Positions 1-64,000 of a DNA stretch of 64,000 nucleotides are shown here, one piece after another. Position numbers and translations under genes: made by a program. Source of the DNA: Drouetiella hepatica Uher 2000/2452 (GTDB taxonomy: Bacteria > Cyanobacteriota > Cyanobacteriia > Elainellales > Elainellaceae); the NCBI GenBank assembly GCA_019359505.1, contig JAHHHD010000021.1, positions 1-64,000 on the forward strand, written 5' to 3'. Below the pieces are notes generated by a model. That model was not told the DNA's origin and did no database searches. It worked only from the letters and a program-made list of their open reading frames with translations. Positions within the stretch are counted from its first letter, which is position 1. Every line of letters begins with the position of its first letter.

Positions 1-126
1 TAAGGCGTTGCAATTAGAATGTGACGTTTTGCATTGGCACTGTAAAGCGCTGCAATTAGAATGTAATGCTCTACATTGGCACTGTAAGGCGCTGCAATTA
101 GAATGTAATGCTCTGCATTGGCATAG
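1..126. repeat. 42-bp tandem repeat, three copies
   Basis: Three direct copies of a 42-bp unit lie at 1-42, 43-84 and 85-126. Each contains TGCAATTAGAATGT and, near its end, CATTGGCA. The copies differ at a few positions, and the array may continue to the left beyond the window. There are no variable spacers, so it is not a CRISPR array. Function unknown. Confidence 0.8.
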
Positions 127-159
127 TAGACCTCTTGCAGATTAAAGTTTTGGGATTAG

Positions 160-277
160 TAGGACTTACGCACTTGACGCTTAAAACCTCGATCCCCCCT
201 AGCCCCCCTTAAAAAGGGGGGAACCTCTGAAGCCCCCTTTTTAAGGGGGTTGGGGGATCTCTTCTGCGTAAGTCCTA
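160..277. mobile_element. MITE-like element (family B), copy 1
   Basis: It is bounded by the perfect 13-bp inverted repeat TAGGACTTACGCA / TGCGTAAGTCCTA and flanked by the 5-bp direct repeat ATTAG (155-159 and 278-282). Removing it with one ATTAG restores the GGATTAGGTTTAG stretch of repeat family A. The interior is a C-rich/G-rich hairpin (CCCCCTT / AAGGGGG). No transposase is encoded, so movement in trans by a full-length relative is inferred. Confidence 0.65.
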
Positions 278-313
278 ATTAGGTTTAGTGGGGCTGCACC
301 CCGACTAAACCCA

Positions 314-466
314 AGAGGATGTTTGAAAAGTATTAAATGTTCTGCATTCGCCCCCCAACCCCCCAATTCTGGGGGACTTTCGAGCCAATTTTTGTTCAAA
401 GTCCCCCAGAATTGTAGGATTTAGGGGGCGGTTCGGGTAACGATTGGCACTTTTCAAACATCCTCT
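314..466. mobile_element. MITE-like element (family F) with an 18-bp terminal inverted repeat
   Basis: The perfect 18-bp inverted repeat AGAGGATGTTTGAAAAGT (314-331) / ACTTTTCAAACATCCTCT (449-466) encloses a nested palindrome. The interior resembles the GGGGGACTTT repeats (family E) at 1122-1193 and 32963-33037. It separates ACTAAACC from AATTTGC, which are nearly adjacent in the intact family A copy. It has no coding capacity. Confidence 0.6.
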
Positions 467-543
467 AATTTGCGATCTACTGAATATACAAAGTTCAATA
501 TGTAAAATTAACGGAGTGGGTTCATCCTCAATAGAGTAGAACT

Positions 544-1041
544 ATGGCAAGAAAATCTAAAGGATTTGGCGAACTGTTGAACTCACAGCAGCGCATCAAA
601 GGACAGCAGGAGTCGATGGATAAGCTAGCCGAAAGGGTAAAACAGGGATATTTGAAAGACATCGTGGGGGGTGTGGTCAGGAATCCCAAAGGCGAAGTTA
701 AAATGTCGGAGGTGCTACAAGCCTTTGTTGAGCCTCATTTGGACTTTGCCGCGACCAAAGAGCAGCGGCAAAAATTATTTGCGATCGCCATTCTTGCCTG
801 GAATTTGGCTCTCCTTTCTGAAGAGCAACAGCAGAAAGAAATGGAGGATATCATTGCTCAAATGTCGATGGGGAAAGATCGTCAGGCAGAACAAGATATC
901 AGAGAAATCTTAGAAGAATTGACGGAGCGTAAGCGCAGGCTTTTCCCCAATCATCGGCGATACATCCTCGATTTTGATGTTCGAGAAACCCGTAATGACT
1001 TTCACCTCTCGGTCATTTCTTCACCAACGCCAAAAAATTAA
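544..1041 (+). CDS. Hypothetical protein, 165 aa
   Basis: I do not recognise this family. The protein is soluble, strongly charged and probably all-helical, with no signal peptide or membrane segment. The middle and C-terminal parts contain long charged stretches (for example EEQQQKEMEDII and ILEELTERKRRLFP) that could form a coiled coil. The ATG at 544 is the first in-frame start after the repeat stack and lies in AT-rich upstream DNA. The gene is isolated: repeats lie on both sides and the next gene downstream is a glycosyltransferase. Its uninterrupted length makes it likely real, but no function can be assigned. Confidence 0.65.
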   Translation: MARKSKGFGELLNSQQRIKGQQESMDKLAERVKQGYLKDIVGGVVRNPKGEVKMSEVLQAFVEPHLDFAATKEQRQKLFAIAILAWNLALLSEEQQQKEMEDIIAQMSMGKDRQAEQDIREILEELTERKRRLFPNHRRYILDFDVRETRNDFHLSVISSPTPKN

Positions 1042-1121
1042 AAATCATGACTTTACGCAGGCGCTACAGTTGGCTCATCAGAAAACTTTGGTGGAATGGC
1101 ACTGAGACAACAATCCGATCT

Positions 1122-1193
1122 GCCCCCCAGCCCCCAATTCTGGGGGACTTTGAATGGCTCGGAAGTCCCCCAGAATTGGGGGATTTGGGGGGC
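1122..1193. repeat. Palindromic repeat (family E), copy 1
   Basis: An imperfect inverted repeat starts GCCCCCCAGCCCCCAATTC and ends with the complementary GAATTGGGGGATTTGGGGGG. The same arms occur at 32963-33037 and inside the element at 314-466. After two of the copies the flank continues AACTGTCAACT, so the repeat unit extends past the hairpin. Confidence 0.7.
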
Positions 1194-1349
1194 GAGAAAA
1201 CTGTCAACTCAGATAGGTTCATACTTCAATTCAGCAACGCCGCAACTCTCATGATATTTGTACGTCAAAGTTGAGTAGAAATTTACTTCTGATCCCTTTC
1301 ATGACAACAATGTAGGGACAAAGAACAGGGCTTAGTGTGCGGAGTTTCC

Positions 1350-2357
1350 ATGAGTACATCAGTGTTTCCAGACGGATCAAGACAGGCGATCGCTCTTCCC
1401 TCTGCCCAAATTTCCATCGTGGTTCCGGTGTACAACGAGGTCGAGAGCCTGCCGCGCTTGATTGAGGCGATCGCTTCAACACTCCAGAACAATCGCCTTA
1501 ACTATGAAATTATTTGTGTAGACGATGGCTCCACGGACGGTTCGGCCGATCTGCTGCGGCAAATTGCAGGCGATCGCACTGACCTAAAAGCCGTGCTGCT
1601 CCGTCGCAACTATGGGCAAACGGCAGCCATGGCTGCCGGATTTCACCATGCCACAGGTCAGGTGATGATTACGCTGGATGGCGATCTACAAAACGATCCG
1701 GCAGATATCCCCAGACTTCTGGAAAAGCTAGACGAAGGCTACGACTTGGTGAGCGGCTGGCGAGTGCAGCGACAGGATGCCGCTCTGACTCGACTCCTGC
1801 CCTCCAAAATTGCCAACTGGCTCATCGCCAAGGTGACGGGCGTCAATATTCATGACTACGGCTGCTCCCTCAAAGCCTATCGATCGGAGTTGGTCATGGA
1901 CATGAACCTCTATGGGGAACTGCATCGGTTTTTACCTGCCCTGGCATTTATTGAGGGAGCCAGAATTGCTGAAATTCCGGTACAGCACCATGCGCGTAAG
2001 TTTGGGCAGAGTAAGTACGGCTTGGGGCGCACCTTCCGAGTCGTGATGGATTTATTCACCATCTTCTTCATGAAGCGATTTTTGACGCGCCCCATGCATG
2101 TTTTTGGCCTATTCGGACTGATCGCAATGCTGCTAGGAATGGCAGTTGGCGTTTACCTGACTTTCCTGAAGCTGACTCTGGGAGAAGATATTGGCAACCG
2201 TCCGCTGCTGATTTTGGCAGTCGTCCTGTTCCTAATGGGCATCCAGTTGTTGAGCTTTGGTCTGTTGGCAGAGCTTTCAATGCGGACTTATCACGAGTCG
2301 CAAAACCGCCCCATCTATCGGGTGAGGGAAGTGATTGGCTCGAAGCTAGAGCACTAG
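1350..2357 (+). CDS. GT2 glycosyltransferase, DPM1/GtrB-like, with two C-terminal membrane helices
   Basis: Family 2 glycosyltransferase of the polyprenyl-phosphate-sugar synthase type, expected to move a sugar from a nucleotide donor to a lipid phosphate at the cytoplasmic membrane. The N-terminal GT-A domain has ISIVVPVYNEVESLP, the VDDGSTDGS nucleotide site and the metal-binding LDGDLQNDP. The ending has two hydrophobic helices (starting around VFGLFGLIAMLLGM and LLILAVVLFLMGIQ), as in GtrB/DPM1-like proteins. I chose ATG 1350 (MSTSV) over the GTG at 1335. It may act in lipopolysaccharide or exopolysaccharide modification. Sugar and acceptor cannot be read from sequence, and it is transcribed towards hpt. 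Confidence 0.85.
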   Translation: MSTSVFPDGSRQAIALPSAQISIVVPVYNEVESLPRLIEAIASTLQNNRLNYEIICVDDGSTDGSADLLRQIAGDRTDLKAVLLRRNYGQTAAMAAGFHHATGQVMITLDGDLQNDPADIPRLLEKLDEGYDLVSGWRVQRQDAALTRLLPSKIANWLIAKVTGVNIHDYGCSLKAYRSELVMDMNLYGELHRFLPALAFIEGARIAEIPVQHHARKFGQSKYGLGRTFRVVMDLFTIFFMKRFLTRPMHVFGLFGLIAMLLGMAVGVYLTFLKLTLGEDIGNRPLLILAVVLFLMGIQLLSFGLLAELSMRTYHESQNRPIYRVREVIGSKLEH

Positions 2358-2401
2358 CGGCAGCTAGTGGTTTGTTGATTGTTAACTGACGTGTTGATGT
2401 A

Positions 2402-2449
2402 GATGGGTAGATGGGTGGATGGGTGGATGGGTGGATGGGTGGATGCGGG
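2402..2449. repeat. 8-bp tandem repeat, six copies
   Basis: Six consecutive octamers of the type GATGGGTG (first GATGGGTA, last GATGCGGG) lie between two convergent genes. Just downstream, ACTCATCTACTCATCTACC is partly complementary, so the array could fold back on itself. Confidence 0.75.
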
Positions 2450-2505
2450 TTCCCAATTACTCATCTACTCATCTACCCCCTCACCCGCCAACTATTAACT
2501 AACCA

Positions 2506-3036
2506 TTAGTTCTCTTCCTCGATCGCATAAACAGCACCAAGCTGGCGATATTTTTGAGCAAAGTCGGTGCCATAGCCCACGATAAATCGATCGGGGACAG
2601 CCATGCCCAAATAGTCGATCGCTACGGCAACTTTGCGGCGATCGGGTTTATCCATCAGGGCACAGAGCTTCAGCGATGCAGGTTGATAGGTCTGCAAATC
2701 TGCCAGGATTCTGGCGGTGGTGGTCCCTGTGTCAATAATGTCTTCCACGACAATCACATCTTGATGGGCGATCGCTTCTGGCCCTAAGCCCATGACTACA
2801 GAAACGGCACCTGAGCTGACGGTTGCAGTACCATAGCTCGATGCTTGAATGAATTCGATCGTCTGGATTGGAGTCTGCATGGCTCTGACCAGATCGGCAG
2901 CAAACATAAATGCACCCTTGAGCACCACCACAATCACGGGATGGCGATTGGCATAGTCTTTGTCAATATCCTGCGCCAATCGCTGGACTGCTTCAGCAAC
3001 GTCTGCGGCAGAGATGAGCAGAGTGAGAGATTCCAT
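2506..3036 (-). CDS. hpt: Hypoxanthine phosphoribosyltransferase
   Basis: Purine salvage enzyme that makes IMP (and GMP) from hypoxanthine (or guanine) and PRPP in the cytoplasm. The 176-aa length is normal for bacterial HPRT. The PRPP-binding signature VIVVEDIIDTGTT, the VVLKGAFMFAADL loop and the C-terminal DRFIVGYGTDFAQKYR segment are all present. The start ATG at 3036 gives the usual short N-terminus. The gene lies just downstream of the cysteine-repeat secreted protein on the same strand, with a short gap that may reflect co-transcription but no obvious functional link. Confidence 0.93.
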   Translation of the reverse strand: MESLTLLISAADVAEAVQRLAQDIDKDYANRHPVIVVVLKGAFMFAADLVRAMQTPIQTIEFIQASSYGTATVSSGAVSVVMGLGPEAIAHQDVIVVEDIIDTGTTTARILADLQTYQPASLKLCALMDKPDRRKVAVAIDYLGMAVPDRFIVGYGTDFAQKYRQLGAVYAIEEEN

Positions 3037-3048
3037 GATCGGCGATCG

Positions 3049-3558
3049 CTAACGGGACGTGGGGTTGCTGGCAGTTGGGGTAATGGTTCTGACCTCCCGA
3101 CAGTCCGGTACCCAGCCCTGAGTATCCTGATGGCGTGAGGTGGTAAACGCCACGTCGCCCTTATTATTCAGGCACTCGTAATAAACAGCCTGAACTTGAG
3201 GAGGCGTGCTGTCTCGGTAGCCAATTTCTCGGCAGTTGTCTAGGGCATCCGCAACCGATTCGCTGGTGGTAGTCAGGGCAATGTTGCCGTTGCCGTCATA
3301 GCACTGGTAGTAGGTGGCGCGCGCCTCTGCCTCAGAGAGGTAAGGCACTTCTCGACATCCCATCTGCCAGCCGATCGTCTCTTGGGGGTTAATGGTGACG
3401 TAGGCAATGTTGCCGCTGCGATCGTAGCAGTCGTATCGAATGATCTGCTGAGCTGAAGTCTCTGTCGTTTCAGCGTTAGCCTGCGTCGGCACAAAGCCAA
3501 TGCCTCCCGTGACGGCAAAAAGGGCGATCGACACAACAGATTTAAGATTTATAACCAT
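3049..3558 (-). CDS. Secreted protein with three cysteine-pair repeats
   Basis: Unrecognised family. A Sec-type signal peptide (IALFAVTGGIGFVPTQANA) would direct it to the periplasm or thylakoid lumen. The mature part consists of three roughly 40-residue repeats. Each has an aromatic-containing stretch before a first Cys (RYDCYDRSGNIA, YYQCYDGNGNIA, YYECLNNKGDVA) and a second Cys in a CRE motif (GCREV, NCREI, DCREV). Six cysteines in three matched pairs suggest one disulphide per repeat, which is an inference. It ends just before hpt on the same strand and is divergent from the sigma-like gene. The repeated architecture makes a binding or structural role more likely than catalysis. Confidence 0.75.
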   Translation of the reverse strand: MVINLKSVVSIALFAVTGGIGFVPTQANAETTETSAQQIIRYDCYDRSGNIAYVTINPQETIGWQMGCREVPYLSEAEARATYYQCYDGNGNIALTTTSESVADALDNCREIGYRDSTPPQVQAVYYECLNNKGDVAFTTSRHQDTQGWVPDCREVRTITPTASNPTSR

Positions 3559-3764
3559 GGGTTCCTCAAGACAGCTCTAACTTATTTTTTGGGTTTGACT
3601 TATTTTGCTGGTTTATCTAATAAAAATCCGGTCTAATTGACCTAAATCGGCACACCCTAGCCACTATTTTTACAATAGGTCGATCGCTTGTCGATGATCT
3701 GGGTTGAACATGGGACAATCATGATCTTTAATGCGCTGTTTCAGGGTTCCTCAAGGGGGGGTAA

Positions 3765-4415
3765 ATGAGTGAACTGGATATCCAACTTCGGCAGCTAGTC
3801 AAAGAAGCCTGTAGTCATCCACCCGGCAGTCCGGCACGGCAGCGGCGGCTGACTCAGGTGATCCGGCTGTCGTCGGGCAAGCTGTGGCGCGAAAGCGTTG
3901 CCTACTATCAGGATGCGGTGCAGCAGACCTGGGTGTATTTTTGCCAAAATGTCTGTGAAGCCAAAACGGGCGATCGCTATGACCCCGATCGCAGCAGCGT
4001 TTCCACCTGGCTGAATGCCTATCTGAGACGGCGGCTCCAGGACTTTTATATTGACGGGCAAAAGCAGCAGGCGACTCGTGCAACGGGCTTGGCAAGGGGA
4101 TCGCGATCGGGCGAAACAGGCGAAGTCATTGACCCGATCGATAACTTGGCTGCCCAGCCTGACGTGCCGCCTATCCTCCAGGAAGTGAAGACCTGGGCAG
4201 AATTGGATGTCACGGGCGAGCTGCAACGGGTACACATTGAAGGGTATCCTCGAATCAATTGCCAAATGCTGATTTTGCGAAGGCTGCCTCCAGAAACCGG
4301 GTGGAAAGAGCTTGCTGCCGAGCTGGGTCTGTCGGTTTCGACGCTGAGCAGCTTTTATCAGAGACAATGCTTGCCGCGTTTGCGTAAATTTGGTCAGTCG
4401 GAGGGATATCTCTAA
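3765..4415 (+). CDS. Sigma-70-like (ECF-type) factor, first gene of a CHAT-CHASE2 operon
   Basis: A 216-aa protein that reads as a divergent sigma factor. Residues about 40-95 resemble region 2 (YYQDAVQQTWVYF, then STWLNAYLRRRLQDFY). The C-terminus has a region-4-like helix-turn-helix (WKELAAELGLSVSTLSSFYQ) that would contact the -35 box. Between them is a hydrophilic linker. It starts at ATG 3765 after a G-rich stretch and is followed 27 bp later by a DUF1822 gene, then by CHAT-CHASE2 and DUF928, all on one strand. In this family context it is usually annotated as a sigma-70-family protein. That it transcribes its own operon is a guess. Confidence 0.75.
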   Translation: MSELDIQLRQLVKEACSHPPGSPARQRRLTQVIRLSSGKLWRESVAYYQDAVQQTWVYFCQNVCEAKTGDRYDPDRSSVSTWLNAYLRRRLQDFYIDGQKQQATRATGLARGSRSGETGEVIDPIDNLAAQPDVPPILQEVKTWAELDVTGELQRVHIEGYPRINCQMLILRRLPPETGWKELAAELGLSVSTLSSFYQRQCLPRLRKFGQSEGYL

Positions 4416-4442
4416 AGCACTGGAGGACAAAGAGCTTTTACC

Positions 4443-5390
4443 ATGACCTACACTACCTCGTCTGCACTACCGCTTCCCATTACTCGTCGAGCGATCGCCC
4501 TGGCAGACCAGTTTGCCCACCGACATCCCGCCGAAAAAGCCGCTCAAGTCCGGCTGAATACGCTGGCAGTCTGCGTGATGAACGACTACTTGCAAATGAT
4601 GGGCATTGCCGCCGATCCCTCAGGCAGCGATAGCTGGAATCCGGTGAGCCAGCTTTGTGCCGATGTTGCCGATCTAGAGGTTTTGGGCGTGGGCAAGCTG
4701 GAGTGTCGTCCTCTCTCAGTCAACAGCATTGGTCAGACGAGCGATGTCTGCAACGTGCCGCCCGAAGTGTGGGAAGACCGGATTGGCTATGTCGTGGTGC
4801 AAATTAATGAAGCAGCTCAAGAGGCAAGTCTTCTAGGCTTCACAGAACGGGCGATCGAAGCACTGCCCCTGAGCCAATTGCGATCGCCCGAAGCGCTGCT
4901 GGATCATCTCGATCGGTTGATGCATCCGGTGACTGCCGCCTCAAGAGTGGCGAACCTCAGCCAATGGCTACAGAATATCTTTGAAGAGGGCTGGCAGACG
5001 GTGGATGCCTTGCTCAATCCTCCTAACCTTGCCTACGGCTTTCGGGGCATAGACTCTGCGGCTTCCCAGGATCGTTCGCAAAGCCTCCGCCGCGCTAAGT
5101 TGATTGACCTCAACATTCAAATGCCTAACCCTGTAGCGCTCGTGGTGGAACTGACTCCAGACGCTGAACAGACTGCCATTTGCCTTCAGGTTCATCCCAC
5201 AGGTACGACCTATTTGCCTCCAGATTTGCGGCTGGCTGTGCTGGATGAGGCGGGAGCAATCTTTTTAGAAGCTCAGTCTCGCGGCACAGACAACTACATT
5301 CAGCTTCAGTTTAGCGGTCACTCTGGCGAGACTTTTCAGGTACAGGTGGCGATCGCCGATGCCAGCGTCATAGAATCCTTCGTGATTTAG
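4443..5390 (+). CDS. DUF1822 family protein
   Basis: A 315-aa soluble protein of the cyanobacterial DUF1822 family, function unknown. Signs of the family are the N-terminal LPITRRAIALADQFA and NTLAVCVMNDYLQMMGI, and the C-terminal beta-rich half (ALVVELTPDAEQTAICLQVHP, LPPDLRLAVLDEAG) ending in FQVQVAIADASVIESFVI. There is no signal peptide or membrane segment. It lies 27 bp after the sigma-like gene and about 46 bp before the CHAT-CHASE2 gene, so co-transcription is very likely. A role as partner or inhibitor of its neighbours is only inferred from linkage. Confidence 0.85.
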   Translation: MTYTTSSALPLPITRRAIALADQFAHRHPAEKAAQVRLNTLAVCVMNDYLQMMGIAADPSGSDSWNPVSQLCADVADLEVLGVGKLECRPLSVNSIGQTSDVCNVPPEVWEDRIGYVVVQINEAAQEASLLGFTERAIEALPLSQLRSPEALLDHLDRLMHPVTAASRVANLSQWLQNIFEEGWQTVDALLNPPNLAYGFRGIDSAASQDRSQSLRRAKLIDLNIQMPNPVALVVELTPDAEQTAICLQVHPTGTTYLPPDLRLAVLDEAGAIFLEAQSRGTDNYIQLQFSGHSGETFQVQVAIADASVIESFVI

Positions 5391-5436
5391 CCCAGTCGTT
5401 TAGGTGATTCTATCCAAAAGCCGTGAGGAAGCCTCG

Positions 5437-7974
5437 ATGGCAGGTAAATTAGCTGTCCTAAAATTTGGTGAGGGGAGCCTTGAGACGGGCTTTCCGGTAG
5501 CGCTGCAAATCAGTGAAGAGCAAGTTAGCGAAGAGCAAATCAGGCAGCAGGATACGCTGCGCCCTGGCTTAGCCTACTATCCTCTAGCCGAAGTGGCAGG
5601 AAAGCTGCCCCCTGCGCCCGATCTGCTGCGCTACTATCAGCACTGGCAGTCAACCTATCGGCAGTTGGGAACCCAAACTCGTCTAGAAGCCCCCAAAGCG
5701 CAGGTGACAAACGTCTCCATGCTAACGGACTGTCAAAGCGCTGCCGAGGCGCTGAGCGATCGCTTCAACACCTGGCTGCGTTCAGAGTCGTTTCGTCCTT
5801 TACGAGAAAAATGGCTAGAGCTGCTGTCCCCCCAGGATTCAATTCGGGTGATTTTGCAAACTGACGATTCGCTGCTGCAACGGCTGCCCTGGCAAACCTG
5901 GGAGTTGAGCGATCGCTACACCCAATCTGAATTTGCCCTCAGCCTGCCCAGCTACGAGCAGATTGGCAAAACCCCTAACGTCAAAGATCGGCTAAAAATT
6001 CTTGCTATTTTGGGCAACAGTCAGGGCATAGATATCCAGAGCGATCGGGCTTTGCTGGAACAATTGCCTGATGCCGACATTCATTTTCTTGTAGAGCCTC
6101 AGCGTCAAGAACTCACCGATCAGCTCTGGGCGCAGCCTTGGGACATTCTGTTTTTCGCAGGGCATAGCAAAAGCGACTTGATCCCTCCTCCCCTATCAAC
6201 TCCTGACTCCCGCCTCCCAACCCCCGACTTTCCCACGCCCGACTCTCCCTCTGCCGACCTCGGTCGCATCTTCATCAACGCCACCGACAGCCTCACCATT
6301 CGTCAACTCCGGTACGGACTCCGCCAAGCCGTCGAGCGCGGACTGAAGCTGGCAATTTTCAACTCTTGCGATGGTCTGGGTCTGGCGCGCAACTTAGCAG
6401 ATTTGCAGATTCCCCAGATGATTGTCATGCGTGAACCTGTGCCCGATCGCGTGGCGCAGGAGTTCCTTAAGTCATTTCTCTCAAGCTTTTCTCAGGGCGA
6501 ACCGTTCTACCAATCCGTGCGTCAGGCGCGAGAACGTCTACAAGGTTTGGAAGATCAGTTTCCTTGCGCGACCTGGCTGCCCATCATTTGTCAGAATCCG
6601 GCAGAGGCTCCACCGACCTGGAAGCAGTTAATGGGGCAAAAGTTCACTGGGCAAAAGTTCGCTGGGCAAAAGTTCATTGGGCAGGATGTCTCGCTGGCAT
6701 CCGAGGGGACGATCGCCCCGCTTCAAGACTCGTCCAGAGCCGCACCCCAAAAATCAACCTCGCCCGTCTTCCGGCATTTACGCCAAGCCTCAAAAGTGCT
6801 GATCTCCGGTCTGCTGGTGACGGCAGCGCTGACGGGTCTGCGTTATGCCGGATTTTTGCAGCCCTCAGAGCTACAGGCATTTGATGCATTGATGCGGCTG
6901 CGTCCTGCCGAGTCTGAAGATTCCCGTCTGCTGATTGTCACCATTAACGATCGGGAAAAACAGCAGTATGGCGGGGTATCGCCCAACGGCGATCGCATTT
7001 CATTAACCGATCGCTTCCTCGATCAGCTTCTGACGCGGCTAAATCAGGCTCAGCCCAGCGTCATCGGGCTAGATCTGTATCGAGACTTTCCGGCAGAGCC
7101 TGCCGTAGCTCAACAGTTTCGGCAGCAGCAGATTGTTTCAGTCTGCAAAGCCCAGTATCCCGGTGAGGTAGGCATTGCTCCTGCCCCTGATTCTCCGCCC
7201 AATCAGGTGGGCTTTAGCGACTTTGTTGCCGATAGCGATGACAAGCTCCGCCGCCACCTGTTGGCAATGACCACGCCCTATATTGATCCCGATGCGCCTT
7301 GTACCGCTGCCTATGCGTTTAATCTCCAAATTGCCTCACGCTATCTGTTGACGCAACGCCTGCCCATGCTAGGCGCTCCCGATACCGATCTGCGATTTGG
7401 CAAAACTGTCTTGCGGCGGCTCAAAGCCCGGACGAGCGGCTACCAACCTGTTGACGATCGCGGCAACCAAATTTTGCTGAACTATCGGTCTACGCCGTTC
7501 CTCAGCCTATCGCTCACGGATCTGCTGTCTGGCAAAGTCAACCCCAGCATCATCAAAGATCGGATTGTGCTAGTGGGTGTAGCGGCTGAAAGCAGCACAG
7601 ATTTCTGGGATACGCCGATCGATCCGCATATGCCGGGAGTCGTGGCGCAAGCCCACATGGTGAGCCAAATCGTCAACGCTGCGTTGGAGGGGCGATCGCT
7701 GCTCTGGGTCTGGTCATGGCAAGAGATTCCCTGGATTTTGGGCTGGGCGCTGTGGGGTAGTCTTCTAGGCTGGCGACTGCGATCGCCTCTGCGTCTGAGC
7801 CTAGCTATTTCTCTGAGTACGCTAGCGATCTGCGGCATCTGCTGGGGGGTGCTGCTTCAGGGTGGCTGGATTCCGTTGATTCCTGCCCTGCTGGCACTGG
7901 CGATCGCCAGCATCATGCCCCTTTTCATTCGCTTTCCTCTCAAACTTGCCCGGAATCGCCATTTCTCCTCTTGA
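5437..7974 (+). CDS. CHAT protease domain fused to a CHASE2 sensor, membrane-anchored
   Basis: A two-part protein of 845 aa from ATG 5437. The GTG at 5404 would add 11 residues. Residues about 90-400 form a CHAT (caspase-like) domain with His243 in FFAGHSKSD and Cys311 in IFNSCDGLGLA, the expected catalytic dyad. Residues about 395-410 hold a threefold GQKF hexapeptide repeat. After one hydrophobic stretch near VLISGLLVTAALTGL comes a CHASE2 domain, normally an extracytoplasmic sensor (LRPAESEDSRLLIVTINDRE, FLDQLLTRLNQAQPSVIGLD, IVLVGVAAESSTDFWDTPID). The C-terminus has three membrane helices, with no kinase or cyclase attached. The layout suggests an envelope signal controlling a cytoplasmic protease; the substrate is unknown. 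Confidence 0.88.
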   Translation: MAGKLAVLKFGEGSLETGFPVALQISEEQVSEEQIRQQDTLRPGLAYYPLAEVAGKLPPAPDLLRYYQHWQSTYRQLGTQTRLEAPKAQVTNVSMLTDCQSAAEALSDRFNTWLRSESFRPLREKWLELLSPQDSIRVILQTDDSLLQRLPWQTWELSDRYTQSEFALSLPSYEQIGKTPNVKDRLKILAILGNSQGIDIQSDRALLEQLPDADIHFLVEPQRQELTDQLWAQPWDILFFAGHSKSDLIPPPLSTPDSRLPTPDFPTPDSPSADLGRIFINATDSLTIRQLRYGLRQAVERGLKLAIFNSCDGLGLARNLADLQIPQMIVMREPVPDRVAQEFLKSFLSSFSQGEPFYQSVRQARERLQGLEDQFPCATWLPIICQNPAEAPPTWKQLMGQKFTGQKFAGQKFIGQDVSLASEGTIAPLQDSSRAAPQKSTSPVFRHLRQASKVLISGLLVTAALTGLRYAGFLQPSELQAFDALMRLRPAESEDSRLLIVTINDREKQQYGGVSPNGDRISLTDRFLDQLLTRLNQAQPSVIGLDLYRDFPAEPAVAQQFRQQQIVSVCKAQYPGEVGIAPAPDSPPNQVGFSDFVADSDDKLRRHLLAMTTPYIDPDAPCTAAYAFNLQIASRYLLTQRLPMLGAPDTDLRFGKTVLRRLKARTSGYQPVDDRGNQILLNYRSTPFLSLSLTDLLSGKVNPSIIKDRIVLVGVAAESSTDFWDTPIDPHMPGVVAQAHMVSQIVNAALEGRSLLWVWSWQEIPWILGWALWGSLLGWRLRSPLRLSLAISLSTLAICGICWGVLLQGGWIPLIPALLALAIASIMPLFIRFPLKLARNRHFSS

Positions 7975-8003
7975 AATACATTATATTACACCGTAATACA
8001 GCC

Positions 8004-8744
8004 ATGAATATCTCCATCGCGCTGCTTGCCCCCCTCTTCTCTCTTTCCTTGCTCACTCCATTGACCTTTCCCGCCCTGGCTCAGGATGCGCCAGCTACAG
8101 GCATTCAGAGTAGAACGACCCACATCAAGTTTGAGCCACCCGCCCTAGGCAATGCGCCAGGTGGACGATCGCGGGGCGGAGCAAGCCGGGGCGAATGTCC
8201 TGCCGCAACGTTGCCCTTAACGGCGATCGTGCCTACGGTTAACGGAGGGGTGGGAGGGCTAACCACTGCCGATCAGCCTAGCTTCTGGTTTTATGTCCCT
8301 TATGCTTTGAATGGCGATCGCTCCGCAGAGTTTGTCTTGCTGGATGATCAAAATAGATATATTTATCAAACCACGCTGGTGAATGGCGAAAGTGATGCGA
8401 TCGGGATAACGCAGGTGACTTTACCCGCCACAGTAGTGCTGGAAAAGGACAGGCTTTACCAATGGGTGTTTATGGTGAATTGTGAGATTGACAATCCCAT
8501 CTTCACGCGGGGCAGCATCCGTAAGGTGACGATCGATCCGGTGCTAAGCACCAAAATTCAACAGGCTGAAGCCTTAGAGCAAGTCAGACTTTATGCTGAA
8601 AACGGCATTTGGTTTGAGGCGCTAAGCACCCTGGCAGAATTAAAGACTGCCAAACCGGGAGATGCGGCGATCGCCCTGGAATGGAAGAGCCTGCTGCAAT
8701 CAGTTGATTTGACAGATATAGCGGATAGCCCGTTCGTGCCCTAG
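8004..8744 (+). CDS. DUF928 family secreted protein
   Basis: A protein of the cyanobacterial DUF928 family, function unknown. ATG 8004 gives a clear signal peptide (ISIALLAPLFSLSLLT, cleavage likely after ALA), so it is exported. The TTG at 7971 would overlap the CHAT-CHASE2 stop and spoil the signal. The domain includes CPAATLPLTAIVP, a proline/aromatic strand SFWFYVPYAL, and the helical tail ALEQVRLYAENGIWFEALST. It begins 29 bp after the CHAT-CHASE2 gene. Being exported, it could be the partner of the extracytoplasmic CHASE2 domain, which is inference from position and topology. Confidence 0.85.
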   Translation: MNISIALLAPLFSLSLLTPLTFPALAQDAPATGIQSRTTHIKFEPPALGNAPGGRSRGGASRGECPAATLPLTAIVPTVNGGVGGLTTADQPSFWFYVPYALNGDRSAEFVLLDDQNRYIYQTTLVNGESDAIGITQVTLPATVVLEKDRLYQWVFMVNCEIDNPIFTRGSIRKVTIDPVLSTKIQQAEALEQVRLYAENGIWFEALSTLAELKTAKPGDAAIALEWKSLLQSVDLTDIADSPFVP

Positions 8745-8822
8745 TTGACTAACAAAACTCAAGCCGTCTTCACCGTTCGGCTGAGCGCCCTTTGACCTGA
8801 GCGCTCAGATCGAAAGCTCGCG

Positions 8823-9392
8823 TTAAGCCGATCGGCGCTGCTCTTCAGGGCTACTTTTTGCAAATTCTTCGACCATCTTGCGATTGAAAGCAGGGATATC
8901 TCCCGGATTACGACTTGTAACCAAACCGCGATCCACCACCACTTCTTGATCAACCCAATTTGCCCCTGCGTTCTTTAAATCAGTTTTGAGAGAGGGCCAG
9001 GATGTTAAGGTACGTCCCTTCACCACCTCTGCTTCAATCAAAGTCCAGGAACCGTGGCAGATAGCAGCTACAGGTTTCCCAGCTTCAAAGAAAGCTTTTA
9101 TGAACTGCACAGCTTGAGGCTGGATGCGGAGTTGATCGGGGTTGGCAACGCCACCTGGCAACATTAACGCATCATAATCGCTGGGATTTGCCTGTTCTAG
9201 AGATATATCTACTGGGAACCGATCGCCTTTATCAAAGTGATTCCAGCCTTCAACGCTGTCACTCTTAGGCGAAACAATATGGACTTGGGCACCTGCTGCT
9301 TCGAGCGCCTGTTTGGGTTGGGTCAGTTCTACCTGCTCGAAGCCGTCAGTTGCCAAGATTGCAACTTTGCGATTGCTCAATATACTTGTCAT
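8823..9392 (-). CDS. DJ-1/PfpI family protein (type 1 glutamine amidotransferase-like)
   Basis: A 189-aa protein of the DJ-1/PfpI superfamily, related to Pfp1/YhbO-type enzymes described as proteases, deglycases or stress proteins. The nucleophile elbow AAICHGSW places the reactive Cys at residue 112 followed by His113. The glutamate-rich N-terminal motif ILATDGFEQVEL and the LMLPGGVANPDQLR strand are typical. There is no signal peptide, so it acts in the cytoplasm. It stands alone, convergent with the DUF928 gene and divergent from sat. The exact activity (general stress repair or peptidase) cannot be decided from sequence. Confidence 0.88.
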   Translation of the reverse strand: MTSILSNRKVAILATDGFEQVELTQPKQALEAAGAQVHIVSPKSDSVEGWNHFDKGDRFPVDISLEQANPSDYDALMLPGGVANPDQLRIQPQAVQFIKAFFEAGKPVAAICHGSWTLIEAEVVKGRTLTSWPSLKTDLKNAGANWVDQEVVVDRGLVTSRNPGDIPAFNRKMVEEFAKSSPEEQRRSA

Positions 9393-9600
9393 AGCTCAAA
9401 TCTTTTCTGTGATGGTTGGTTTAGATTTGAGCCTAACGCAAGCTCGATTGAGCCTTAATCTGTCATCGGTTAGGAATATGATCTCAACTTTGGTTAAGCT
9501 TGATTGATTTTGATTAAACGATGGCACTCATACCCGCGATCGTCCCTCTCTGGTAGGATCATTTCTGGCAGGCAATTCTAAAGAGAAACTAAAAATCGCC

Positions 9601-10782
9601 ATGACTCAGCCCAGCATCGCGCCTCACGGTGGAACGCTCATTAATCGTATTTGTACGCCAGAACAACGCACCGAATTTCTGGACAAGGGTGAGCACTTAC
9701 CCAGGGTGCAGCTTGATGGGCGAGCTTTCTCGGATCTAGAGCTAATTGCGATCGGCGGATTTAGCCCGTTGACCGGGTTTATGGGACAGAAGGACTACGA
9801 TCGCGTTGTCAACGAAATGCACCTAGAAAACGGATTGCCTTGGGCGATTCCTGTGACGCTGTCTGTCACGGAGGAAATTGCCGCTCCCCTCAAAGAAGGC
9901 AGTTTGGTTCGGCTGGATGACTTTAGCGGTCGATTTGTGGGCGTACTGGAGCTGACCGAAAAATACACCTACGATAAGGTACATGAAGCGCTGTTGGTGT
10001 ATCGCACTAATGAGGAAAAGCACCCTGGCGTGAGGGTTGTTTATACTCAAGGCGCGATCAACTTGGCAGGCAATGTCTGGCTGCTGCAACGGGATACTGA
10101 CGTGCGCTTTCCGCTCTACCAGATTGATCCGGCAGAATCGCGTCAGTTGTTTCGAGACAAAGGCTGGAAATCGATCGTGGGTTTTCAAACTCGAAACCCT
10201 ATTCACCGCGCCCATGAATACATCATTAAATGTGCCCTCGAAACCGTGGATGGTTTATTTCTGCATCCGCTGGTGGGAGCCACCAAAGAAGATGATATTC
10301 CGGCAGATGTGCGAATGCGCTGCTATGAAATTATGCTGGAACACTACTTTCCCAAAGATCGGGTGATTCTCGCCATTAATCCTGCCGCCATGCGCTACGC
10401 GGGTCCTCGTGAAGCCATCTTCCACGCCCTCCTGCGCAAAAACTATGGCTGCACCCACTTCATTGTCGGGCGCGATCACGCAGGTGTGGGAGACTACTAC
10501 GGCACCTACGATGCTCAATACATTTTCGATGAGTTTGCTCCGGGGGAACTCGGCATAATGCCGCTGAAGTTTGAACATGCTTTTTACTGTCTGCGCACGA
10601 ACGGCATGGCAACCAGTAAAACCAGCCCTAGCACTAAGGACGAGCGGATTCACCTATCGGGCACGAAGGTCAGAGAGATGTTGCGTCGAGGTGAGCTGCC
10701 GCCCCCAGAGTTTTCCCGTCCTGAGGTCGCGGCTGAACTGACCCAAGCCATGCAGGAGAAAGAGTTGAGCTATGAAATTTAG
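9601..10782 (+). CDS. sat: Sulfate adenylyltransferase (ATP sulfurylase)
   Basis: The first enzyme of sulfate assimilation, forming adenosine 5'-phosphosulfate from sulfate and ATP. The 393-aa length fits the bacterial homo-oligomeric Sat. The nucleotide-binding motif [16 protein letters not shown], the second motif [15 protein letters not shown] and [18 protein letters not shown] are all intact, so the enzyme should be active. Start ATG 9601 ([11 protein letters not shown]) is the usual family start. The last codons (SYEI and stop) merge into a 14-bp tandem repeat that continues past the gene. No other sulfate genes are next to it. Confidence 0.95.
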
Positions 10783-10823
10783 AGCGTGAAATTTAGAGCG
10801 TGAAATTTAGAGCGTGAAATTTA
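10767..10823. repeat. 14-bp tandem repeat at the 3' end of sat
   Basis: Three exact copies of GAGCGTGAAATTTA (10782-10823) follow one variant copy, GAGCTATGAAATTTA, that encodes the last residues and stop of sat. The repeat probably expanded from the coding end. Confidence 0.75.
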
Positions 10824-10850
10824 GGACGCTGAGGATTGCTCCCGGTGTGG

Positions 10851-13800
10851 CTAATCCAATGGCGGCCAATCCAGTTGGGGCTGATCTGGTTGGGTCAGTT
10901 GAATCAGCGTTTCGAGCTGGAAGTGATGCACTAGATAGGCGATCGCCTCCTTTAACTCAGCCTGGGATTCTGGAATTTGCTCCAGCAGATGGGCGATCGC
11001 TTTGGAGTCGGCGCTACGAGCTGCGAAGTTGAGTTCGGTGATCCAGTGGCTAGACATAGCGCTGAGGTTGGGCAATAGGATATTAGACTTTGCTTGCGGG
11101 GCGGCAGGCTGATTGCTCATCAAATGGGTTGAGTCAGCAGACTGGGTGTCAGTGGATGCCAGATCTGCTCTCAGAACCTCTAGGTCTCCTGAAACTGCCA
11201 GCTTAAGGGGAATGGCAAACTGAAACACGCTGCCCTGCTGCCACTGGCTGCTGACCGTCAGATCACCGCCCATGATCTGGACGAACTGACGGCACATAGG
11301 CAACCCTAAACCTGTTCCCTGACGCGATCGCCGCCCTGATTCTGACTGTGTGAAGCATTCAAAAATCAGACACAGCTCATGAGCTGCAATGCCGATGCCA
11401 GTGTCTATAATCTCGAAGCAAATTTTTGAGCGATCGTCGTCCCACTTTACCGCAATCGTCACTTCTCCTTGGTCAGTAAACTTAATGGCGTTATCAATCA
11501 AATTAATTAGGACTTGCCGCAGCTTTTGGGCATCAGTGCGGATCATTTGCGGTAGATCGGCATCTTGACGACACACCAGCCCAATGCCCTTACTGCGCGC
11601 CCTCAAGCTAAACATCCCCTCAATATTGCCCAGCAATAGCTGTAAATCGCAGGACTGTTCTTCGAGATGAACATATCCCGATTCAATTTTGGCGATCGAT
11701 AAAACTTCGTTAATTAAATTCAGAAGATGTGCGCCGTTGCGGTTGATGGTTTCAAGCTGCTGCTGCTGTTGGGAGGTGAGGCGATCGCACGCCATGAGCT
11801 GCGAAAAGCCCAGGATGGCATTCAGCGGTGTCCGCAGTTCATGGCTCATGTTTGCTAGAAAAACACTTTTTGCCTTATTTGCAGCTTCCGCTGCATCCTT
11901 GGCTTGTCGTAACGCTTCTTCAGTGTGTTTGAGGTTGGTGATGTCTGTTGAGGCGCCAATAATCCCCTGTACCTGTCCCTCTTGATCAATAAAGGGGCTA
12001 ACAATGACTTGATACCAGCGCAATTCACCCTGAAGATTTCTAATTCCTTGAGTTGGGATAAATCGACTCTGGCGCGTTTCCATCACATCCTGATTAATGG
12101 CTAAAAACTCTTCCGCCTGCGCCGGAGGCAAGATAAATTCATCAGTCAACTTACCTAAAGCTTCTTCAACAGCGCAGCCATAGATCGCTGCGCCTGCCTG
12201 ATTAATTGCAAGAATTCGCCCTTCTCGATCTTTCACAAAAATGCAGTTGGGAACTGCATCAATCACGGTATGGAGAAAAGTTCTTTGCGCCTCCAGATCG
12301 CTGGCAGCCTGCTTACGTTCAGCATCACTTCGCTTGGCTTCGCTAATGTCACGGACGTTTGCCAAAATGGTATCTTCTCCGCTCAGCATAATTCGCCGGA
12401 GCGCTACTTCGACATCAAATATCGAGTTGTCGTGAGGTCGTCTGGCTTTCCACTCAAAGCAAATGGTTTCTCCCGTCAAGACGTGACGCCAAGTTTCAGG
12501 TAAGGTTTCTAGAGAGTTGGTATCCGCAGAATAATCTTGCTGAATTGAGAGCTGCAACGCTTCTTCTCGCGAAACCTGAAACAGTTCTAACATGCGATCG
12601 TTGACATCTAAGATCGTGCCATCTGCTTGATGCAGAAAAATTGCGTCATGGGCATTGTTAAAGATGGTGCGCAAGTTTCGCTCTGAAACTTGTAGTGCTT
12701 CCTCAGCACGTTTGCGATCGGCTTCTTCTCGCTTGCGTTTGCTAACATCTTCTCCCTCCAGCAGCAGCATCGTCACGACACCTGCCTCATCCCAAATGGG
12801 GCGAAGCGAAAAGTCAAACGTGACTGTTTTTCCCAAACCTGCTTTTCCTAGACCTGCTTTGTCCAGACCTGTCTGACTCTGCCGTGAGATATCGACATCA
12901 TAAATATCAATTTCATAGCGAACAAATTCTGCTTGAGCTGCCTTGGCAATGGCTTGTTCCAGAGGCTCCTGTACAACAGCATCAGACTCCCACCAGGGTG
13001 TCTTCCAGAGCAGCTTGCCCACAACCTGCGATCGCGTCAATTTGCCAAAGTTAAGCGCCGTTTGGTTGATCTCTAACAGCGTGCCATCTGGTTTCAACAG
13101 ACCGACAAACCGCAAGGTTTGGTTGAAAATGGCGCGGAATTTTCCCTCACTTTCACGCAAGGCTCGCTCAACCTGCTTACGCTCGGTAATCTCTTGCTCA
13201 AGAACTGTATTGGTCTGCGCCAGTTCAGCAGTGCGCGCCGCCACTTGGGTTGCTAACGTCCAGTTATAGTTTGACAGAATCTTTTCGGATTGCCGTCGCC
13301 GGGTAATATCTTGAAAGACTGTAATGACGTAGAGCACTTTCCCGGCTTTGTCAAAAACGGGACTCGATCGCCCTTCCACTAAAATATTTTCTCCATCTTC
13401 ACGGTGAATTTCCAGGTCATCTACTATGACAGCTTGTCCTTGCAGTGCAAGAACAGAAGGCAGCATCTCAGGAGGGTACAGGCGATCGGTTCCTGCAATA
13501 TAGAGATTGTAGGCAGCAGATTGCTCTTCTAGAGGCATGATGGAGGTTGCTTTTTTGCCTAAGACTTGTATTGCCGTAGGGTTCATATAGACAACGGCAC
13601 CTGTTGCATCGATCGTCCCTACGCCAATGGGCAAATTCTCGATTAAGCTGGCAAACTTTCGTTCGCTTTTCTCAAATCCGCTGAATAGAGTATTGAGCTG
13701 GATTGCCATGTTGTTGAACGATCGCGCCAGTTCTGCCACTTCGCGGGTGGAGTGGAACGTGACAATGCGATCGAAATTGCCTCTGGCAATCGCTTTTGCT

Positions 13801-14924
13801 ATTTCATTGAGCTGCAATAGCGGTCGCGTGAGCCATCGCGCTGTGAGCAGACTGGTACCCAAGGTCAGCAACAGCGCCAAACTGCACATCGCCACGATTG
13901 TGCGCATGTTCGGGTTTGTTTGAGTTGTGAAGTCTGACCCTGGTACGATCGCCACAACCCACCAGTTCAACCCATGGGCATCCTGCCAGGGCGTAATTTG
14001 AACAAACTGACGCTGACCGTCTAGATCAAATTCAAATTGTTTGCGGGTTGCGAAATTTTGTAGCGCCAGTAAATGCCGAGCCGCTGACCGAATCAGCAGA
14101 TCGTCGGAGTCAGACGCGAACAGGCGTTGCTGCTGACTTCGGCTGTAGATCTCGTGATCACCCGAACTTGCCACCAGCCGACCGTTAGATTCTAGGATAA
14201 AAACCCGCCCCGACTGACCGATTTGGATCTGCTCCAGAAAGGTGCTGAGGTCATCTAAACGCAAACCCACTGCTGCAACGCCCACGCGCTTGCCCGATAG
14301 GCGAAGGGGATGTAGCGCAGTTAGGGTCAGATCAGGAGTGCCTGCGCCCTCACCAATAGAACTCCAGATAGCTCTATCTTGGGCGATCGCCTGATGCCCA
14401 AGAGCATGGGAACTTTTCACACTGCCACCCGAATGAGGGGCGCTATCCGACACGCGATCAACCCTATATTCTGCTGGCTGCCCTGGCTGAGTGGGTCGCC
14501 GTACCACACCGACAAGTTGACCTGCTTCGCGGTCTAGATAAATAGAGTTGATGACGCTAAAAGCCTGAATGCGCTTGAGCAAATAGCCATCCAGAGCTTT
14601 TAAGTCTTGAGACTGGAGGTCAACAATACCCATCTCTACATCATCTGCTACCAGTCGAGCGATCGCGGGCGGGGCAGCAGTGTAAGCCTTCAGATGGTGC
14701 TCAACGCGATCGCCCACTTGCTCTAAGAGCTGATCTGCTAAACCCTGAACGGTTTGCTGCTGGTTGCGATGAGTCCAGTAGCCCGCCAGCCCCACAAAAA
14801 TGACAATTGGCGCCATGCAGGAGCCAACCAGCACAAAGCGAAGAGACAGTTTCCCAGAAAGTTGGTCGATCAGTCTGCTGACCAAGCTGCCAGATTTAGA
14901 GCGCTGAGGGGCGGGTGAATTCAT
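10851..14924 (-). CDS. Membrane sensor histidine kinase: Cache, HAMP, four PAS domains, HisKA and HATPase
   Basis: A large sensor kinase (about 1357 aa). TM helix 1 (FVLVGSCMAPIVIFVGLAGY) and TM helix 2 (AMCSLALLLTLGTSLL) bracket a Cache-type extracellular sensor. Next come HAMP, four PAS domains (FASLIENLPIGVGTI; FRAIFNQTLRFVGLL; LRTIFNNAHDAIFL; FLHTVIDAVPNCIFV) and HisKA with the phospho-accepting His in FLANMSHELRTPLNAIL. The ATPase has its N box (LIDNAIKFTD), G1 (DTGIGIA) and G2 (GTGLGLP). There is no receiver domain, so its partner is likely the REC-GGDEF protein encoded just upstream. ATG 14924 overlaps that gene's TGA stop as ATGA, pointing to coupled translation. A GLGKAGLGK-type repeat interrupts one PAS. 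The signal sensed is unknown. Confidence 0.93.
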   Translation of the reverse strand: MNSPAPQRSKSGSLVSRLIDQLSGKLSLRFVLVGSCMAPIVIFVGLAGYWTHRNQQQTVQGLADQLLEQVGDRVEHHLKAYTAAPPAIARLVADDVEMGIVDLQSQDLKALDGYLLKRIQAFSVINSIYLDREAGQLVGVVRRPTQPGQPAEYRVDRVSDSAPHSGGSVKSSHALGHQAIAQDRAIWSSIGEGAGTPDLTLTALHPLRLSGKRVGVAAVGLRLDDLSTFLEQIQIGQSGRVFILESNGRLVASSGDHEIYSRSQQQRLFASDSDDLLIRSAARHLLALQNFATRKQFEFDLDGQRQFVQITPWQDAHGLNWWVVAIVPGSDFTTQTNPNMRTIVAMCSLALLLTLGTSLLTARWLTRPLLQLNEIAKAIARGNFDRIVTFHSTREVAELARSFNNMAIQLNTLFSGFEKSERKFASLIENLPIGVGTIDATGAVVYMNPTAIQVLGKKATSIMPLEEQSAAYNLYIAGTDRLYPPEMLPSVLALQGQAVIVDDLEIHREDGENILVEGRSSPVFDKAGKVLYVITVFQDITRRRQSEKILSNYNWTLATQVAARTAELAQTNTVLEQEITERKQVERALRESEGKFRAIFNQTLRFVGLLKPDGTLLEINQTALNFGKLTRSQVVGKLLWKTPWWESDAVVQEPLEQAIAKAAQAEFVRYEIDIYDVDISRQSQTGLDKAGLGKAGLGKTVTFDFSLRPIWDEAGVVTMLLLEGEDVSKRKREEADRKRAEEALQVSERNLRTIFNNAHDAIFLHQADGTILDVNDRMLELFQVSREEALQLSIQQDYSADTNSLETLPETWRHVLTGETICFEWKARRPHDNSIFDVEVALRRIMLSGEDTILANVRDISEAKRSDAERKQAASDLEAQRTFLHTVIDAVPNCIFVKDREGRILAINQAGAAIYGCAVEEALGKLTDEFILPPAQAEEFLAINQDVMETRQSRFIPTQGIRNLQGELRWYQVIVSPFIDQEGQVQGIIGASTDITNLKHTEEALRQAKDAAEAANKAKSVFLANMSHELRTPLNAILGFSQLMACDRLTSQQQQQLETINRNGAHLLNLINEVLSIAKIESGYVHLEEQSCDLQLLLGNIEGMFSLRARSKGIGLVCRQDADLPQMIRTDAQKLRQVLINLIDNAIKFTDQGEVTIAVKWDDDRSKICFEIIDTGIGIAAHELCLIFECFTQSESGRRSRQGTGLGLPMCRQFVQIMGGDLTVSSQWQQGSVFQFAIPLKLAVSGDLEVLRADLASTDTQSADSTHLMSNQPAAPQAKSNILLPNLSAMSSHWITELNFAARSADSKAIAHLLEQIPESQAELKEAIAYLVHHFQLETLIQLTQPDQPQLDWPPLD

Positions 14925-15862
14925 GGATCTATCCACGAATGAGCTATGGCAAAGCGATCGCGTCCTGCCTGTTTCGCACGATAGAGCGCTTGGTCAGCCG
15001 CTGCGATCAGATCGTCAGGCGATCGATCGAGCTGCGGAACAATAGTTGCAATGCCCATGCTGAGGGTCAGATAGGAACTCACGCTAGAGGTGGCATGAGG
15101 GATCTGAATCTGGAGCAACTGAGCCTGAATTCTTTGAGCTAACTCGATCGCGCCTTCGAGCGGAGTTTTGGGTAGGGTCAGGGCAAATTCTTCTCCTCCG
15201 TAGCGAGAGGCTAGATCGGCTGGGCGCTTGGCACAGGCTTCTAGAACGACACCTACCCGCTGCAAACAGTCGTCTCCAGTCGGGTGCCCATAGGTGTCGT
15301 TGTACTGTTTAAAGAAATCAATATCACACAAAATCAGCGCTAGGGGCTGCTGTTCGCGTGCCATTCTGCGCCATTCTTGCTCCAGATGCTCATTGAAACA
15401 GCGACGATTTGCTAACTGCGTTAGACCATCCAGATTCACCAATCGCTTCAGCTCCTGGTTAGCTTGTGCGAGCTGCTGCTGTAATTGGTGCAGGGTTAGA
15501 TGGGTTTTTACCCTCGCCAAGACTTCAGCCGTATGGAAAGGCTTAGTAATGTAATCGACTCCCCCAACTTCAAAGGCTCTGATTTTGTCGGAAATATCAT
15601 CCAGGGCGCTCAAAAAGATGACGGGGATATCGCAAGTTTTCAGATTAGATTTGAGCTGACAGCAAACCTCATAGCCATCTAGATCGGGCATACAAATATC
15701 TAGCAAAATCAGCTCTGGTGGCAATGTCTCAGCAGCCATAAGCGCCATCCGCCCGTTGATAACGGTACGCGCTTCATAGCCTTGCTGTACCAGAATGCCA
15801 GAGAGGAAACGCAGGTTATCGGGCGTGTCATCCACAATTAGGATATTGCCTTCGCAGGTCAT
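14921..15862 (-). CDS. Response regulator diguanylate cyclase (REC-GGDEF)
   Basis: A receiver domain drives synthesis of the second messenger cyclic di-GMP. REC has the acidic pocket ILIVDDTPDN, phospho-acceptor Asp in LILLDICMPDLDGYE and the conserved Lys in YITKPF. After a coiled linker (LQQQLAQANQELKRL) comes the cyclase, with active-site GGEEF in SRYGGEEFALTL. An RPAD inhibitory I-site lies five residues before it, so product feedback is expected. I chose ATG 15862 (MTCEGNILIVDD); an upstream in-frame start at 15931 would add 23 residues. The stop overlaps the start of the histidine kinase, its likely activator. Confidence 0.93.
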   Translation of the reverse strand: MTCEGNILIVDDTPDNLRFLSGILVQQGYEARTVINGRMALMAAETLPPELILLDICMPDLDGYEVCCQLKSNLKTCDIPVIFLSALDDISDKIRAFEVGGVDYITKPFHTAEVLARVKTHLTLHQLQQQLAQANQELKRLVNLDGLTQLANRRCFNEHLEQEWRRMAREQQPLALILCDIDFFKQYNDTYGHPTGDDCLQRVGVVLEACAKRPADLASRYGGEEFALTLPKTPLEGAIELAQRIQAQLLQIQIPHATSSVSSYLTLSMGIATIVPQLDRSPDDLIAAADQALYRAKQAGRDRFAIAHSWIDP

Positions 15863-15962
15863 TGGAGGGCACCGCCCATTAAGTACATTAAGTATCAGAG
15901 CGCTACAGTTAGGTATATCTAGTTTGCCCAATTATGAGCTAAAACTCAAAAATTTTTGGCAG

Positions 15963-16037
15963 TGGTATTTAGGTAAGGCTTTTTGTTGCGTGGGCAAAGC
16001 CCACGCAACAAAAAGCCTTACCCCTTAAGGACTACCA
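15963..16037. repeat. Long-hairpin repeat (family C), copy 1
   Basis: The core 15972-16022 is a perfect hairpin with 24-bp arms (GGTAAGGCTTTTTGTTGCGT... and its complement) and an AAA loop. Short outer arms (TGGTA / TACCA) frame it. Similar copies are at 21646, 24748 and 52889. It lies upstream of the diguanylate cyclase gene. Confidence 0.8.
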
Positions 16038-16691
16038 AATTCTTGATGCTCATCACCGGAGAGGAAACCAGATCTTTAGCACTGCTCAATAGGATCATAA
16101 GTTTTATTTTCATAAGGCTTGATTTTGTAGGATAGGTCATTTGATCACTCCCCAAAGTCATGTTGGCAAAATAGTATTGGTAAATAGTATTGGTAAATAC
16201 GGTTTCACCTTAAAACATTCATCAGGATTAGCAGTCCTGCAAAAACAATCACGGTTTCCATGAGCTTGCTGAATAGCGCTACCGATGTGCGATCGAAGAA
16301 GACCTTAAGCACTTTGTAATCCTTTTGCTCATTACCTTGAGTGCAGCCATTCTTCTCAGAATTCTCACGGCGCTTCGTCAAGTTCCCTACACGCTGCCGT
16401 TGATGAGAGTGGGCTTAGTGGCATCAGTGAATTTTTGGTTGCTAGAGCTGTCACCCAGTAGGATTCTAAGGGTGTTGCCTCCGCTACTGTTGAGGCGGGC
16501 TGGAGCATGAGTCGCAGGAGGAGTTTTGAAAATCGCTGATCTCTGGAATGATCTTTTTTGGGAGAGGGGCGCTGCGCACGACTCTCCCAAAAAAGATCAT
16601 TCCTCTGTTAAGCATTCTAGAGGGAAAAAGTCAATTAAAGTGATGACTAAGAGGGTAGTGCTCAAGATGTAATGAATACCAGAACCCTACT
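16038..16691. other. Gene-poor region with one perfect palindrome
   Basis: No convincing gene is seen. AATAGTATTGGTAA occurs twice in a row near 16172-16199. A perfect palindrome at 16545-16603 has 22-bp arms (GGAATGATCTTTTTTGGGAG...) around a 15-nt loop and sits downstream of the transporter ATPase gene, where it could act as a terminator. A hydrophobic 61-codon frame at 16325-16510 could be a worn remnant of a membrane protein gene, but no family is recognisable. Confidence 0.5.
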
Positions 16692-17531
16692 CTAATCGTC
16701 TTGAGAGAAATGGCGATCGAGAAAGCTGAGCGCATGGTTACGCAACTCATAGTATTGCGGCAGCTCACGAATTTCTTGAATATTGCGAGGGTGAGCAAAC
16801 GGCACCTCTAGAATTTCGCCAATTCGGGCGGCTGGCCCGTTGGTCATCAGCACAATCTGGTCAGCCATGTATAGTGCCTCATCTACATCATGAGTCACCA
16901 TCATCACCGCCTGTCGCTGGCTCTCCCAAATATCTAGCACCTGCCGCTGAAGCTTGCCCCGCGTCAGGGCATCCAAGGCCCCAAACGGTTCATCCATCAG
17001 CAGTAAAATCGGACGAATGGCGATCGCTCTAGCAATGCCCACCCGCTGCTTCATGCCGCCAGAAAGCTCGTCAGGATACTTGTTTGCGGCTGCCGTCAGG
17101 TTCACCATCGCCAGATGTTCGTTGACCAACTGCTTTTTTTCGGCAGGCGACAAATGTACCAATACTTCATCTACCGCCAAGCGGATATTCTCCCGCACCG
17201 TCAGCCAAGGCAGCAGCGAATATTGCTGGAACACCATCATGCGATCGGCTCCGGGCTTACGAATTTCTTTGCCCTGTAACCGCACCGATCCCGAAGAAGC
17301 TTTCTCCAGACCCGCCACAATTTTCAGCAGTGTCGATTTGCCGCAGCCAGAGTGACCGATGACTGCCACAAACTGATTTTCTCGAATGGTCAAATTAATT
17401 CCGTCCAGAATCGTAGATTTGCTCCCATCGCCTGCTTTGTAGGTTTTGGTCAAATTCTCGATTGCCAAAAACTCCTCAGAACCTGAGCGAGAGGGGCGAT
17501 CGCCTGTCGCATAATGCAGATTAGATTTCAC
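16692..17531 (-). CDS. ABC transporter ATP-binding protein, NrtD/CmpD/SsuB (NitT/TauT) type
   Basis: The ATPase subunit that powers the importer formed with the permease at 19221 and the binding protein at 17599. Walker A (GHSGCGKST), Q-loop (MVFQQYSLLPW), signature (LSGGMKQRVGIARA), Walker B (ILLLMDEPFGALD) and the switch His (VTHDVDEA) are intact. The GTG at 17531 is preferred because a perfect AGGAGG lies 8 nt upstream (17540-17545). The ATG at 17561 has no such site and would put the AGGAGG inside the gene. The protein is a single ABC domain, as in NrtD, without the fused binding domain of NrtC. Last gene of the likely c-di-AMP-controlled operon. Confidence 0.88.
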   Translation of the reverse strand: MKSNLHYATGDRPSRSGSEEFLAIENLTKTYKAGDGSKSTILDGINLTIRENQFVAVIGHSGCGKSTLLKIVAGLEKASSGSVRLQGKEIRKPGADRMMVFQQYSLLPWLTVRENIRLAVDEVLVHLSPAEKKQLVNEHLAMVNLTAAANKYPDELSGGMKQRVGIARAIAIRPILLLMDEPFGALDALTRGKLQRQVLDIWESQRQAVMMVTHDVDEALYMADQIVLMTNGPAARIGEILEVPFAHPRNIQEIRELPQYYELRNHALSFLDRHFSQDD

Positions 17532-17598
17532 CGTGATTGCCTCCTGTAGAGAAATTGGCATTGCTTAATTTGAATGTGAAATTAGCACCGCCGAAAAA

Positions 17599-19056
17599 TT
17601 AAGTCATGTAAATGGGAATGGATCGATTAGCGCGAATCTCGAAGCTGTTGAGGTAACGCACCGGATCGCTGGGATCGAAGGCTTTGCGATCGATAAACAT
17701 CTCCGCAGGTTCTACTCTGTAATCACTGGCTGGACACTGAATCCCCATTTCATTGGCGATCTCGCGGTACAGATCGGTTCTCCAGGCGACTTTAGCCTTT
17801 TCCTCAGCATCCTTAGGAAACTCTGAAATCTGTCCCCAGCGGGCTGCCTGAGTCATGAGCCAAATCGCCTGAGACTGCCACAAAAAGGTGGAGTGGTTGC
17901 CGGAAACTGCGGCTAGGTCGGGTGGCAAATCGTAGAACATTGTGGTTTCAGCAGCTTCCACCATTCTTTTTTTGCCGTCAAACCCGCCGTAGTTGTAGTT
18001 GCCCACAATTCCTGGTGCCGTAAACTTGCTGACGCATTCGGGCAGCTTGCTGACATCACTCGGATTAATCACCGTTGGAGCCACGCACTGGCGCGGTTTT
18101 GCTCCAGTGAACGATCGCGCCGTAATCAATTTGGCAACTTCCTCTCGATTTTCTGGCTGGCTGCAATATTGACAGGCTTCAATCATGGTCTTGATCAGCG
18201 ATCGATAGGTTTTGGGATTCTCATTAATAAACGACTCCTGTACGGCTAAAACGCGATCGGGATGTCCGCGCCAGATTTCTCGTCCTTGCGCGAAGGTGAA
18301 CCCTACCCCCTCATTGCCCTGAATCGCGCGGGTGTTCCAGGGTTCAGCCACCATGTAGCCCTGCATATTGCCGATGCGCATATTGACGACCATCTGCGGC
18401 GGCGGCACGATAATGATGCGAAACTCGGTCAGTACATCCACCCCCACTGCAGCAGACAGGTAGCGGACAAAGTATTCATAGATCGAGGAGCTAAGCACTA
18501 CCGCCCAGACCCGACGCTCTGGCGGCAGGCTTTCAAAATAGCGGCGGAAGTCTCGCCCAAAGCTATCCATGTCGCCATTGTACTCATGCAAGGGGCGCAA
18601 TCCCGCCTCCCACATGGCTTTGCTCATGGTCATGGCGTTGCCGTGCCGATGGATGGTCATGCCTGCACAGAGGGGCGCATGGCGTGCGCCCTCTGCGCCA
18701 ATGCGGGCGTTGGTTACGGCTCCCGATACGACTGGAGATGCATCCAGCCGACCAAAAATCACGCCATCTCGCGATGTTGCCCAGCTTGCCTCGCGGCTAA
18801 GGGTAACGTTGAGTCCATACTTGCGAAACAGACCTTTTTCGTAGGCGATCGCAAACGGCGCACAATCATTAACAGGCACAAAACCAATGTTTAGATTGGG
18901 CTTTTCCAGGCTTTTGGCATCGACCACGGGATCAATATCGGCTTGGGTGATGACTCCACCAGATGTCCCAGACGGCAGACTACAAGCTGCGAGGGCGCTG
19001 GTTGCAGCAAATCCGCCCAAGCCATAGAGAAGCGATCGTCGGCTCAGGTTATGCAT
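17599..19056 (-). CDS. ABC transporter substrate-binding protein, NrtA/CmpA-like lipoprotein
   Basis: The substrate-capturing subunit of an importer in the NitT/TauT group (NrtA nitrate, CmpA bicarbonate, SsuA sulfonate). The N-terminus has twin arginines (NLSRRSLLYGLGG) and a lipobox-like LAACS, so it is probably exported and lipid-anchored. The mature part starts NLNIGFVPVNDCAPFAIAYE, the NrtA-family opening, and keeps FGRLDASPVVSGA and QGYMVAEPWNTRA. At 485 aa it is in the NrtA/CmpA length range. Ligand identity cannot be decided by eye; nitrate, bicarbonate, cyanate, guanidine or an osmolyte are all possible. The c-di-AMP-type leader upstream of the operon argues for an osmotic or carbon/nitrogen-balance role. 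Confidence 0.87.
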   Translation of the reverse strand: MHNLSRRSLLYGLGGFAATSALAACSLPSGTSGGVITQADIDPVVDAKSLEKPNLNIGFVPVNDCAPFAIAYEKGLFRKYGLNVTLSREASWATSRDGVIFGRLDASPVVSGAVTNARIGAEGARHAPLCAGMTIHRHGNAMTMSKAMWEAGLRPLHEYNGDMDSFGRDFRRYFESLPPERRVWAVVLSSSIYEYFVRYLSAAVGVDVLTEFRIIIVPPPQMVVNMRIGNMQGYMVAEPWNTRAIQGNEGVGFTFAQGREIWRGHPDRVLAVQESFINENPKTYRSLIKTMIEACQYCSQPENREEVAKLITARSFTGAKPRQCVAPTVINPSDVSKLPECVSKFTAPGIVGNYNYGGFDGKKRMVEAAETTMFYDLPPDLAAVSGNHSTFLWQSQAIWLMTQAARWGQISEFPKDAEEKAKVAWRTDLYREIANEMGIQCPASDYRVEPAEMFIDRKAFDPSDPVRYLNSFEIRANRSIPIYMT

Positions 19057-19116
19057 AGAAACTCGACTTATTTAGTTCTTATGGGTTTACAGCGCTTTGC
19101 GCTTGGTTAAGTATGG

Positions 19117-19163
19117 GTTATTTTTGTAGAAGCCTCGCTCCGCGAGGCTTCTACAAAAATAAC
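19117..19163. repeat. Perfect palindrome between permease and binding-protein genes
   Basis: 22-bp arms (GTTATTTTTGTAGAAGCCTC...) around a TCC loop make a very stable hairpin with A/T-rich ends. It may attenuate or stabilise the operon transcript between the permease and the binding-protein gene. Confidence 0.75.
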
Positions 19164-19220
19164 TGTGGTTTATGCAATTGAAAATTGCTGTAAAGTTTGG
19201 AGAATCGAGTGGCTACAGAA

Positions 19221-20069
19221 TTATGTAGACGAGGGCGATCGATGCGTTACCAGAACCTGTAGCCGCCCCAGAAGATAGTCCAGCACCAGACCCGTACTGC
19301 CAATGACCAGAATTGCCAGAAAGACCGAGTTTAGGTTCAGGCGGCTCCACTCGTCCCAGACAAAGAAGCCAATCCCAATGCCGCCCGTCAGCATTTCTAC
19401 GGCAACAATCACCAGCCATGCGATGCCCAAGCTAATCCGTAACCCCGTGAAAATATAGGGCAAGCTTGCTGGCAAAATAATTTTGGTAATCTGCCGCCAG
19501 CGCGACATTTCCAGTACCCGCGCCACATCTAGATAGTCTTGGGATACGCTGGACACTCCCAGAGCTGTGTTGATGATGGTGGGCCAGAGCGAGGTAATGA
19601 AGATGACAAAAATAGCTGAAGGATTCGCCAGATTAAAAATTGCTAGGGCGATCGGCAACCAGGCAACCGGAGAGACAGGTCGAAAAATCTGAATTAGCGG
19701 ATTGATTGCCAGCAGAGCTTTGCGCGACATACCTATCAAAAAACCGACTGGAATTGCCACCAGAGATCCCAGCAAAAATCCTAGGAACACGCGCCGCAAG
19801 CTTGCCAGCAGCAGCCAGCCAATGCCCAAGTCTCCAGGGCCACGTCGATAGAAAGGATGGGTGATGTAGTCGAGGTTCGCTAGCAGCGCCTCCAGCGGCG
19901 TAGGCAACAGCTCAGACACAAACGCAGCGACAAACCACCATAGCAAAAGGACTCCCAAAATCCCCAAGAGCGGCAGTAAAACAACGTCCTGAAACAAAGT
20001 CGGGCGAATAGACTTACGCCATGCAGCCTGAGCCGCTATGGCGATCGCCATAGTATTAAATTGCAGCAT
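19221..20069 (-). CDS. ABC transporter permease, NrtB/CmpB/SsuC type
   Basis: The integral-membrane subunit of the importer. It is 282 aa with about six predicted membrane helices, including VLLPLLGILGVLLLWWFVAA, ILVIGSTGLVLDYLLG and the region around LGIAWLVIVAVEMLTGG. The cytoplasmic EAA-type loop that docks on the ATPase can be seen around LDVARVLEMSRWRQITKIIL, followed by LPASLPYIFTGLRISL. The start ATG at 20069 is preceded at good spacing by AGGAGG. It is the first gene of the operon, about 130 bp after the riboswitch-like leader. An unusual gene order (permease, binding protein, ATPase) separates it from classical nrtABCD. Confidence 0.9.
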   Translation of the reverse strand: MLQFNTMAIAIAAQAAWRKSIRPTLFQDVVLLPLLGILGVLLLWWFVAAFVSELLPTPLEALLANLDYITHPFYRRGPGDLGIGWLLLASLRRVFLGFLLGSLVAIPVGFLIGMSRKALLAINPLIQIFRPVSPVAWLPIALAIFNLANPSAIFVIFITSLWPTIINTALGVSSVSQDYLDVARVLEMSRWRQITKIILPASLPYIFTGLRISLGIAWLVIVAVEMLTGGIGIGFFVWDEWSRLNLNSVFLAILVIGSTGLVLDYLLGRLQVLVTHRSPSST

Positions 20070-20194
20070 TCAATTCCTCCTGAGTAGGCGAGGCAGGTAC
20101 ATAAACAGAGCTCCACAAAACCCTAGATGGGAGATGTGGCAGAAATCGCTCTTAACCAGACCCGAGGACACTGAAGGCAATCGAGCAACAAAAA

Positions 20195-20345
20195 GCTGAT
20201 TCTTCAGTCTCCCCTCAATGCCGACGGAGTTAGCTGACGGGCTAGGGCTGAGAGGTGCCCTTCCTCCAGAAGGCATTTGCCTTTTGGAAAATTCGCCCCA
20301 AGATTTGGTTCCTCCGCTCTTTATTTCGTCATCATTGCTGACGAA
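20195..20345 (-). promoter_or_regulatory. ydaO/yuaA-type c-di-AMP riboswitch
   Basis: Read on the minus strand, the leader of the transporter operon contains the conserved blocks of the ydaO class in order: GAGCGGAGGAACCAA, GGGGCGAATT, AGGAAGGGCACCTCTCAG, CCCTAGCCCGTCAGCTAAC, TCCGTCGGCATTGAGGGGAG. In this class, c-di-AMP binding usually turns expression off. Just after it, CTGAAGAATCAG followed by CTTTTTG could form a weak terminator as expression platform. The boundaries are approximate. Recognition is by eye against the known consensus. Confidence 0.8.
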
Positions 20346-20687
20346 ACAACAGATTAGGCTGACTGACTATGGGTTCTAATCAGGCTATCACCCCTTCCTG
20401 AGAATCGTCAATCCTTTTCGATGCCAACAAATGCCTCAAAATAGCCCTCGAAAATCAGGGGATCGCGTCAGGAATAGCTGACCTTGAAACGGTAGTCATT
20501 ACTCCGACTCACAGAACGCCTGAGTAGGGTTTGCATCACCGCTTCGCAAATCTGTTCACACAACAGCTCATCAAGCTTCTAGAGCTGTCGCTGCCACACA
20601 ACCAGCTCTAGAAACCAGCCTATGACACAAAAGTTATAGGCGAGTTTTTATTTCGCAATTTCGCACAAGATTTATATCACCCAAAAT
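20346..20687. other. Intergenic region between divergent transcripts
   Basis: It must hold the promoters for the transporter operon (minus) and for the SIMPL gene (plus). No clear gene or NtcA box (GTA-N8-TAC) was picked out by eye. Confidence 0.4.
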
Positions 20688-21437
20688 ATGCAAGATTCAC
20701 CTTCCCGCGATCGCTTCCCGCAACTCTTTGCCGGATTAACTGCCCTATCCCTTGCTCTGGTCGTCAGCTCCTTTATGGCAGCCAACGCCATCCGTAATTT
20801 TAAACAATCTAACGATGCGCTAATGGTCACAGGATCTGCCAAACGCCCGATTCGATCGGATTATGTGGTTTGGCGAGCCTCTGTCTCTAGCCAACAGTCC
20901 ACAGCTCAGGCAGCTTACCAAGAGCTAAAGCGTCAGACGGAGCGCGTGCAAAGTTACCTGAAAGCTCAGCAGGTGCCCGATGATGCAATCACGCTGAACG
21001 CGATCGAAACCTATGCGATTCCAGAGGTTGCTGCTAACGGACGGGAGACAGGACAAACGATCGCCTATCGCCTGAGTCAGCGGTTGGAAGTTCGCTCTAG
21101 TGAGGTCGATCGCATTACTCAGCTTTCTCAACAAGCAACTGACTTGATTAACGAGGGTATCTCCCTAACTTCCGAGCCGCCGCAATATCTGTACACGCAG
21201 TTGGGAAAAGTGCGGATCGAGATGGTGGCTGAAGCGACTAAGGATGCTAAGGCTAGAGCAGAAGCGATCGCTCAAAGCACGGGGAATCGGGTGGGAGCAG
21301 TGCGCAGTGCTGAAACGGGGGTGTTTCAAATCACGTCTCGTAACTCAACAGATGTCAGCGATTCGGGGATTTATGACACTTCATCGATCGACAAAGACAT
21401 TACAGCAGTGGTATCAGTGAAGTTCGGAATGGAGTAA
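20688..21437 (+). CDS. SIMPL-domain protein (DUF541/YggE-like)
   Basis: A 249-aa protein of the SIMPL (DUF541) family, linked in E. coli (YggE) to oxidative-stress tolerance; the biochemistry is not known. A single N-terminal hydrophobic segment (FAGLTALSLALVVSSFMAAN) acts as uncleaved anchor or signal peptide, so the body is periplasmic. Family strands are visible: ALMVTGSAKRPIRSDYVVW, the helix QAAYQELKRQTERVQSYL, and the C-terminal ATKDAKARAEAIAQSTG with ITAVVSVKFGM. It starts at ATG 20688 and stands alone, divergent from the transporter operon. Confidence 0.88.
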   Translation: MQDSPSRDRFPQLFAGLTALSLALVVSSFMAANAIRNFKQSNDALMVTGSAKRPIRSDYVVWRASVSSQQSTAQAAYQELKRQTERVQSYLKAQQVPDDAITLNAIETYAIPEVAANGRETGQTIAYRLSQRLEVRSSEVDRITQLSQQATDLINEGISLTSEPPQYLYTQLGKVRIEMVAEATKDAKARAEAIAQSTGNRVGAVRSAETGVFQITSRNSTDVSDSGIYDTSSIDKDITAVVSVKFGME

Positions 21438-22365
21438 TTATCTGTATCTTAGGGTGGAAATTAGAGCCATAACCTTCCAAAACTCTTGGGTCTTCAAGCA
21501 GCCAAACGAAGTCTCAAGGGTTCACTCTTTCGCATAATTGGCGATCGCTGGGTGGAGTAGAGAGTAAGGCAGTATGAGGAAGTATGAGGAAGTATGAGGA
21601 AGGCAGATCAATCGCCCCATAACAATCTAATTCATAATCTGGTAGCGGTATTTAGATAAGAATTTTTTGTTGCGTCGGCTTTGCCGACGCAACAAAAAAT
21701 TCTTACCCCTTAGGACTATCCACAATCTGAGTAACGAGGAGAACTATCAAAGCGATGGTTCATTAAGCGGCTTAACTCGCTCAAAACTTCTGACTAAGCA
21801 GCAATTAAATCGCCGATCGAATTTAAAGCAAACTCTGTGAGTAGCGCGGAAGTGGCAGTGCAGAACAAATTCAGCCATTTGGCGGTTTCATAACTTGCGC
21901 AGCTCAGTATTAAAGTGAGCATATGAAATTCTAATTTTGTAATCCGTACTCGTAAACAGACACAAGTTAAGACAAACTAATTCAGGTGACGTCAGAAGGC
22001 AAGATAACACACATCAATGGCAATCTAGTTTAAGTTGCAGAACCTTAACCTGAGGAAGCTTTAGAACCAATCAGGATCATGACTTTTGCACAGCCAAGGT
22101 ACATTCTAGAAGCTAAGTTTTTTTGAAGTTTCGTATTAGTTTCCAGTCATAGTTCTATGACACAAAGCTACAAAAAGCCTAGTTCCCTTGCACGGGAAAT
22201 TTTATACATCGACTCCTTACACTAATTTATTCATCCTGTAATCTGCTGATTCTGTGCAGGAGATTCAGTAACTTTTCAGTTCTTCAGTTTTAATGACTTG
22301 CCGCTTGCTGCCATAGCTCGCGTCTGCGACAGGCACTACTTGAGCTAATCTAACTTTAAAATCTC
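21438..22365. other. Long intergenic region with small repeats
   Basis: No gene recognised in about 930 bp. It contains three copies of the 10-mer AGTATGAGGA (21571-21600), a family C hairpin (21646-21721), and AT-rich DNA that probably holds the promoter of the AAA gene. No structured RNA consensus was recognised. Confidence 0.5.
21646..21721. repeat. Long-hairpin repeat (family C), copy 2
   Basis: The perfect core 21657-21705 has 23-bp arms and a TTT loop. Relative to the other copies, both arms changed together (TAAGAATT / AATTCTTA and GTCGGC / GCCGAC), so pairing is kept. Confidence 0.8.
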
Positions 22366-23727
22366 ATGATTCAACAATTACAGGTGGTTCAGCAATTGCA
22401 ATCACAGCGGCGCAAACGAGGCGTTATCCTTAGCTCTAGAGGCTGGCAGCGGCTTCAGGCTGCTGAACAACGTCTGGCAGAGCAAAGCAATGCAGGCAAG
22501 CCCCACACGCTAGAGCAGTTGGGAGAACTAACTGACCTGAGTCCCAATACAATCACGAAGGTGCGGCGTAAGCGCCTTGCAGTCGATCGCCAGACGCTAG
22601 AGCTTTATTTTAATGCGCTTAACCTTAGCCTTAATCCGAATGATTACATCAGCCTTGATCCCGACACGATCGCCCAAAGTCTTCTCCGCAAGCCGCTGCA
22701 AGGACAGCTATCGCTAGACTCAAGCCTATATATCGATCGCCCTCCCGTTGAGCAATTAGTCTGTGAAGAAATCATGCAGCCCGGCGCTTTAATTCGAATT
22801 AGAGCGCCTCAACAGTTTGGCAAAACTTCGCTAATGACTCGAACCCTTGCCTGGGCACAAGACAAGCAGCTTTCTGGTACCGTCTTGAGCCTACATCTTG
22901 CTGATGCAGCCGTCTTGTCTAACCTCGATCGGTTTCTGCGCTGGTTCTGTGCAGTAATCACCCAAAGCCTTCAGCTTCCACATCAGGTTGATGATCATTG
23001 GGATACCATCTTCGGCAGCAGCTACAACTGCACGCGCTACTTTGAGAGCTGCTTACTCCCTGAGATGAATGCGCCGCTGGTGTTAGCCCTAGATGGAGTT
23101 GATATTCTATTTCACTATCCAGACATTGCTAGCGATTTCTTTGGAATGCTGCGCGCCTGGTATGAAAAAGCGCGTTATGGCAACAGCACCAGCAATGCTT
23201 GGCAGCAGTTGCGGCTAATGGTCGTTTACTCTACCGAAATTCATTCATTATCTGATCTCAATCAATCTCCTTTCAACGTAGGTTTGTCGGTTGAGTTATC
23301 GGCTTTTACCCGCGAGCAAGTGCTGGATTTAACACAGAGATATGGGCTAGAGCAGACCGAATGTGTCGAGCAGCTCATGGAGCTACTGGGAGGGAATCCT
23401 TACCTAACGCAGACAGCGCTCTATCACATGAGCACCCAGGAAATTTCTCTGGAGCAACTACAGCACCAAGGAATCGCATCAAACGGAATTTTTGGCGCTT
23501 ATCTTCGGCAACAGTTTGCCCAACTCCAGCTTTACCCAGAGCTGCTGGCAGTGCTGAAGGTAATGACGCAGTCCTCGGAACCGATCGATCTTGATCCGTT
23601 GATTGCCTTCAGGTTACAGAGCATGGGGCTAATTCGAGTCTTTGATTTCCAGGGCACTATTAGCTGTACGCTCTATCGGCAGTATTTTGAGAGGGCGCTA
23701 AGAATGTCCGCCGTTGTTAACGCATGA
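22366..23727 (+). CDS. HTH and AAA-like (AAA_35-type) ATPase
   Basis: A 453-aa two-domain protein. Residues about 46-70 look like a helix-turn-helix (HTLEQLGELTDLSPNTITKV). Residues about 110-450 form the AAA-like NTPase common in cyanobacteria, related to STAND/NB-ARC ATPases. The P-loop is RAPQQFGKTSL (147-155 region), lacking the usual first Gly as is typical for the family. Walker B is LVLALDGVDIL. A winged-helix-like end follows (LLAVLKVMTQSSEPIDL). There is no effector or sensor-repeat domain. It is a monocistronic gene after a long intergenic region and before a perfect palindrome. Regulation of signalling or conflict responses is plausible but not shown. Confidence 0.8.
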   Translation: MIQQLQVVQQLQSQRRKRGVILSSRGWQRLQAAEQRLAEQSNAGKPHTLEQLGELTDLSPNTITKVRRKRLAVDRQTLELYFNALNLSLNPNDYISLDPDTIAQSLLRKPLQGQLSLDSSLYIDRPPVEQLVCEEIMQPGALIRIRAPQQFGKTSLMTRTLAWAQDKQLSGTVLSLHLADAAVLSNLDRFLRWFCAVITQSLQLPHQVDDHWDTIFGSSYNCTRYFESCLLPEMNAPLVLALDGVDILFHYPDIASDFFGMLRAWYEKARYGNSTSNAWQQLRLMVVYSTEIHSLSDLNQSPFNVGLSVELSAFTREQVLDLTQRYGLEQTECVEQLMELLGGNPYLTQTALYHMSTQEISLEQLQHQGIASNGIFGAYLRQQFAQLQLYPELLAVLKVMTQSSEPIDLDPLIAFRLQSMGLIRVFDFQGTISCTLYRQYFERALRMSAVVNA

Positions 23728-23830
23728 AGCCTGAAACTGCATGAAGACTATGAAAGCGATCGCTTTCGCCTCTGATGCTAGTGAACAGGAGTAAGACAAG
23801 AAGCAGAATGATGACGAAGCGTTCAAAGCT

Positions 23831-23878
23831 ACTAAAATTGCTGGAATTTTCATATGTGAAAATTCCAGCAATTTTAGT
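23831..23878. terminator. Perfect 22-bp palindrome, possible terminator
   Basis: Arms ACTAAAATTGCTGGAATTTT(CA) and its complement, with a 4-nt TATG loop, lie about 100 bp after the AAA gene and before a convergent gene. The A/T-rich arm ends could act in both directions. Confidence 0.5.
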
Positions 23879-24018
23879 AAGCGAGTCTCTAGAGATGTTC
23901 CTGCAAGAATGTCAAAGAGCAGACGGCCTTGCTGTTTTTAGGCAAAATCTTCTTGCAAGGGGCGCGGAGTACCCCCCTGCAAAAAAAATCATCCCCAGAT
24001 TCAGTACTGCCAAACAGA

Positions 24019-24558
24019 CTATGTTCCTGACTTCTTGCGTCCTCTGCCGGACGTTGAAGTTGAGGTGGAAGGTTTTGCCGCACTGCGCCGCCGCCCTGTT
24101 GTTGGCTTCGTCTCAGCCTTGGGAGCCTCTTCCACGGGTGTCTCAACAACCTTGGCACCACGACGCTTACGCTGACCTGAGTCTGAATCTGCCGAAGAGT
24201 CTGCTGGAGCATCTGAACCCATCTCTGTCAGAGCAGCATTCTTGCGACGACGAGGAGTTTTGACGGCTGCATCCTTGCGCGCCTGAGCCGCTCTACCACG
24301 CCCCATAGAAACATAGCGCTTTAGGGTCGCGGGGCTGATCAAAATGTCTTTGTTCGCCAACAAACCCGCCACATCAATGTAGGTATAACCCTTAGACAAC
24401 GCTTCTTTGATCTCCTCTTGAAGCTGGTCGATGGCATCTCGAAGAGACAAGTTTTCCTTGGGCTTTTCTGGCAGTTGACCCAATAGAGCGCCTGCTTGAT
24501 CTACCGCCTGTTTTGAAACACTAATTGCTTTAGGTCGTCTGCCAGTTGCTACAGCCAT
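24019..24558 (-). CDS. Basic DNA-binding-like protein with a lysine/serine-rich tail
   Basis: A 179-aa protein with two unlike halves. The N-terminal half (SVSKQAVDQAGALLGQLP, then LRDAIDQLQEEIKEALSKG) resembles small HTH proteins: YIDVAGLLANKDILISPATL and KRYVSM look like a repressor-type helix pair. From about residue 100 the chain is low-complexity and strongly basic (KTPRRRKNAA, RKRRGAK, TTGRRRSAAK, GRGRKKSG), like histone H1 or AT-hook tails. I chose ATG 24558 (MAVATGRRPK); upstream starts would add an unconvincing leader. The family is not named with certainty. Non-specific DNA binding, nucleoid organisation or a plasmid-type regulator are the options. Confidence 0.65.
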   Translation of the reverse strand: MAVATGRRPKAISVSKQAVDQAGALLGQLPEKPKENLSLRDAIDQLQEEIKEALSKGYTYIDVAGLLANKDILISPATLKRYVSMGRGRAAQARKDAAVKTPRRRKNAALTEMGSDAPADSSADSDSGQRKRRGAKVVETPVEEAPKAETKPTTGRRRSAAKPSTSTSTSGRGRKKSGT

Positions 24559-24747
24559 GTTTATGTCACCAACGATATGTTCACATATCAATTCTACTCG
24601 CGAGTCCATAAAATGGATACAATTCAATCGCAATTTGAATCACGATCGCGCCTACCCGATATCTAAGCCTGTCCTTAAGCGATATCTAGCCAGACTGTGG
24701 CTCGGCAGAAGTTCAGTCCTAAGCTCGGTTTGATACCTATCTTGACC

Positions 24748-24823
24748 GATAGTCCTTGAGGGGTAAGGATTTTTTGTTGCGTGGGCTTTGCCCACGCAAC
24801 AAAAAATCCTTACCTGAACACCC
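24748..24823. repeat. Long-hairpin repeat (family C), copy 3
   Basis: The perfect core 24762-24814 has 25-bp arms (GGTAAGGATTTTTTGTTGCG...) and a TTT loop. The outer part AGTCCTTGAGGGG is the reverse orientation of the CCCCTTAAGGACT seen in copy 1. Confidence 0.8.
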
Positions 24824-24898
24824 CTACCTCTTGACCTGTGTTGAGCGATCGCTTCCGCCAATCCCAGGGTTTTGTGAGGTCTGCTGCACGTTGGGCGG

Positions 24899-25174
24899 CT
24901 ATTGAATGATTAAAGGTTTGGGCTTAGCCACTGGAGTCATCAAATGATCGCGAGGGGGTATTTGCCATTCAAAGATAGGGAAATCATGAGAAATGGGATC
25001 AATCACTCCTTCTAGTCCTGCTCTTTTATCTGGGTTGGTACACTGAATCCATTGAATTGACGCATAGAGCTGTTCCCAGCATCTAAATTCAACGGTTATC
25101 ATCTCCGCTTCGGTAGAACTCCTTAAGTAAACGATCGCCCTTGCCGCTTTCATCTGCCCCTGCTCCCCTGCCAA
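24899..25174 (-). CDS. Possible small hypothetical protein, doubtful
   Basis: An open frame of up to 91 codons in an otherwise gene-poor 1-kb region. A shorter version from an internal Met (MITVEFRCWEQLYASIQW...) reads like a real soluble protein, with balanced composition and several aromatics. No family is recognised, no ribosome site stands out, and it sits among repeats. It could be a real orphan gene or a remnant. Confidence 0.3.
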   Translation of the reverse strand: MAGEQGQMKAARAIVYLRSSTEAEMITVEFRCWEQLYASIQWIQCTNPDKRAGLEGVIDPISHDFPIFEWQIPPRDHLMTPVAKPKPLIIQ

Positions 25175-25197
25175 ATTCTGTAACTTGGATAAACACT

Positions 25198-25276
25198 AAA
25201 CCTCTTGCAAATTGGATTGGACGGAAGCGTAGCCTCACCCAATTCAATCTAAAAATCCTAATCTGCAAAAGGTCTA
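25198..25276. repeat. Short palindromic repeat (family A), copy 2
   Basis: The ends CCTCTTGCAAATTGG and AATCTGCAAAAGGTCT match the family A terminal repeats seen at 128 and 56017. The centre differs (TGGACGGAAGCGTAGCC). Confidence 0.65.
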
Positions 25277-25288
25277 CTATAGACTAAG

Positions 25289-25379
25289 TAGGACTTACGC
25301 AAGCCCTCTAGCTGTAGTGCATTTTTGTTGTGTGTGGCGGGCGCAGCCCACCACACACAACAAAAATGCGTAAGTCCTA
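25289..25379. mobile_element. MITE-like element (family B), copy 2
   Basis: Same 13-bp inverted repeat as copy 1 (TAGGACTTACGCA / TGCGTAAGTCCTA), flanked by the direct repeat ACTAAG (25283-25288 and 25380-25385). Its interior is a long perfect hairpin with 24-bp arms (GCATTTTTGTTGTGTGTGGC...) and a GCA loop, quite unlike the C-rich interior of copy 1. Confidence 0.7.
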
Positions 25380-25428
25380 ACTAAGTAAAGTCCCGGCATG
25401 ATGCGAAGAGGCTATTCAGCAAAGAGAC

Positions 25429-25560
25429 TCAGTCCATCGCAATTTAGGGTTTCGTAGCGCGCTCCGCGCGCCACGAAACCCTAAAAGCTAGATTTCAAAG
25501 GCGCGGAGCGCCTTTGAAATCCAGCTTTTAGGAAAATAGGAAGACTTTGCGATCTACTGA
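25429..25560. repeat. Double-hairpin repeat (family D), copy 1
   Basis: The ends TCAGTCCATCGCAA and TTGCGATCTACTGA are inverted. Inside are two hairpins with TCC and GGA loops: TAGGGTTTCGTAGCGCGC and its partner, and AGCTAGATTTCAAAGGCGC and its partner. Related copies are at 44246 and 58844. Confidence 0.75.
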
Positions 25561-25631
25561 GACCGTACAGCAAAGAGACTATACAGCAGAGACAATATAG
25601 AGAGAGACCTACTATTATTCAGCCTACAATT

Positions 25632-26096
25632 ATGAGCCTATTACTAGATGAAATACTTTCCAAAGAGATCGCTGAACGCATTAAGGGCAAGACAAAATCG
25701 CCTTTTGAAAACGCTTATCAAGCCGCAATTACCACCGAAGGCGTTGGCTATGTCCAGGGATTTCTGGTTAATGCTGGCAAACCCTCCAGTCCTTTAGAAC
25801 ATGCCTGGCTAGAAATGGGCGATCGCATCGTTGACCCCACGCTGCCCTATCTGGACGGCACGGCGGCAACTCTTCACTACTTTCCGGCTCAGCGGATCAC
25901 GGTGAAACAGCTCAAAGCACGGGTTGAAGAAGCCCAGGAAGACTATCCTGAAGATGATCCGTTACCCATTTATGGAACAACGCCCTACGAATACTATGGT
26001 GATGTGATGCTGGGGGGCAAAGAATATGCAGAAGCGCATGAACAGGCTTCTAGGTTTTCTACTGCTTTAATCCATCAATATAGAGATTTTAACTAA
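25632..26096 (+). CDS. Hypothetical protein, 154 aa
   Basis: A soluble protein of unknown family with no signal peptide. It has a helical N-terminus (LLLDEILSKEIAERIKG), a beta-rich middle (GYVQGFLVNAGKP, EHAWLEMGDRIVDPTLPYL) and a tyrosine-rich stretch TTPYEYYGDVMLGG. The phrase EHAWLEMGDRIVDPTL is reminiscent of proteins that handle a peptide or small ligand, but I would not name a function. Its TAA stop is formed exactly where the repeat at 26095-26219 begins, so the original C-terminus may have been longer. Confidence 0.75.
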   Translation: MSLLLDEILSKEIAERIKGKTKSPFENAYQAAITTEGVGYVQGFLVNAGKPSSPLEHAWLEMGDRIVDPTLPYLDGTAATLHYFPAQRITVKQLKARVEEAQEDYPEDDPLPIYGTTPYEYYGDVMLGGKEYAEAHEQASRFSTALIHQYRDFN

Positions 26097-26219
26097 CGCG
26101 ATGTGCGACTCTTTTTCTAAAGCTCTTGATCTAGGTGGGGCAGGCAAGATGCTTGCCCAGATTCGGACGGGCAAGATACCCATCTTGCAAGACTTTCACA
26201 CTGAGTTGCATATCGCGTT
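26095..26219. repeat. Palindromic repeat with AACGCGAT ends
   Basis: Inverted ends AACGCGATGTGCGACTC and GAGTTGCATATCGCGTT (two mismatches), flanked on both sides by AACT. The interior contains another imperfect hairpin, GCAAGATGCTTGCCC / GGGCAAGATACCCATCTTGC. It abuts the preceding gene and supplies two of the three bases of its stop codon. Confidence 0.6.
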
Positions 26220-26320
26220 AACTAGAAATATTTTATAGCTGTCACCAGTTTGCTTAGGACATTGATGTCCCCGTCCTAACCGCCTTGGCGGTTGCTGCAA
26301 CCAGAGAGATTTTAATTAGA

Positions 26321-27184
26321 ATGACTTCCCCTCCAATTCAGTGGTATCCCGGTCACATTGCCAAAGCGGAGCGATCGCTTGTCGAGCAGCTTAAGAAAGT
26401 TGATGTGGTTTTGGAAGTGCGCGATGCCCGAATTCCGCTGTCTTCGCGTCATCCCCAGGTGGCAACCTGGATTGGCAATAAAGAGCATGTGCTGGTGCTG
26501 AACCGAGTGGACATGATTCCGTTGCAAATCCAGCAAGCTTGGACAGAGTGGTTTCGATCGCAGGGAGTGCAGCCCTATTTCACCAACGCCAATCAGGGAC
26601 AGGGCATCTCTGTGCTATTGCAGGCAACCAAGGATACGGGCGATCGCATGAATCGCAGAAGGCGCGAACGAGACATGCTGCCTCGCCCCGTGCGAGCGGT
26701 GGTGATTGGCTTCCCCAATGTGGGCAAATCCGCATTGATTAATCGGTTGCTCAAGCGCAAGGTGGTGAACAGCGCCCGTCGTCCCGGCATTACCCGGCAG
26801 CTGCGCTGGGTAAGAATCTCGGATCAGCTTGAGCTGCTGGATGCGCCGGGTGTATTGCCATCCCGAATGGAGGATCAGGAGGCGGCTTTGCAACTCGCCA
26901 TTTGTGATGATATTGGCGAAGCGGCTTATGACAATCAGCGAGTGGCGGCGGCTTTCATCGATCGCCTCAAGCTGCTGCAAGCCCAAGCTCCAGAGGTGGC
27001 GTTTGAAGCGCCTTTGCGATCGCGCTACGGTCTTGATCCAGCAACCATTACTGGAGAAAGCTTTCTGGAAACTTTAGCAGAACAGCGCTATCAAGGAAAC
27101 AAAGAGCGAACATCAGTCCAGATCCTCAATGATTTTCGCAAGGGACTTTTGGGGGCGATCGCGCTAGATCTACCGCCAGGGTAG
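26321..27184 (+). CDS. ylqF: Ribosome biogenesis GTPase YlqF/RbgA
   Basis: A circularly permuted GTPase that helps late assembly of the large ribosomal subunit. The G motifs come in permuted order: G4 NRVD (LVLNRVDMIPL), then G1 GFPNVGKSALI, G2-like RPGITRQ and G3 LLDAPGVL. The N-terminus QWYPGHIAKAERSLVEQL is the family hallmark. A C-terminal helical domain follows. ATG 26321 (MTSPPIQWYPGH) is the natural start; the GTG at 26285 would add 12 residues. At 287 aa the length is normal. It is a single gene preceded by repeats. Confidence 0.93.
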   Translation: MTSPPIQWYPGHIAKAERSLVEQLKKVDVVLEVRDARIPLSSRHPQVATWIGNKEHVLVLNRVDMIPLQIQQAWTEWFRSQGVQPYFTNANQGQGISVLLQATKDTGDRMNRRRRERDMLPRPVRAVVIGFPNVGKSALINRLLKRKVVNSARRPGITRQLRWVRISDQLELLDAPGVLPSRMEDQEAALQLAICDDIGEAAYDNQRVAAAFIDRLKLLQAQAPEVAFEAPLRSRYGLDPATITGESFLETLAEQRYQGNKERTSVQILNDFRKGLLGAIALDLPPG

Positions 27185-27335
27185 ATCTACTCCTGGCTAG
27201 ATCTACTCCCAAATATCTACGCCTGACTAGATTTATGCTTGAATAAAGTACCCTACTGGGTACCCCCGCTTATCAACCTCGTTCACACATCAATCTTCGT
27301 TCGCCCATGAACGTTTACGATTAAGGAGTATTTTC

Positions 27336-27578
27336 ATGCAGGCTTTCACTCTCGTCAAAAATCCTGTTTTTCAGTTGGGTTCTCAGGGCAATCTGGCTAG
27401 GGAACTTCAGTAGTTGCTGAACTTGATTCTACGCAAAGCTCGCAACCGACGGCAACTTTGGCGCAGCCACAAAAAAGTAGTCATTAATTTTCAAGTTCGC
27501 TCATCTACCTATCAGTTGTTAGCTGACGGTATCGTCGGGCATCTCACTTGGTCTGCTCTGTGTGATCGGGTTTTTCTT
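27336..27578 (+). pseudogene. Decayed peptidoglycan-binding domain gene
   Basis: ATG 27336, with AAGGAG just upstream, opens a frame reading FTLVKNPVFQLGSQGNLARE, which matches the start of a PG_binding_1 domain. It meets TAG at 27411, where a Gln would be expected. The next parts of the domain are in different frames: LLNLIL in frame, DGNFGAATKK shifted by one base (from 27448), then VINFQVRSST and LLADGIVGHLTWSAL back in the first frame. One nonsense change and two compensating shifts (one near a run of A) show an inactive gene. The intact protein would have bound cell-wall peptidoglycan. Confidence 0.75.
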
Positions 27579-27595
27579 GTAGCGCAAGATATAAG

Positions 27596-29656
27596 CTATT
27601 GCCCGATCGCCATCCAGGCGCGTAGCACTTCGGCAACCGTCCAGGCTTGAGCAATGCAGCCACGGGGGGTAAACGGCGGATCGCCATCAAAAATTTCGCT
27701 GAGGCTGCCGATGCCGTGATTGCAAAGGTGATCTGCCATAGGCTCCAAAAACTGTCGTGCCTGAGCAGCGTCCTGGTAAACGCGGAAGTGGGCGATCGCA
27801 TAAGATCCCAGCAGCCAGCCCCAAACCGTGCCCTGATGATAGGCTCCATCTCGCTGCCGCTGACCGCCGCCATAGTGCCCCTGATACTGCGGATGGTCGG
27901 GAGCCAAAGAGCGCAGACCGTAGGAAGTGAGGAGCGATCGCCCACAGACTTCCACTACGCCTTTTTGCTGAGCAGGGGTCAGGGGACTTTCGGGTAAAGA
28001 CACGGCAAAAATTTGGTTTGGTCGCAGTGCCGCATCATCTCCTGTAGGGCTGTCCAGCACGTCGTAACAGTAGCCCAAATCGTCATTCCAGAAGCGCACG
28101 AAGCGAGCCAAAGTGCGATCGCCGATTGCGTCATATTCCTGGTAAGGCTTGCCCAACTGCCGCGCAAATTTTGCCATCGTTCGTAAGGCGTTATACCAGA
28201 GCGCATTCACCTCGATCGGCTTGCCCGTGCGCGGAGTCACAACCCAGTCGCCTACCTTGGCATCCATCCAGGTCAACTGGATACCTGCCTCACCTGCATA
28301 AAGCAGCCCATCTACGGGATCAAGGTGAATATTAAACCGAGTGCCGCGACAGTGCCAGTGAATAATTTCGGCAAGGACGGGGTACAGCTCTATCAGCAAA
28401 TCATCATCTTGAGTCGCTTGATAATACTGCCGGGTTGCCTCGAAATACCAGAGTGTGGCATCCACCGTGTTATATTCTGGCACTTCTGCCGCATCAGGAA
28501 AGCGATTGGGCAGCATACCGTGATCAACGTATTGGGCAAAGGTGCGGAGAATCAGTCTTGCCACCTCCGATCGCCCCGTAGCCAGCGTCAGACCGGGCAG
28601 GCTGATCATGGTGTCTCGACCCCAATCGCTAAACCAGGGATAGCCTGCAATGATGGTTTTGCCGTTGAGCAGGGCGGCTTCCGGCTTAGCAACTTCTGGC
28701 TTAACAACTTCTGAGCCAGCAACTTCTGAGCCAGCAACTTCTGGCTCAGCAACGGGTACCGTCCGGTTGACGATGAACTGATCGGCAGCCAGCACCAATT
28801 GGTTCATCCAGGCGGGAATGTCTCGAATTGCCATCGGACGCTCGGTACGCCAGAGATTGAGCAATCGCTGTTCGTGGGTTTGGCGAAGTTTTAGGGCGAT
28901 CGCTCCTTGCAAGTCGGGTGCTGCCTCCGTACTGGCAACCAGTGTCACCGTCTCACCCGGATACAGCGTCAGGTGAAAGGTTGCCGCATGCAGGTGGTCT
29001 TCTCGATCGTTTAAGCCCCGATATCGCTCCATTGCCAGGTCAAAGCCGTAGTACCAGTTGTGCAGCGTAATGACTTCGGCGCGATCGCTCAGCAAATACA
29101 GCGGCGCGGCTCCGGGAAAAGCCGTGACACAAACTCCTCGCTCTAGGCGATCGACTGCCATTTGCCAGCCCAGGCTGCGCACGTTGCCATGATGATCGCG
29201 GTAGTTGACGAACGCTTTGACTAGCAGCGCCACAGGCTGACTGGCACGTTGCAGCCTGTACTGAACGTAGGTTGTATTGGCTCCCTGCTGCATCCAGACT
29301 CGCTTTTCTAGAAGCCCATCGCCACAGGCAAATCGCCAGGTGGGTACTGTGCCCTTTAGGCTGAAATGCTCGATGTAGCGGTAGCCCTGAGGCTCGACGC
29401 TGCCATCTATCCAGCGATCGGTGTTCAAAGGATAGACCTGACTACCAGAATGCAAAACCTCCTCTAGCTTGGTGAGCATGAGCGATCGCCCTAGAGGCGG
29501 GTTCAAAGCCGCAATCAGCAAGCCGTGATAGCGCCGAGTTAGGTTTCCGGCAACCGTTCCAGAGGCATAGCCGCCAATGCCGTTAGTGACGAGCCATTCT
29601 CGCGCCGCCGCCGTCTGGAGATTGCCACAAATTTCGCGTCCAAATGCCAGGGTCAT
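27596..29656 (-). CDS. Glycogen-debranching-type amylo-alpha-1,6-glucosidase
   Basis: A GDE-family enzyme acting on branch points of glycogen or related glucans (GH133-like C-terminal half). The N-terminal beta domain starts WLVTNGIGGYASGTVAG and NLTRRYHGLLIAAL, the typical opening. The (alpha/alpha)6 catalytic domain includes AGYPWFSDWGRDTMISLPG, VDATLWYFEATRQYY and the C-terminal DGAYHQGTVWGWLLGSYA. The 686-aa length fits. Between the domains a five-residue repeat (EVAGS, EVVKP, EVAKP) comes from a 15-bp tandem duplication near 28680-28750, probably a flexible linker. It is convergent with the decayed peptidoglycan-binding gene. Confidence 0.9.
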   Translation of the reverse strand: MTLAFGREICGNLQTAAAREWLVTNGIGGYASGTVAGNLTRRYHGLLIAALNPPLGRSLMLTKLEEVLHSGSQVYPLNTDRWIDGSVEPQGYRYIEHFSLKGTVPTWRFACGDGLLEKRVWMQQGANTTYVQYRLQRASQPVALLVKAFVNYRDHHGNVRSLGWQMAVDRLERGVCVTAFPGAAPLYLLSDRAEVITLHNWYYGFDLAMERYRGLNDREDHLHAATFHLTLYPGETVTLVASTEAAPDLQGAIALKLRQTHEQRLLNLWRTERPMAIRDIPAWMNQLVLAADQFIVNRTVPVAEPEVAGSEVAGSEVVKPEVAKPEAALLNGKTIIAGYPWFSDWGRDTMISLPGLTLATGRSEVARLILRTFAQYVDHGMLPNRFPDAAEVPEYNTVDATLWYFEATRQYYQATQDDDLLIELYPVLAEIIHWHCRGTRFNIHLDPVDGLLYAGEAGIQLTWMDAKVGDWVVTPRTGKPIEVNALWYNALRTMAKFARQLGKPYQEYDAIGDRTLARFVRFWNDDLGYCYDVLDSPTGDDAALRPNQIFAVSLPESPLTPAQQKGVVEVCGRSLLTSYGLRSLAPDHPQYQGHYGGGQRQRDGAYHQGTVWGWLLGSYAIAHFRVYQDAAQARQFLEPMADHLCNHGIGSLSEIFDGDPPFTPRGCIAQAWTVAEVLRAWMAIGQ

Positions 29657-29810
29657 ACCGCAGTGGGGGAGTGAGAGGGTGAGAGGGTGAAGAATGCTTG
29701 CTCAAAGCTCAGATTCACCCTTCCAAAGTATCGACTGTGAACCGTATGCTAATCATGAGACTATGATTAAGAATCCTGATATAACGTTTATCTAAGATGA
29801 CGTTTAAAGT

Positions 29811-30635
29811 ATGGCGGCTCAGCGTCTATCTGATGCATGGCTAGGGTCTGATGCATGGCTAGGGCTGATGGTGGGCAGCTCTCGGCTGCATTGGGTCTGG
29901 TTCGACGGGACTCGGCTGAAAAGCGCCTGGGATATGCCGCATCTAGACGGAGAGGCGATCGCTGCTCTAATTCACCATCAGCTCGATTTCAAAACGCTCG
30001 CTTTGCTGCCAGAAGCCTTACCACCAGAAGCCAACCTGCCGCCCCCCCACTTGCCACTATGGTTTGCCTCAGTGGTGCCGTCCCAAACCGAGCTTTGGCA
30101 TACCTACCCCAATGCTCACAGGATTGAGCTGGGGCACATTCCGATCGCCGGACTTTACCCCACTTTAGGAGTCGATCGCGCTCTAGCTCTATGGGGCGCT
30201 ACGCAGACTTTGGGTGCGCCGATGCTGGTGATTGATGCCGGGACAGCGCTGACCTTAACAGGGGCAGATGGCGCGGCGCGGCTAGTGGGTGGCGCCATCT
30301 TGCCGGGGCTTCAGCTTCAGATGCGATCGCTGCACGAACATACCGTTTTGCCGTCATTGCAAACGCAAGATCTGATTACCCTGCCGTCGCGTTGGGCAGT
30401 GGGCACTTCTGAAGCGATTCAAAGCGGCATTTTGTATACGCTGCTGGCAGGACTGCAAGACTTTATTGCCGACTGGCTCCGGCAGTTTCCAGGAAGCACG
30501 ATCGCCATTACGGGCGGCGATCGGCTGCTGCTGTTCAACTTGCTGCAACAGCGTTTTCCTCACCTGGTGGCTGAGGTCAAACTTGAGGCTAATTTAATCT
30601 TTTGGGGCATTCAGGCCGTCAGAAAGCCCTACTAA
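29811..30635 (+). CDS. coaX: Type III pantothenate kinase
   Basis: It phosphorylates pantothenate in the first step of coenzyme A synthesis (ASKHA fold, cytoplasmic). Motifs: LMVGSSRLHWVWFDG (phosphate-1 region), MLVIDAGTALTLTGAD, VGGAILPGLQLQMRSL, the helix SEAIQSGILYTLLAGLQDFI and ITGGDRLLL. The 274-aa length is slightly long. Near the N-terminus an 18-bp duplication gives SDAWLGSDAWLGL. It begins 154 bp from the divergent debranching gene and is followed by a radical SAM gene on the same strand. Confidence 0.9.
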   Translation: MAAQRLSDAWLGSDAWLGLMVGSSRLHWVWFDGTRLKSAWDMPHLDGEAIAALIHHQLDFKTLALLPEALPPEANLPPPHLPLWFASVVPSQTELWHTYPNAHRIELGHIPIAGLYPTLGVDRALALWGATQTLGAPMLVIDAGTALTLTGADGAARLVGGAILPGLQLQMRSLHEHTVLPSLQTQDLITLPSRWAVGTSEAIQSGILYTLLAGLQDFIADWLRQFPGSTIAITGGDRLLLFNLLQQRFPHLVAEVKLEANLIFWGIQAVRKPY

Positions 30636-30722
30636 TAAGGGCGCAACATCCGCTCTCTAGGAGGGTTTTGCAGCCTGGGAAAGAGTGTAAGAATTAGAGG
30701 AGAACCGTTATGTAGCGCCACT

Positions 30723-31823
30723 TTGCTGAATTCAATCGATCGCCCCTTTTCTTCCGTTGAAGTCAAGCCCTCTTCTTCACTAGGGCATAAAACCAGCCTG
30801 TGGCTACCCGATCGCGTTCTCTTCACCCCTGCCGCGCTCGAAGAACCTTGGGGGCAAAAAATTCTGTCTCGCGTCCAGTCTTTAAACCTGCCCGTAGAAG
30901 AACTGCCACGCAATCGACTCACCGGACTGCGGGGAGAAACCGAGCGAGAAACCTATGGAATCGCCAAACGGACTCTAGCGATCGTCACCGCCCCGCCCAG
31001 CAGCTTCAAACTCAGCCCGATTCCTCCCTCTGCGGATTGGCAGTTTCACTTGGCTGAAGGATGCCCTGCCCACTGCCAATATTGCTACCTTGCGGGCAGT
31101 CTTCAAGGCCCCCCCGTGATTCGGGCGTTTGCCAACTTGCCCGAAATTTTGCAGAATTTGGCGGCTTACGAGGCTCCTAGCCCCACCAGCTTTGAGGTGA
31201 GCTGCTACACCGATCCGCTGGGCATTGAGCATTTGACGGGCAGTTTGGCAGAGTGCATTCGCTACTTTGGCACCCGCGAACAGGGGCGTTTGCGCTGGGT
31301 TTCTAAATTTGACGACGTAGAGGATCTGCTAGATTTGCCCCACAGCAATCACACGCGCTGTCGCATGAGCGTCAACGCTGCTCCGATTAGCGATCGCCTA
31401 GAGGGCGGCACGGCTGCGGTTGCAGATCGGCTTCAGGCATTGCGCAGGCTGGCGCTTCCCCGTGAGCAGGGCGGCGGCGGCTATCCGGTGGGTTTGGTGA
31501 TTGCGCCAATTATGCCGATCGAGGATTGGCAAATGCATTACGGCTCTCTGTTCAGCCAGATCCGCGAGGCGATCGATTTTGAGTGCGATCTGACGTTTGA
31601 GCTGATTTCCCATCGCTTTACGCCCGGATCGAAGAACGTGCTGCAAGCCTGGTATCCCAACAGCAAGCTAGACATGGATGAGTCGAATCGCATCATTAAG
31701 CGCAATAAGTTTGGGGGCATGAAGTATGTTTATGATGGCGATACGATGAAGACGCTGCGGAAATTTTTTGAGCAGCAGATTCAAACGCACTTTCCCCAGG
31801 CTAAAGTTTTGTACTGGACTTAA
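30723..31823 (+). CDS. Spore photoproduct lyase (SPL) family radical SAM protein
   Basis: A radical SAM enzyme related to spore photoproduct lyase. The [4Fe-4S] motif is CPAHCQYCYL (CxxxCxxC). SPL-family features include WQFHLAEGCPAHC upstream, FEVSCYTDPLGIEHLTGSL, VNAAPISDRLEGGTAAVADR and FELISHRFTPGSKNVL. Cyanobacteria do not sporulate, so the substrate is probably another DNA or nucleotide lesion, which is inference. No ATG fits: the TTG at 30723 is the first usable start in frame, and a nearby GAGGAG points to an ATG immediately followed by TAG, so the start is uncertain. It ends 23 bp before the GT4 gene, likely co-transcribed. Confidence 0.85.
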   Translation: MLNSIDRPFSSVEVKPSSSLGHKTSLWLPDRVLFTPAALEEPWGQKILSRVQSLNLPVEELPRNRLTGLRGETERETYGIAKRTLAIVTAPPSSFKLSPIPPSADWQFHLAEGCPAHCQYCYLAGSLQGPPVIRAFANLPEILQNLAAYEAPSPTSFEVSCYTDPLGIEHLTGSLAECIRYFGTREQGRLRWVSKFDDVEDLLDLPHSNHTRCRMSVNAAPISDRLEGGTAAVADRLQALRRLALPREQGGGGYPVGLVIAPIMPIEDWQMHYGSLFSQIREAIDFECDLTFELISHRFTPGSKNVLQAWYPNSKLDMDESNRIIKRNKFGGMKYVYDGDTMKTLRKFFEQQIQTHFPQAKVLYWT

Positions 31824-31846
31824 GTTTTGTATTGGACTCAGTAACC

Positions 31847-32851
31847 ATGCGAAAACTCTACTTTTTAGTTCCGGGTACAGGCGATCGATTTGCCTGTGGT
31901 GGGCTGTGGGCAGAGCTAAAGGTGCTGGCGCTGGCTCAGCAGATTTGCACCGCCGAGGTGGTAACCTATCGTCAGCGCGAAAAAGACACGCTGTTTCTGG
32001 ATGACGTGCTGCAAGATGATTCATTGCGATCTCATTTGCAGGACGCTATTTTTGTCATGAGCTGGGGATTTGATATTCCGAAGTTAGCCGCTAGACTGCG
32101 ATCGCAAAATCTTATCTATCACGCCCATAGCGCAGGTTATGGCTTTACTCTGCCTGCTCAAGTTCCTATCATGACCGTCAGCCGTAATACGCTGGGTTAC
32201 TGGGGACAGAAAGCGCCGCACTCGCCGATTTACTATCTGCCAAACCAGATTTCTGATGAGTTTAGTAACCTCAACGGCGATCGCGATATTGATGTGTTGC
32301 TGCAAGCCCGCAAGTCGTCCGAATACCTATTACAAGAGCTAGTTCCGGCTTTGCGATCGCGCTGTCGGGTAGAAGTGGTACAGTCCTACGTTGAGGATTT
32401 GCCGGGGCTATTTAATCGCGCCAAGGTTTACCTTTACGATTCGGCAGAATATTGGGCGCAGCAGGGAGTCAGCGAAGGGTTTGGGCTTCAGCCGATGGAG
32501 GCGATCGCCTGTGGCTGTCAGGTGTTTTCCAGCGTCAACGGCGGACTGTCGGACTATCTTGATCCAGGTTTCAACGCCCAAAAGATTGCCTGTTACTCCA
32601 AAGAATATGATATTCAGCGCATTCTCAAGGCGTTAGAGAAACCGTCTCATGTGCCGCCAGAGAGTTTCTTTGAGGAATATCGGGGGGAGGCGATCGTGGA
32701 GAAACTAGGGGCGATTCTGAAGGACATGAATGACTTCTTTGATCACAAACAAAACCATCCCTCCAATATTGCGCCTTTAACCTCGGCTAGATTACTCCAG
32801 CTCAACACCCAAAGAATTCTGGGTAAGCTCAAGAAGAAACTAATGGGATAA
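31847..32851 (+). CDS. Glycosyltransferase, GT4-like
   Basis: A GT-B fold transferase of the GT4 group, transferring a sugar from a nucleotide donor. The C-terminal donor site is clear in GVSEGFGLQPMEAIACGCQV (EX7E-type), with FNRAKVYLYDSAEYW before it. The N-terminal half has the start MRKLYFLVPGTGDRFACGGL and a Rossmann pattern (LIYHAHSAGYGFTLP). I chose ATG 31847 over 31832. Acceptor and sugar are unknown. The end carries a charged helical tail. It lies next to the SPL-like gene; no polysaccharide cluster surrounds it. Confidence 0.82.
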   Translation: MRKLYFLVPGTGDRFACGGLWAELKVLALAQQICTAEVVTYRQREKDTLFLDDVLQDDSLRSHLQDAIFVMSWGFDIPKLAARLRSQNLIYHAHSAGYGFTLPAQVPIMTVSRNTLGYWGQKAPHSPIYYLPNQISDEFSNLNGDRDIDVLLQARKSSEYLLQELVPALRSRCRVEVVQSYVEDLPGLFNRAKVYLYDSAEYWAQQGVSEGFGLQPMEAIACGCQVFSSVNGGLSDYLDPGFNAQKIACYSKEYDIQRILKALEKPSHVPPESFFEEYRGEAIVEKLGAILKDMNDFFDHKQNHPSNIAPLTSARLLQLNTQRILGKLKKKLMG

Positions 32852-33341
32852 GTATTATGAGTATCAAATACTATGTCCTAAGCATTAGACAGGATGTTCT
32901 GAGTCTCAAGTCTGATACTTTCTGTGTCAGGGCGAATTGCTGCTGCTGAATTGAGGTACGGAAGCCCCCCAAATCCCCCAATTCTGGGGGACTTCCGAAC
33001 CCTTCAAAGTCCCCCAGATTTGGGGGATTTAGGGGGCTAGCAAACTGTCAACTGCGACAGATCCATCTTTCAATCTCCACGGGTAGATTCCCCGCCGCTT
33101 GCGGCGTAAGTCATTAGCAAGAAAAGTTGGCTGTTCATACTCCGTCCGCTTGCGGCGGAGTTCTTGATTTCTCAACTTCTCTCATCCCCAAAGCCCGATC
33201 GTTTCCCATTAAAGCCTGATACTCGGAGCATCAAGCGCGATCGCCCCTCAACTCAATTAGTATGAGAATTTCGATCGCTCTTTGCGTGCAAAGGCAGGGC
33301 TAGAGAAAAAAGTGCAAAAGGCAAAACAAGAGAGCAAAAGG
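32852..33341. other. Intergenic region with repeats and a possible IS200/IS605-like relic
   Basis: It contains a family E palindrome (32963-33037). At about 33062-33180 lie two small hairpins (GCCGCTTGCGGC and CCGCTTGCGGCGG) set in TTCAATCTCCACGGGTAGAT, a look shared with the ends of IS200/IS605-type elements. No tnpA or tnpB frame is present. No gene is seen. Confidence 0.35.
32963..33037. repeat. Palindromic repeat (family E), copy 2
   Basis: The arms AGCCCCCCAAATCCCCCAAT and the complementary right half surround a short spacer. Like copy 1 it is followed by AAACTGTCAACT. Confidence 0.7.
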
Positions 33342-35426
33342 CTACAGAGTCCTGGAGAGGACGCAGACAACTCGAAAACCGATATTGATGAGCCGGACAT
33401 CGGGGTTGAAGTAGTTTCGATATGCAGAACGACAATCCCTCGGATTGTTGAACCAAGAGCCGCCGCGTATCAGTCGAAATTGATTGTTCTTTTCACTCAG
33501 CCACGCTTTACCATCAGTCGGTGCCCCTTGATAATTTTCATGCCAGTGATCGGCACACCATTCCCAAACATTGCCATGCATATCGTACAGCCCAAAAGCA
33601 TTGGCGACTTTGAAGCTACCTACTGAAGTGGTTGCTTCACGGAAGACTCCTTTTGTTCCCTGACTATAATTACCCGCATCAGTTTTGCCCTGCGATTTCC
33701 AATCTCTACCGCGATAGTTTGCTAGATCTGTGGTAACCGTTTCGCCAAAATGAAATGGTGTTTTTGTTTCCGCGCGACAGGCATATTCCCACTCTGCTTC
33801 CGATGGCAAACGATATTGTCGTCCTGTTTTTTTGGAAAGGCGATCGCAAAACTCCACGGCGTCATCCCAGGAAATATTTTCTACAGGTCGATCGCTTCCT
33901 TTGAAGGTAGATGGATCAGGTTTGAGGTCAAGCTTGACTTTAGGCAAACCAGCAAACGCTTTCCACTGAGCTTGTGTCACCTGAAATTTACCCATCAAAA
34001 ACGACTGAATGGCAACTGAGTGCTGTGGTCTCTCACGCCCAAGCCTTTCCAGCTCTGTTTCAGGCGATCCCATCTGGAATGTTCCATTAGGAATCATCAT
34101 CATATCTAGCACTACTCCGCTACCCAAATCTTCCTTGAAAACCTGAGCTTGCTTTTGCTCTGGCTTATTTTGTTGCCCTATGGCATCCACCGTAACCATC
34201 GCAAACTCAAAAGGCTCTAATTTTAGATTCGTAGAAGCTGAAGAAGTAGAAGGCAATGGCTTCGCCGTTTGAGACTCTAAAGTAGGGCGAAATAATGCCT
34301 GACCTAGAAAGGCTGTTCCCAACCCTGCTCCGCTAAAGCTAGCAATTTGAAGCAATCGCCGTCTGCTTAAAGGTAAGCTCAGTCTTAGCGTAGAGACACG
34401 CGGCACAGAGAAAAGCCTTGAGATTAGAAGAAAGAATCGACCAGACGAAACCGATCGCGCACCCCCAAATGGTCGAGTCGGCGGAGTCGGCGGCGCTGGG
34501 TTGTGTCTGAGGCGATCGATTCTCCGAATGCCATCCAGCGCATCTTGATCGGCTGGAGAAACCATCAGCACTCGAATCCAAAAACCCTCAGCCAGCTCAA
34601 AATCTCCAGTCCCTTCAGCCCGAAAAGCATCCAGCTTCAAAGTTTCGGCATCTCGCAACGTGGCAAAGCGGGGCAGCAAAATTAGATGATACTTGCTGGC
34701 AGGTTCCACCACTGCATAGGGAACTTGCACAGGTTTGTCGAAATGCTGATTGATCTGGGGGAGGCGATCGCGCAACCGCTGATAAAGCCGCTCCACCGTG
34801 GCGCAGTTGCCCTCCCCCTGAATCCGCAGCGCCTCCAGCAACGTGTGGGTAAACGCCCCCTGCTGAAGCTGATCAATTTCATAGGACACCTGACGCGGAC
34901 TGCATGAAAACAGCGTAATCACGCCCTGCTGAATTTCTGTGCCAAGGACTTCTGTGCCAATACCCAAGCCATCCCGTCTGCCCTCGCTACGGCAAGCATC
35001 TAGCAACATCACCACATTGTCAGCACCACAGCGCCGCAGACGTTCCGTAATGTAATACAGCGAAAGGGCAGAACGTTGAATATCCTGCAAATAAGCATCG
35101 ATCGGCATCAAATAATCTCGCCCTTCATCGCGCACCCCATGCCCCGCAAAAAAGAACCAGAGATTATCCCCAGCTTTCAAAAAAGGCTGCTCAAACCGGA
35201 CGTGCAAAAATCGGCTCAAGGTCGTGTAGGTGGGCGTAGAGTCAATATCCTCACCGTAGTCTTGAGCAATGGGAGGCGAATCATCCGAAAAATGATAAAC
35301 CTGCTCAAACTGAACTTCGTTACGGAAATAATCCCGCATTGCTTCCGCATCGCGCTGGGCATAGCTCAGCCGTTGCAGATTGCGATAGCCGTTAATGCCG
35401 ATCGTGATTGCCCAATTTTTACCCAC
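33342..35426 (-). CDS. Metacaspase fused to a formylglycine-generating-enzyme-like domain
   Basis: A 694-aa two-domain protein. Residues about 1-240 are a caspase-fold (C14) peptidase with His96 in FFFAGHGVRDEG and Cys145 in VVMLLDACRSEG, so the dyad is intact. A charged linker and a hydrophobic, Tat-like segment (SRRRLLQIASFSGAGLG) lead to an FGE/SUMF1-type domain (GTFQMGSPETELERLGRERP, FQVTQAQWKAFAG, YRLPSEAEWEYACRAETKTP, LYDMHGNVWEWCADHW, RGGSWFNNPRDCRSAYRN). Such FGE-like domains often serve as recognition modules. The start is GTG 35426; the nearby ATG is out of frame. It follows the TCO1-like gene by 6 bp, so the two form a transcriptional unit. Regulated proteolysis or a conflict system is the likely role. 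Confidence 0.92.
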   Translation of the reverse strand: MGKNWAITIGINGYRNLQRLSYAQRDAEAMRDYFRNEVQFEQVYHFSDDSPPIAQDYGEDIDSTPTYTTLSRFLHVRFEQPFLKAGDNLWFFFAGHGVRDEGRDYLMPIDAYLQDIQRSALSLYYITERLRRCGADNVVMLLDACRSEGRRDGLGIGTEVLGTEIQQGVITLFSCSPRQVSYEIDQLQQGAFTHTLLEALRIQGEGNCATVERLYQRLRDRLPQINQHFDKPVQVPYAVVEPASKYHLILLPRFATLRDAETLKLDAFRAEGTGDFELAEGFWIRVLMVSPADQDALDGIRRIDRLRHNPAPPTPPTRPFGGARSVSSGRFFLLISRLFSVPRVSTLRLSLPLSRRRLLQIASFSGAGLGTAFLGQALFRPTLESQTAKPLPSTSSASTNLKLEPFEFAMVTVDAIGQQNKPEQKQAQVFKEDLGSGVVLDMMMIPNGTFQMGSPETELERLGRERPQHSVAIQSFLMGKFQVTQAQWKAFAGLPKVKLDLKPDPSTFKGSDRPVENISWDDAVEFCDRLSKKTGRQYRLPSEAEWEYACRAETKTPFHFGETVTTDLANYRGRDWKSQGKTDAGNYSQGTKGVFREATTSVGSFKVANAFGLYDMHGNVWEWCADHWHENYQGAPTDGKAWLSEKNNQFRLIRGGSWFNNPRDCRSAYRNYFNPDVRLINIGFRVVCVLSRTL

Positions 35427-35432
35427 CCGTCT

Positions 35433-35882
35433 TTACCCATCCGTCGGTGAAACGCGCTTAAACTTCAATTTAATGGCGCCCTTCTGTCCTGTCTTGGCGC
35501 TATTTCCCACAATACTAATCTGTCCTTCTCCATTCACCTCGATCGATAGCTCCACTTCATCCAGCACCATGCCCGGAGGATTCGCCAGACTCGCCTGAGC
35601 TGGATTAGCCTGATCCAGCTCAACCTGATCCGGATCAACCTGACTCTGATTAAACAGCTCCGTCACCACTTGCAGCAAACCCTTCATCTGCCGCTTCAAG
35701 ACTTCCTTGGGCACCGCAACGGGCTTTCTCACCAGAGTCGTGACACGCTCCTTAACCCGTTGCCCAAAGCCCCCGCCCGTGTCCTCGCTGCCCCGTCCAC
35801 CCCGCTGAACTTCCGTGGTTTCAGTCGTTTCTGTAACCTCCACTTCCGTCACAATCCAAACCGTAGATTCATCCACCATCAC
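35433..35882 (-). CDS. TCO1-like (CU044_2847 family) protein
   Basis: A 149-aa soluble protein. The C-terminal part, PGMVLDEVELSIEVNGEG followed by GAIKLKFKRVSP, matches the trypsin-co-occurring domain 1 pattern, a small beta domain that repeatedly sits beside protease effectors in predicted bacterial conflict systems. The N-terminus is acidic and threonine-rich (VTEVEVTETTETTEV), then a helical stretch follows (RQMKGLLQVVTELFNQ). Its stop is 6 bp from the metacaspase-FGE start. The function is inferred only from the association; a sensor or adaptor for the protease is the best guess. Confidence 0.65.
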   Translation of the reverse strand: MMVDESTVWIVTEVEVTETTETTEVQRGGRGSEDTGGGFGQRVKERVTTLVRKPVAVPKEVLKRQMKGLLQVVTELFNQSQVDPDQVELDQANPAQASLANPPGMVLDEVELSIEVNGEGQISIVGNSAKTGQKGAIKLKFKRVSPTDG

Positions 35883-36014
35883 TCTGCCTCACGACCCTGG
35901 GAATCTCTTCTATTTTCTCTGAGAACAAGACTTTCGATTGGTAATTGGTAGGGATCTTTGGTAACTTAGCTTTCACCCGCTCTCTGATGTTTGTTCCCCG
36001 CGCCTCCCTTCTCC

Positions 36015-37142
36015 ATGTACCTGAAAACCCTCCACCTCAGACACTTTCGCAACTACCGCGAGCAGCAGGTGGAGTTTGCTGCCCCTAAAACCATTTTGGT
36101 GGGGGAAAATGCTCAGGGAAAGTCGAATTTGCTAGAGGCAGTCGAGCTATTGGCAACCCTGCGATCGCATCGAGCCTTACGCGATCGGGAGCTAGTTCTG
36201 GACAGCACTCAAGCCGGACAAATTATGGCGGTGCTAGAGCGCGATTCTGGAACGATCGATCTGGCGATTACCCTACGCAGCAACAGTCGGCGCACGGTCA
36301 GCCTGAACGGGGAGGCGCTAAAACGGCAGCTCGATTTTCTGGGCATCATGAATGCCGTGCAGTTCTCCAGCCTGGATCTCGACCTGGTGCGGGGCAGCCC
36401 CAGCGAACGGCGCAACTGGCTGGATACTTTGCTCACTCAGCTAGAGCCTGTTTATGCCTATATTTTGCAGCAGTACAACATGGTCTTGCGGCAGCGAAAC
36501 GCCTTGCTGAAGCAGCAGCGATCGCCGCGCGGAGCAGAAGCCAATCCCCCGGATTCGACTCAGCTTGCTCTCTGGGATGCGCAGCTGGCGGCGATCGGCT
36601 GTCGAGTCATTCGGCGACGAGCCAGAATTTTGGAGCGGCTGGCTCCCCTAGCGCAGCATTGGCATCAGGCAATTAGCGGCAGCAGAGAGCATCTAGAAGT
36701 TCGATATGTGCCCAACGTGCAGCTTGAGCAAGATGACCCAGTGCTATTGCAGCAGGCGTTTTTGGATAAATTGCAGATACGGGCGATCGCTGAGCAGCAG
36801 CAGGGCACAACGCTGGTCGGGCCCCATCGAGACGAGGTGGAGTTTACGATTAACAAGACCCCAGCGCGGCAGTATGGCTCTCAAGGACAGCAGCGAACGC
36901 TGGTGCTGGCGCTAAAGCTGGCTGAACTAAAATTGATTGAGGCGATTGTGGGAGAGCCGCCGCTGCTGCTGCTAGATGACGTGTTGGCAGAACTAGATTT
37001 AAATCGTCAAAACAAGCTGCTGGAAACGATTCAAGATCGGTTTCAAACGTTAATCACCACAACACATCTCGGCTCTTTCGATGCCCAGTGGCTCAAGTCC
37101 TCGCAAATTCTCACAGTTCAGTCGGGGCAGATCTTAGCCTGA
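36015..37142 (+). CDS. recF: DNA replication and repair protein RecF
   Basis: An SMC/ABC-like ATPase that loads RecA at single-strand gaps with RecO and RecR. Walker [19 protein letters not shown], signature [17 protein letters not shown] and Walker [13 protein letters not shown] are intact. The typical opening [18 protein letters not shown] fixes the start at ATG 36015. Length about 375 aa is normal. It is divergent from the TCO1-metacaspase pair; dnaA and dnaN are not beside it, as is common in cyanobacteria. Confidence 0.95.
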
Positions 37143-37594
37143 CGTAAGTACCTCCTGTCCTGGACTGCTTGCAGGTCAGAGTTCTTAGCTTCAGCACCGC
37201 CTTAGCTCGACTTTATCCGTTCTGAATTAGAACCATTTTTGACGGAGCCTGAATTGTAGGCAGACTCTCAATGTCTTTAAGTGTCAGGCATTTAACCGAT
37301 ATGGAAACCGCCAAGGCGGTTAGGGCGGGGACATCCGTAGTGCTTCATGCCCCGGATGACCTCTCATACCACTTTAAATTATCTGCCCTGTTTGGGTCTT
37401 AAATTGGTATCAGATCTGGAGGTCTATGCTTCAGAGGATTAATCTTAGATTCAGCAAAGTTCAGATTTGGATTGACGGGATTAGGGTAATCTCCGTAGTA
37501 TTATGAATACTAGAGTTAATAAATGTAAACAATTAGGCATCAATCTTTATTTTTCTCGCAATTTTTGTTTTTCTATATTGCTAAGCCTCCCTTA
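37143..37594. other. Intergenic region with a repeat shared with 26262-26300
   Basis: No gene. AACCGCCAAGGCGGTTAGGG and the following GCGGGGAC (37305-37333) are the reverse complement of GTCCCCGTCCTAACCGCCTT near 26267-26293, so this is another small dispersed repeat. The remainder is AT-rich promoter-type DNA before the TPM gene. Confidence 0.5.
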
Positions 37595-38401
37595 ATGTTT
37601 CTAATGTCGCAAGCTTCTCTAAGAAAAAATTTTGGATTCTGTGCTGCTTTTTGGCTGATATTGATGACCTGGGCGATCGCCCCTGCCTACGCGTACGACA
37701 ACCCCGATCTGTTGCCGCAAACCCGCACTAACATTATCGACCTAGCAGATTCTTTATCCTCCTTGCAACAAGAAAAGCTAGACGCTGACTTAGACGAGTT
37801 TGAGGCAGAGACAGGCTGGAAGCTTAGGGTTTTGACGCAATTCGATCGCACTCCCGGTCGAGCCGTTAAAGATTTCTGGGGATTGGATGATCGGAGTGTG
37901 CTGCTGGTTGCAGACCCTAGGGGCGGTAATTTGCTCAGCTTCAGCGTTGGCGACGCCCTCTATGAGCTGCTGCCCCGCACCTTCTGGATTGAGCTACAAA
38001 CTCGATACGGCAACCAGTTTTACGTCCGTGACAATGGCGAAGATGCCTCAATTATTGACACGCTTGGTTCGCTGAAAACCTGCCTACGTCGGGGCGGCTG
38101 CCTCGTTGTGCCAGGTCTACCTAGAGAGCAGTGGATTTTAACCTTGATCACTTCGGCGATCGGCGGCTTGGTGTTTGGGTTTGCAGCTCAGCCACGGGAC
38201 GGCAAAGGCTTTTCGTGGCAGTGGGCGCTGATTTTTTCGCCGCTGTGGGGCATCCTGTTCATTGCTTTTGGCGTAGGACCTGTGGTTACTCGCACTTCGG
38301 ACTGGTTGCCTCTGGCACGCAACTTTGCAGGCTTTGCGCTAGGGGCGATCGTTGCTTACCTATCGCCTATGCTGAGTTCTAAGCCAACCTCTGAAACTTA
38401 G
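37595..38401 (+). CDS. TPM-domain (Psb32/YgcG-like) thylakoid or envelope protein
   Basis: A TPM-domain protein, the family of Psb32 (photoprotection of photosystem II) and plant TLP18.3. It has an N-terminal signal segment (FCAAFWLILMTWAIAPAYA), then the TPM fold: NIIDLADSLSSLQQEKLDAD, the ETGWKLRVLTQFD strand, RSVLLVADPRGGNLLSFSVG. Three hydrophobic segments at the C-terminus (ILTLITSAIGGLVFGFAA, WALIFSPLWGILFIAFG, FAGFALGAIVAYL) make it membrane-bound. Starts at ATG 37595 or 37604 both fit; TTG 37565 is less likely. A two-cysteine pair (KTCLRRGGC) could be a disulphide. An exact role in photosystem II repair is inference from the family. Confidence 0.8.
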   Translation: MFLMSQASLRKNFGFCAAFWLILMTWAIAPAYAYDNPDLLPQTRTNIIDLADSLSSLQQEKLDADLDEFEAETGWKLRVLTQFDRTPGRAVKDFWGLDDRSVLLVADPRGGNLLSFSVGDALYELLPRTFWIELQTRYGNQFYVRDNGEDASIIDTLGSLKTCLRRGGCLVVPGLPREQWILTLITSAIGGLVFGFAAQPRDGKGFSWQWALIFSPLWGILFIAFGVGPVVTRTSDWLPLARNFAGFALGAIVAYLSPMLSSKPTSET

Positions 38402-38462
38402 GAATTCTAAATCTCAGGCGTTTTAAAATTTAGCCACCCTGAAACCAGCAATTCTTCTTTTG

Positions 38463-38545
38463 CCCCAAAGCCCGAAAAAGCCCGCCGCAGGCGGGCTTTT
38501 TCGGGCTTTGGGGGGAGTTCGCACTCTGCGGGCGCGAACTCCCCG
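38463..38545. terminator. Two consecutive strong hairpins after the TPM gene
   Basis: 38463-38513 is a perfect palindrome with 24-bp arms (CCCCAAAGCCCGAAAAAGCC...) and a GCA loop. Immediately after it, GGGGAGTTCGC pairs with GCGAACTCCCC (to 38545). Lying between the TPM gene and cobH, they could stop or insulate transcription. Confidence 0.5.
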
Positions 38546-38673
38546 ATATAAAGATTCCGATACAAAAATAATGAGAACTACTGCCCTGAAACTAGATATT
38601 ACTATCCGATGCTCTAGGAAAGCTATGATGTCCAGTAGCATTCAAGTACTTGGGGTATTCAGTTGGGGTGGTC

Positions 38674-39300
38674 ATGGAGTGGCATGTAACAGACGCTCAG
38701 AGTTTGAGGATTATTGACAGCGAAATTGGCGACCACACCTTCTCACCCTCTGAATATGAGATTGTGCGTCGCGCTGTTTACGCAACGGCTGACTTTGAGT
38801 ACAAATCCCTGATTTGTTTTTCAGACCAGGCTCTACAAGCAGGGGCAGCGGCATTAGCCGCTCGCAGCACGATCGTAGTCGATGTGCCGATGGTTCAGGT
38901 AGGCATTGCGCCGACGATTCAAAGCACGTTTGCTAACCCAGTCTATTGCAGCATGGAGGCGCTGACCCGCCCCCAGCGAGACAAAACCCGTGTAGCTTGG
39001 GGCATGGAGACGTTAGCTCGGCGCTATCCTGAGGGCATTTTTGTGGTCGGTCAGGCTCAGACAGCGCTGATAGCTCTAGTAGAGCTGATTGAAGCTGATG
39101 AAATTAAACCTGCTCTGGTGATTGGTACCCCTGCTGGCTTTGTAGGGGTCGATGTGGCGGTAGAGCGACTTAAAGACTCTCAAATTCCTCATATTCGGAT
39201 TGAGGGACGCAAGGGCAGTGCCGTTGTAGCGGCGGCGATCGTCAATGGTTTAGCGGATCTGGCGTGGCAAGCCTATGGTCAAGAGGCAAGCGGTTTATAA
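38674..39300 (+). CDS. cobH: Precorrin-8X methylmutase
   Basis: It catalyses the methyl shift from C-11 to C-12 giving hydrogenobyrinate or cobyrinate in corrin (vitamin B12) synthesis. The family is seen in LRIIDSEIGDHTFSPSEYEI (substrate region), VRRAVYATADFEYKSLICF with the active-site His replaced by the Asp-Phe-Glu-Tyr stretch common to CbiC/CobH, and ALVIGTPAGFVGVDVAVERL. Length about 208 aa is right. ATG 38674 (MEWHVTDAQS) is the chosen start; TTG 38650 is in frame upstream. No other cob genes are adjacent. Confidence 0.9.
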   Translation: MEWHVTDAQSLRIIDSEIGDHTFSPSEYEIVRRAVYATADFEYKSLICFSDQALQAGAAALAARSTIVVDVPMVQVGIAPTIQSTFANPVYCSMEALTRPQRDKTRVAWGMETLARRYPEGIFVVGQAQTALIALVELIEADEIKPALVIGTPAGFVGVDVAVERLKDSQIPHIRIEGRKGSAVVAAAIVNGLADLAWQAYGQEASGL

Positions 39301-39326
39301 GTCTTGTCGAAGCGACGAGCGCTTGA

Positions 39327-41120
39327 CTAAACGCCCAACCTCAGCGTCCAACTCATTAACCGTCCTGTATCGGACGGCACGCGATCGCTCACCTGAAGCT
39401 GCCACTTACCCTTTGCAGACTGGTAAAGCAGCTTTCTAAGCAATGGCGTTGTCTCCAGAGAATAGGTTTTTGTGAGACTACCTACCCTTCCTAAACTGCG
39501 ATTTTGCAGCAAGACCGTCTCGCCATTGGGCGCAGTTAGATAAATATGCAGATCGCTAGCAAAACTGTGTTCCAAACTCAGGCTAACCTCAATCTCTAGT
39601 ACCGAGTCTGGCGCTGAGCGATCGCCTTCCACTGGAATAGTGCTAACCGCGCCCTGAGCCTGAGTTGCCTGAGCCTGAGTTGCCTGAGCCTGAGCGACCT
39701 GTGCATCTGGAATCTCGATCGGCTGTGAGTTCTGTAGCTCAATCCACTGAGCAACGAGCGATCGTCTCACCTGTTTCTGAGCCATCTGTAACGCACTGAG
39801 GGCATCCCACTCTCCACATTTGGACGAGCTAGACTGAGTGCCCAAAGCGGGAGCAGCAGCAGTTTCTTGCAAAATTTGCTTGACCTCCTCTGCCGTTAAA
39901 TCGGGATTGACCGACAGCATGAGGGCGGCAACTTCGGCAACGATCGGCTTGATATCGGTAGCTATAGCCATTACGTCCGGATGAACCGCAAAGCCGTTAA
40001 GCCAACTTGCCTCAGATAGGGTGTCCTTGGCTGGAGTGCCAGTAGAGAAGACAATCACGCATCCTTTGCCTTGTCTCCCTTGGGTGGCAGCCCTGGCGAT
40101 CGCTATCCGCTGACGCAAAGACAGCGGAAAGTAGTCTGCTGCCCTCCAATCGCAAGAGATGATATCTGCTCCCTGCTGTGCTGCCCACTCAAACATTTCT
40201 TCAACCGACTGATCGTCCAAAAATCCATCCATTTCGATCGGCATCAGCGCACACTTGGGCGCGATTTCTAGACGACTTTTTTTAGTGACAACTTTTTTCT
40301 TAGCAGCTGGCGTAAGCAATCGAGACAAATGCGGCAGAGACTGACGCAGCCGGAAAGGTGCAACAATCTTGCCACCGCCCAATTCAGCAGGATTACTGAA
40401 CTCAGCAGGGCTAAGGGCGGTTGCCTCATCCATAATCGCGATCACAGTTGAGCGATCGCCCTGCGTGATCTGCCAGACTGCCTCTAGATCAATCGGCAAA
40501 TTTTCTCTAGCGGATCGCTCGTCCAAATGACCGGAGCGCTGAAACGATCGCATGGCGGTCACAATATTCGGCTCAGCCAACCAAACTGCCAAACCTAATT
40601 CTGGATCTTGCAGGAGCCGTTCAGTCAGCTTCAGAGGATTTGCCTGAGCCTGGGGCATTACCTGAAATACAAAGCCTTTAACCACGCCTGGGACAAGCTT
40701 AAGCACCTGTAGCCCCATAGCGGCAGCAATCTTGCCCATGCGATCGGCGCTAACCTCTTCTGCAAACTGAAGAGTAATCTGATCGGTCAAGTAGAGCAGC
40801 GCATCTGAGCTTTTCTCCATTTGGTAAACATGGCTAGCAAAAGCGATCGCCGAATTCGATCGGGCAATCTGCATGGCGACTTCCAGGTGAGAGGCTTCCA
40901 CCTGAAGTTCTGCCAACTGGACAAAAGGCATGAGCTTGAGGGATTTCACCGCGATCGAGTGTGTCGCCAGCTCTTGAGCCAGACAAGAGAGCAGCCCAAC
41001 CGCAAAATTAGAAAGCTGAATTGTGAAGCGATCGCCTATTTTTTGCAGCGCTAAAGCTTCTCCGCCTCGCCAAAGTATTCGACCTTCTGGTGTTTTGCCC
41101 AGCGTTTTACCTTCTGTCAT
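39327..41120 (-). CDS. Subtilisin-fold protein without catalytic residues, with a C-terminal P domain
   Basis: Reads as an S8 peptidase-like protein with a C-terminal P/proprotein-convertase beta domain (DSVLEIEVSLSLEHSFASDL, HIYLTAPNGETVLLQN, WQLQVSDRVPSDTGRLMSW). The subtilase part is recognisable but degenerate. The Asp-box is STVIAIMDEATAL; no GTxVAG-type His box follows; the Asn box is replaced by CVIVFSTGTPAK. Where GTSMAAPHVAG should be, the protein has TDIKPIVAEVAALMLSVNPD, so the catalytic Ser is missing. There is no signal peptide. A QAQAT repeat links the domains. It is probably a pseudo-enzyme used for binding or regulation. ATG 41120 was chosen; GTG 41141 adds seven residues. Confidence 0.75.
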   Translation of the reverse strand: MTEGKTLGKTPEGRILWRGGEALALQKIGDRFTIQLSNFAVGLLSCLAQELATHSIAVKSLKLMPFVQLAELQVEASHLEVAMQIARSNSAIAFASHVYQMEKSSDALLYLTDQITLQFAEEVSADRMGKIAAAMGLQVLKLVPGVVKGFVFQVMPQAQANPLKLTERLLQDPELGLAVWLAEPNIVTAMRSFQRSGHLDERSARENLPIDLEAVWQITQGDRSTVIAIMDEATALSPAEFSNPAELGGGKIVAPFRLRQSLPHLSRLLTPAAKKKVVTKKSRLEIAPKCALMPIEMDGFLDDQSVEEMFEWAAQQGADIISCDWRAADYFPLSLRQRIAIARAATQGRQGKGCVIVFSTGTPAKDTLSEASWLNGFAVHPDVMAIATDIKPIVAEVAALMLSVNPDLTAEEVKQILQETAAAPALGTQSSSSKCGEWDALSALQMAQKQVRRSLVAQWIELQNSQPIEIPDAQVAQAQATQAQATQAQGAVSTIPVEGDRSAPDSVLEIEVSLSLEHSFASDLHIYLTAPNGETVLLQNRSLGRVGSLTKTYSLETTPLLRKLLYQSAKGKWQLQVSDRVPSDTGRLMSWTLRLGV

Positions 41121-41291
41121 TCGATTCTGCACGTCCTGCACACTTTGCGCCTTATTTTCGCCTTATTGATTGAGCAGCTCCAGACTCTTTGAAACACGAT
41201 CTTTCACAAAGATTTCACTTTAATCAAGAGTGCAATGGTAATATACCCCAAGGTTAGAATTGTTTGTTACACAACGTTTCAGAAGTCTTTC

Positions 41292-41882
41292 ATGCTATTG
41301 TTCGGCATTAAACGTTCTTTGTCTTTTGTGGGCTTGTTGTCACTTTCAGCAGCCGCAACCCTGATTATGCTTCGCCCAGCGGCGGTTCAAGCACAAACTC
41401 CTCCTCCTCCTTCGGAACCAGCGCCCGACAACGCTGATTTGCGCCCTCTGTCTCAAGACGGCACTGTTCTTAGCGTTCAAGGTGGGCAACGCCTGATGCA
41501 GGAAGCGGGTACAGCAGCTTCAGCTCAAAACTATGATCTGGCAGTGCAGAAGCTCCAAGATGCTCGTCAGGTCTTTAACCAGCTCTCTAACTTCTATCAA
41601 GATCTGGGGGCTAGCTTCGCGGGTATCGATCTTCGGATTGCTGATGCTCAGCGTCAGCAGGCCATTGCCACAGCTCAGCTCCGGGACGAGGCAACCTATC
41701 AACTGGCACTGGTTCATAGGGCACAAAATAAGCCTGAACTATCGGTGCCGCTACTGATTCAAATTGTTCGGAGCCAAAATCCAACCCGCGATCTCGGCAA
41801 AAAAGCTTATCAGCAACTGTACGAACTGGGATTTGTAGATGCGCCCTACCCCAGAGATCAGGATGCTCCAGCGCCACGTTAG
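41292..41882 (+). CDS. Exported cyanobacterial protein of unknown function
   Basis: ATG 41292 gives a standard signal peptide (SFVGLLSLSAAATLIML, cleavage after VQA) and a mature protein of about 160 aa. A proline-rich start (TPPPPSEPAPDN) is followed by helical, TPR-like repeats (AGTAASAQNYDLAVQKLQDA and QLALVHRAQNKPELSVPL), suggesting a protein-binding scaffold. The family looks conserved in cyanobacteria but carries no known name. The upstream in-frame start at 41235 would spoil the signal peptide. It lies 95 bp before bolA on the same strand. Confidence 0.7.
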   Translation: MLLFGIKRSLSFVGLLSLSAAATLIMLRPAAVQAQTPPPPSEPAPDNADLRPLSQDGTVLSVQGGQRLMQEAGTAASAQNYDLAVQKLQDARQVFNQLSNFYQDLGASFAGIDLRIADAQRQQAIATAQLRDEATYQLALVHRAQNKPELSVPLLIQIVRSQNPTRDLGKKAYQQLYELGFVDAPYPRDQDAPAPR

Positions 41883-41977
41883 GCGATCGCCTGAACGCTT
41901 AACCCAATAACGGTCAACCGTTGAAACTGCTAAATTAGAGCTACGATCTGGCGCAACAGCAAATTTGAGGAGAACAG

Positions 41978-42235
41978 ATGGTTAGCTCAGAGCAAGTCGA
42001 GACAATGATCAGGGAAGGGCTACCCGATGCTCAGGTTCAAGTTCAGGATCTGACGGGAACCATGGATCACTATAAGGTTGTGGTGGTTTCTTCTCAATTT
42101 GAGGGCAAGCGCTTGGTACAGCGGCATCAATTGGTTTATGGTGCCCTGCATCAGGCGCTTTCTTCAGATGCGATTCATGCGCTAACCATGGAGACCTATA
42201 CTCCAAAAGACTGGGCAGAACTAGGTCAGGCTTAG
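41978..42235 (+). CDS. bolA: BolA family protein
   Basis: An 85-aa BolA-type protein. The fold is evident in VETMIREGLPDAQVQVQDL, HYKVVVVSSQFEGKRLVQRH and the helix YGALHQALSSDAIHALTMET. BolA forms [2Fe-2S]-bridged complexes with CGFS glutaredoxins and takes part in iron-sulfur trafficking or regulation. Here it is followed about 76 bp later by the CGFS glutaredoxin gene, which strongly supports that partnership. A GAGGAG-type site lies a few bases before ATG 41978. Confidence 0.92.
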   Translation: MVSSEQVETMIREGLPDAQVQVQDLTGTMDHYKVVVVSSQFEGKRLVQRHQLVYGALHQALSSDAIHALTMETYTPKDWAELGQA

Positions 42236-42311
42236 CTAGAATCAGCGAAATCAATCTGAAATCTAAAGCCTAGAATTAAGGTAAAACTAGACAGCTATTG
42301 TGGTGACTCCT

Positions 42312-42635
42312 ATGACTCCAGAAGTGCAGCAACGCATCGATGATTTGGTTCAGAAGAATAAAATCATGGTTTTTATGAAGGGCAACAAGCTAATGCCCCA
42401 GTGCGGTTTCTCCAACAACGTAGTACAGATTCTCAACGTGTTGGGCGTACCCTATGAAACGGCTGACGTGCTTGCAGATGCTGAAATTCGTCAAGGCATT
42501 AAGGAGTATTCCAACTGGCCGACGATTCCTCAAGTCTATGTCAACGGCGAGTTTTTGGGTGGGTCAGATATTCTGATTGAGCTTTATCAAAAAGGTGAGC
42601 TTCAGGAACTGGTTGAGGTCGCTCTTGCTTCATAG
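42312..42635 (+). CDS. grxD: Monothiol glutaredoxin (CGFS, Grx4 type)
   Basis: A 107-111 aa monothiol glutaredoxin. The active site PQCGFSNN and the glutathione-binding motifs [16 protein letters not shown] are present. CGFS glutaredoxins carry [2Fe-2S] clusters and bind BolA, encoded just upstream. A GTG pair (42300/42303) or ATG 42312 could start the gene; I chose the ATG. A strong terminator-like hairpin at 42722-42771 ends the bolA-grxD unit. Confidence 0.92.
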
Positions 42636-42721
42636 AACTATCTTCATAGAGCTATCTTCATAGAGCTATGGAGTTTCTCTATCTGCAAACCCCAACTTGA
42701 GCCTAAAAGTTTTACGCCTTA

Positions 42722-42771
42722 AAAAATTTCCCTCCATAGCAAGATCTTCTAATGCATGGAGGGAAATTTTT
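42722..42771 (+). terminator. Rho-independent terminator after grxD
   Basis: Perfect 16-bp arms AAAAATTTCCCTCCAT / ATGGAGGGAAATTTTT with an 18-nt loop and a T-rich end. It also ends with A/T on the other side, so it could serve the convergent gene at 42816 as well. Confidence 0.75.
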
Positions 42772-42815
42772 ATTGGTGAAGCGTAAACTTTGCGAAGCGT
42801 AAACCTGCGGAAGCG

Positions 42816-43064
42816 TTAGCGGTAGTCAGGTTCGGGCTGAGGTAGAGGTACCTCAAAATTTGACTGATCGTAGAGGAAGCGGGTAACTTCTTCTTCTAGC
42901 CTATGGATCAAGTAAGGCTCGATCGCATTAGAATGCCGGAGTGCAGACATATAGCCATCAATGTAGTGCCGGAGTTCATCAAAACGATACCCGCGACTCC
43001 ATTGCTCCACTAGAGCGTCCGTTACCCTTTGGTAATAACGGATAGTTTGGGCATCTTGCAACAT
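42816..43064 (-). CDS. DUF6761-like small cyanobacterial protein
   Basis: An 82-aa soluble, mostly helical protein (DAQTIRYYQRVTDALVEQW, DELRHYIDGYMSALRHS, RLEEEVTRFLYDQSNF). Its composition and the motif SNAIEPYLIHRLEEE fit a small conserved cyanobacterial family that I believe is DUF6761. Function unknown. It is divergent from the response-regulator gene and faces grxD across a terminator. I am fairly sure it is real because of its family-like sequence; the DUF number is from memory. Confidence 0.75.
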   Translation of the reverse strand: MLQDAQTIRYYQRVTDALVEQWSRGYRFDELRHYIDGYMSALRHSNAIEPYLIHRLEEEVTRFLYDQSNFEVPLPQPEPDYR

Positions 43065-43368
43065 AGATGATTTCCTAAGAATTCGCCTTTGAAGTTGCTA
43101 CAGCATCCTGAACCAAAGATTGGGCAGTCAGTCACTATAGCTTGTCCTTCAATTATAACTTCAAATTATTAGGGGGTTTACTCATCCTTAAGGAGTCTCT
43201 TAATGTACGTTATCTTTTGGGCGTAATTCTGGATGCATTTCTGGGCATTTGTAGCGCGATCGTCCAATTTTGGTGTTGACGCAACAAGTGGGGTTCAAGT
43301 AACAGGAGTTACAAAAGCCTGACAAATGCTCTGTTAGGGTGTTGATATCAAAAACTGAACGCGAAGCC

Positions 43369-44142
43369 GTGATCTCTGTCTGCATCCAAATTGTTGAGGG
43401 TAATCCCCATTTGCGATCGCTGCTAGGTTGGCACCTACAGCAGGTTGGTCATTGGGTTCATCAGTCGGTCGATCTTCTGCAAGCGCGTGAGATTTTTCTG
43501 GCTCGGCAGCCCAGCCTAGTGATTTTAGACTCTGAGCTGCCGGAAGGCAACGGACTAGAGTTCTGCTACTGGCTGCAACAGCAGCGTCAGGTGATGATTT
43601 TGATGCTGTCGTCACGCAGCACTGAGTCGGACATTGTAGCCGGGTTGCGGGCGGGTGCGGATGATTATTTGACAAAGCCTTTTGGGATGCAGGAATTTCT
43701 GGCGAGGGTAGAAGCCCTAGCAAGACGCAATCGATCGATCGTCGCTCCAGCCTCGCTAGATTATGGTGACCTCAAGATTGACTTAGTTCAGCGCCGGGTG
43801 CGTCTGAAGGAAACCTACATTGACCTGACTCCGCAAGAATTTAGCTTGCTCTATGTGCTAGCCCAGTCGGGAGGTGTTCCTCTTAACCGCACGGAGCTTT
43901 TGCGTCGGGCTTGGCCCGATGCGATCGACAATCACCGCACGGTAGATACCCACGTTCTTTCGCTCCGAAAAAAAATTGAGGTCGATCCGCGTCAGCCCAG
44001 CCTGATTCAGACCGTACGCAATGTGGGCTATCGCTTCAATATTGAGGTCGTGAATGTGAAGCCATCTGCCACCGATTATGCTAACCAAAAGCTCAATATC
44101 AGGAAGCCGCTTCGCCCTTTCTCTCAGGTGGCAGAGAGTTAG
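43369..44142 (+). CDS. OmpR/PhoB-family response regulator with an altered acidic pocket
   Basis: A two-domain transcription factor. The receiver has its phospho-acceptor Asp in LVILDSELPEGNGLE, Thr/Ser region MLSSRSTESD and Lys in DYLTKPFGMQEF. Its N-terminal acidic pair, normally two adjacent Asp or Glu residues, reads VEGNPH here, so one acid is replaced by Gly. The C-terminal winged helix is typical (YIDLTPQEFSLLYVLAQSG, VDTHVLSLRKKI, IQTVRNVGYRF). GTG 43369 is chosen because the upstream TTG at 43339 adds a leader without family features. No histidine kinase lies next to it. Which genes it controls is unknown. Confidence 0.87.
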   Translation: MISVCIQIVEGNPHLRSLLGWHLQQVGHWVHQSVDLLQAREIFLARQPSLVILDSELPEGNGLEFCYWLQQQRQVMILMLSSRSTESDIVAGLRAGADDYLTKPFGMQEFLARVEALARRNRSIVAPASLDYGDLKIDLVQRRVRLKETYIDLTPQEFSLLYVLAQSGGVPLNRTELLRRAWPDAIDNHRTVDTHVLSLRKKIEVDPRQPSLIQTVRNVGYRFNIEVVNVKPSATDYANQKLNIRKPLRPFSQVAES

Positions 44143-44160
44143 CGATAGTTTTTCAAATGT

Positions 44161-44213
44161 GTTGTTGATTTTTTGAAAGGGGCGCGGAGCGCCCCTTTCA
44201 AAAAATCAACAAC
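44161..44213. terminator. Perfect 25-bp palindrome between convergent genes
   Basis: Arms GTTGTTGATTTTTTGAAAGG... with a GGA loop, 18 bp after the response-regulator stop. Poly-T or poly-A tracts in both arms suit a bidirectional terminator. Confidence 0.6.
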
Positions 44214-44245
44214 ATGTCTAGAACATCACCAAAGTTAGCCATACC

Positions 44246-44376
44246 CAGTAGGTCGCAAATTAGGGTTTTGTGGCGCGCGAAGCGCGCCACAAAACCCCAG
44301 AAGCTGGATTTCAAAGGCGCTCTGCGCCTTTGAAATCCAGCTTCTGGGGAAAATAGGAAGACTTGCGATCTACTGA
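44246..44376. repeat. Double-hairpin repeat (family D), copy 2
   Basis: The ends CAGTAGGTCGCAA and TTGCGATCTACTGA match copy 1. Inside are two hairpins, TTAGGGTTTTGTGGCGCGC and GAAGCTGGATTTCAAAGGCG, with their complements. Its right end overlaps the end of the ABC ATPase gene, whose TAG stop lies inside the terminal repeat. Confidence 0.75.
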
Positions 44377-45479
44377 TACCGCAAGTTATTTTGGGTTGCT
44401 GGATCGAAGACAACTAGATGATCAAGGTTTAAATAAAGCGGTAAACGATCGCCCACCTTTAGCCGCATCTCTGGTGCAACTTGAACGTTGACTTGAATAG
44501 CTTGGGATTCTGGCATAGCCAGACGAGTACGAACTAAGGTTTCTCGCCCCAGAGGCTCTATGACCGTAATTTCTGCGAGAAGAGACCAAGGGCGATCGCC
44601 AGCAATTTCGATATGCTCCGGACGAATCCCTAAATTCAAGCGCTGACCTGAAGTGAGGTGCGATCGCAGCCATTCAGGACAAGGAATCATAGATTCTGCC
44701 TGTTCTAGAAGATGACCCGTCAGACAAAAAGATAACCCGTTATAGGTAACTGGCAAAATATTCATGGGCGGATTTCCCAAAAATGTTGCCACCATTTGAT
44801 TTGTCGGTTGGGCATACATAGTTTGCGGATCGGCAATCTGCTGAATTCTGCCCTGATTTAGCACCACGATGCGATCGGCAAGGGTCATTGCCTCAACCTG
44901 ATCGTGGGTGACGTAAAGCGTGGTGATGCCAAACTGCTGATGAAGCTGCTTCAGCTCAGCGCGGGTGTCATCTCGCAGTTGGGCATCCAGGTTGGACAGA
45001 GGTTCATCCAGCAGAAAAACTTGGGGCTGTCGGGCGATCGCTCGTCCTAGCGCTACTCGCTGCTGTTGTCCGCCAGACAGCTGGCGAGGCTTGCGATCGA
45101 GCAGATGGGCAATGTTGAGAGATTGGGCAACCGTTTCTACGCGCGTCTGAATGACCTTGGGTTCAGCCTGACGCATCCTCAAGCCAAATGCCAAATTTTC
45201 GGCAACCGTCATGTGCGGATAGAGCGCATAGTTTTGGAAAACCATCGCCACGTCTCGCTGACGAGCTGGAACTTGGTTCACTCGACGATCGCCAATGTAC
45301 AAATTCCCAGAAGTGGCGCTGTCTAGTCCAGCGATCGTCCTCAGGATAGTGGATTTGCCGCAGCCCGACGGCCCCACCAATACCCAAAACTCTCCGTCAG
45401 GTACTTCAAAGGTGATATGGGCGATCGCCGTTGTGGTGCCAAACCGCCGGGAAATATCTTCCAGATAGACTCTTGCCAC
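44370..45479 (-). CDS. ABC transporter ATP-binding protein, MalK/UgpC type
   Basis: The ATPase of a carbohydrate-type (CUT1) importer. Walker A GPSGCGKSTILRTIAGL, signature LSGGQQQRVALGRAIARQP, Walker B VFLLDEPLSNLD and His switch YVTHDQVEAMTLAD are intact. The C-terminal third is the OB/TOBE regulatory part (LNLGIRPEHIEIAGDRPWSL). No permease or binding protein is nearby, so it may serve several importers, as MalK-type ATPases do. The stop codon comes from the terminal repeat of the family D element, so the natural C-terminus may have been altered. Confidence 0.9.
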   Translation of the reverse strand: MARVYLEDISRRFGTTTAIAHITFEVPDGEFWVLVGPSGCGKSTILRTIAGLDSATSGNLYIGDRRVNQVPARQRDVAMVFQNYALYPHMTVAENLAFGLRMRQAEPKVIQTRVETVAQSLNIAHLLDRKPRQLSGGQQQRVALGRAIARQPQVFLLDEPLSNLDAQLRDDTRAELKQLHQQFGITTLYVTHDQVEAMTLADRIVVLNQGRIQQIADPQTMYAQPTNQMVATFLGNPPMNILPVTYNGLSFCLTGHLLEQAESMIPCPEWLRSHLTSGQRLNLGIRPEHIEIAGDRPWSLLAEITVIEPLGRETLVRTRLAMPESQAIQVNVQVAPEMRLKVGDRLPLYLNLDHLVVFDPATQNNLRYQ

Positions 45480-45558
45480 GGCTGCTGTCTTAATTCATTA
45501 GTATCATCTTAAAGGCTGCTCTTGGAGACGAGCTAATATCAGGCTACTTTCTGTCAAG

Positions 45559-45885
45559 CTACATCTTTGCCAGTGATGCAACCTTGGAGAGTTTCCCTTT
45601 CTCCAACCCCTCCAGATCGCTGAGGTGCAGCCATCCCTCTTTGACTAATCCAGCAAAGACAAAGAGCAGACCCGAATATTCGTAGTCGTACTTTCCCTCT
45701 ACTTCATGTCTTCTGGCACTCAAGAAGTCGTGTAGTCGCCAGAGATCGCCCAATTCCACTAGCGAACTTGCTTCTGCTCGAACTTGCTGAATCAAAGCCT
45801 CAATCTCTCGCATATAGGCTTGATCAAAGGCAGTCTTGGCTATATTTTTTTCTACTTCAGTCCACTCAGCTTCACTCACTTGCAT
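45559..45885 (-). CDS. frp: Fluorescence recovery protein (FRP)
   Basis: FRP binds photoactivated orange carotenoid protein, speeds its return to the inactive form and detaches it from phycobilisomes. The 108-aa length and the hallmark helix GDLWRLHDFLSARRHEVEG are present. Trp49, His52, Asp53 and Arg59 correspond to residues known to matter in Synechocystis FRP. The second helix (LLFVFAGLVKEGWLHLSDL) matches too. It lies 154 bp downstream of ocp on the same strand, the arrangement seen in FRP-containing cyanobacteria. Confidence 0.92.
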   Translation of the reverse strand: MQVSEAEWTEVEKNIAKTAFDQAYMREIEALIQQVRAEASSLVELGDLWRLHDFLSARRHEVEGKYDYEYSGLLFVFAGLVKEGWLHLSDLEGLEKGKLSKVASLAKM

Positions 45886-46039
45886 GACTCAATCTAAGAC
45901 TTGTATTAGTAATGAATTGGGTTAATATTATTGCGTTTTCTGAGGGGGCGATCGCCCTAGATTAAAAGAGCGCTCGCCCCGGTCGTGATTCGATTGCCCT
46001 AGGCTGCTTATAACAAACCTAGCCCTGGCGAACTCAGCT

Positions 46040-46999
46040 TTAGCGAACCAGATTCAAAAGCTCTTTAGGGGAAGCCAACAGGTCAATAGCGACGAAAAAG
46101 ATTTTGCCTTCGGGGTTGATCAAAAACCGCCAAGCCATATTCATACCCACGGCTGCGCCAAACCAGGGGGTCTGAACCTTACCCGTGACCTTGACCTGCG
46201 TGTAGCCATCGTCGGCAGGTTCAGCCACACCGCGCTCAGGAATCAAGTTGAGATTCTGGCACTCTTCCCGGAAGAATCGCATGATTGCCTCTTTGCCGAT
46301 GATCGGTCTTTTGAAGGGAGGCTGTAAAGCACCGTCTTCAACAAAAAGTTTAATCAACTCATCAAAGTCATTGGCATTCAGGTTGTTCATGTAGCTCAGC
46401 ACCGTTGGGTTGTCGATGCCCTCAATGGTGACTTGAGTACGCTGAGACATCTCTTTGGGCACGACCACAGGTTCAGCGATTGTGGTGTAGCCGCCTAACT
46501 TAGCAGTATCAAACCCCATGTCCACCACAGAGTTCCGCAACACGGTAATTTGCTGACCTTGATCGAGTGTTTTAAGAGTTTCCAATACGGCGTTGGCGTT
46601 GGCTGAAAGCTTGTAGCCTGTGGGAATAGGCGCAACGATGCCTTGCTCCATCCATTCTCCTAGCTGATTCCAGAAACCTAGCTTGATGTTGGGCGACCAG
46701 GTAGCATAGGTGCGGCAAATGGGCGTATCTGCATGATTTGCTAGATCGCACATTACCTGAGTTTGCTCTTCGAAAGACATTTTCTTGACTTGATTCAGCG
46801 TTTCTTCAGCAAACTGCATATTGGCTGCGCCCGGAGCGGCAACCGTGATGGTTTTGCCCATTTCCAAGAAAGCGAACCATGTCCATGCCAGCTGATCTTC
46901 AGCACTGAGCTGATTGAAACGCGCAGTTAAAGCCGGAACAGCATCAGCAGACAGGGTGCTGGGGAAAATACCGCGTGCGGAATCGATCGTGATTGCCAT
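46040..46999 (-). CDS. ocp: Orange carotenoid protein
   Basis: A blue-light photoreceptor and quencher that binds a ketocarotenoid and dissipates excess energy from phycobilisomes. The 319-aa chain has the N-terminal effector domain (ARGIFPSTLSADAVPAL to about 165) and the C-terminal NTF2-like sensor (ANDFDELIKLFVEDGALQPP, GKVQTPWFGAAVGMNMAWRF). Key residues line up: Trp41, Trp110 and Arg155 are conserved, Tyr203 and Trp290 hold the carotenoid ketone, and position 44 is Phe instead of Tyr. Presence of frp next door points to the OCP1 clade. The long upstream region (47000-47534) probably holds its promoter. Confidence 0.97.
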   Translation of the reverse strand: MAITIDSARGIFPSTLSADAVPALTARFNQLSAEDQLAWTWFAFLEMGKTITVAAPGAANMQFAEETLNQVKKMSFEEQTQVMCDLANHADTPICRTYATWSPNIKLGFWNQLGEWMEQGIVAPIPTGYKLSANANAVLETLKTLDQGQQITVLRNSVVDMGFDTAKLGGYTTIAEPVVVPKEMSQRTQVTIEGIDNPTVLSYMNNLNANDFDELIKLFVEDGALQPPFKRPIIGKEAIMRFFREECQNLNLIPERGVAEPADDGYTQVKVTGKVQTPWFGAAVGMNMAWRFLINPEGKIFFVAIDLLASPKELLNLVR

Positions 47000-47534
47000 A
47001 TAAAAAGTTACCTCACTAAGTTTATAACTAGCTCAAGGCGAAGCAAGATAATCTGGGGATACAAAACTGCCCCGGTCACTAAATTATCACGAAGTGTTGC
47101 AAAGATTAGAAAATATTTATGTTCGTCTCAGAAACAGAGTTCTCTCGGCAGATGCTAAGCCTAAAGAATCTACCTCACGCTGAGAAAGATTAAACCTGAA
47201 ATGCCTATTAGCTGGTCGTCTCAGCCCTCTCAAAATAATTTTCACTAAAGTTTCATTACCTAATCCCTCTCTTAAGAAACACTTTTAGAGGTGAGGGTCG
47301 AGGGACTGCGTCAAGAGAGACTAGACTGTTTTCTTGAGAGCTAGTTACAGAACAGATATTTTTTGAGAGCTGCACGAAGGGCAGCTCTCAAAAAATATCT
47401 GTTCTGTTTAGAATTTTAAGCGGTACAACCACTGCAATGGCTCGACTGCTGCCGACACTTCAGAGTTCGTGTTCGATCGCTTCATTGAGGAGCAAACGCC
47501 TCCTGACGGCGGATTCTCCATACGGGTTTCAAAA
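47000..47534. other. Upstream region of ocp with a perfect palindrome
   Basis: No gene seen. It contains a palindrome at 47347-47407 with perfect 27-bp arms (ACAGAACAGATATTTTTTGA...) around a 7-nt loop. The part next to ocp is AT-rich and likely regulatory; a specific factor site could not be identified. Confidence 0.5.
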
Positions 47535-47618
47535 TGGGGGCGGTGGGACTTGAACCCACACGACTTATAAGGTCAACGGATTTTAAGTCCGCAGCGTCTA
47601 CCATTCCGCCACGCCCCC
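47535..47618 (-). tRNA. tRNA-Leu (anticodon UAA), without intron
   Basis: Read on the minus strand it folds as an 84-nt class II tRNA. The acceptor stem is GGGGGCG / CGCCCCC, D-arm GGCGGAATGGTAGACGC, anticodon stem-loop GCGGACTTAAAATCCGT with UAA, a long variable arm, and T-arm GGGTTCAAGTCCC. CCA is not encoded. Many cyanobacteria carry a group I intron in this tRNA's anticodon loop; here the loop CTTAAAA is uninterrupted. Confidence 0.95.
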
Positions 47619-47868
47619 GTGACTAAGTTGAAACTGAGTTAAAACCTGCAAATCATTACAAACAGATAAAAACATTGCAGACATCACATTATATCTGCAT
47701 ATGTTCCCTTACAGCCTTAAAGCTTATACTGCATCACTCCTTCACTGAAGTATAAAGATTAGAGCCAGCGTCATGCCCACAAACCAGACTCTATCTTTAA
47801 CTCGCCCCTTCGTTGACTCAATATGGCCGTAACAGACCATGCCCATAACAGACCGAATTGTGCGTAGC

Positions 47869-48408
47869 TTAGAATCTTACGCCCAACCCACCTTGAACTG
47901 AAGCAGCTGTGCCCCCACCATCTTTGTAAGCGTCAAAAGCAATGATGGCATTTCCAAACAGCACGAGGTTGCTGTAGGGAAAGTTGTAGTCAATGCCGGG
48001 TTGAACGACGAAGGCAGTTTGATTGCCCAGCGGTGAAGCGCTGTCGCTGTCCCCTCCTTGAAAGGCAACCCCTGCGCCAATGTAGGCATCGGTCTGCCAA
48101 TTGAGCGGCACATCATAGGAAACAGTAGGAACGATCGCCGTTCTGTCGCTAATTAATGCCTGAGCGCGAATCGACAGCGGCACCTCTAGCAAACGATAGC
48201 GCACAGCCACGACACCACCCGCATTAGTACCTTCGTCGTTTGGGCCACTGGTCAAACCTGCGGAACCGCCTACGCCAATGTAGCTACCGTAGGCAGCTTG
48301 AGCAAAGGCTGAAGGTGCAGCCGCTAAACCACCCAAGAGAGAAAACCCACAAAGGGCGATCGCCCTTAAGCCCAAGCTCACAGACTTTTGATATCTGGGG
48401 CTATTCAT
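47869..48408 (-). CDS. Exported outer-membrane beta-barrel-like protein
   Basis: A 179-aa protein with an N-terminal signal (ALCGFSLLGGLAAAPSAFA, cleavage after FAQA). The mature part alternates hydrophobic and polar residues in short strands (YGSYIGVGGSAGLTSG, NAGGVVAVRYRLLEVPLSI, TAFVVQPGIDYNFPYSNL) and ends with Phe (GGLGVRF), the usual outer-membrane insertion signature. That suggests a small eight-stranded barrel in the outer membrane. The family is not named. It lies about 250 bp from the tRNA gene, with no other gene between. Confidence 0.75.
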   Translation of the reverse strand: MNSPRYQKSVSLGLRAIALCGFSLLGGLAAAPSAFAQAAYGSYIGVGGSAGLTSGPNDEGTNAGGVVAVRYRLLEVPLSIRAQALISDRTAIVPTVSYDVPLNWQTDAYIGAGVAFQGGDSDSASPLGNQTAFVVQPGIDYNFPYSNLVLFGNAIIAFDAYKDGGGTAASVQGGLGVRF

Positions 48409-48665
48409 TACAGAAACTCCTCAAAGATTACAGAATGAAACTCAATAATCTCCAAACGATAGCTTAATCGCCAGCAAAATTCCACTGACAACAGTAATCT
48501 GATGTTAATAATTCAGCGCTAATTGCGATGATGATTTTAGGAGTGCAATTAGATAACGCTGATAAACCTAGTGGCGATTGGGGCACTCTGAGATAAAAGG
48601 AAGTATGCCTTTAAGATAAAAGCTGCCTGATGACTATAGATTTCCACCTCTTTCACCTGCCTGTC

Positions 48666-49250
48666 ATGCTGAAACTGTTTCGACTTGCTTTACTTTTGCC
48701 AAGCCTATTTTTGCCAAGCTTAATCTTGCCTTTGATCAGTAGCAGTATTGCACCAGCGATCGCCCAAGAGCGACAGGGTTGCTATATGGTCAATGCCACG
48801 GGTCGTTTAATTGATCTGTCAGAGATTTGCCCCTCAGCCGTTCAAGCTCAAGCAAGTCCGCCACAGCTCGGAACAGGAGATATTCAAGTCACGTTGCGGT
48901 GGGCAACAACAGATGATTTAGATGTGGCAGTTACCGATCCTAGCGGAGATACTGTCACCTTCGCTAATCCTAATATTGCTTCTAGAGGGCAGCTCGATTT
49001 AGATGCCAACGCCAACTGCGTTAATCCGATTCAGGCTCCGATCGAAAACATCTTTTGGCCTCCCTCTCTGGCTCCTCAGGGCGATTATTCAATTACGGTA
49101 AATCTTTATGCTCGCTGCCAAGGAGCAGCTCCTGTTTCTTTTACCATAACCCTACTGGTTCAAGGCACGACTCAGACCTTAAACGGCACGGTTGATGAGC
49201 AAAATCCTGTTGCAACCTTTCCCTTTTCTCTACCTCAACGACAGCCTTAG
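48666..49250 (+). CDS. Exported protein with a DUF2135-like beta domain
   Basis: ATG 48666 (MLKLFRLALLLPSLF) opens a long signal peptide ending about APAIAQE; ATG 48630 upstream is less likely. The mature part resembles DUF2135/YfaP-type beta-sandwich modules: VTLRWATTDDLDVAVTDPSG, ENIFWPPSLAPQGDYSITVN and FTITLLVQGTTQTLNG. The DLDVAVTDPSGD strand is the clearest signature. Such domains occur on secreted or surface proteins; the function is not known. It stands on the plus strand, followed by the small frame at 49271. Confidence 0.75.
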   Translation: MLKLFRLALLLPSLFLPSLILPLISSSIAPAIAQERQGCYMVNATGRLIDLSEICPSAVQAQASPPQLGTGDIQVTLRWATTDDLDVAVTDPSGDTVTFANPNIASRGQLDLDANANCVNPIQAPIENIFWPPSLAPQGDYSITVNLYARCQGAAPVSFTITLLVQGTTQTLNGTVDEQNPVATFPFSLPQRQP

Positions 49251-49270
49251 TAGTCATCTCAGGAGCCATA

Positions 49271-49444
49271 TTGTTGATTTTCAAGGATGAACCCTTAAAA
49301 ATTGAACTATCCTTAGAAGCAGGAACATCTTTTGCAGCAGCTGATAGCTTAATTGAGTGTTTGAGCAGTCTGTTTTTAGAGCGATTGGCAAATCTCAGCT
49401 ACAAAGTTTTGCATCTTGATAAAGACCCATTGAAATCTAGTTGA
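49271..49444 (+). CDS. Possible 57-aa protein with a TTG start
   Basis: Too short to be obvious, but supported by context. AGGAG (49261-49265) sits 5 nt before TTG 49271, and the reading frame has no odd composition. The product (LIFKDEPLKIELSLEAGTSF, AAADSLIECLSSLFLERLA, then SYKVLHLDKDPLKSS) could form one strand and two helices. It lies between two plus-strand genes and could join their transcription unit. No family is recognised. It could also be chance coding potential. Confidence 0.4.
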   Translation: MLIFKDEPLKIELSLEAGTSFAAADSLIECLSSLFLERLANLSYKVLHLDKDPLKSS

Positions 49445-49467
49445 AAATCAGTTTTTGGAGAAGGAGA

Positions 49468-50325
49468 ATGCGCCAAGTTTCACGTCAAGTTTCATGGATT
49501 GCCCTGACCATGGGTTTGGCTTTGGTCGCCACAGGATGCGGTGGGGACGGCAGCACAACCGCCACAAGCCCTACCACTACTGCATCATCACCTGTTCCGG
49601 TGGCTTCTCCAACGATCGCCGCCTCTCCCTCTCCAGGACAGCCAGGTAATCCCGCCTTCACAAATCCCACGGTTAGCCCGCAGAATGTCGCACCTAGAGG
49701 CATTTTGCCACCCGATCTAATCAGCTCCACAGATCCCAATCAGCGAGTGCGGCAGGTGCAGAGCAGCCGCTCTGACCCCTTTGCCCTACTGCCAACTTCA
49801 CCCACAGTAAGGCTCCCGCCGCCCCTACCTACGGTTGCTGTAGCGCCACCGAGTGGAGCAGCAGCTAATCCTTTCCCTACCGTAAGACAGACTAGCCCAA
49901 ATCGCACTACTTCATCAGGTGGGTCAGGCGGGTCTTCGGCGGTTTCTAGGCAGAGCGGTGGCTCTAGCGGATCAGGCGCGTTAGCTCCTATTCCTACGTT
50001 GGTGCCTCGTGCGACTCCTATTTTGCCTCCTGCGCCACAGCCTGACCTTGCTAGAGCGGTCATGGTGACAGGCGTTGTACAAGTGGGCGAAACTTTGTAT
50101 GCGATTGTCAATGCCCCCAACGAACCCAGCAGTCGCTATGTGCAGGCAGGTCAGCGCTTGTCTAATGGACAGATCCTGGTAAGACGAATCGATGCCAATG
50201 GAGCAGAGCCTCAGGTTGTGTTTGAGCAGTTTGGGATTGAGGTGGTCAGAGCCGTGGGCGAAGGTGGTGCCCCAACCAGCTCGACTCCAGCGGCTTCGGT
50301 GCCGACAGCTGCTACCCGTGGCTAG
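49468..50325 (+). CDS. Proline/serine-rich lipoprotein of unknown function
   Basis: ATG 49468, preceded at close range by GGAGAAGGAG, begins a lipoprotein signal (WIALTMGLALVATGCGG) with a lipobox Cys. From there to about residue 200 the chain is low-complexity (Pro, Ser, Thr, Ala, Gly), for example RTTSSGGSGGSSAV, probably an extended linker in the periplasm. A folded C-terminal domain follows (AVMVTGVVQVGETLYAIVNA, SRYVQAGQRLSNGQILVRRI), like a small secretin/pilotin-type beta domain. The exact family is not recognised. It lies between the DUF2135-like gene and psaE. Confidence 0.75.
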   Translation: MRQVSRQVSWIALTMGLALVATGCGGDGSTTATSPTTTASSPVPVASPTIAASPSPGQPGNPAFTNPTVSPQNVAPRGILPPDLISSTDPNQRVRQVQSSRSDPFALLPTSPTVRLPPPLPTVAVAPPSGAAANPFPTVRQTSPNRTTSSGGSGGSSAVSRQSGGSSGSGALAPIPTLVPRATPILPPAPQPDLARAVMVTGVVQVGETLYAIVNAPNEPSSRYVQAGQRLSNGQILVRRIDANGAEPQVVFEQFGIEVVRAVGEGGAPTSSTPAASVPTAATRG

Positions 50326-50593
50326 ATCTCGCGCGATCGGCAGCAATAAAACTTAAAGCGCTAAATCAACCGATCGCCCCGCTAGGGTAGTACGCTGAGA
50401 AGCGATCATAGTTCTGATCACAGTTCTAAAGCATCCTATTGCAGCCTGCGTAGCGACTTTGGATGGCGAATCCAGAGCTTTGGATTGAGGCAACATATCA
50501 GTCTGAGAATCTAGATCTGAAATCTAAAATTGCTCAAGCCGGGTCGCAACAGGGCTGGATTTATAAAATCAGTATCCCTGAAGGAAAATACTC

Positions 50594-50950
50594 ATGGTTC
50601 AACGCGGTTCTAAAGTCCGAATTCTCCGGAAGGAATCCTATTGGTTTCAAGACGTAGGAACAGTCGCCTCTGTTGATCAAAGCGGCATCAAATATCCCGT
50701 GATTGTGCGTTTTGATAAGGTGAACTACGCAGGTGTAAACGCCAACAACTTCTCTATGGCTGAAGTCGTAGAAGTCGCTCCTCCGACTAAGAAGTCTGCG
50801 GCTTCTACAGCAGCTCCAGGCGGCAAGCAAACCACTGTTCAGGAAAGCACTCGCCAGACGGGACAGGGTTCAGCTCAAAAAACTGCCGAGTCTCCCGGCG
50901 GAAGCCCCACCTCTCAAGGCGACCCCAACCAAGGAACCGAAGCTCGTTAG
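50594..50950 (+). CDS. psaE: Photosystem I subunit IV (PsaE) with a long C-terminal tail
   Basis: A stromal-side photosystem I subunit involved in ferredoxin docking and cyclic electron flow. The SH3-like core is typical ([49 protein letters not shown]) and fills about residues 1-62. The protein then carries a roughly 55-residue low-complexity tail ([31 protein letters not shown]) not present in the usual 70-75-residue PsaE. The start ATG 50594 is standard. Other photosystem genes are 5-7 kb away. Confidence 0.95.
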
Positions 50951-51044
50951 AATAGATGTCTTAAATAAGTAATTTATGCTTTGTGCTGGGTGAACGCTCA
51001 TCACAAAACATAAATTGCAAGTTTAGAACATTATTTCTAAAATT

Positions 51045-51893
51045 GTGCCGGAATTACCTGAGGTTGAGACTGTTTGTCGTGGCTTAAATCAGGTCACGCT
51101 TCATCAAGTCATTTGGGGTGGGCAGGTGCTACTCGATCGCACCATTGCCTACCCCTTTTGCACGGCTGACTTCTTGACAGAGCTAAAGGAATGCGCGATC
51201 GCGCAATGGCATCGGCGCGGCAAATATTTGTTAGCAGAGCTAGTCAAGCCCGATCAAAAGCAGGCAGGATGGCTAGGCGTGCATCTGCGGATGACGGGTC
51301 AGCTTTTGTGGCAGGGTCAAGAGGAGCCGCTGCAAAAACACTGTCGAGTGCGGCTGTTTTTCCCAAAGGGGCGCGAGCTAAGGTTTGTTGATCAGCGCAC
51401 GTTTGGGCAGATGTGGTTTGTGCCGTTCGATCGCTTGCCTCAAGAAATTATGTCTGGATTGGCGCGGCTGGGAGTTGAGCCGTTTTCGCCAGAATTTTCG
51501 GTGGCGTATCTGGCGGAGTGGCTAAAGAAGCGCCAGCGCCCGATCAAAAATGCCCTGCTGGATCAAACCTTGGTCGCAGGTATTGGCAATATCTATGCCG
51601 ATGAAGCGCTGTTTCTCAGCCAAATTCGCCCTCAGACCCTATGTTCTACCTTAAGTCTTGAGCAGGTTCAGCGCCTTCATACCGCCATTTTGCGTGTGCT
51701 GCAAGAGTCGATCGATGCCAGAGGCACCACCTTCAGCGATTTCCGGGATGTGTCGGGCGTCAACGGCAACTATGGCGGCATCGCCTGGGTGTATAGTCGC
51801 GAAGGGCAGGCTTGCCGTACCTGTGGAGAGCAGATTCAGCGGCTAAAGATGGCAGGACGATCGGCGCATTTTTGCCCAACTTGCCAGGTATAG
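51045..51893 (+). CDS. mutM: Formamidopyrimidine-DNA glycosylase (Fpg)
   Basis: A base-excision repair enzyme that removes 8-oxoguanine and formamidopyrimidines and cuts the strand. It starts with (M)PELPEVETV, where Pro2 and Glu3 are catalytic; the start codon is GTG 51045. The helix-2-turn-helix and loop are visible (LGVHLRMTGQLLWQGQ; ALLDQTLVAGIGNIYADEAL). The C-terminal zinc finger is complete (CRTCGEQIQRLKMAGRSAHF, then CPTC). Length 282 aa is normal. It follows psaE by about 95 bp; co-transcription is possible but not required. Confidence 0.95.
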   Translation: MPELPEVETVCRGLNQVTLHQVIWGGQVLLDRTIAYPFCTADFLTELKECAIAQWHRRGKYLLAELVKPDQKQAGWLGVHLRMTGQLLWQGQEEPLQKHCRVRLFFPKGRELRFVDQRTFGQMWFVPFDRLPQEIMSGLARLGVEPFSPEFSVAYLAEWLKKRQRPIKNALLDQTLVAGIGNIYADEALFLSQIRPQTLCSTLSLEQVQRLHTAILRVLQESIDARGTTFSDFRDVSGVNGNYGGIAWVYSREGQACRTCGEQIQRLKMAGRSAHFCPTCQV

Positions 51894-51942
51894 TGCTTCA
51901 CGGCAATAGCCTTTTGCAATCCAAAATCTAGAATAATGCGGG

Positions 51943-52827
51943 TTATTGCTGCGTTACCTGCTGCACGATTTCTAAAAAGCGCTGCACCGTTGCAGAAGCG
52001 TCCTTACGCCAGGTGACAGCGATCGCCGCCCTTGGAGTTACTTCTACTAAGGGTCGATAGACCACTCCCGTGCGCTGTAAGTTTTGTAAAGAGATGGGGA
52101 CGATCGCCACACCCATTTCAGCAGCCACCAGGCTAATAATGGTCTGCATCTGGATGGCTTCTTGCACGACATTGGGGCTGAATCCGCCCTGCTGACACAG
52201 ACTGATAATCTGGTCATAGAGTCCCGGAGCCAGCAAGCGAGGGAAGAGAATAAACGGCTCGCCCGCCAGGGTACACAAAGCCACCTGAGATTGTAGAGCC
52301 AGGGTATGGGCTTGGGGCAGGGCAACCACCAGCGGCTCCTGAAAAATCGTGGTGCAGCCAAATTCTTCCGCTTCGATCGGCGGACGGACAAAGCCTACGT
52401 CAATGCGCCCTTCTCGCAGCCATCGGATTTGCTGATCGGTCGTCAACTCATGTAGCTCTAAGCTGACCTGCGGCAGGGTAGAGCGAAACGATCGCAAGAT
52501 CTGAGGCAAAACGCTGTAGGCGGCAGAGCTGACAAAGGCGATCGCCAACTGCCCCAATTCACCCCGGCTGACCTGCTGCCCTGTGCGAACGGCTTGCTCT
52601 AGCTGCCAAAAAATCTTTCGGCATTCTCCCCAAAAAATTTGCCCTGCTTCCGTAAGCACCACGCTGCGTTTGGTGCGGTAAAAAAGCTGAAATCCTAGCT
52701 CAGCCTCTAACTGGCGAATCTGCTGACTCAGCGGTGGTTGTGCCATGTGCAGTCGCTCGGCAGCGCGACCAAAGTGCAGCTCCTCAGCCACCATCATGAA
52801 ATAGCGCAAGTGTCGAAGTTCAATCAT
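51943..52827 (-). CDS. LysR-family transcriptional regulator
   Basis: An LTTR with an N-terminal winged helix (LRHLRYFMMVAEELHFGRAA, HMAQPPLSQQIRQLEAELG) and a C-terminal periplasmic-binding-like sensor (FVSSAAYSVLPQILRSFRST, IDVGFVRPPIEAEEFGC). The start MIELRHLRYF is ATG 52827; two more codons are possible upstream. The target and inducer are unknown; the divergent neighbour is the membrane protein at 52979, with a family C hairpin between. The protein resembles the BenM/CatR-type clade in general form. Confidence 0.88.
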   Translation of the reverse strand: MIELRHLRYFMMVAEELHFGRAAERLHMAQPPLSQQIRQLEAELGFQLFYRTKRSVVLTEAGQIFWGECRKIFWQLEQAVRTGQQVSRGELGQLAIAFVSSAAYSVLPQILRSFRSTLPQVSLELHELTTDQQIRWLREGRIDVGFVRPPIEAEEFGCTTIFQEPLVVALPQAHTLALQSQVALCTLAGEPFILFPRLLAPGLYDQIISLCQQGGFSPNVVQEAIQMQTIISLVAAEMGVAIVPISLQNLQRTGVVYRPLVEVTPRAAIAVTWRKDASATVQRFLEIVQQVTQQ

Positions 52828-52888
52828 TCGCACCCCTGCGGTATTAGTATGGGCAAGGATAGAGTCTTCTTATCGCCACTGAATTTAT

Positions 52889-52964
52889 GGTAGTCCTTAA
52901 GGGGTAGGGATTTTTTGTTGCGTGGGCTTTGCCCACGCAACAAAAAATCCCTACCCAAATACCA
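52889..52964. repeat. Long-hairpin repeat (family C), copy 4
   Basis: The perfect core 52903-52955 has 25-bp arms (GGTAGGGATTTTTTGTTGCG...) and a TTT loop, framed by GGTAGTCC / AATACC. It lies in the gap between the divergent LysR and membrane-protein genes, where it may influence their promoters. Confidence 0.8.
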
Positions 52965-52978
52965 ATACCGAATTTATT

Positions 52979-54121
52979 ATGCGATCGTTCTGGTCTGATC
53001 CCTACCTCTGGGTACATTTGGCGGGGGCTGCTGCCGTACCGCTCCTTCTAGAGTTTTGCTTGCTAGGTTTGGGCGTGGGGAGTCCGCTACTCCCCGTAGG
53101 TCTTGAATTTGCGTTGGTAGGAACGATCGGTGTAGCTCCAGTTCTTTGGATGCAGTGGCAAAAACCCTTCTCCATTTTTAGCTTAGTCGCCCTAGCGCTG
53201 AAGCCAGACCGACTAACGATCGATCAGCGACGAATCTTGAAGCTATTCAAAGCGCCTCTAGAGAGAGTCGTGGCGGTGCTAACGGCGATCGCCCTGCTTG
53301 CCGTGCTGTGGCAGCTTTACCAAATTGCGCCGATTGCCTCAGAAGTAACGCCGTTTGGGCAGTTTGGACGGTTGGGCGGAGTGTTGGTGGCAGCGATCGC
53401 GTTTCTGGGCTGCAACCTGTTTTTGCAGATTCCGGTTAGCGTTTTGCGGGTGCTGTTCACGTCCGAAAAGCAATTTTTTGCTACCGAGCCTTATTCTGTT
53501 GAGAAAATAGCGCAGGACTTCACGCTGTTGGGTTTGCAAATTCAGCAAATTTTGCCCAGTATTCAGGCTCAAGCTGAAATTAAGGCTGAAGCCAAGCCAG
53601 AAGTTACGCCAGAAGAAGCTACGCCAGAAACCAAGCCAGAAACCAAGCCAAAAGAAGTTACGCCAGAAATCGAAGCGGCTGCACTGTTGGAAGAATTGGC
53701 GATCGCTGAGGCAACTCCAACTATGACTTCAGTTGAGCCTGCGGTGGATTTGGAAGACTCTCTAGAAGACCCGTTAGATGAATTTGGAGATGCCCAAGAC
53801 TTCTCTGAACCTCTCGCCGAGACTATCCCTGAAATTATTCCAGAGATTATCCCTGAAATCACTTCTGAAATCATTCCTGAAGCAATCTCTGAACCTGTTT
53901 CTGAGACCATTCACATTATTGAACTTGAGCTAATCGATGACTCAGAAGCGCCCTACGTGGAAGTGATGGCGGCTGAAGAAGAAATAATTGTTGTAGAAGA
54001 GCCGATCGAGGAAAAAACGATCGAGATCGAAATTCAATATATCCCTGATGAAATAACGATCGACTCGGCTGAAGGTGCGATCGAAGAATCGAACTGGGAA
54101 GAGGATGATTGGGAAGAGTAA
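52979..54121 (+). CDS. Membrane protein with a long low-complexity acidic tail
   Basis: Probably the cyanobacterial low-complexity-tail membrane protein family. ATG 52979 (MRSFWSDPYLWVHL) starts about four hydrophobic helices (AAAVPLLLEFCLLGLG, ALVGTIGVAPVLWMQW, VAVLTAIALLAVLWQLY, LVAAIAFLGCNLFLQIPV). From about residue 200 the rest is glutamate/isoleucine/proline-rich repeats (TPEEATPETKPETK, IPEIIPEIIPEI, SETIHIIELELI) with a strongly acidic charge, likely intrinsically disordered on the cytoplasmic side. Function unknown. The nearby longer frame from 52922 runs through the repeat and is not a likely start. Confidence 0.8.
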   Translation: MRSFWSDPYLWVHLAGAAAVPLLLEFCLLGLGVGSPLLPVGLEFALVGTIGVAPVLWMQWQKPFSIFSLVALALKPDRLTIDQRRILKLFKAPLERVVAVLTAIALLAVLWQLYQIAPIASEVTPFGQFGRLGGVLVAAIAFLGCNLFLQIPVSVLRVLFTSEKQFFATEPYSVEKIAQDFTLLGLQIQQILPSIQAQAEIKAEAKPEVTPEEATPETKPETKPKEVTPEIEAAALLEELAIAEATPTMTSVEPAVDLEDSLEDPLDEFGDAQDFSEPLAETIPEIIPEIIPEITSEIIPEAISEPVSETIHIIELELIDDSEAPYVEVMAAEEEIIVVEEPIEEKTIEIEIQYIPDEITIDSAEGAIEESNWEEDDWEE

Positions 54122-54440
54122 AGCCAATTATTCGGTGCCTGTATTCTGAGCGCGCCTGGCAGACAAACTGCAAGACACCCGCCTATCTGGGTGGCGGTTC
54201 AACAAAAGGTGGTTGGTGCATAGGGTTTCCCGCTGACTCAATTGCCATCGACCTCACCCATTCCGCTTTGCTGGTTTAGCCTTCCAGCAGAGAAAATTAA
54301 AAGCAAACTAAAAAAGATTTGCACACCGCGTTAAGTGGTTTTTCATCCCCTATTAGAGAGGGAACACTCTATGTGATAATCCGTAATAGAGTTTCTAATA
54401 TTTGAGCTTTTAAGAGATTCCTTATGGATGGGAGCCGCCA
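54122..54440. other. Upstream region of rubA, possibly structured
   Basis: No gene is present in about 320 bp. From about 54150 to 54300 the sequence is rich in small complementary segments (GCAG / CTGC, CCGCC / GGCGG, CACCC / GGGTG), as in a folded RNA or a structured leader. I could not match it to a known RNA family. The final 100 bp are AT-rich and probably carry the rubA promoter. Confidence 0.35.
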
Positions 54441-54776
54441 GTGAGTACGGAAGCGATCGATCCCAAAACCCTTGATAGCTATGAGTGTGGAGCCTGTGGT
54501 TACGTTTACGAACCGAATCGGGGAGACAACACTCAGGATGTTGCAGCAGGTACAGCTTTTGAAGACTTGTCTGAAAATTGGCGATGTCCTGTCTGCAATG
54601 CGCGGAAGCCTCGGTTTAGCAATATCGGTTCTATCAACAGTCCTTCAGGATTTAAGGAAAATCTGAAGTACGGTTTTGGAGTCAACACCCTAACCCCAGG
54701 TCAGAAGAATCTGCTGATTTTTGGAGCTTTGGGGCTAGGTGTCTTGTTTTTTCTGAGCCTTTACGGGCTGCATTAG
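54441..54776 (+). CDS. rubA: Rubredoxin with a C-terminal membrane helix (RubA)
   Basis: A membrane-tethered rubredoxin needed for photosystem assembly in phototrophs. The iron site is formed by ECGACGYVY and RCPVCNARKP. A linker leads to a single C-terminal helix (LLIFGALGLGVLFFLSLYGL). Start GTG 54441. It is the first gene of the conserved cyanobacterial and plastid order rubA-ycf48-psbEFLJ; all members follow on the same strand. Confidence 0.95.
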   Translation: MSTEAIDPKTLDSYECGACGYVYEPNRGDNTQDVAAGTAFEDLSENWRCPVCNARKPRFSNIGSINSPSGFKENLKYGFGVNTLTPGQKNLLIFGALGLGVLFFLSLYGLH

Positions 54777-54882
54777 GTTTCATTTAGAGTTGCTGTCTTT
54801 GTTAAACGCGGGTTTATCAGAAACAGCCTCCATCAAATATTTTGCTCATCAAAGTTTTAGCTAAGTCACCGATCAAAATCCC

Positions 54883-55932
54883 ATGCACCCGATTCTGAAG
54901 CCGCTCCGGCAAATTGTTCTTGTTTTAGCGGCAGTCCTGCTGTGTAGCAGCTGCGCCAGAGGCTATCTGCCCTCCGTCAGTGACAACCCCTGGGAGCTTG
55001 TGCCTGTTCCGACAGAAGAAACTCTGTCTGATGTGGCATTTATGGACACTCAGCGTGGCTGGATTGTCGGCAAAAACTCGACGCTCCTGGCAACTCAGGA
55101 CGGGGGTAAAACCTGGGAAGAGCGCAAGCTGGATTTGGGAGACAGTCGCTATACTTTCAACTCCGTCAGCTTTTCGGGTAACGAGGGCTGGGTCGTGGGT
55201 CGCCCTAGCATTCTGCTGCATACGACAGATGCGGGTAAATCCTGGTCGCGAATTCCGTTAAGCGAAAAGCTGCCGGGTTCGCCCTATCTGGTGACGGCTT
55301 TGGGGAGAAAGTCTGCTGAGATGACAACTGACGTGGGCGCAATTTACCGCACCCAGGACGACGGCAAAACCTGGCAGGCTTTGGTGCAGGAGGCAGTGGG
55401 CGTGTCGAGGGACATTGAGCGATCGCCCGACGGCAAGTATGTCGCAGTCTCGGCGCGAGGCAGCTTCTATTCCACTTGGGAACCAGGTCAGACGGCATGG
55501 CAGCCCTATAATCGCAATAACTCTCGACGCTTACAGAGCATGGGGTTCAGCAAAGATGGCGATCTTTGGCTACTGGCACGAGGCGGGGTTCTTCAGTTTG
55601 GTGCTTTCAAGGACGACGCAGCTCCCCCAGATGCCGAAGCTGAAGTCAAAGAGGTTGAAGATAAGGCTTCTGGTAAGTGGGGAGAAGCGATTACGCCAGA
55701 GTTTGCCACAAGCTGGGGGCTGCTAGATTTGGCTTTCCGTACGCCTGAAGAAATTTGGGTGTCTGGCGGCAGCGGCAATCTGCTAGCTAGCTTTGATGGC
55801 GGACAAACCTGGCAAAAAGATAGAGCGATCGAAAACGTTCCCTCCAATCTTTACAGGATTGTTTTTGTCACTCCCGAACAGGGATTTGTCTTAGGTCAGA
55901 GAGGCACATTATTGAAATATAATGCTGCCTGA
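54883..55932 (+). CDS. ycf48: Photosystem II assembly factor Ycf48 (HCF136)
   Basis: A beta-propeller assembly factor that stabilises newly made D1 and early photosystem II intermediates in the lumen. The N-terminus is a lipoprotein-type signal ([15 protein letters not shown]), as in other cyanobacterial Ycf48. Repeated propeller blades are visible, with recurring [33 protein letters not shown] and [11 protein letters not shown] motifs. ATG 54883 is standard. It lies about 107 bp after rubA and about 255 bp before psbE; a short repeat is inserted in that second gap. Confidence 0.96.
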
Positions 55933-56016
55933 GTTGTAGTCAGAAAGCGGCAGAAATGAATGGCAAAATTGCAGCATCTTAGCCCATAGAATTCAAAAAA
56001 TTCGATTGAAGAAAAT

Positions 56017-56095
56017 AGACCTCTTGCAAATTAGGTTTAGTGGGGGCGCAGACCCCACTAAACCTAATCCTAAAGCTTTAATCTGCAAGAGATCT
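56017..56095. repeat. Short palindromic repeat (family A), intact copy
   Basis: The outer ends AGACCTCTTGCAAATTAGG and AATCTGCAAGAGATCT are inverted repeats. Inside is TTAGGTTTAGTGGGG, pairing with CCCCACTAAACCTAA. Situated between ycf48 and psbE, it may have changed the promoter or read-through into psbEFLJ. Confidence 0.75.
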
Positions 56096-56187
56096 AATAG
56101 AAAAATTGATCATGGCTTGTGATGCCTGACTCATTCTCATATGATGTAAGGTAAAGGCTAAAGTTGTCGTTTCTGAGAGGGGATTAA

Positions 56188-56436
56188 ATGGCTGGTACCA
56201 CTGGAGAACGTCCGTTTACAGATATTGTTACAAGCATTCGCTATTGGGTGATTCATAGCATCACCATCCCGGCTTTGTTTGTTGCAGGTTGGCTGTTTGT
56301 CAGCACGGGTTTGGCTTATGACATCTTTGGTACACCTCGTCCTAACGAGTACTTTACCCAAGAGCGTCAAGAAGTGCCGATCGTCATGGATCGTGACTCT
56401 GCTAAACAGCAAATCGACGACTTCATCGGCAAGTAA
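56188..56436 (+). CDS. psbE: Cytochrome b559 alpha subunit
   Basis: The photosystem II reaction-centre subunit that shares one heme with PsbF. The 82-aa sequence is canonical: a heme-ligand His in [16 protein letters not shown], a single membrane helix and the lumenal tail ([18 protein letters not shown]). Start ATG 56188 is preceded by GAGGGG. First gene of psbEFLJ. Confidence 0.98.
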
Positions 56437-56488
56437 AATTGACAAGTGAATTGACAAGTAAATTGGCACGCAAGTTGAGCGCAAAGCT

Positions 56489-56620
56489 ATGACTAATTCC
56501 ACAAATCAGCCCGTTTCCTATCCCATTTTTACTGTTCGTTGGGCGGCAGTTCACACCTTGGCGGTTCCCACCGTGTTTTTCTTGGGGGCGATCGCATCTA
56601 TGCAATTTATTCATCGCTAG
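56489..56620 (+). CDS. psbF: Cytochrome b559 beta subunit
   Basis: A 43-aa photosystem II subunit that provides the second heme ligand. The helix contains [14 protein letters not shown] (His ligand) and [16 protein letters not shown]. It is too short for most gene callers but is exactly conserved. It follows psbE by 52 bp. Confidence 0.97.
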
Positions 56621-56629
56621 GAGAATCCT

Positions 56630-56758
56630 GTGGCACCTTTAGATCGGAGTCCTAACCCTAACAATCAGCCCGTAGAGTTAAACCGTACTTCTCTCTACCT
56701 TGGCTTGTTGCTTATTTTCGTTCTGGGTATTTTGTTTTCAAGCTATTTCTTCAACTAG
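56630..56758 (+). CDS. psbL: Photosystem II protein L
   Basis: A 42-aa one-helix photosystem II subunit important for the acceptor side and dimerisation. GTG start 56630, 9 bp after psbF; sequence [20 protein letters not shown] then [20 protein letters not shown]. Slightly longer at the N-terminus than the common 39 aa. Confidence 0.95.
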
Positions 56759-56829
56759 AAATTTGGGTCAGGTTTACCGCCTGACTCAATTTGAATTCAT
56801 TTGAGTTAGGTATTAGGAGATTAAAAAAA

Positions 56830-56949
56830 ATGTTTCAATCTGGCAGAATTCCACTTTGGATGGTTGGTACTGTCGCAGGTATCGGCGTACTGGTGGTTGT
56901 GGGTCTATTTTTCTACGGTGCTTACGCGGGTATTGGCTCTTCGGTTTAG
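56830..56949 (+). CDS. psbJ: Photosystem II protein J
   Basis: A 39-aa one-helix subunit near cytochrome b559 and the plastoquinone channel. Sequence [19 protein letters not shown] then [21 protein letters not shown] 56830 is preceded by AGGAG. Last gene of psbEFLJ, followed by a terminator. Confidence 0.97.
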
Positions 56950-57011
56950 GCTGGCGATCGATTGAGAATAAGTTTCTGAAAAAGCCGTTTATTTCTAGCT
57001 CTCTGTTTAGC

Positions 57012-57045
57012 AAAAAAGCCGCGCTGTACACAGCGCGGCTTTTTT
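57012..57045. terminator. Bidirectional terminator between psbJ and psaL
   Basis: AAAAAAGCCGCGCTG / CAGCGCGGCTTTTTT forms a perfect 15-bp stem with a TACA loop and T-tracts on both strands, fitting termination of psbEFLJ (plus) and of psaL (minus). Confidence 0.9.
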
Positions 57046-57103
57046 ATAGGACTTTCATGGAACTTTCGTAAGCGCCTATCTAGAATCTGTTAGCTAATGC
57101 CGC

Positions 57104-57583
57104 TTAGCTAATATTGCCAAAGGTTTGTAGCACCCCTGATTTAACCACCTCGTACACCAAGTAAGCGAACCCAGCGCCGCCAATGCCGCCTACCAGGAAA
57201 CTGCCCGCAAACTCGCTCCAACCTTCTGAAGTCTCCAAACCTACGGGCGGTTTGGGAGTCGTCACGGTTTTAATGGGTTTGTTGGGTTGTGATCCGGCAT
57301 AGAGTGACAGGCAAACTGTCAAAATCACGACCAGAATGACGGCTTCAATCAGACCGACAATGTCGCCAACGCCCGTGTCTCGAAACTGGCTGGTGAAGGC
57401 AAAAGGCCCAAACAGCAGGTAGCCATGAGCCATACCAATTTCTAGACCTCGGCGTTGAGGAGACAAACCAGCTCGATAGGCGGGCAGGTTGTTGATCAAC
57501 GCTTTTGTGAAGTCTGAGGAATTAATCGGGGTGGCAAGGTTGCCAATTTGCGGATCTCCAGCGGCTTTAATCACATCTGACAT
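57104..57583 (-). CDS. psaL: Photosystem I subunit XI (PsaL)
   Basis: The subunit at the centre of photosystem I trimers or tetramers. The 159-aa chain has the N-terminal NLATPINSSDFTKALINNLP, the conserved RRGLEIGMAHGYLLFGPF, and the helices IVGLIEAVILVVILTVCLSL and SFLVGGIGGAGFAYLVYEVV. It follows psaI by about 216 bp on the minus strand and runs towards psbJ, with a shared terminator in between. Confidence 0.96.
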   Translation of the reverse strand: MSDVIKAAGDPQIGNLATPINSSDFTKALINNLPAYRAGLSPQRRGLEIGMAHGYLLFGPFAFTSQFRDTGVGDIVGLIEAVILVVILTVCLSLYAGSQPNKPIKTVTTPKPPVGLETSEGWSEFAGSFLVGGIGGAGFAYLVYEVVKSGVLQTFGNIS

Positions 57584-57799
57584 GTTGTTTTATCTCCAAA
57601 GTTGTTTTCACCTGTTGCCACCCAATTAGAAGGCTTTGAGGATGAAATGTACCAACACAAGCGATCGCACCTTATAAAGATGCGCAATCTCAAACAGCTC
57701 GATCTCAAACAGCTTAATCTCAAGAATAAGAGCTTTGCGAAAGAGTTAAGTCTTGTCTCAAACTCTCCAGACAGCCTTTAGAAGCGATACTGAAATGGC

Positions 57800-57916
57800 T
57801 TAAAGCCCCGCAGCGTCATCACGCTCGATGTAAATGAACAAAAACGCCATTGCCACGGCAGGAAAAACCCATCCGACAATAGGAACAAGAATTGACGGCA
57901 AAAATGAAGCTGCCAT
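57800..57916 (-). CDS. psaI: Photosystem I subunit VIII (PsaI)
   Basis: A 38-aa one-helix photosystem I subunit that helps PsaL bind. Sequence [20 protein letters not shown] then [19 protein letters not shown] 57916. It lies upstream of psaL, the same pair often found together in cyanobacteria. It is missed by most gene callers because of its length. Confidence 0.93.
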
Positions 57917-58054
57917 ATTTTGGCTCTCCCTCGCTAAATTAACGAACCTTCAGAGCCAAATTTACTGTGAATTGGGGACTGATTTCTAACTGCTAAGAAA
58001 TTTTAACAACTGTGTGGCTAGGATCTGCCGATGGCATTGCTCAATCGGGGCACA

Positions 58055-58102
58055 ATTTTTTGTTGGAGAGGGGCGCGGAGCGCCCTTCTCCAACAAAAAA
58101 AT
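58055..58102. terminator. Strong hairpin downstream of hisB
   Basis: ATTTTTTGTTGGAGAGGGGC and its near-perfect complement enclose a GGA loop. It has the GGCGCGGAGCGCC centre seen in several other hairpins here. It follows the hisB stop on the minus strand, so it could terminate that transcript. Confidence 0.55.
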
Positions 58103-58128
58103 CCCAGAGATCAGCAACACCCTGCCGA

Positions 58129-58770
58129 CTACAACACCCCTTTAGAGCTAGGAATCAGGTGTGCCCGACGGGGATCAATCTCGATCGCCATCCGAAGCGC
58201 ACGCGCAAATGCCTTAAAGGTAGCCTCAATAATGTGGTGAGAGTTGATGCCGTCCAGTTGGCGAATGTGCAGCGTCATTTGCGAATGGTTGACCACTGCG
58301 ACAAAGAACTCGCGCACGAGCTGAGTATCGTAGGTGCCGACCCGCTCCGTCGGAATTTGCAGCCCGTAACTGAGGTGCGGACGACCCGAAAAATCTAGCG
58401 TCACCTGCACCAGAGCCTCATCTAGCGGTGCAAAGAAGTGTCCAAAGCGGACGATGCCCTTGCGATCGCCCAGTGCCTTCGACAACGCCTGCCCTAGGGT
58501 AATGCCCACATCTTCGTTGGTGTGGTGGTCGTCAATTTCAATATCTCCCGTGGCGTGAACATCCAGATCAACTAGCCCATGAGAAGAAATCTGGTGCAGC
58601 ATGTGATCGAGAAATGGAATGCCTGTTTGGGTGCTGCATTGTCCCTGCCCATCTAAATTAAGGCTAACCTGCACGTCTGTTTCTCCAGTCGCGCGGTGAA
58701 CTGAGGCGATCCGCGCCGGAAATTCTAGATTAAGCGGTGAAAATCCGGTGGCTAAATCACGAGTTTGCAT
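58129..58770 (-). CDS. hisB: Imidazoleglycerol-phosphate dehydratase
   Basis: The sixth step of histidine synthesis. The single-domain (non-fused) enzyme is about 213 aa. Manganese-binding motifs [16 protein letters not shown] and [14 protein letters not shown], and the later [20 protein letters not shown] and [16 protein letters not shown], are intact. ATG 58770 ([10 protein letters not shown]) is chosen; ATG 58809 in frame would add 13 residues. No other his genes are next to it, as usual in cyanobacteria. Confidence 0.95.
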
Positions 58771-58843
58771 GAAGGTATGCGCAAAGACAGCAAAACCATT
58801 ATCGCTCATCTGCTCTATGGTCGTTTCAAAAAATAGACAGTTC

Positions 58844-58933
58844 CAGTAGATTGCAAAGTCTTCCAGCTTTTAAGGTTTTGTGGCGCGCGGAGCGCGCCAC
58901 AAAACCCTAATTTGCGATCTTGCGATCTGCTGA
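58844..58933. repeat. Hairpin repeat (family D), copy 3
   Basis: CAGTAGATTGCAA at the left and TTGCGATCTGCTGA at the right are the family ends. Only one internal hairpin remains (GGTTTTGTGGCGCGC, GGA loop, complement), so this copy lacks the second hairpin of the copies at 25429 and 44246. It sits between hisB and the long disordered protein. Confidence 0.7.
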
Positions 58934-58949
58934 GTCCGGCTAGAACGTC

Positions 58950-61202
58950 TTAAAACACTGCCGAAACAGCCGTGAGATCAGGCGGAATGACCGATCGCAT
59001 TACAGAAACTTTGTCGCTCTCAAACTGGGTCGTCATGTCAATGGCGATCGCCTCAAGCTGAACTTCGAGACAGCCAAACGGCACCATGATTTGAGTTTTG
59101 CTCACCAGATTACCGAAGCCATCTGGGCTAAACTCCATCAGCCAGTGGGGGCCATCTAGCAGGGAGCGGCTTTGGCGATCGTGAGTCCACAGCTTCACAG
59201 AGATGCGGCTATAGGTATCTGGAATTTTGACGGTGATATCGATCGTCTGTCCTGAGACGAGTTCTCCGGTGGGTACGTCGAGTTGGGGGGTCGAGATTGT
59301 TTCGGTTGGTGCCAGCACCGTTGTGGAGGAAATAGGCTCTGGAGCAGACTGATAACCCGATCTAGCACCAGCGTGTTGATCTGACGGAGAACGATCGCCC
59401 GTAAAAAACGGTTCATCCACAACGATTTCCTGCGCTGCCAAGTCAGCATCTAGCCCGATTGCTCGGTTGTGGCTACGGCGCACAAATAAACCTGCCTCAC
59501 CTGCCGAACTAGAGTTTTCAGTCGCTTCGGGATCGGCTATGGTGCTGAGCCAGTCAGCTAAATCCGGATCAGAGGCTAATGCCTGCAACCGCTCTAAGAA
59601 TCGCTCTTGCAGATTGAGGGCGCGAAAAGCACTGTCTTCTGGAGTTTGGGGCAAAGGCAGCCCACCTGGCGATTGCCTTTGCCAAGATATCTGTGGCTCC
59701 GCTCTCTGCCAGTCGATCGCCGGATCTCCCGCTTCCTCTATTAGCTCTAGCTGAGGCTGTAGCTGAGGGGATGATTCTGCATCTTGTAGCTCCACAGCTT
59801 GTGGCTCCACAGCTTGTGGCTCCACAGCTTGTGGCTCCACAGCTTGTGGCTCCACAGCTTGTGGCTCTGCATTTTGTGACCCTGTATCTTGTAGCTCTAC
59901 AATTTCTGGATCTGCAACTTCTGTCACAACTAGCTGCTCGCTCCCAGAATCAGCCGAAGCCTCGCTAGCTGGACGATCGGTAACGTCTGGTTCAGCCTCC
60001 ATAGCGGGGTCTATCAGCGTGGGCAACTGGAGCGATCGCGGCTCCTTCTCAGGGTCAGGGAGACGCAGCAAGGGCGGCAGAGACGGCTGGGACGGACGGA
60101 ATTGTAGGGCTGGCACCGTTGTAGAGCTGGGAGATACAGCAGGCTTTGCAACTGGCTCAGGTTCAGGTTCAGAAAAATCGTTGGCGATCGCCTCTAGCAG
60201 CTCCAGCAGGTCAGTTGTGACGTTAAAAGATTGGGTTGCAAGAACAGGAGGCAACTGTCCCTCTGCGGCACCGTAGAGCGCCAGTTCTCCCAAAATGAGG
60301 TGGGTTTCGCGATCGGCTGGCAGCGTCAGGGGAATGGAAAATTGCAGAGGGAGGGAGCGATCGGACTGAAGCGGCTGAGAGTCAGGCACTTGAGAGTCAG
60401 ATCCTTGAAATAAAAGCTGAGTTTCATCAACTAACATTCGTGAGGTTTGCGGATCAAACAAGCGCACCCGCAGCTTGCCGCCAGAAACGGCTGTTTCTTC
60501 TAAAAGCGGGCTTTCCTCGCCTGAAGTTGGTGCCCTGAGAACTTGTCCCCTAAGAACCAGAGGCAGACCGCGCTTCACCACATAAGTCTGTTGCTCTAGC
60601 GTGATCTGGAGAGAGGAAGGGCGATCGACCCGCATACCCGGCAGTTGTTCCGCATCGGCTTGGCTGATGGGCAGGTATTCTGGCTGGGATTCTGGTTGGG
60701 ATTGCAAAAAATCTTTATTTTGGGCAAGCTCTTGATCCTGGCTAATTTGTGAAGCTTCAGCCGTAGGAGATGCTTCAGAAGGAAAAGTTTCAGAAGGAGC
60801 GATCGCCAATTCTTTATCCCAGTCAGGCTCCCAATCGTCATCTGTTTCGAGATCGATCGGCAAGACTTGAAGCTGCACTCGATACAGCCAACCCTCTCCC
60901 ATCATGTCTGACATGACATCGCTGCCGCAACGTAGCTCCCACTCTCCAGGCACTAGACGGGTAAAGGGAATAACCACCATCAAGCCATCTTGGTTGGTTT
61001 GGCTGAGGCGTTTTTGAGTGCGGCGCACGGGCGGCGTTTCGGCGGCGGCGTTTTGGATGACGCGGATCTCGACGGGTGTACGCACGCGGTCAGAACGAGC
61101 CACCACGCGGTACCGTCCCTCCAAAATCTCAACGGTGGGAGATTCCAGAGGGAGCCAGGAGCGATCGCCCTCTTTCTGGATGAGAAATTCCCAAAACGCC
61201 AT
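58950..61202 (-). CDS. Large hypothetical protein with a disordered, repeat-containing centre
   Basis: A 750-aa protein of unknown family with no signal peptide. The N-terminal part (MAFWEFLIQKEGDRSWLPLE) and C-terminal part (TGELVSGQTIDITVKIPDTY, KLWTHDRQSRSLLDGPHWL) look folded and beta-rich, possibly Ig-like strands. The centre, about residues 130-560, is rich in Glu, Pro, Ser and Gln. It contains a five-residue repeat (AVEPQ, four to five copies) from 15-bp tandem duplications at about 59790-59865. A scaffold or tether between two domains is a guess. The surrounding genes give no clue to function. Confidence 0.7.
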   Translation of the reverse strand: MAFWEFLIQKEGDRSWLPLESPTVEILEGRYRVVARSDRVRTPVEIRVIQNAAAETPPVRRTQKRLSQTNQDGLMVVIPFTRLVPGEWELRCGSDVMSDMMGEGWLYRVQLQVLPIDLETDDDWEPDWDKELAIAPSETFPSEASPTAEASQISQDQELAQNKDFLQSQPESQPEYLPISQADAEQLPGMRVDRPSSLQITLEQQTYVVKRGLPLVLRGQVLRAPTSGEESPLLEETAVSGGKLRVRLFDPQTSRMLVDETQLLFQGSDSQVPDSQPLQSDRSLPLQFSIPLTLPADRETHLILGELALYGAAEGQLPPVLATQSFNVTTDLLELLEAIANDFSEPEPEPVAKPAVSPSSTTVPALQFRPSQPSLPPLLRLPDPEKEPRSLQLPTLIDPAMEAEPDVTDRPASEASADSGSEQLVVTEVADPEIVELQDTGSQNAEPQAVEPQAVEPQAVEPQAVEPQAVELQDAESSPQLQPQLELIEEAGDPAIDWQRAEPQISWQRQSPGGLPLPQTPEDSAFRALNLQERFLERLQALASDPDLADWLSTIADPEATENSSSAGEAGLFVRRSHNRAIGLDADLAAQEIVVDEPFFTGDRSPSDQHAGARSGYQSAPEPISSTTVLAPTETISTPQLDVPTGELVSGQTIDITVKIPDTYSRISVKLWTHDRQSRSLLDGPHWLMEFSPDGFGNLVSKTQIMVPFGCLEVQLEAIAIDMTTQFESDKVSVMRSVIPPDLTAVSAVF

Positions 61203-61528
61203 CTAAAACCTCTAAATTAAGTCAGAACTACGAATTTCAGGACTATAAAATACGGAAACCTGCATAGGTAATAAATCGTATGCAACACCGGATCTAGCGG
61301 CGTAGGCGAATTATAAAGCATCCACTCAAACATCTAGCCTGTGAAGCCGGAATCTAGCCCAAGATGTGATGAATCAGAATAAATGCAGGACAAGTATCGT
61401 ACCGTTCACGAGGCACACTTTACCACAGGATCGATTGAGGGCTACAGGATTCAGTTGAGGTTAGTAGACTCTGCTGAGGACTGTAGAGTCTGTAAGGCGG
61501 TAGAGTCTGTGAGGCATCGCCCCACGAC
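61203..61528. other. Intergenic region without recognised features
   Basis: A 326-bp gap between two minus-strand genes. GTAGAGTCTGT occurs twice, and there is a related GTAGACTCTG, in the last 100 bp. No gene or RNA fold is recognised. Confidence 0.4.
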
Positions 61529-62812
61529 CTAGCTCATTGTGGCTCTCAAAACTTTCCCTTTCAGAGTTTGACCCAGCCAGGGCGTGTTGCTAGACAGAGA
61601 ATGGAGGGTTTGGGACGAAACCTGCCACTCTATCTGAGGATCAAAAAGTGTCAGCTCAGCAGGTTGACCCGGAGCAATTGTGGCGGGTATTTGTCCCAAG
61701 CAGCGAGCCGGATGACTGCTGAGCGATCGCCACAGGGTCAGCGCCTCCCAAGTGCCCGTTGCCACAAAGGTTTGCCACAGCAGCGGTAGAGCCAGCTCTA
61801 GGCCGATCGCGCCCGGAGGAGCTTCGGCAAAGGCGACAGTCTTTTCTTCGTAAGTGTAGGGGCTATGATCGATCGCGATTGCGTCAATTGTGCCGTCCTG
61901 AATGCCCTGAATCAGCGCTTGGCGATCGCTCGGATTGCCCAACGGTGGATCAAGCCGCAGATTGGGGTCATAGCTTTGCACATCCAGAACATCCAGCAGG
62001 AGATGCATCCAGGTCACGCTAGCGGTAATGGGCAAGCCCTGCTCCTTTGCCGAGCGAATCAGCTCAACACTACGAGCGGTAGAAACTCGCATGACGTGAA
62101 TTGGCACTCCTAGCTCGGCAACAAATTCCAGGAGAGTCGCTAGAGGAGCCGTTTCAGCGATCGCCGGACTTCCCGCCAGACCCAGCCGCAGAGCTGCTAC
62201 CCCGTCACGGATTACACCATTGCCCGTGATGGCAAGATCGCAGCACCAAAGGGCGATCGGCTTACCAAAAGGCTGCCCATATTCCAGAACTCGCCGGAGC
62301 AGCGCCCCATTTTGAATAGGCGAACCGTCTGCAAATCCGACGACTCCGACGGCAGCCAGTTCTGCCAGTTCTGCCATCTGTTCGCCTTTTGTCTTAGCGG
62401 TCAGCGCTCCCCAGGTATAGAGGTTAGGACTATTACCTAGCTGCAACTGGCTGTGCGATTGGCTGTGCGATCGCAGCCATTCCACGCCAGCGGGACTGTC
62501 CATAGGCGGATGGGTATCGGGCAGCAGCACCAATCGAGTAAAGCCTCCCGCGATCGCTGCCGCCCTGAGCGATGCCAAAGTCTCCCGCGACTCGAAGCCC
62601 GGTTCCCCCGAATGGCTGTAAAGATCGACCAGCCCAGTTCCCAAAACTAGCCCAGCACCCTCCTGAATGTGAGTGTGGGCGGGCAAATCTGATTCTGGAA
62701 TGGCATCGGCAACGGCTGCAACCTTCCCATCTACCGCTAAAACATCGGCGATGCGATCGCAGTGGGCAGCCGGATCGAGAACTCGGATTTGTCGAAACAG
62801 TACGCTCGTCAT
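61529..62812 (-). CDS. Dihydroorotase-like amidohydrolase with degenerate metal site
   Basis: Homologous to dihydroorotase (PyrC), the third step of pyrimidine synthesis. The fold is clear (GAGLVLGTGLVDLYSHSGEP, FTRLVLLPDTHPPMDSPAG, GTIDAIAIDHSPYTYEEK, APPGAIGLELALPLLW). However, the usual HxH zinc pair after LVD is Tyr65-Ser-His67, the later HAE-type motif is replaced by LWCCDL, and the HxST-type motif reads IHVMRVSTA. Several metal ligands are therefore missing. The late Asp-His (AIDHSP) remains. It resembles the annotated cyanobacterial PyrC group, but activity is uncertain; like some PyrC' proteins it could be structural. It begins 15 bp after the phosphatase gene ends. Confidence 0.8.
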   Translation of the reverse strand: MTSVLFRQIRVLDPAAHCDRIADVLAVDGKVAAVADAIPESDLPAHTHIQEGAGLVLGTGLVDLYSHSGEPGFESRETLASLRAAAIAGGFTRLVLLPDTHPPMDSPAGVEWLRSHSQSHSQLQLGNSPNLYTWGALTAKTKGEQMAELAELAAVGVVGFADGSPIQNGALLRRVLEYGQPFGKPIALWCCDLAITGNGVIRDGVAALRLGLAGSPAIAETAPLATLLEFVAELGVPIHVMRVSTARSVELIRSAKEQGLPITASVTWMHLLLDVLDVQSYDPNLRLDPPLGNPSDRQALIQGIQDGTIDAIAIDHSPYTYEEKTVAFAEAPPGAIGLELALPLLWQTFVATGTWEALTLWRSLSSHPARCLGQIPATIAPGQPAELTLFDPQIEWQVSSQTLHSLSSNTPWLGQTLKGKVLRATMS

Positions 62813-62827
62813 TTCCCTCTCGTCACC

Positions 62828-64000
62828 CTAAAGCGCTCCTGCGGCTGTTTTGTCCAGTACGCCGCCTAGATGAGTGGTGATGTTCATGGCTTGCAGCATG
62901 GGTTTCCCGATCGTCCCCTCCTGACTCCGCGCATAGTCAATCACGCTGACGGCACCATTCCCCTGCTTGAATGTCCAGAACTGCGCTGGGCTTTGCCCCA
63001 CCACATGACAGAGGATAGCTTTATTGACGGCATCATGGGCAACAACTAGGACGGTCGTGGGGCGATCGCTTCCCGTCGCTGCGCTTGCCGTAGAAGAGAC
63101 GATCGCATCCCACGCGGCAGTGGCGCGTTCCCAGACCTGCTGAAGATTTTCGCCCTCTGGCATTTGCACCGTTTCAGGCGCGTCCTGCCACTGTTTCAGC
63201 AAGCCGGGATAGCCCTGCTCAATTTCTTCCTCTAGCTTGCCTTCCCATAGCCCATGGCTGATTTCCTGAAGTTCTGGCTCAAGCTCCAGAGTCAAATTGG
63301 GATGCAGCTCTAGAATAGCTTCGGCGGTTTGCTTAGGGCGCAGCATTGGGCTGGTGACAGCGCGATCGATCGGGATGGATTTCAGAAACTCAGCGACCTG
63401 CTGCGCCTGAACCTTGCCCTGGGCGTTTAGCGGCACATCAATTTGACCCTGAAAGCGCTTATCACGGTTCCAATCGGTTTCGCCATGCCGCACCAACAGC
63501 AGCCGAATACCGCAGTTTTTGCGGGGGGTAGGCAATGGCTGTCCCAAATGCCCCGTCAAATTCATGGATTCAAGCTGCACCAGTTCACCCAAGCCACCCG
63601 AAAAGTTGAGGACGCTGATGCCGCAGTTCGACTGATAGAGCGACCCATATTGCTCAATGCCCAGCCCCAGAGCCGTACTGATGAGGCAGCGGTTGATACC
63701 GCTATGGGCAATAACTAGGATGGTTTGATCTGAGTGGTGGGGCAAGACCGACTGCCAAAACTGTCGCGCCTGCTCCTGTAGCTCAACCAGCGGGTAAAGA
63801 TCTATGCCGTCAGCAGCGCCCATGGTGAGTTCGTGGGGGCGATCGTTCCAGCAGCGATACTGGTCGGGGAACTGCTGCTCGACTTCCTCGAAGGTCATCC
63901 CCTCCCATTCAGACAGATTAATTTCCTTCAGCGTATCCCTAAGCTGAAGCTTGGGCGGCTGTCCCAACTGTGCCAAAATCAGCTCGGCGGTCTGCTTCGC
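62828..64000 (-). CDS. Tandem histidine phosphatase (phosphoglycerate-mutase-like), 5' end outside the window
   Basis: Two histidine-phosphatase domains in one chain. The second is complete: LLLVRHGETDWNRDKRFQGQ (RHG motif with catalytic His), AVTSPMLRPKQTAEAILEL and VVAHDAVNKAILCHVVG. The first is cut by the window edge: its RHG part lies upstream, and the visible piece starts at AKQTAELILAQLG and includes the second His (VIAHSGINRCLISTALG). Double-domain members are known in cyanobacteria as phosphoserine-phosphatase or mutase-like proteins; the substrate is not clear. It is followed after 15 bp by the dihydroorotase-like gene, suggesting one transcript. Confidence 0.88.
   Translation of the reverse strand, partial: AKQTAELILAQLGQPPKLQLRDTLKEINLSEWEGMTFEEVEQQFPDQYRCWNDRPHELTMGAADGIDLYPLVELQEQARQFWQSVLPHHSDQTILVIAHSGINRCLISTALGLGIEQYGSLYQSNCGISVLNFSGGLGELVQLESMNLTGHLGQPLPTPRKNCGIRLLLVRHGETDWNRDKRFQGQIDVPLNAQGKVQAQQVAEFLKSIPIDRAVTSPMLRPKQTAEAILELHPNLTLELEPELQEISHGLWEGKLEEEIEQGYPGLLKQWQDAPETVQMPEGENLQQVWERATAAWDAIVSSTASAATGSDRPTTVLVVAHDAVNKAILCHVVGQSPAQFWTFKQGNGAVSVIDYARSQEGTIGKPMLQAMNITTHLGGVLDKTAAGAL

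Follow-up and report, generated by a model that had tools for sequence, protein, structure and literature searches.

A conserved gene cassette in which a CHAT-CHASE2 protein and exported DUF928 may be linked to a sigma-like factor through DUF1822

The signal read by CHASE2, a widespread sensor domain, was stated to be unknown in 2016 in the available text of PMC5192318. The locus described here raises the question of how a CHASE2 receptor that carries a caspase-fold CHAT domain on the same chain might be connected to a sigma-like factor encoded with it. It lies in a window (the whole stretch of DNA analysed, 64,000 nucleotides from Drouetiella hepatica Uher 2000/2452, contig JAHHHD010000021.1) and comprises the following features.

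3765..4415, + strand: short, degenerate sigma-70-like factor, 216 aa, regions 2 and 4; Pfam and TIGR matches below cut-off
4443..5390, + strand: DUF1822 protein, 315 aa, modelled as an alpha/beta N-half followed by an Ig-like sandwich at the C-terminus; putative anti-sigma-type regulator
5437..7974, + strand: CHAT-CHASE2 protein with a putative EACC2-type N-region, CHAT at residues 113-380 and membrane CHASE2 at residues 462-775
5404, + strand: alternative in-frame GTG start of the CHAT-CHASE2 gene (ATG start at 5437)
6163..6165, + strand: His243 codon, motif FFAGHS, counted from the 5437 ATG
6367..6369, + strand: Cys311 codon, motif FNSCDG, counted from the 5437 ATG
8004..8744, + strand: DUF928 protein, predicted to be exported, with a modelled Ig-like sandwich and four C-terminal helices; proposed extracytoplasmic partner of CHASE2
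7971, + strand: alternative TTG start of the DUF928 gene (ATG start at 8004)

The four open reading frames nearly abut on the plus strand, with intergenic gaps of 27, 13 or 46, and -4 or 29 bases depending on the starts chosen, in agreement with the initial annotation, which had described four close genes and a CHAT domain fused to CHASE2. Pfam places DUF1822 (E=1e-68) and DUF928 (E=6e-51) over cut-off and finds CHAT (E=1.5e-15) and CHASE2 (E=1e-59) in one protein, both likewise over cut-off; the residue numbers given for the His243/Cys311 dyad are correct when counted from the ATG at 5437.

That the arrangement is unknown, as first supposed, is not supported. The available text of PMC8195603 (eLife 2021) describes EACC2-caspase proteins whose C-termini include CHASE2, and a two-gene variant with a TRADD-N partner; most of those that lack TRADD-N have ECF sigma and DUF1822 genes as neighbours. 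It proposes autoprocessing together with a transcriptional output. Most of the relay considered below was predicted there, the combination of sigma factor, DUF1822, caspase-fold domain and CHASE2 being known as the 'EACC2' system. The window cassette shares with it a constant N-terminal part followed by a caspase-fold domain, a variable C-terminus that includes CHASE2, and sigma and DUF1822 genes alongside, where the N-region is equated with EACC2 by position and conserved residues rather than by a domain profile and the window sigma match is sub-threshold. It differs in three respects: DUF928, present here, is absent from the main text of that article; DUF1822 is called a TPR protein there, whereas our model shows an alpha/beta plus an Ig-like part; and autoprocessing is proposed there, whereas we propose an action on DUF1822.

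In Craspase (CASP), a tested case, the genes for a CHAT protease, for an inhibitor protein and for a sigma factor of the ECF type lie together. According to the available text of PMC10028731, Csx30 binds and blocks the ECF sigma factor (CASP-sigma), and the CHAT protease Csx29 (TPR-CHAT) cuts Csx30, which relieves the inhibition. The switch in that system is the RNA-guided Cas7-11 complex, whereas in the window it would be a fused membrane receptor. Neither Cas7-11/gRAMP nor Csx30 was found among the four cassette proteins or, by PADLOC, their seven neighbours (544-14936); the cassette is not a member of Craspase, but may work like it.

Considering these findings, we propose a three-tier cassette, to which we give about an even chance of being correct as a whole, in which (i) the N-half of DUF1822 would hold the sigma-like factor inactive; (ii) exported DUF928 would modulate, or act together with, the extracytoplasmic CHASE2 domain as the sensor; (iii) CHASE2 would signal through the membrane and, as the transducer step, switch the CHAT protease fused to it in the cytoplasm; and (iv) the protease would act on DUF1822 as the output step, so that the sigma-like factor is freed. 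For the step from CHAT to its target, Craspase, as described in the available text, gives a tested precedent. We infer the direct contacts between the partners, the direction of control (inhibition rather than activation), the cleavage of DUF1822 and the membrane topology, the last of which is partly visible from hydropathy: a hydrophobic stretch follows CHASE2 at residues 785-830, and the segment expected near 457-475 stays below threshold; the predicted ectodomain spans about residues 476-765. If the proposal is correct, the control of a sigma factor by a caspase-like protease would have a second example, this one unconnected with CRISPR and under a membrane receptor, and functions would be suggested for DUF1822 and DUF928, both still named as domains of unknown function.

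Conservation of the cassette was assessed around DUF1822. A related-locus search gave only 2 loci, and profile searches of genomes were used for the survey: 107 of 146 genomes of the phylum had a DUF1822 match, as did 33 of the 36 from the window's family, and the window's own genome carries five copies. Among the matches listed, 160 regions were taken around mostly full-length DUF1822 genes, short or partial rows being mostly left out, and neighbours were tabulated with our own profiles built from the window proteins. Five of these regions (L053 and L123-L126) hold no DUF1822 by our profile and lie outside the survey unit of 159 distinct DUF1822 ORFs of at least 250 aa; since regions were picked by DUF1822, all fractions are conditional on its presence. 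A sigma-type gene lies upstream of 137/159 DUF1822 genes by profile count, either short and directly adjacent (85) or long (52, about 400 aa). In the other 22 there is no sigma-type gene upstream or the region is cut by the sequence end, and nine of these have a 482-aa-type protein without a family in that place. Directly downstream, 107/159 are followed by a CHAT gene. Complete cassettes of all four genes number 38 including the window, so the co-conservation expected from the initial annotation is borne out. Linkage also goes beyond chance when read in the reverse direction: in eight genomes, DUF1822 immediately precedes 25 of the 33 genes of the CHAT family. The cassette is therefore conserved in gene content and linkage.

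The first gene was annotated as sigma-70-like. Its product in the window matches Sigma70_r2 (Pfam, E=0.003) and TIGR02937 (E=1e-4) below cut-off, as it does every curated model. A profile of 45 relatives retrieves eight PDB sequences at E<=1, the five best of which are ECF sigma factors (E 0.019-0.33), the remaining three being unrelated, and 17 of the 45 relatives match Sigma70_r4_2 at E<=0.05. Clear sigma factors take its place beside DUF1822 in other loci, as in the single long-sigma representative scored (sigma-70 over cut-off, 101.7 vs 42.9 bits) and the distant lineage described below. The window protein's own assignment as a sigma factor is accordingly weak and suggested by sequence similarity. 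Upstream of the sigma gene no motif shared in the manner of an ECF-type promoter was found, only the closest kin being alignable, and scanning for promoters and terminators gave hits at about the chance level or under it (5 vs 3.7 and 1 vs 5.4).

For DUF1822, an AlphaFold2 model of the window protein (pLDDT 89.4, pTM 0.65), mostly strands with few helices, predicts an alpha/beta N-half, a low-confidence linker at residues 197-208 and an Ig-like C-terminal sandwich; in the one member modelled, the predicted fold is not a helical-repeat (TPR) fold. The DUF1822 profile found no sequence match among PDB chains at E<=1. A fold search returned only generic Ig-like sandwiches (highest Z 7.8), almost always aligned to residues 188-315, and barely covered the N-half. 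A match to the sensor domain of the anti-sigma factor RsgI4 (Z 6.4) ties with many others, and we give it no weight. The near-invariant R201 in the low-confidence linker was considered as a CHAT cleavage site, but it is conserved in 94% of 34 rows without CHAT and without a short sigma, compared with 100% (43 rows), 93% (29) and 62% (27) in CHAT-linked groups; it fails to separate CHAT-linked from CHAT-less DUF1822 and hence lends the site no support.

DUF1822 keeps a sigma partner also in places where no CHAT protein was found. Thirty-six sigma-DUF1822 pairs (12 with a short and 24 with a long sigma) have no downstream CHAT gene, and in 6 others the sequence stops before this can be judged. 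The CHAT family was searched for in five genomes that have just one DUF1822 copy, four of them without an adjacent CHAT gene and one cut by a contig end; one yielded nothing and four gave weak matches (E 2e-8 or worse), compared with E 6e-50 in a control genome with a cassette. The protease is therefore not a universal input to the pair.

A family from another class than the window's (f24), whose genomes measure about 2 Mb, provides a further view of the pair. In its best-scoring 13 of 56 genomes with a DUF1822 match, the first ~170 DUF1822 positions head proteins of 929-1294 aa, with weak matches of 40-48 bits against a cut-off of 25. The next gene, complete in 12 of these loci (L216 is cut before it), encodes a protein of 187-198 aa with Sigma70_r4 over cut-off in 12/12, and TIGR02937 is over cut-off in 6/6 of those scanned; a CHAT protein was found in 0/12 genomes. 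All 12 DUF1822-headed proteins carry a strong hydrophobic segment ~180-225 residues before the C-terminus. Pfam scans covered three of the proteins and gave a weak TonB_C signal at the C-terminus: TonB_2 exceeds its cut-off by 0.3 bits in L213 and stays below it in L215, and L217 shows no TonB match and no family at E<=0.001 across the whole protein, so that the scan misses the DUF1822 stretch which scored 44.1 bits, over cut-off, in the genome search. To judge from its sequence, the layout is that of a membrane anti-sigma factor. Proteins of the FecR type are membrane anti-sigma factors under regulated proteolysis. The same holds for RseA and RsiW according to the available text of PMC10028731, and they resemble the f24 proteins in their single-pass-like layout and the window relay in passing an envelope signal to a sigma factor. 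The window DUF1822 differs from all three in that it has no hydrophobic segment, the receptor being a separate protein with a caspase-like domain. The position of the f24 N-half beside a sigma factor points to this half of DUF1822 as the one that handles sigma. The regulatory role first suggested for DUF1822 is strengthened by this lineage, where the N-half opens a membrane protein whose neighbouring gene encodes a genuine sigma factor; we propose that DUF1822 acts as an anti-sigma-type regulator of the sigma-like factor, and this likely role as its controller is new.

The same protein could, however, help rather than hold the sigma-like factor. A degenerate sigma-like protein may need a helper, the N-half of DUF1822 has invariant E87 and C88, and the predicted Ig-like fold of its C-terminal part would suit protein binding; DUF1822 might thus bring the sigma-like protein to RNA polymerase as an adaptor or co-activator, with CHAT as a docking module and no cleavage at all. 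We consider this rather improbable in view of the dyad: in an alignment of the first 520 residues, both H243 and C311 are kept in 99 of 100 full-length CHAT proteins, which would imply catalysis. The dyad is present in 70/70 proteins with CHASE2 and 29/30 with other C-termini, the exception (L162) having its CHAT domain at the C-terminal end, outside the aligned part, with the Cys motif present. Dyad and linkage are both conserved, and an envelope sensor with a protease-type output, as originally suggested, is supported. The residues G13, G18, W70 and W113 of the N-region are conserved in 90 to 98 of the 100 proteins, and a CHAT-CHASE2 profile retrieved nothing useful from PDB sequences. HetF is a CHAT protease acting on PatU3, and the NCBIfam HetF model matches the window protein weakly (E 0.026). 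Our literature search, outside which most subscription papers lay, found neither experimental work on this cassette nor a paper on HetF acting on PatU3.

The C-terminus of the CHAT protein varies, being CHASE2 in 73 of 107 cassettes and another module in 34, and in a quick tree of 103 CHAT domains it changed at least 10 times. DUF928 follows this variation. It lies directly after the CHAT gene in 61/68 CHASE2-type cassettes and in 0/29 with another C-terminus, the other 10 of 107 having ended too early to judge, and is thus exclusive to the CHASE2-type input in these cassettes (Fisher p 2e-18, kinship ignored). After correction for the tree, 4 supported independent pairs remain, of which 3.4 on average go the same way and 0.0 the opposite (p 0.25), because four pairs are too few for significance. 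Counting unsupported branches, the tree holds nine independent pairs. Across eight genomes (3/62 DUF928 and 10/82 CHASE2 rows left out as weak or partial; 29 DUF1822 rows entered), a CHASE2 gene lies on the same strand within 3 kb of 34 of the 59 DUF928 genes, and DUF928 stands beside 12/12 CHASE2 genes near the entered DUF1822 rows and beside 21/60 other CHASE2 genes. With positions rotated in four genomes, the observed 2/4, 6/6, 4/6 and 1/2 compare with means of 0.0015 to 0.032 per genome.

The predicted structure of DUF928 (pLDDT 87.4), an Ig-like sandwich with four helices, points in the same direction. Its best PDB match is the C-terminal domain of MtxA (4z29; Foldseek E 2.6e-5), with Z 9.5 over 148 aligned positions (residues 71-242, rmsd 3.8) spanning sandwich and helices; the next match (Z 8.6) is formally tied and covers the sandwich only. 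No PDB sequence matches the DUF928 profile at E<=1. According to the available text of PMC4439547, MtxA of a magnetotactic bacterium has a signal peptide, and a CHASE2-adenylate cyclase gene follows mtxA. MtxA therefore resembles DUF928 in being an exported Ig-like plus helical protein encoded beside a CHASE2 receptor, and differs in the lack of a match to the DUF928 profile, in its host and in the cyclase output of its receptor; its occurrence there lends independent support to the pairing. Further examples in the available texts are a single CHASE2 and DUF928 neighbourhood noted in Nostoc punctiforme (PMC5587647) and an exported LysM-FecR protein preceding a CHASE2 kinase in Burkholderia (PMC5192318).

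Instead of belonging to the sensor, DUF928 might be a passenger or target, that is, an exported product of the operon or a substrate of the pathway. Its N-terminus is of the export type (hydrophobic residues 5-17), for 25 of the 59 copies in the eight genomes no CHASE2 gene lies within 3 kb on the same strand, and the Synechocystis DUF928 protein sll1891 is cited in one paper, in its available text, as acid-stress responsive. We regard this as very unlikely, since DUF928 is missing from all 29 cassettes of the other type despite their common DUF1822 and CHAT, and adjoins CHASE2 receptors with unrelated outputs: the five scanned carry GGDEF, a histidine kinase with receiver, three TIR stretches, a C14 caspase and EAD10. 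DUF928, which also has two invariant cysteines (Cys65/Cys160), is more likely the partner of the CHASE2 sensor than a protease substrate, because it is found after receptors of the CHASE2 type and after none with another input. Its place as the outermost partner of the relay, paired with CHASE2, is new, and a dedicated exported partner makes the question of the CHASE2 signal directly testable.

The surroundings of the cassettes bear on what this sensor may watch. Within loci of at least 9 kb, and by our own profiles, genes for TPR-CHAT proteins or two-partner secretion exoproteins lie near 42/64 CHASE2-type cassettes, compared with 3/30 with other C-termini and 7/42 without CHAT, which suggests surveillance of the secreted surface by the CHASE2-DUF928 branch. 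The secretion link is statistical, the window cassette having no such neighbour in its first 14 kb. This distribution also bears on the proposal in the available text of PMC8195603 that the caspase-fold protein is activated as an autopeptidase in conflict or immunity. On this view, an invader or stress sensed by the C-terminal module would make CHAT cut the chain it belongs to; the freed fragment would act downstream together with the sigma factor, and DUF1822 would serve as a scaffold. Such a role would fit the wide exchange of C-terminal modules, which in ten proteins scanned include nSTAND1-WD40, periplasmic binding domains (Peripla_BP_6, PBP_like_2), pentapeptide, TPR and HEAT (below cut-off), and the use of DUF928-CHASE2 by TIR, caspase and EAD10 proteins. 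A sister receptor in the window's own genome (L093) has a Peripla_BP_6 ectodomain. Nevertheless, we judge it unlikely, if deserving of attention: besides the bias towards secreted-protein genes, DUF1822 pairs with sigma factors where no CHAT was found, and PADLOC matched no family in the four cassette proteins and, among the seven neighbours, gave only a weak histidine kinase.

Returning to the sensor-to-sigma relay, we tentatively extend it to a wider scheme, somewhat doubtful as a whole, in which DUF928 and MtxA-fold proteins would be general partners of CHASE2, forming one sensor unit for kinase, diguanylate cyclase, TIR, caspase, EAD10 and CHAT outputs. In cyanobacteria this unit would report two-partner-secreted surface proteins; in the window, CHAT would cut DUF1822, which would be a previously unrecognised anti-sigma family whose N-half alone could hold sigma at the membrane in the CHAT-less lineage. 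As to the neighbours themselves, the TPR-CHAT proteins mostly have a hydrophobic N-terminus, and one example of each neighbour family was confirmed by Pfam.

DUF1822 is preceded in nine cases by a protein of about 482 aa (for example at 2373-3821 of the surveyed region L193), and the one representative scanned gave no Pfam or NCBIfam match. These proteins perhaps constitute a third, unrecognised sigma-like type. In f24, the distant family from genomes near 2 Mb, all 12 loci counted (L213-L215 and L217-L225) encode, after the DUF1822 N-half protein and the sigma factor, a conserved protein whose N-terminus resembles a zinc ribbon (MKCPxCK type). A shortened CHAT-CHASE2 gene with DUF928 lies in region L205 downstream of a putative transposase, which occupies the place expected for the sigma-DUF1822 pair (7235-8542, - strand).

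A gene beside the window cassette was also noted:

3049-3558, - strand, small protein, divergently transcribed

Its product has an export-type N-terminus, similar stretches containing Cys and a weak match to DUF4124 (Pfam).

DUF928 also accompanies other CHASE2 fusions. In the window's own genome (L198:4114-9267, G000:C32), it comes after an EAD10-CHASE2 fusion and is itself followed by an opposite-strand CHAT protein of 911 aa. At L203:2617-11719, it follows the gene of a CHASE2 receptor fused to three TIR stretches, together with a protein bearing a two-partner-secretion-type motif. At L204:3478-9394, it occurs with a Peptidase_C14 (caspase)-CHASE2 protein and an 895-aa CHAT protein; the caspase-CHASE2 fusion resembles the metacaspase-CHASE2 reported from Trichodesmium (PMC2853523).
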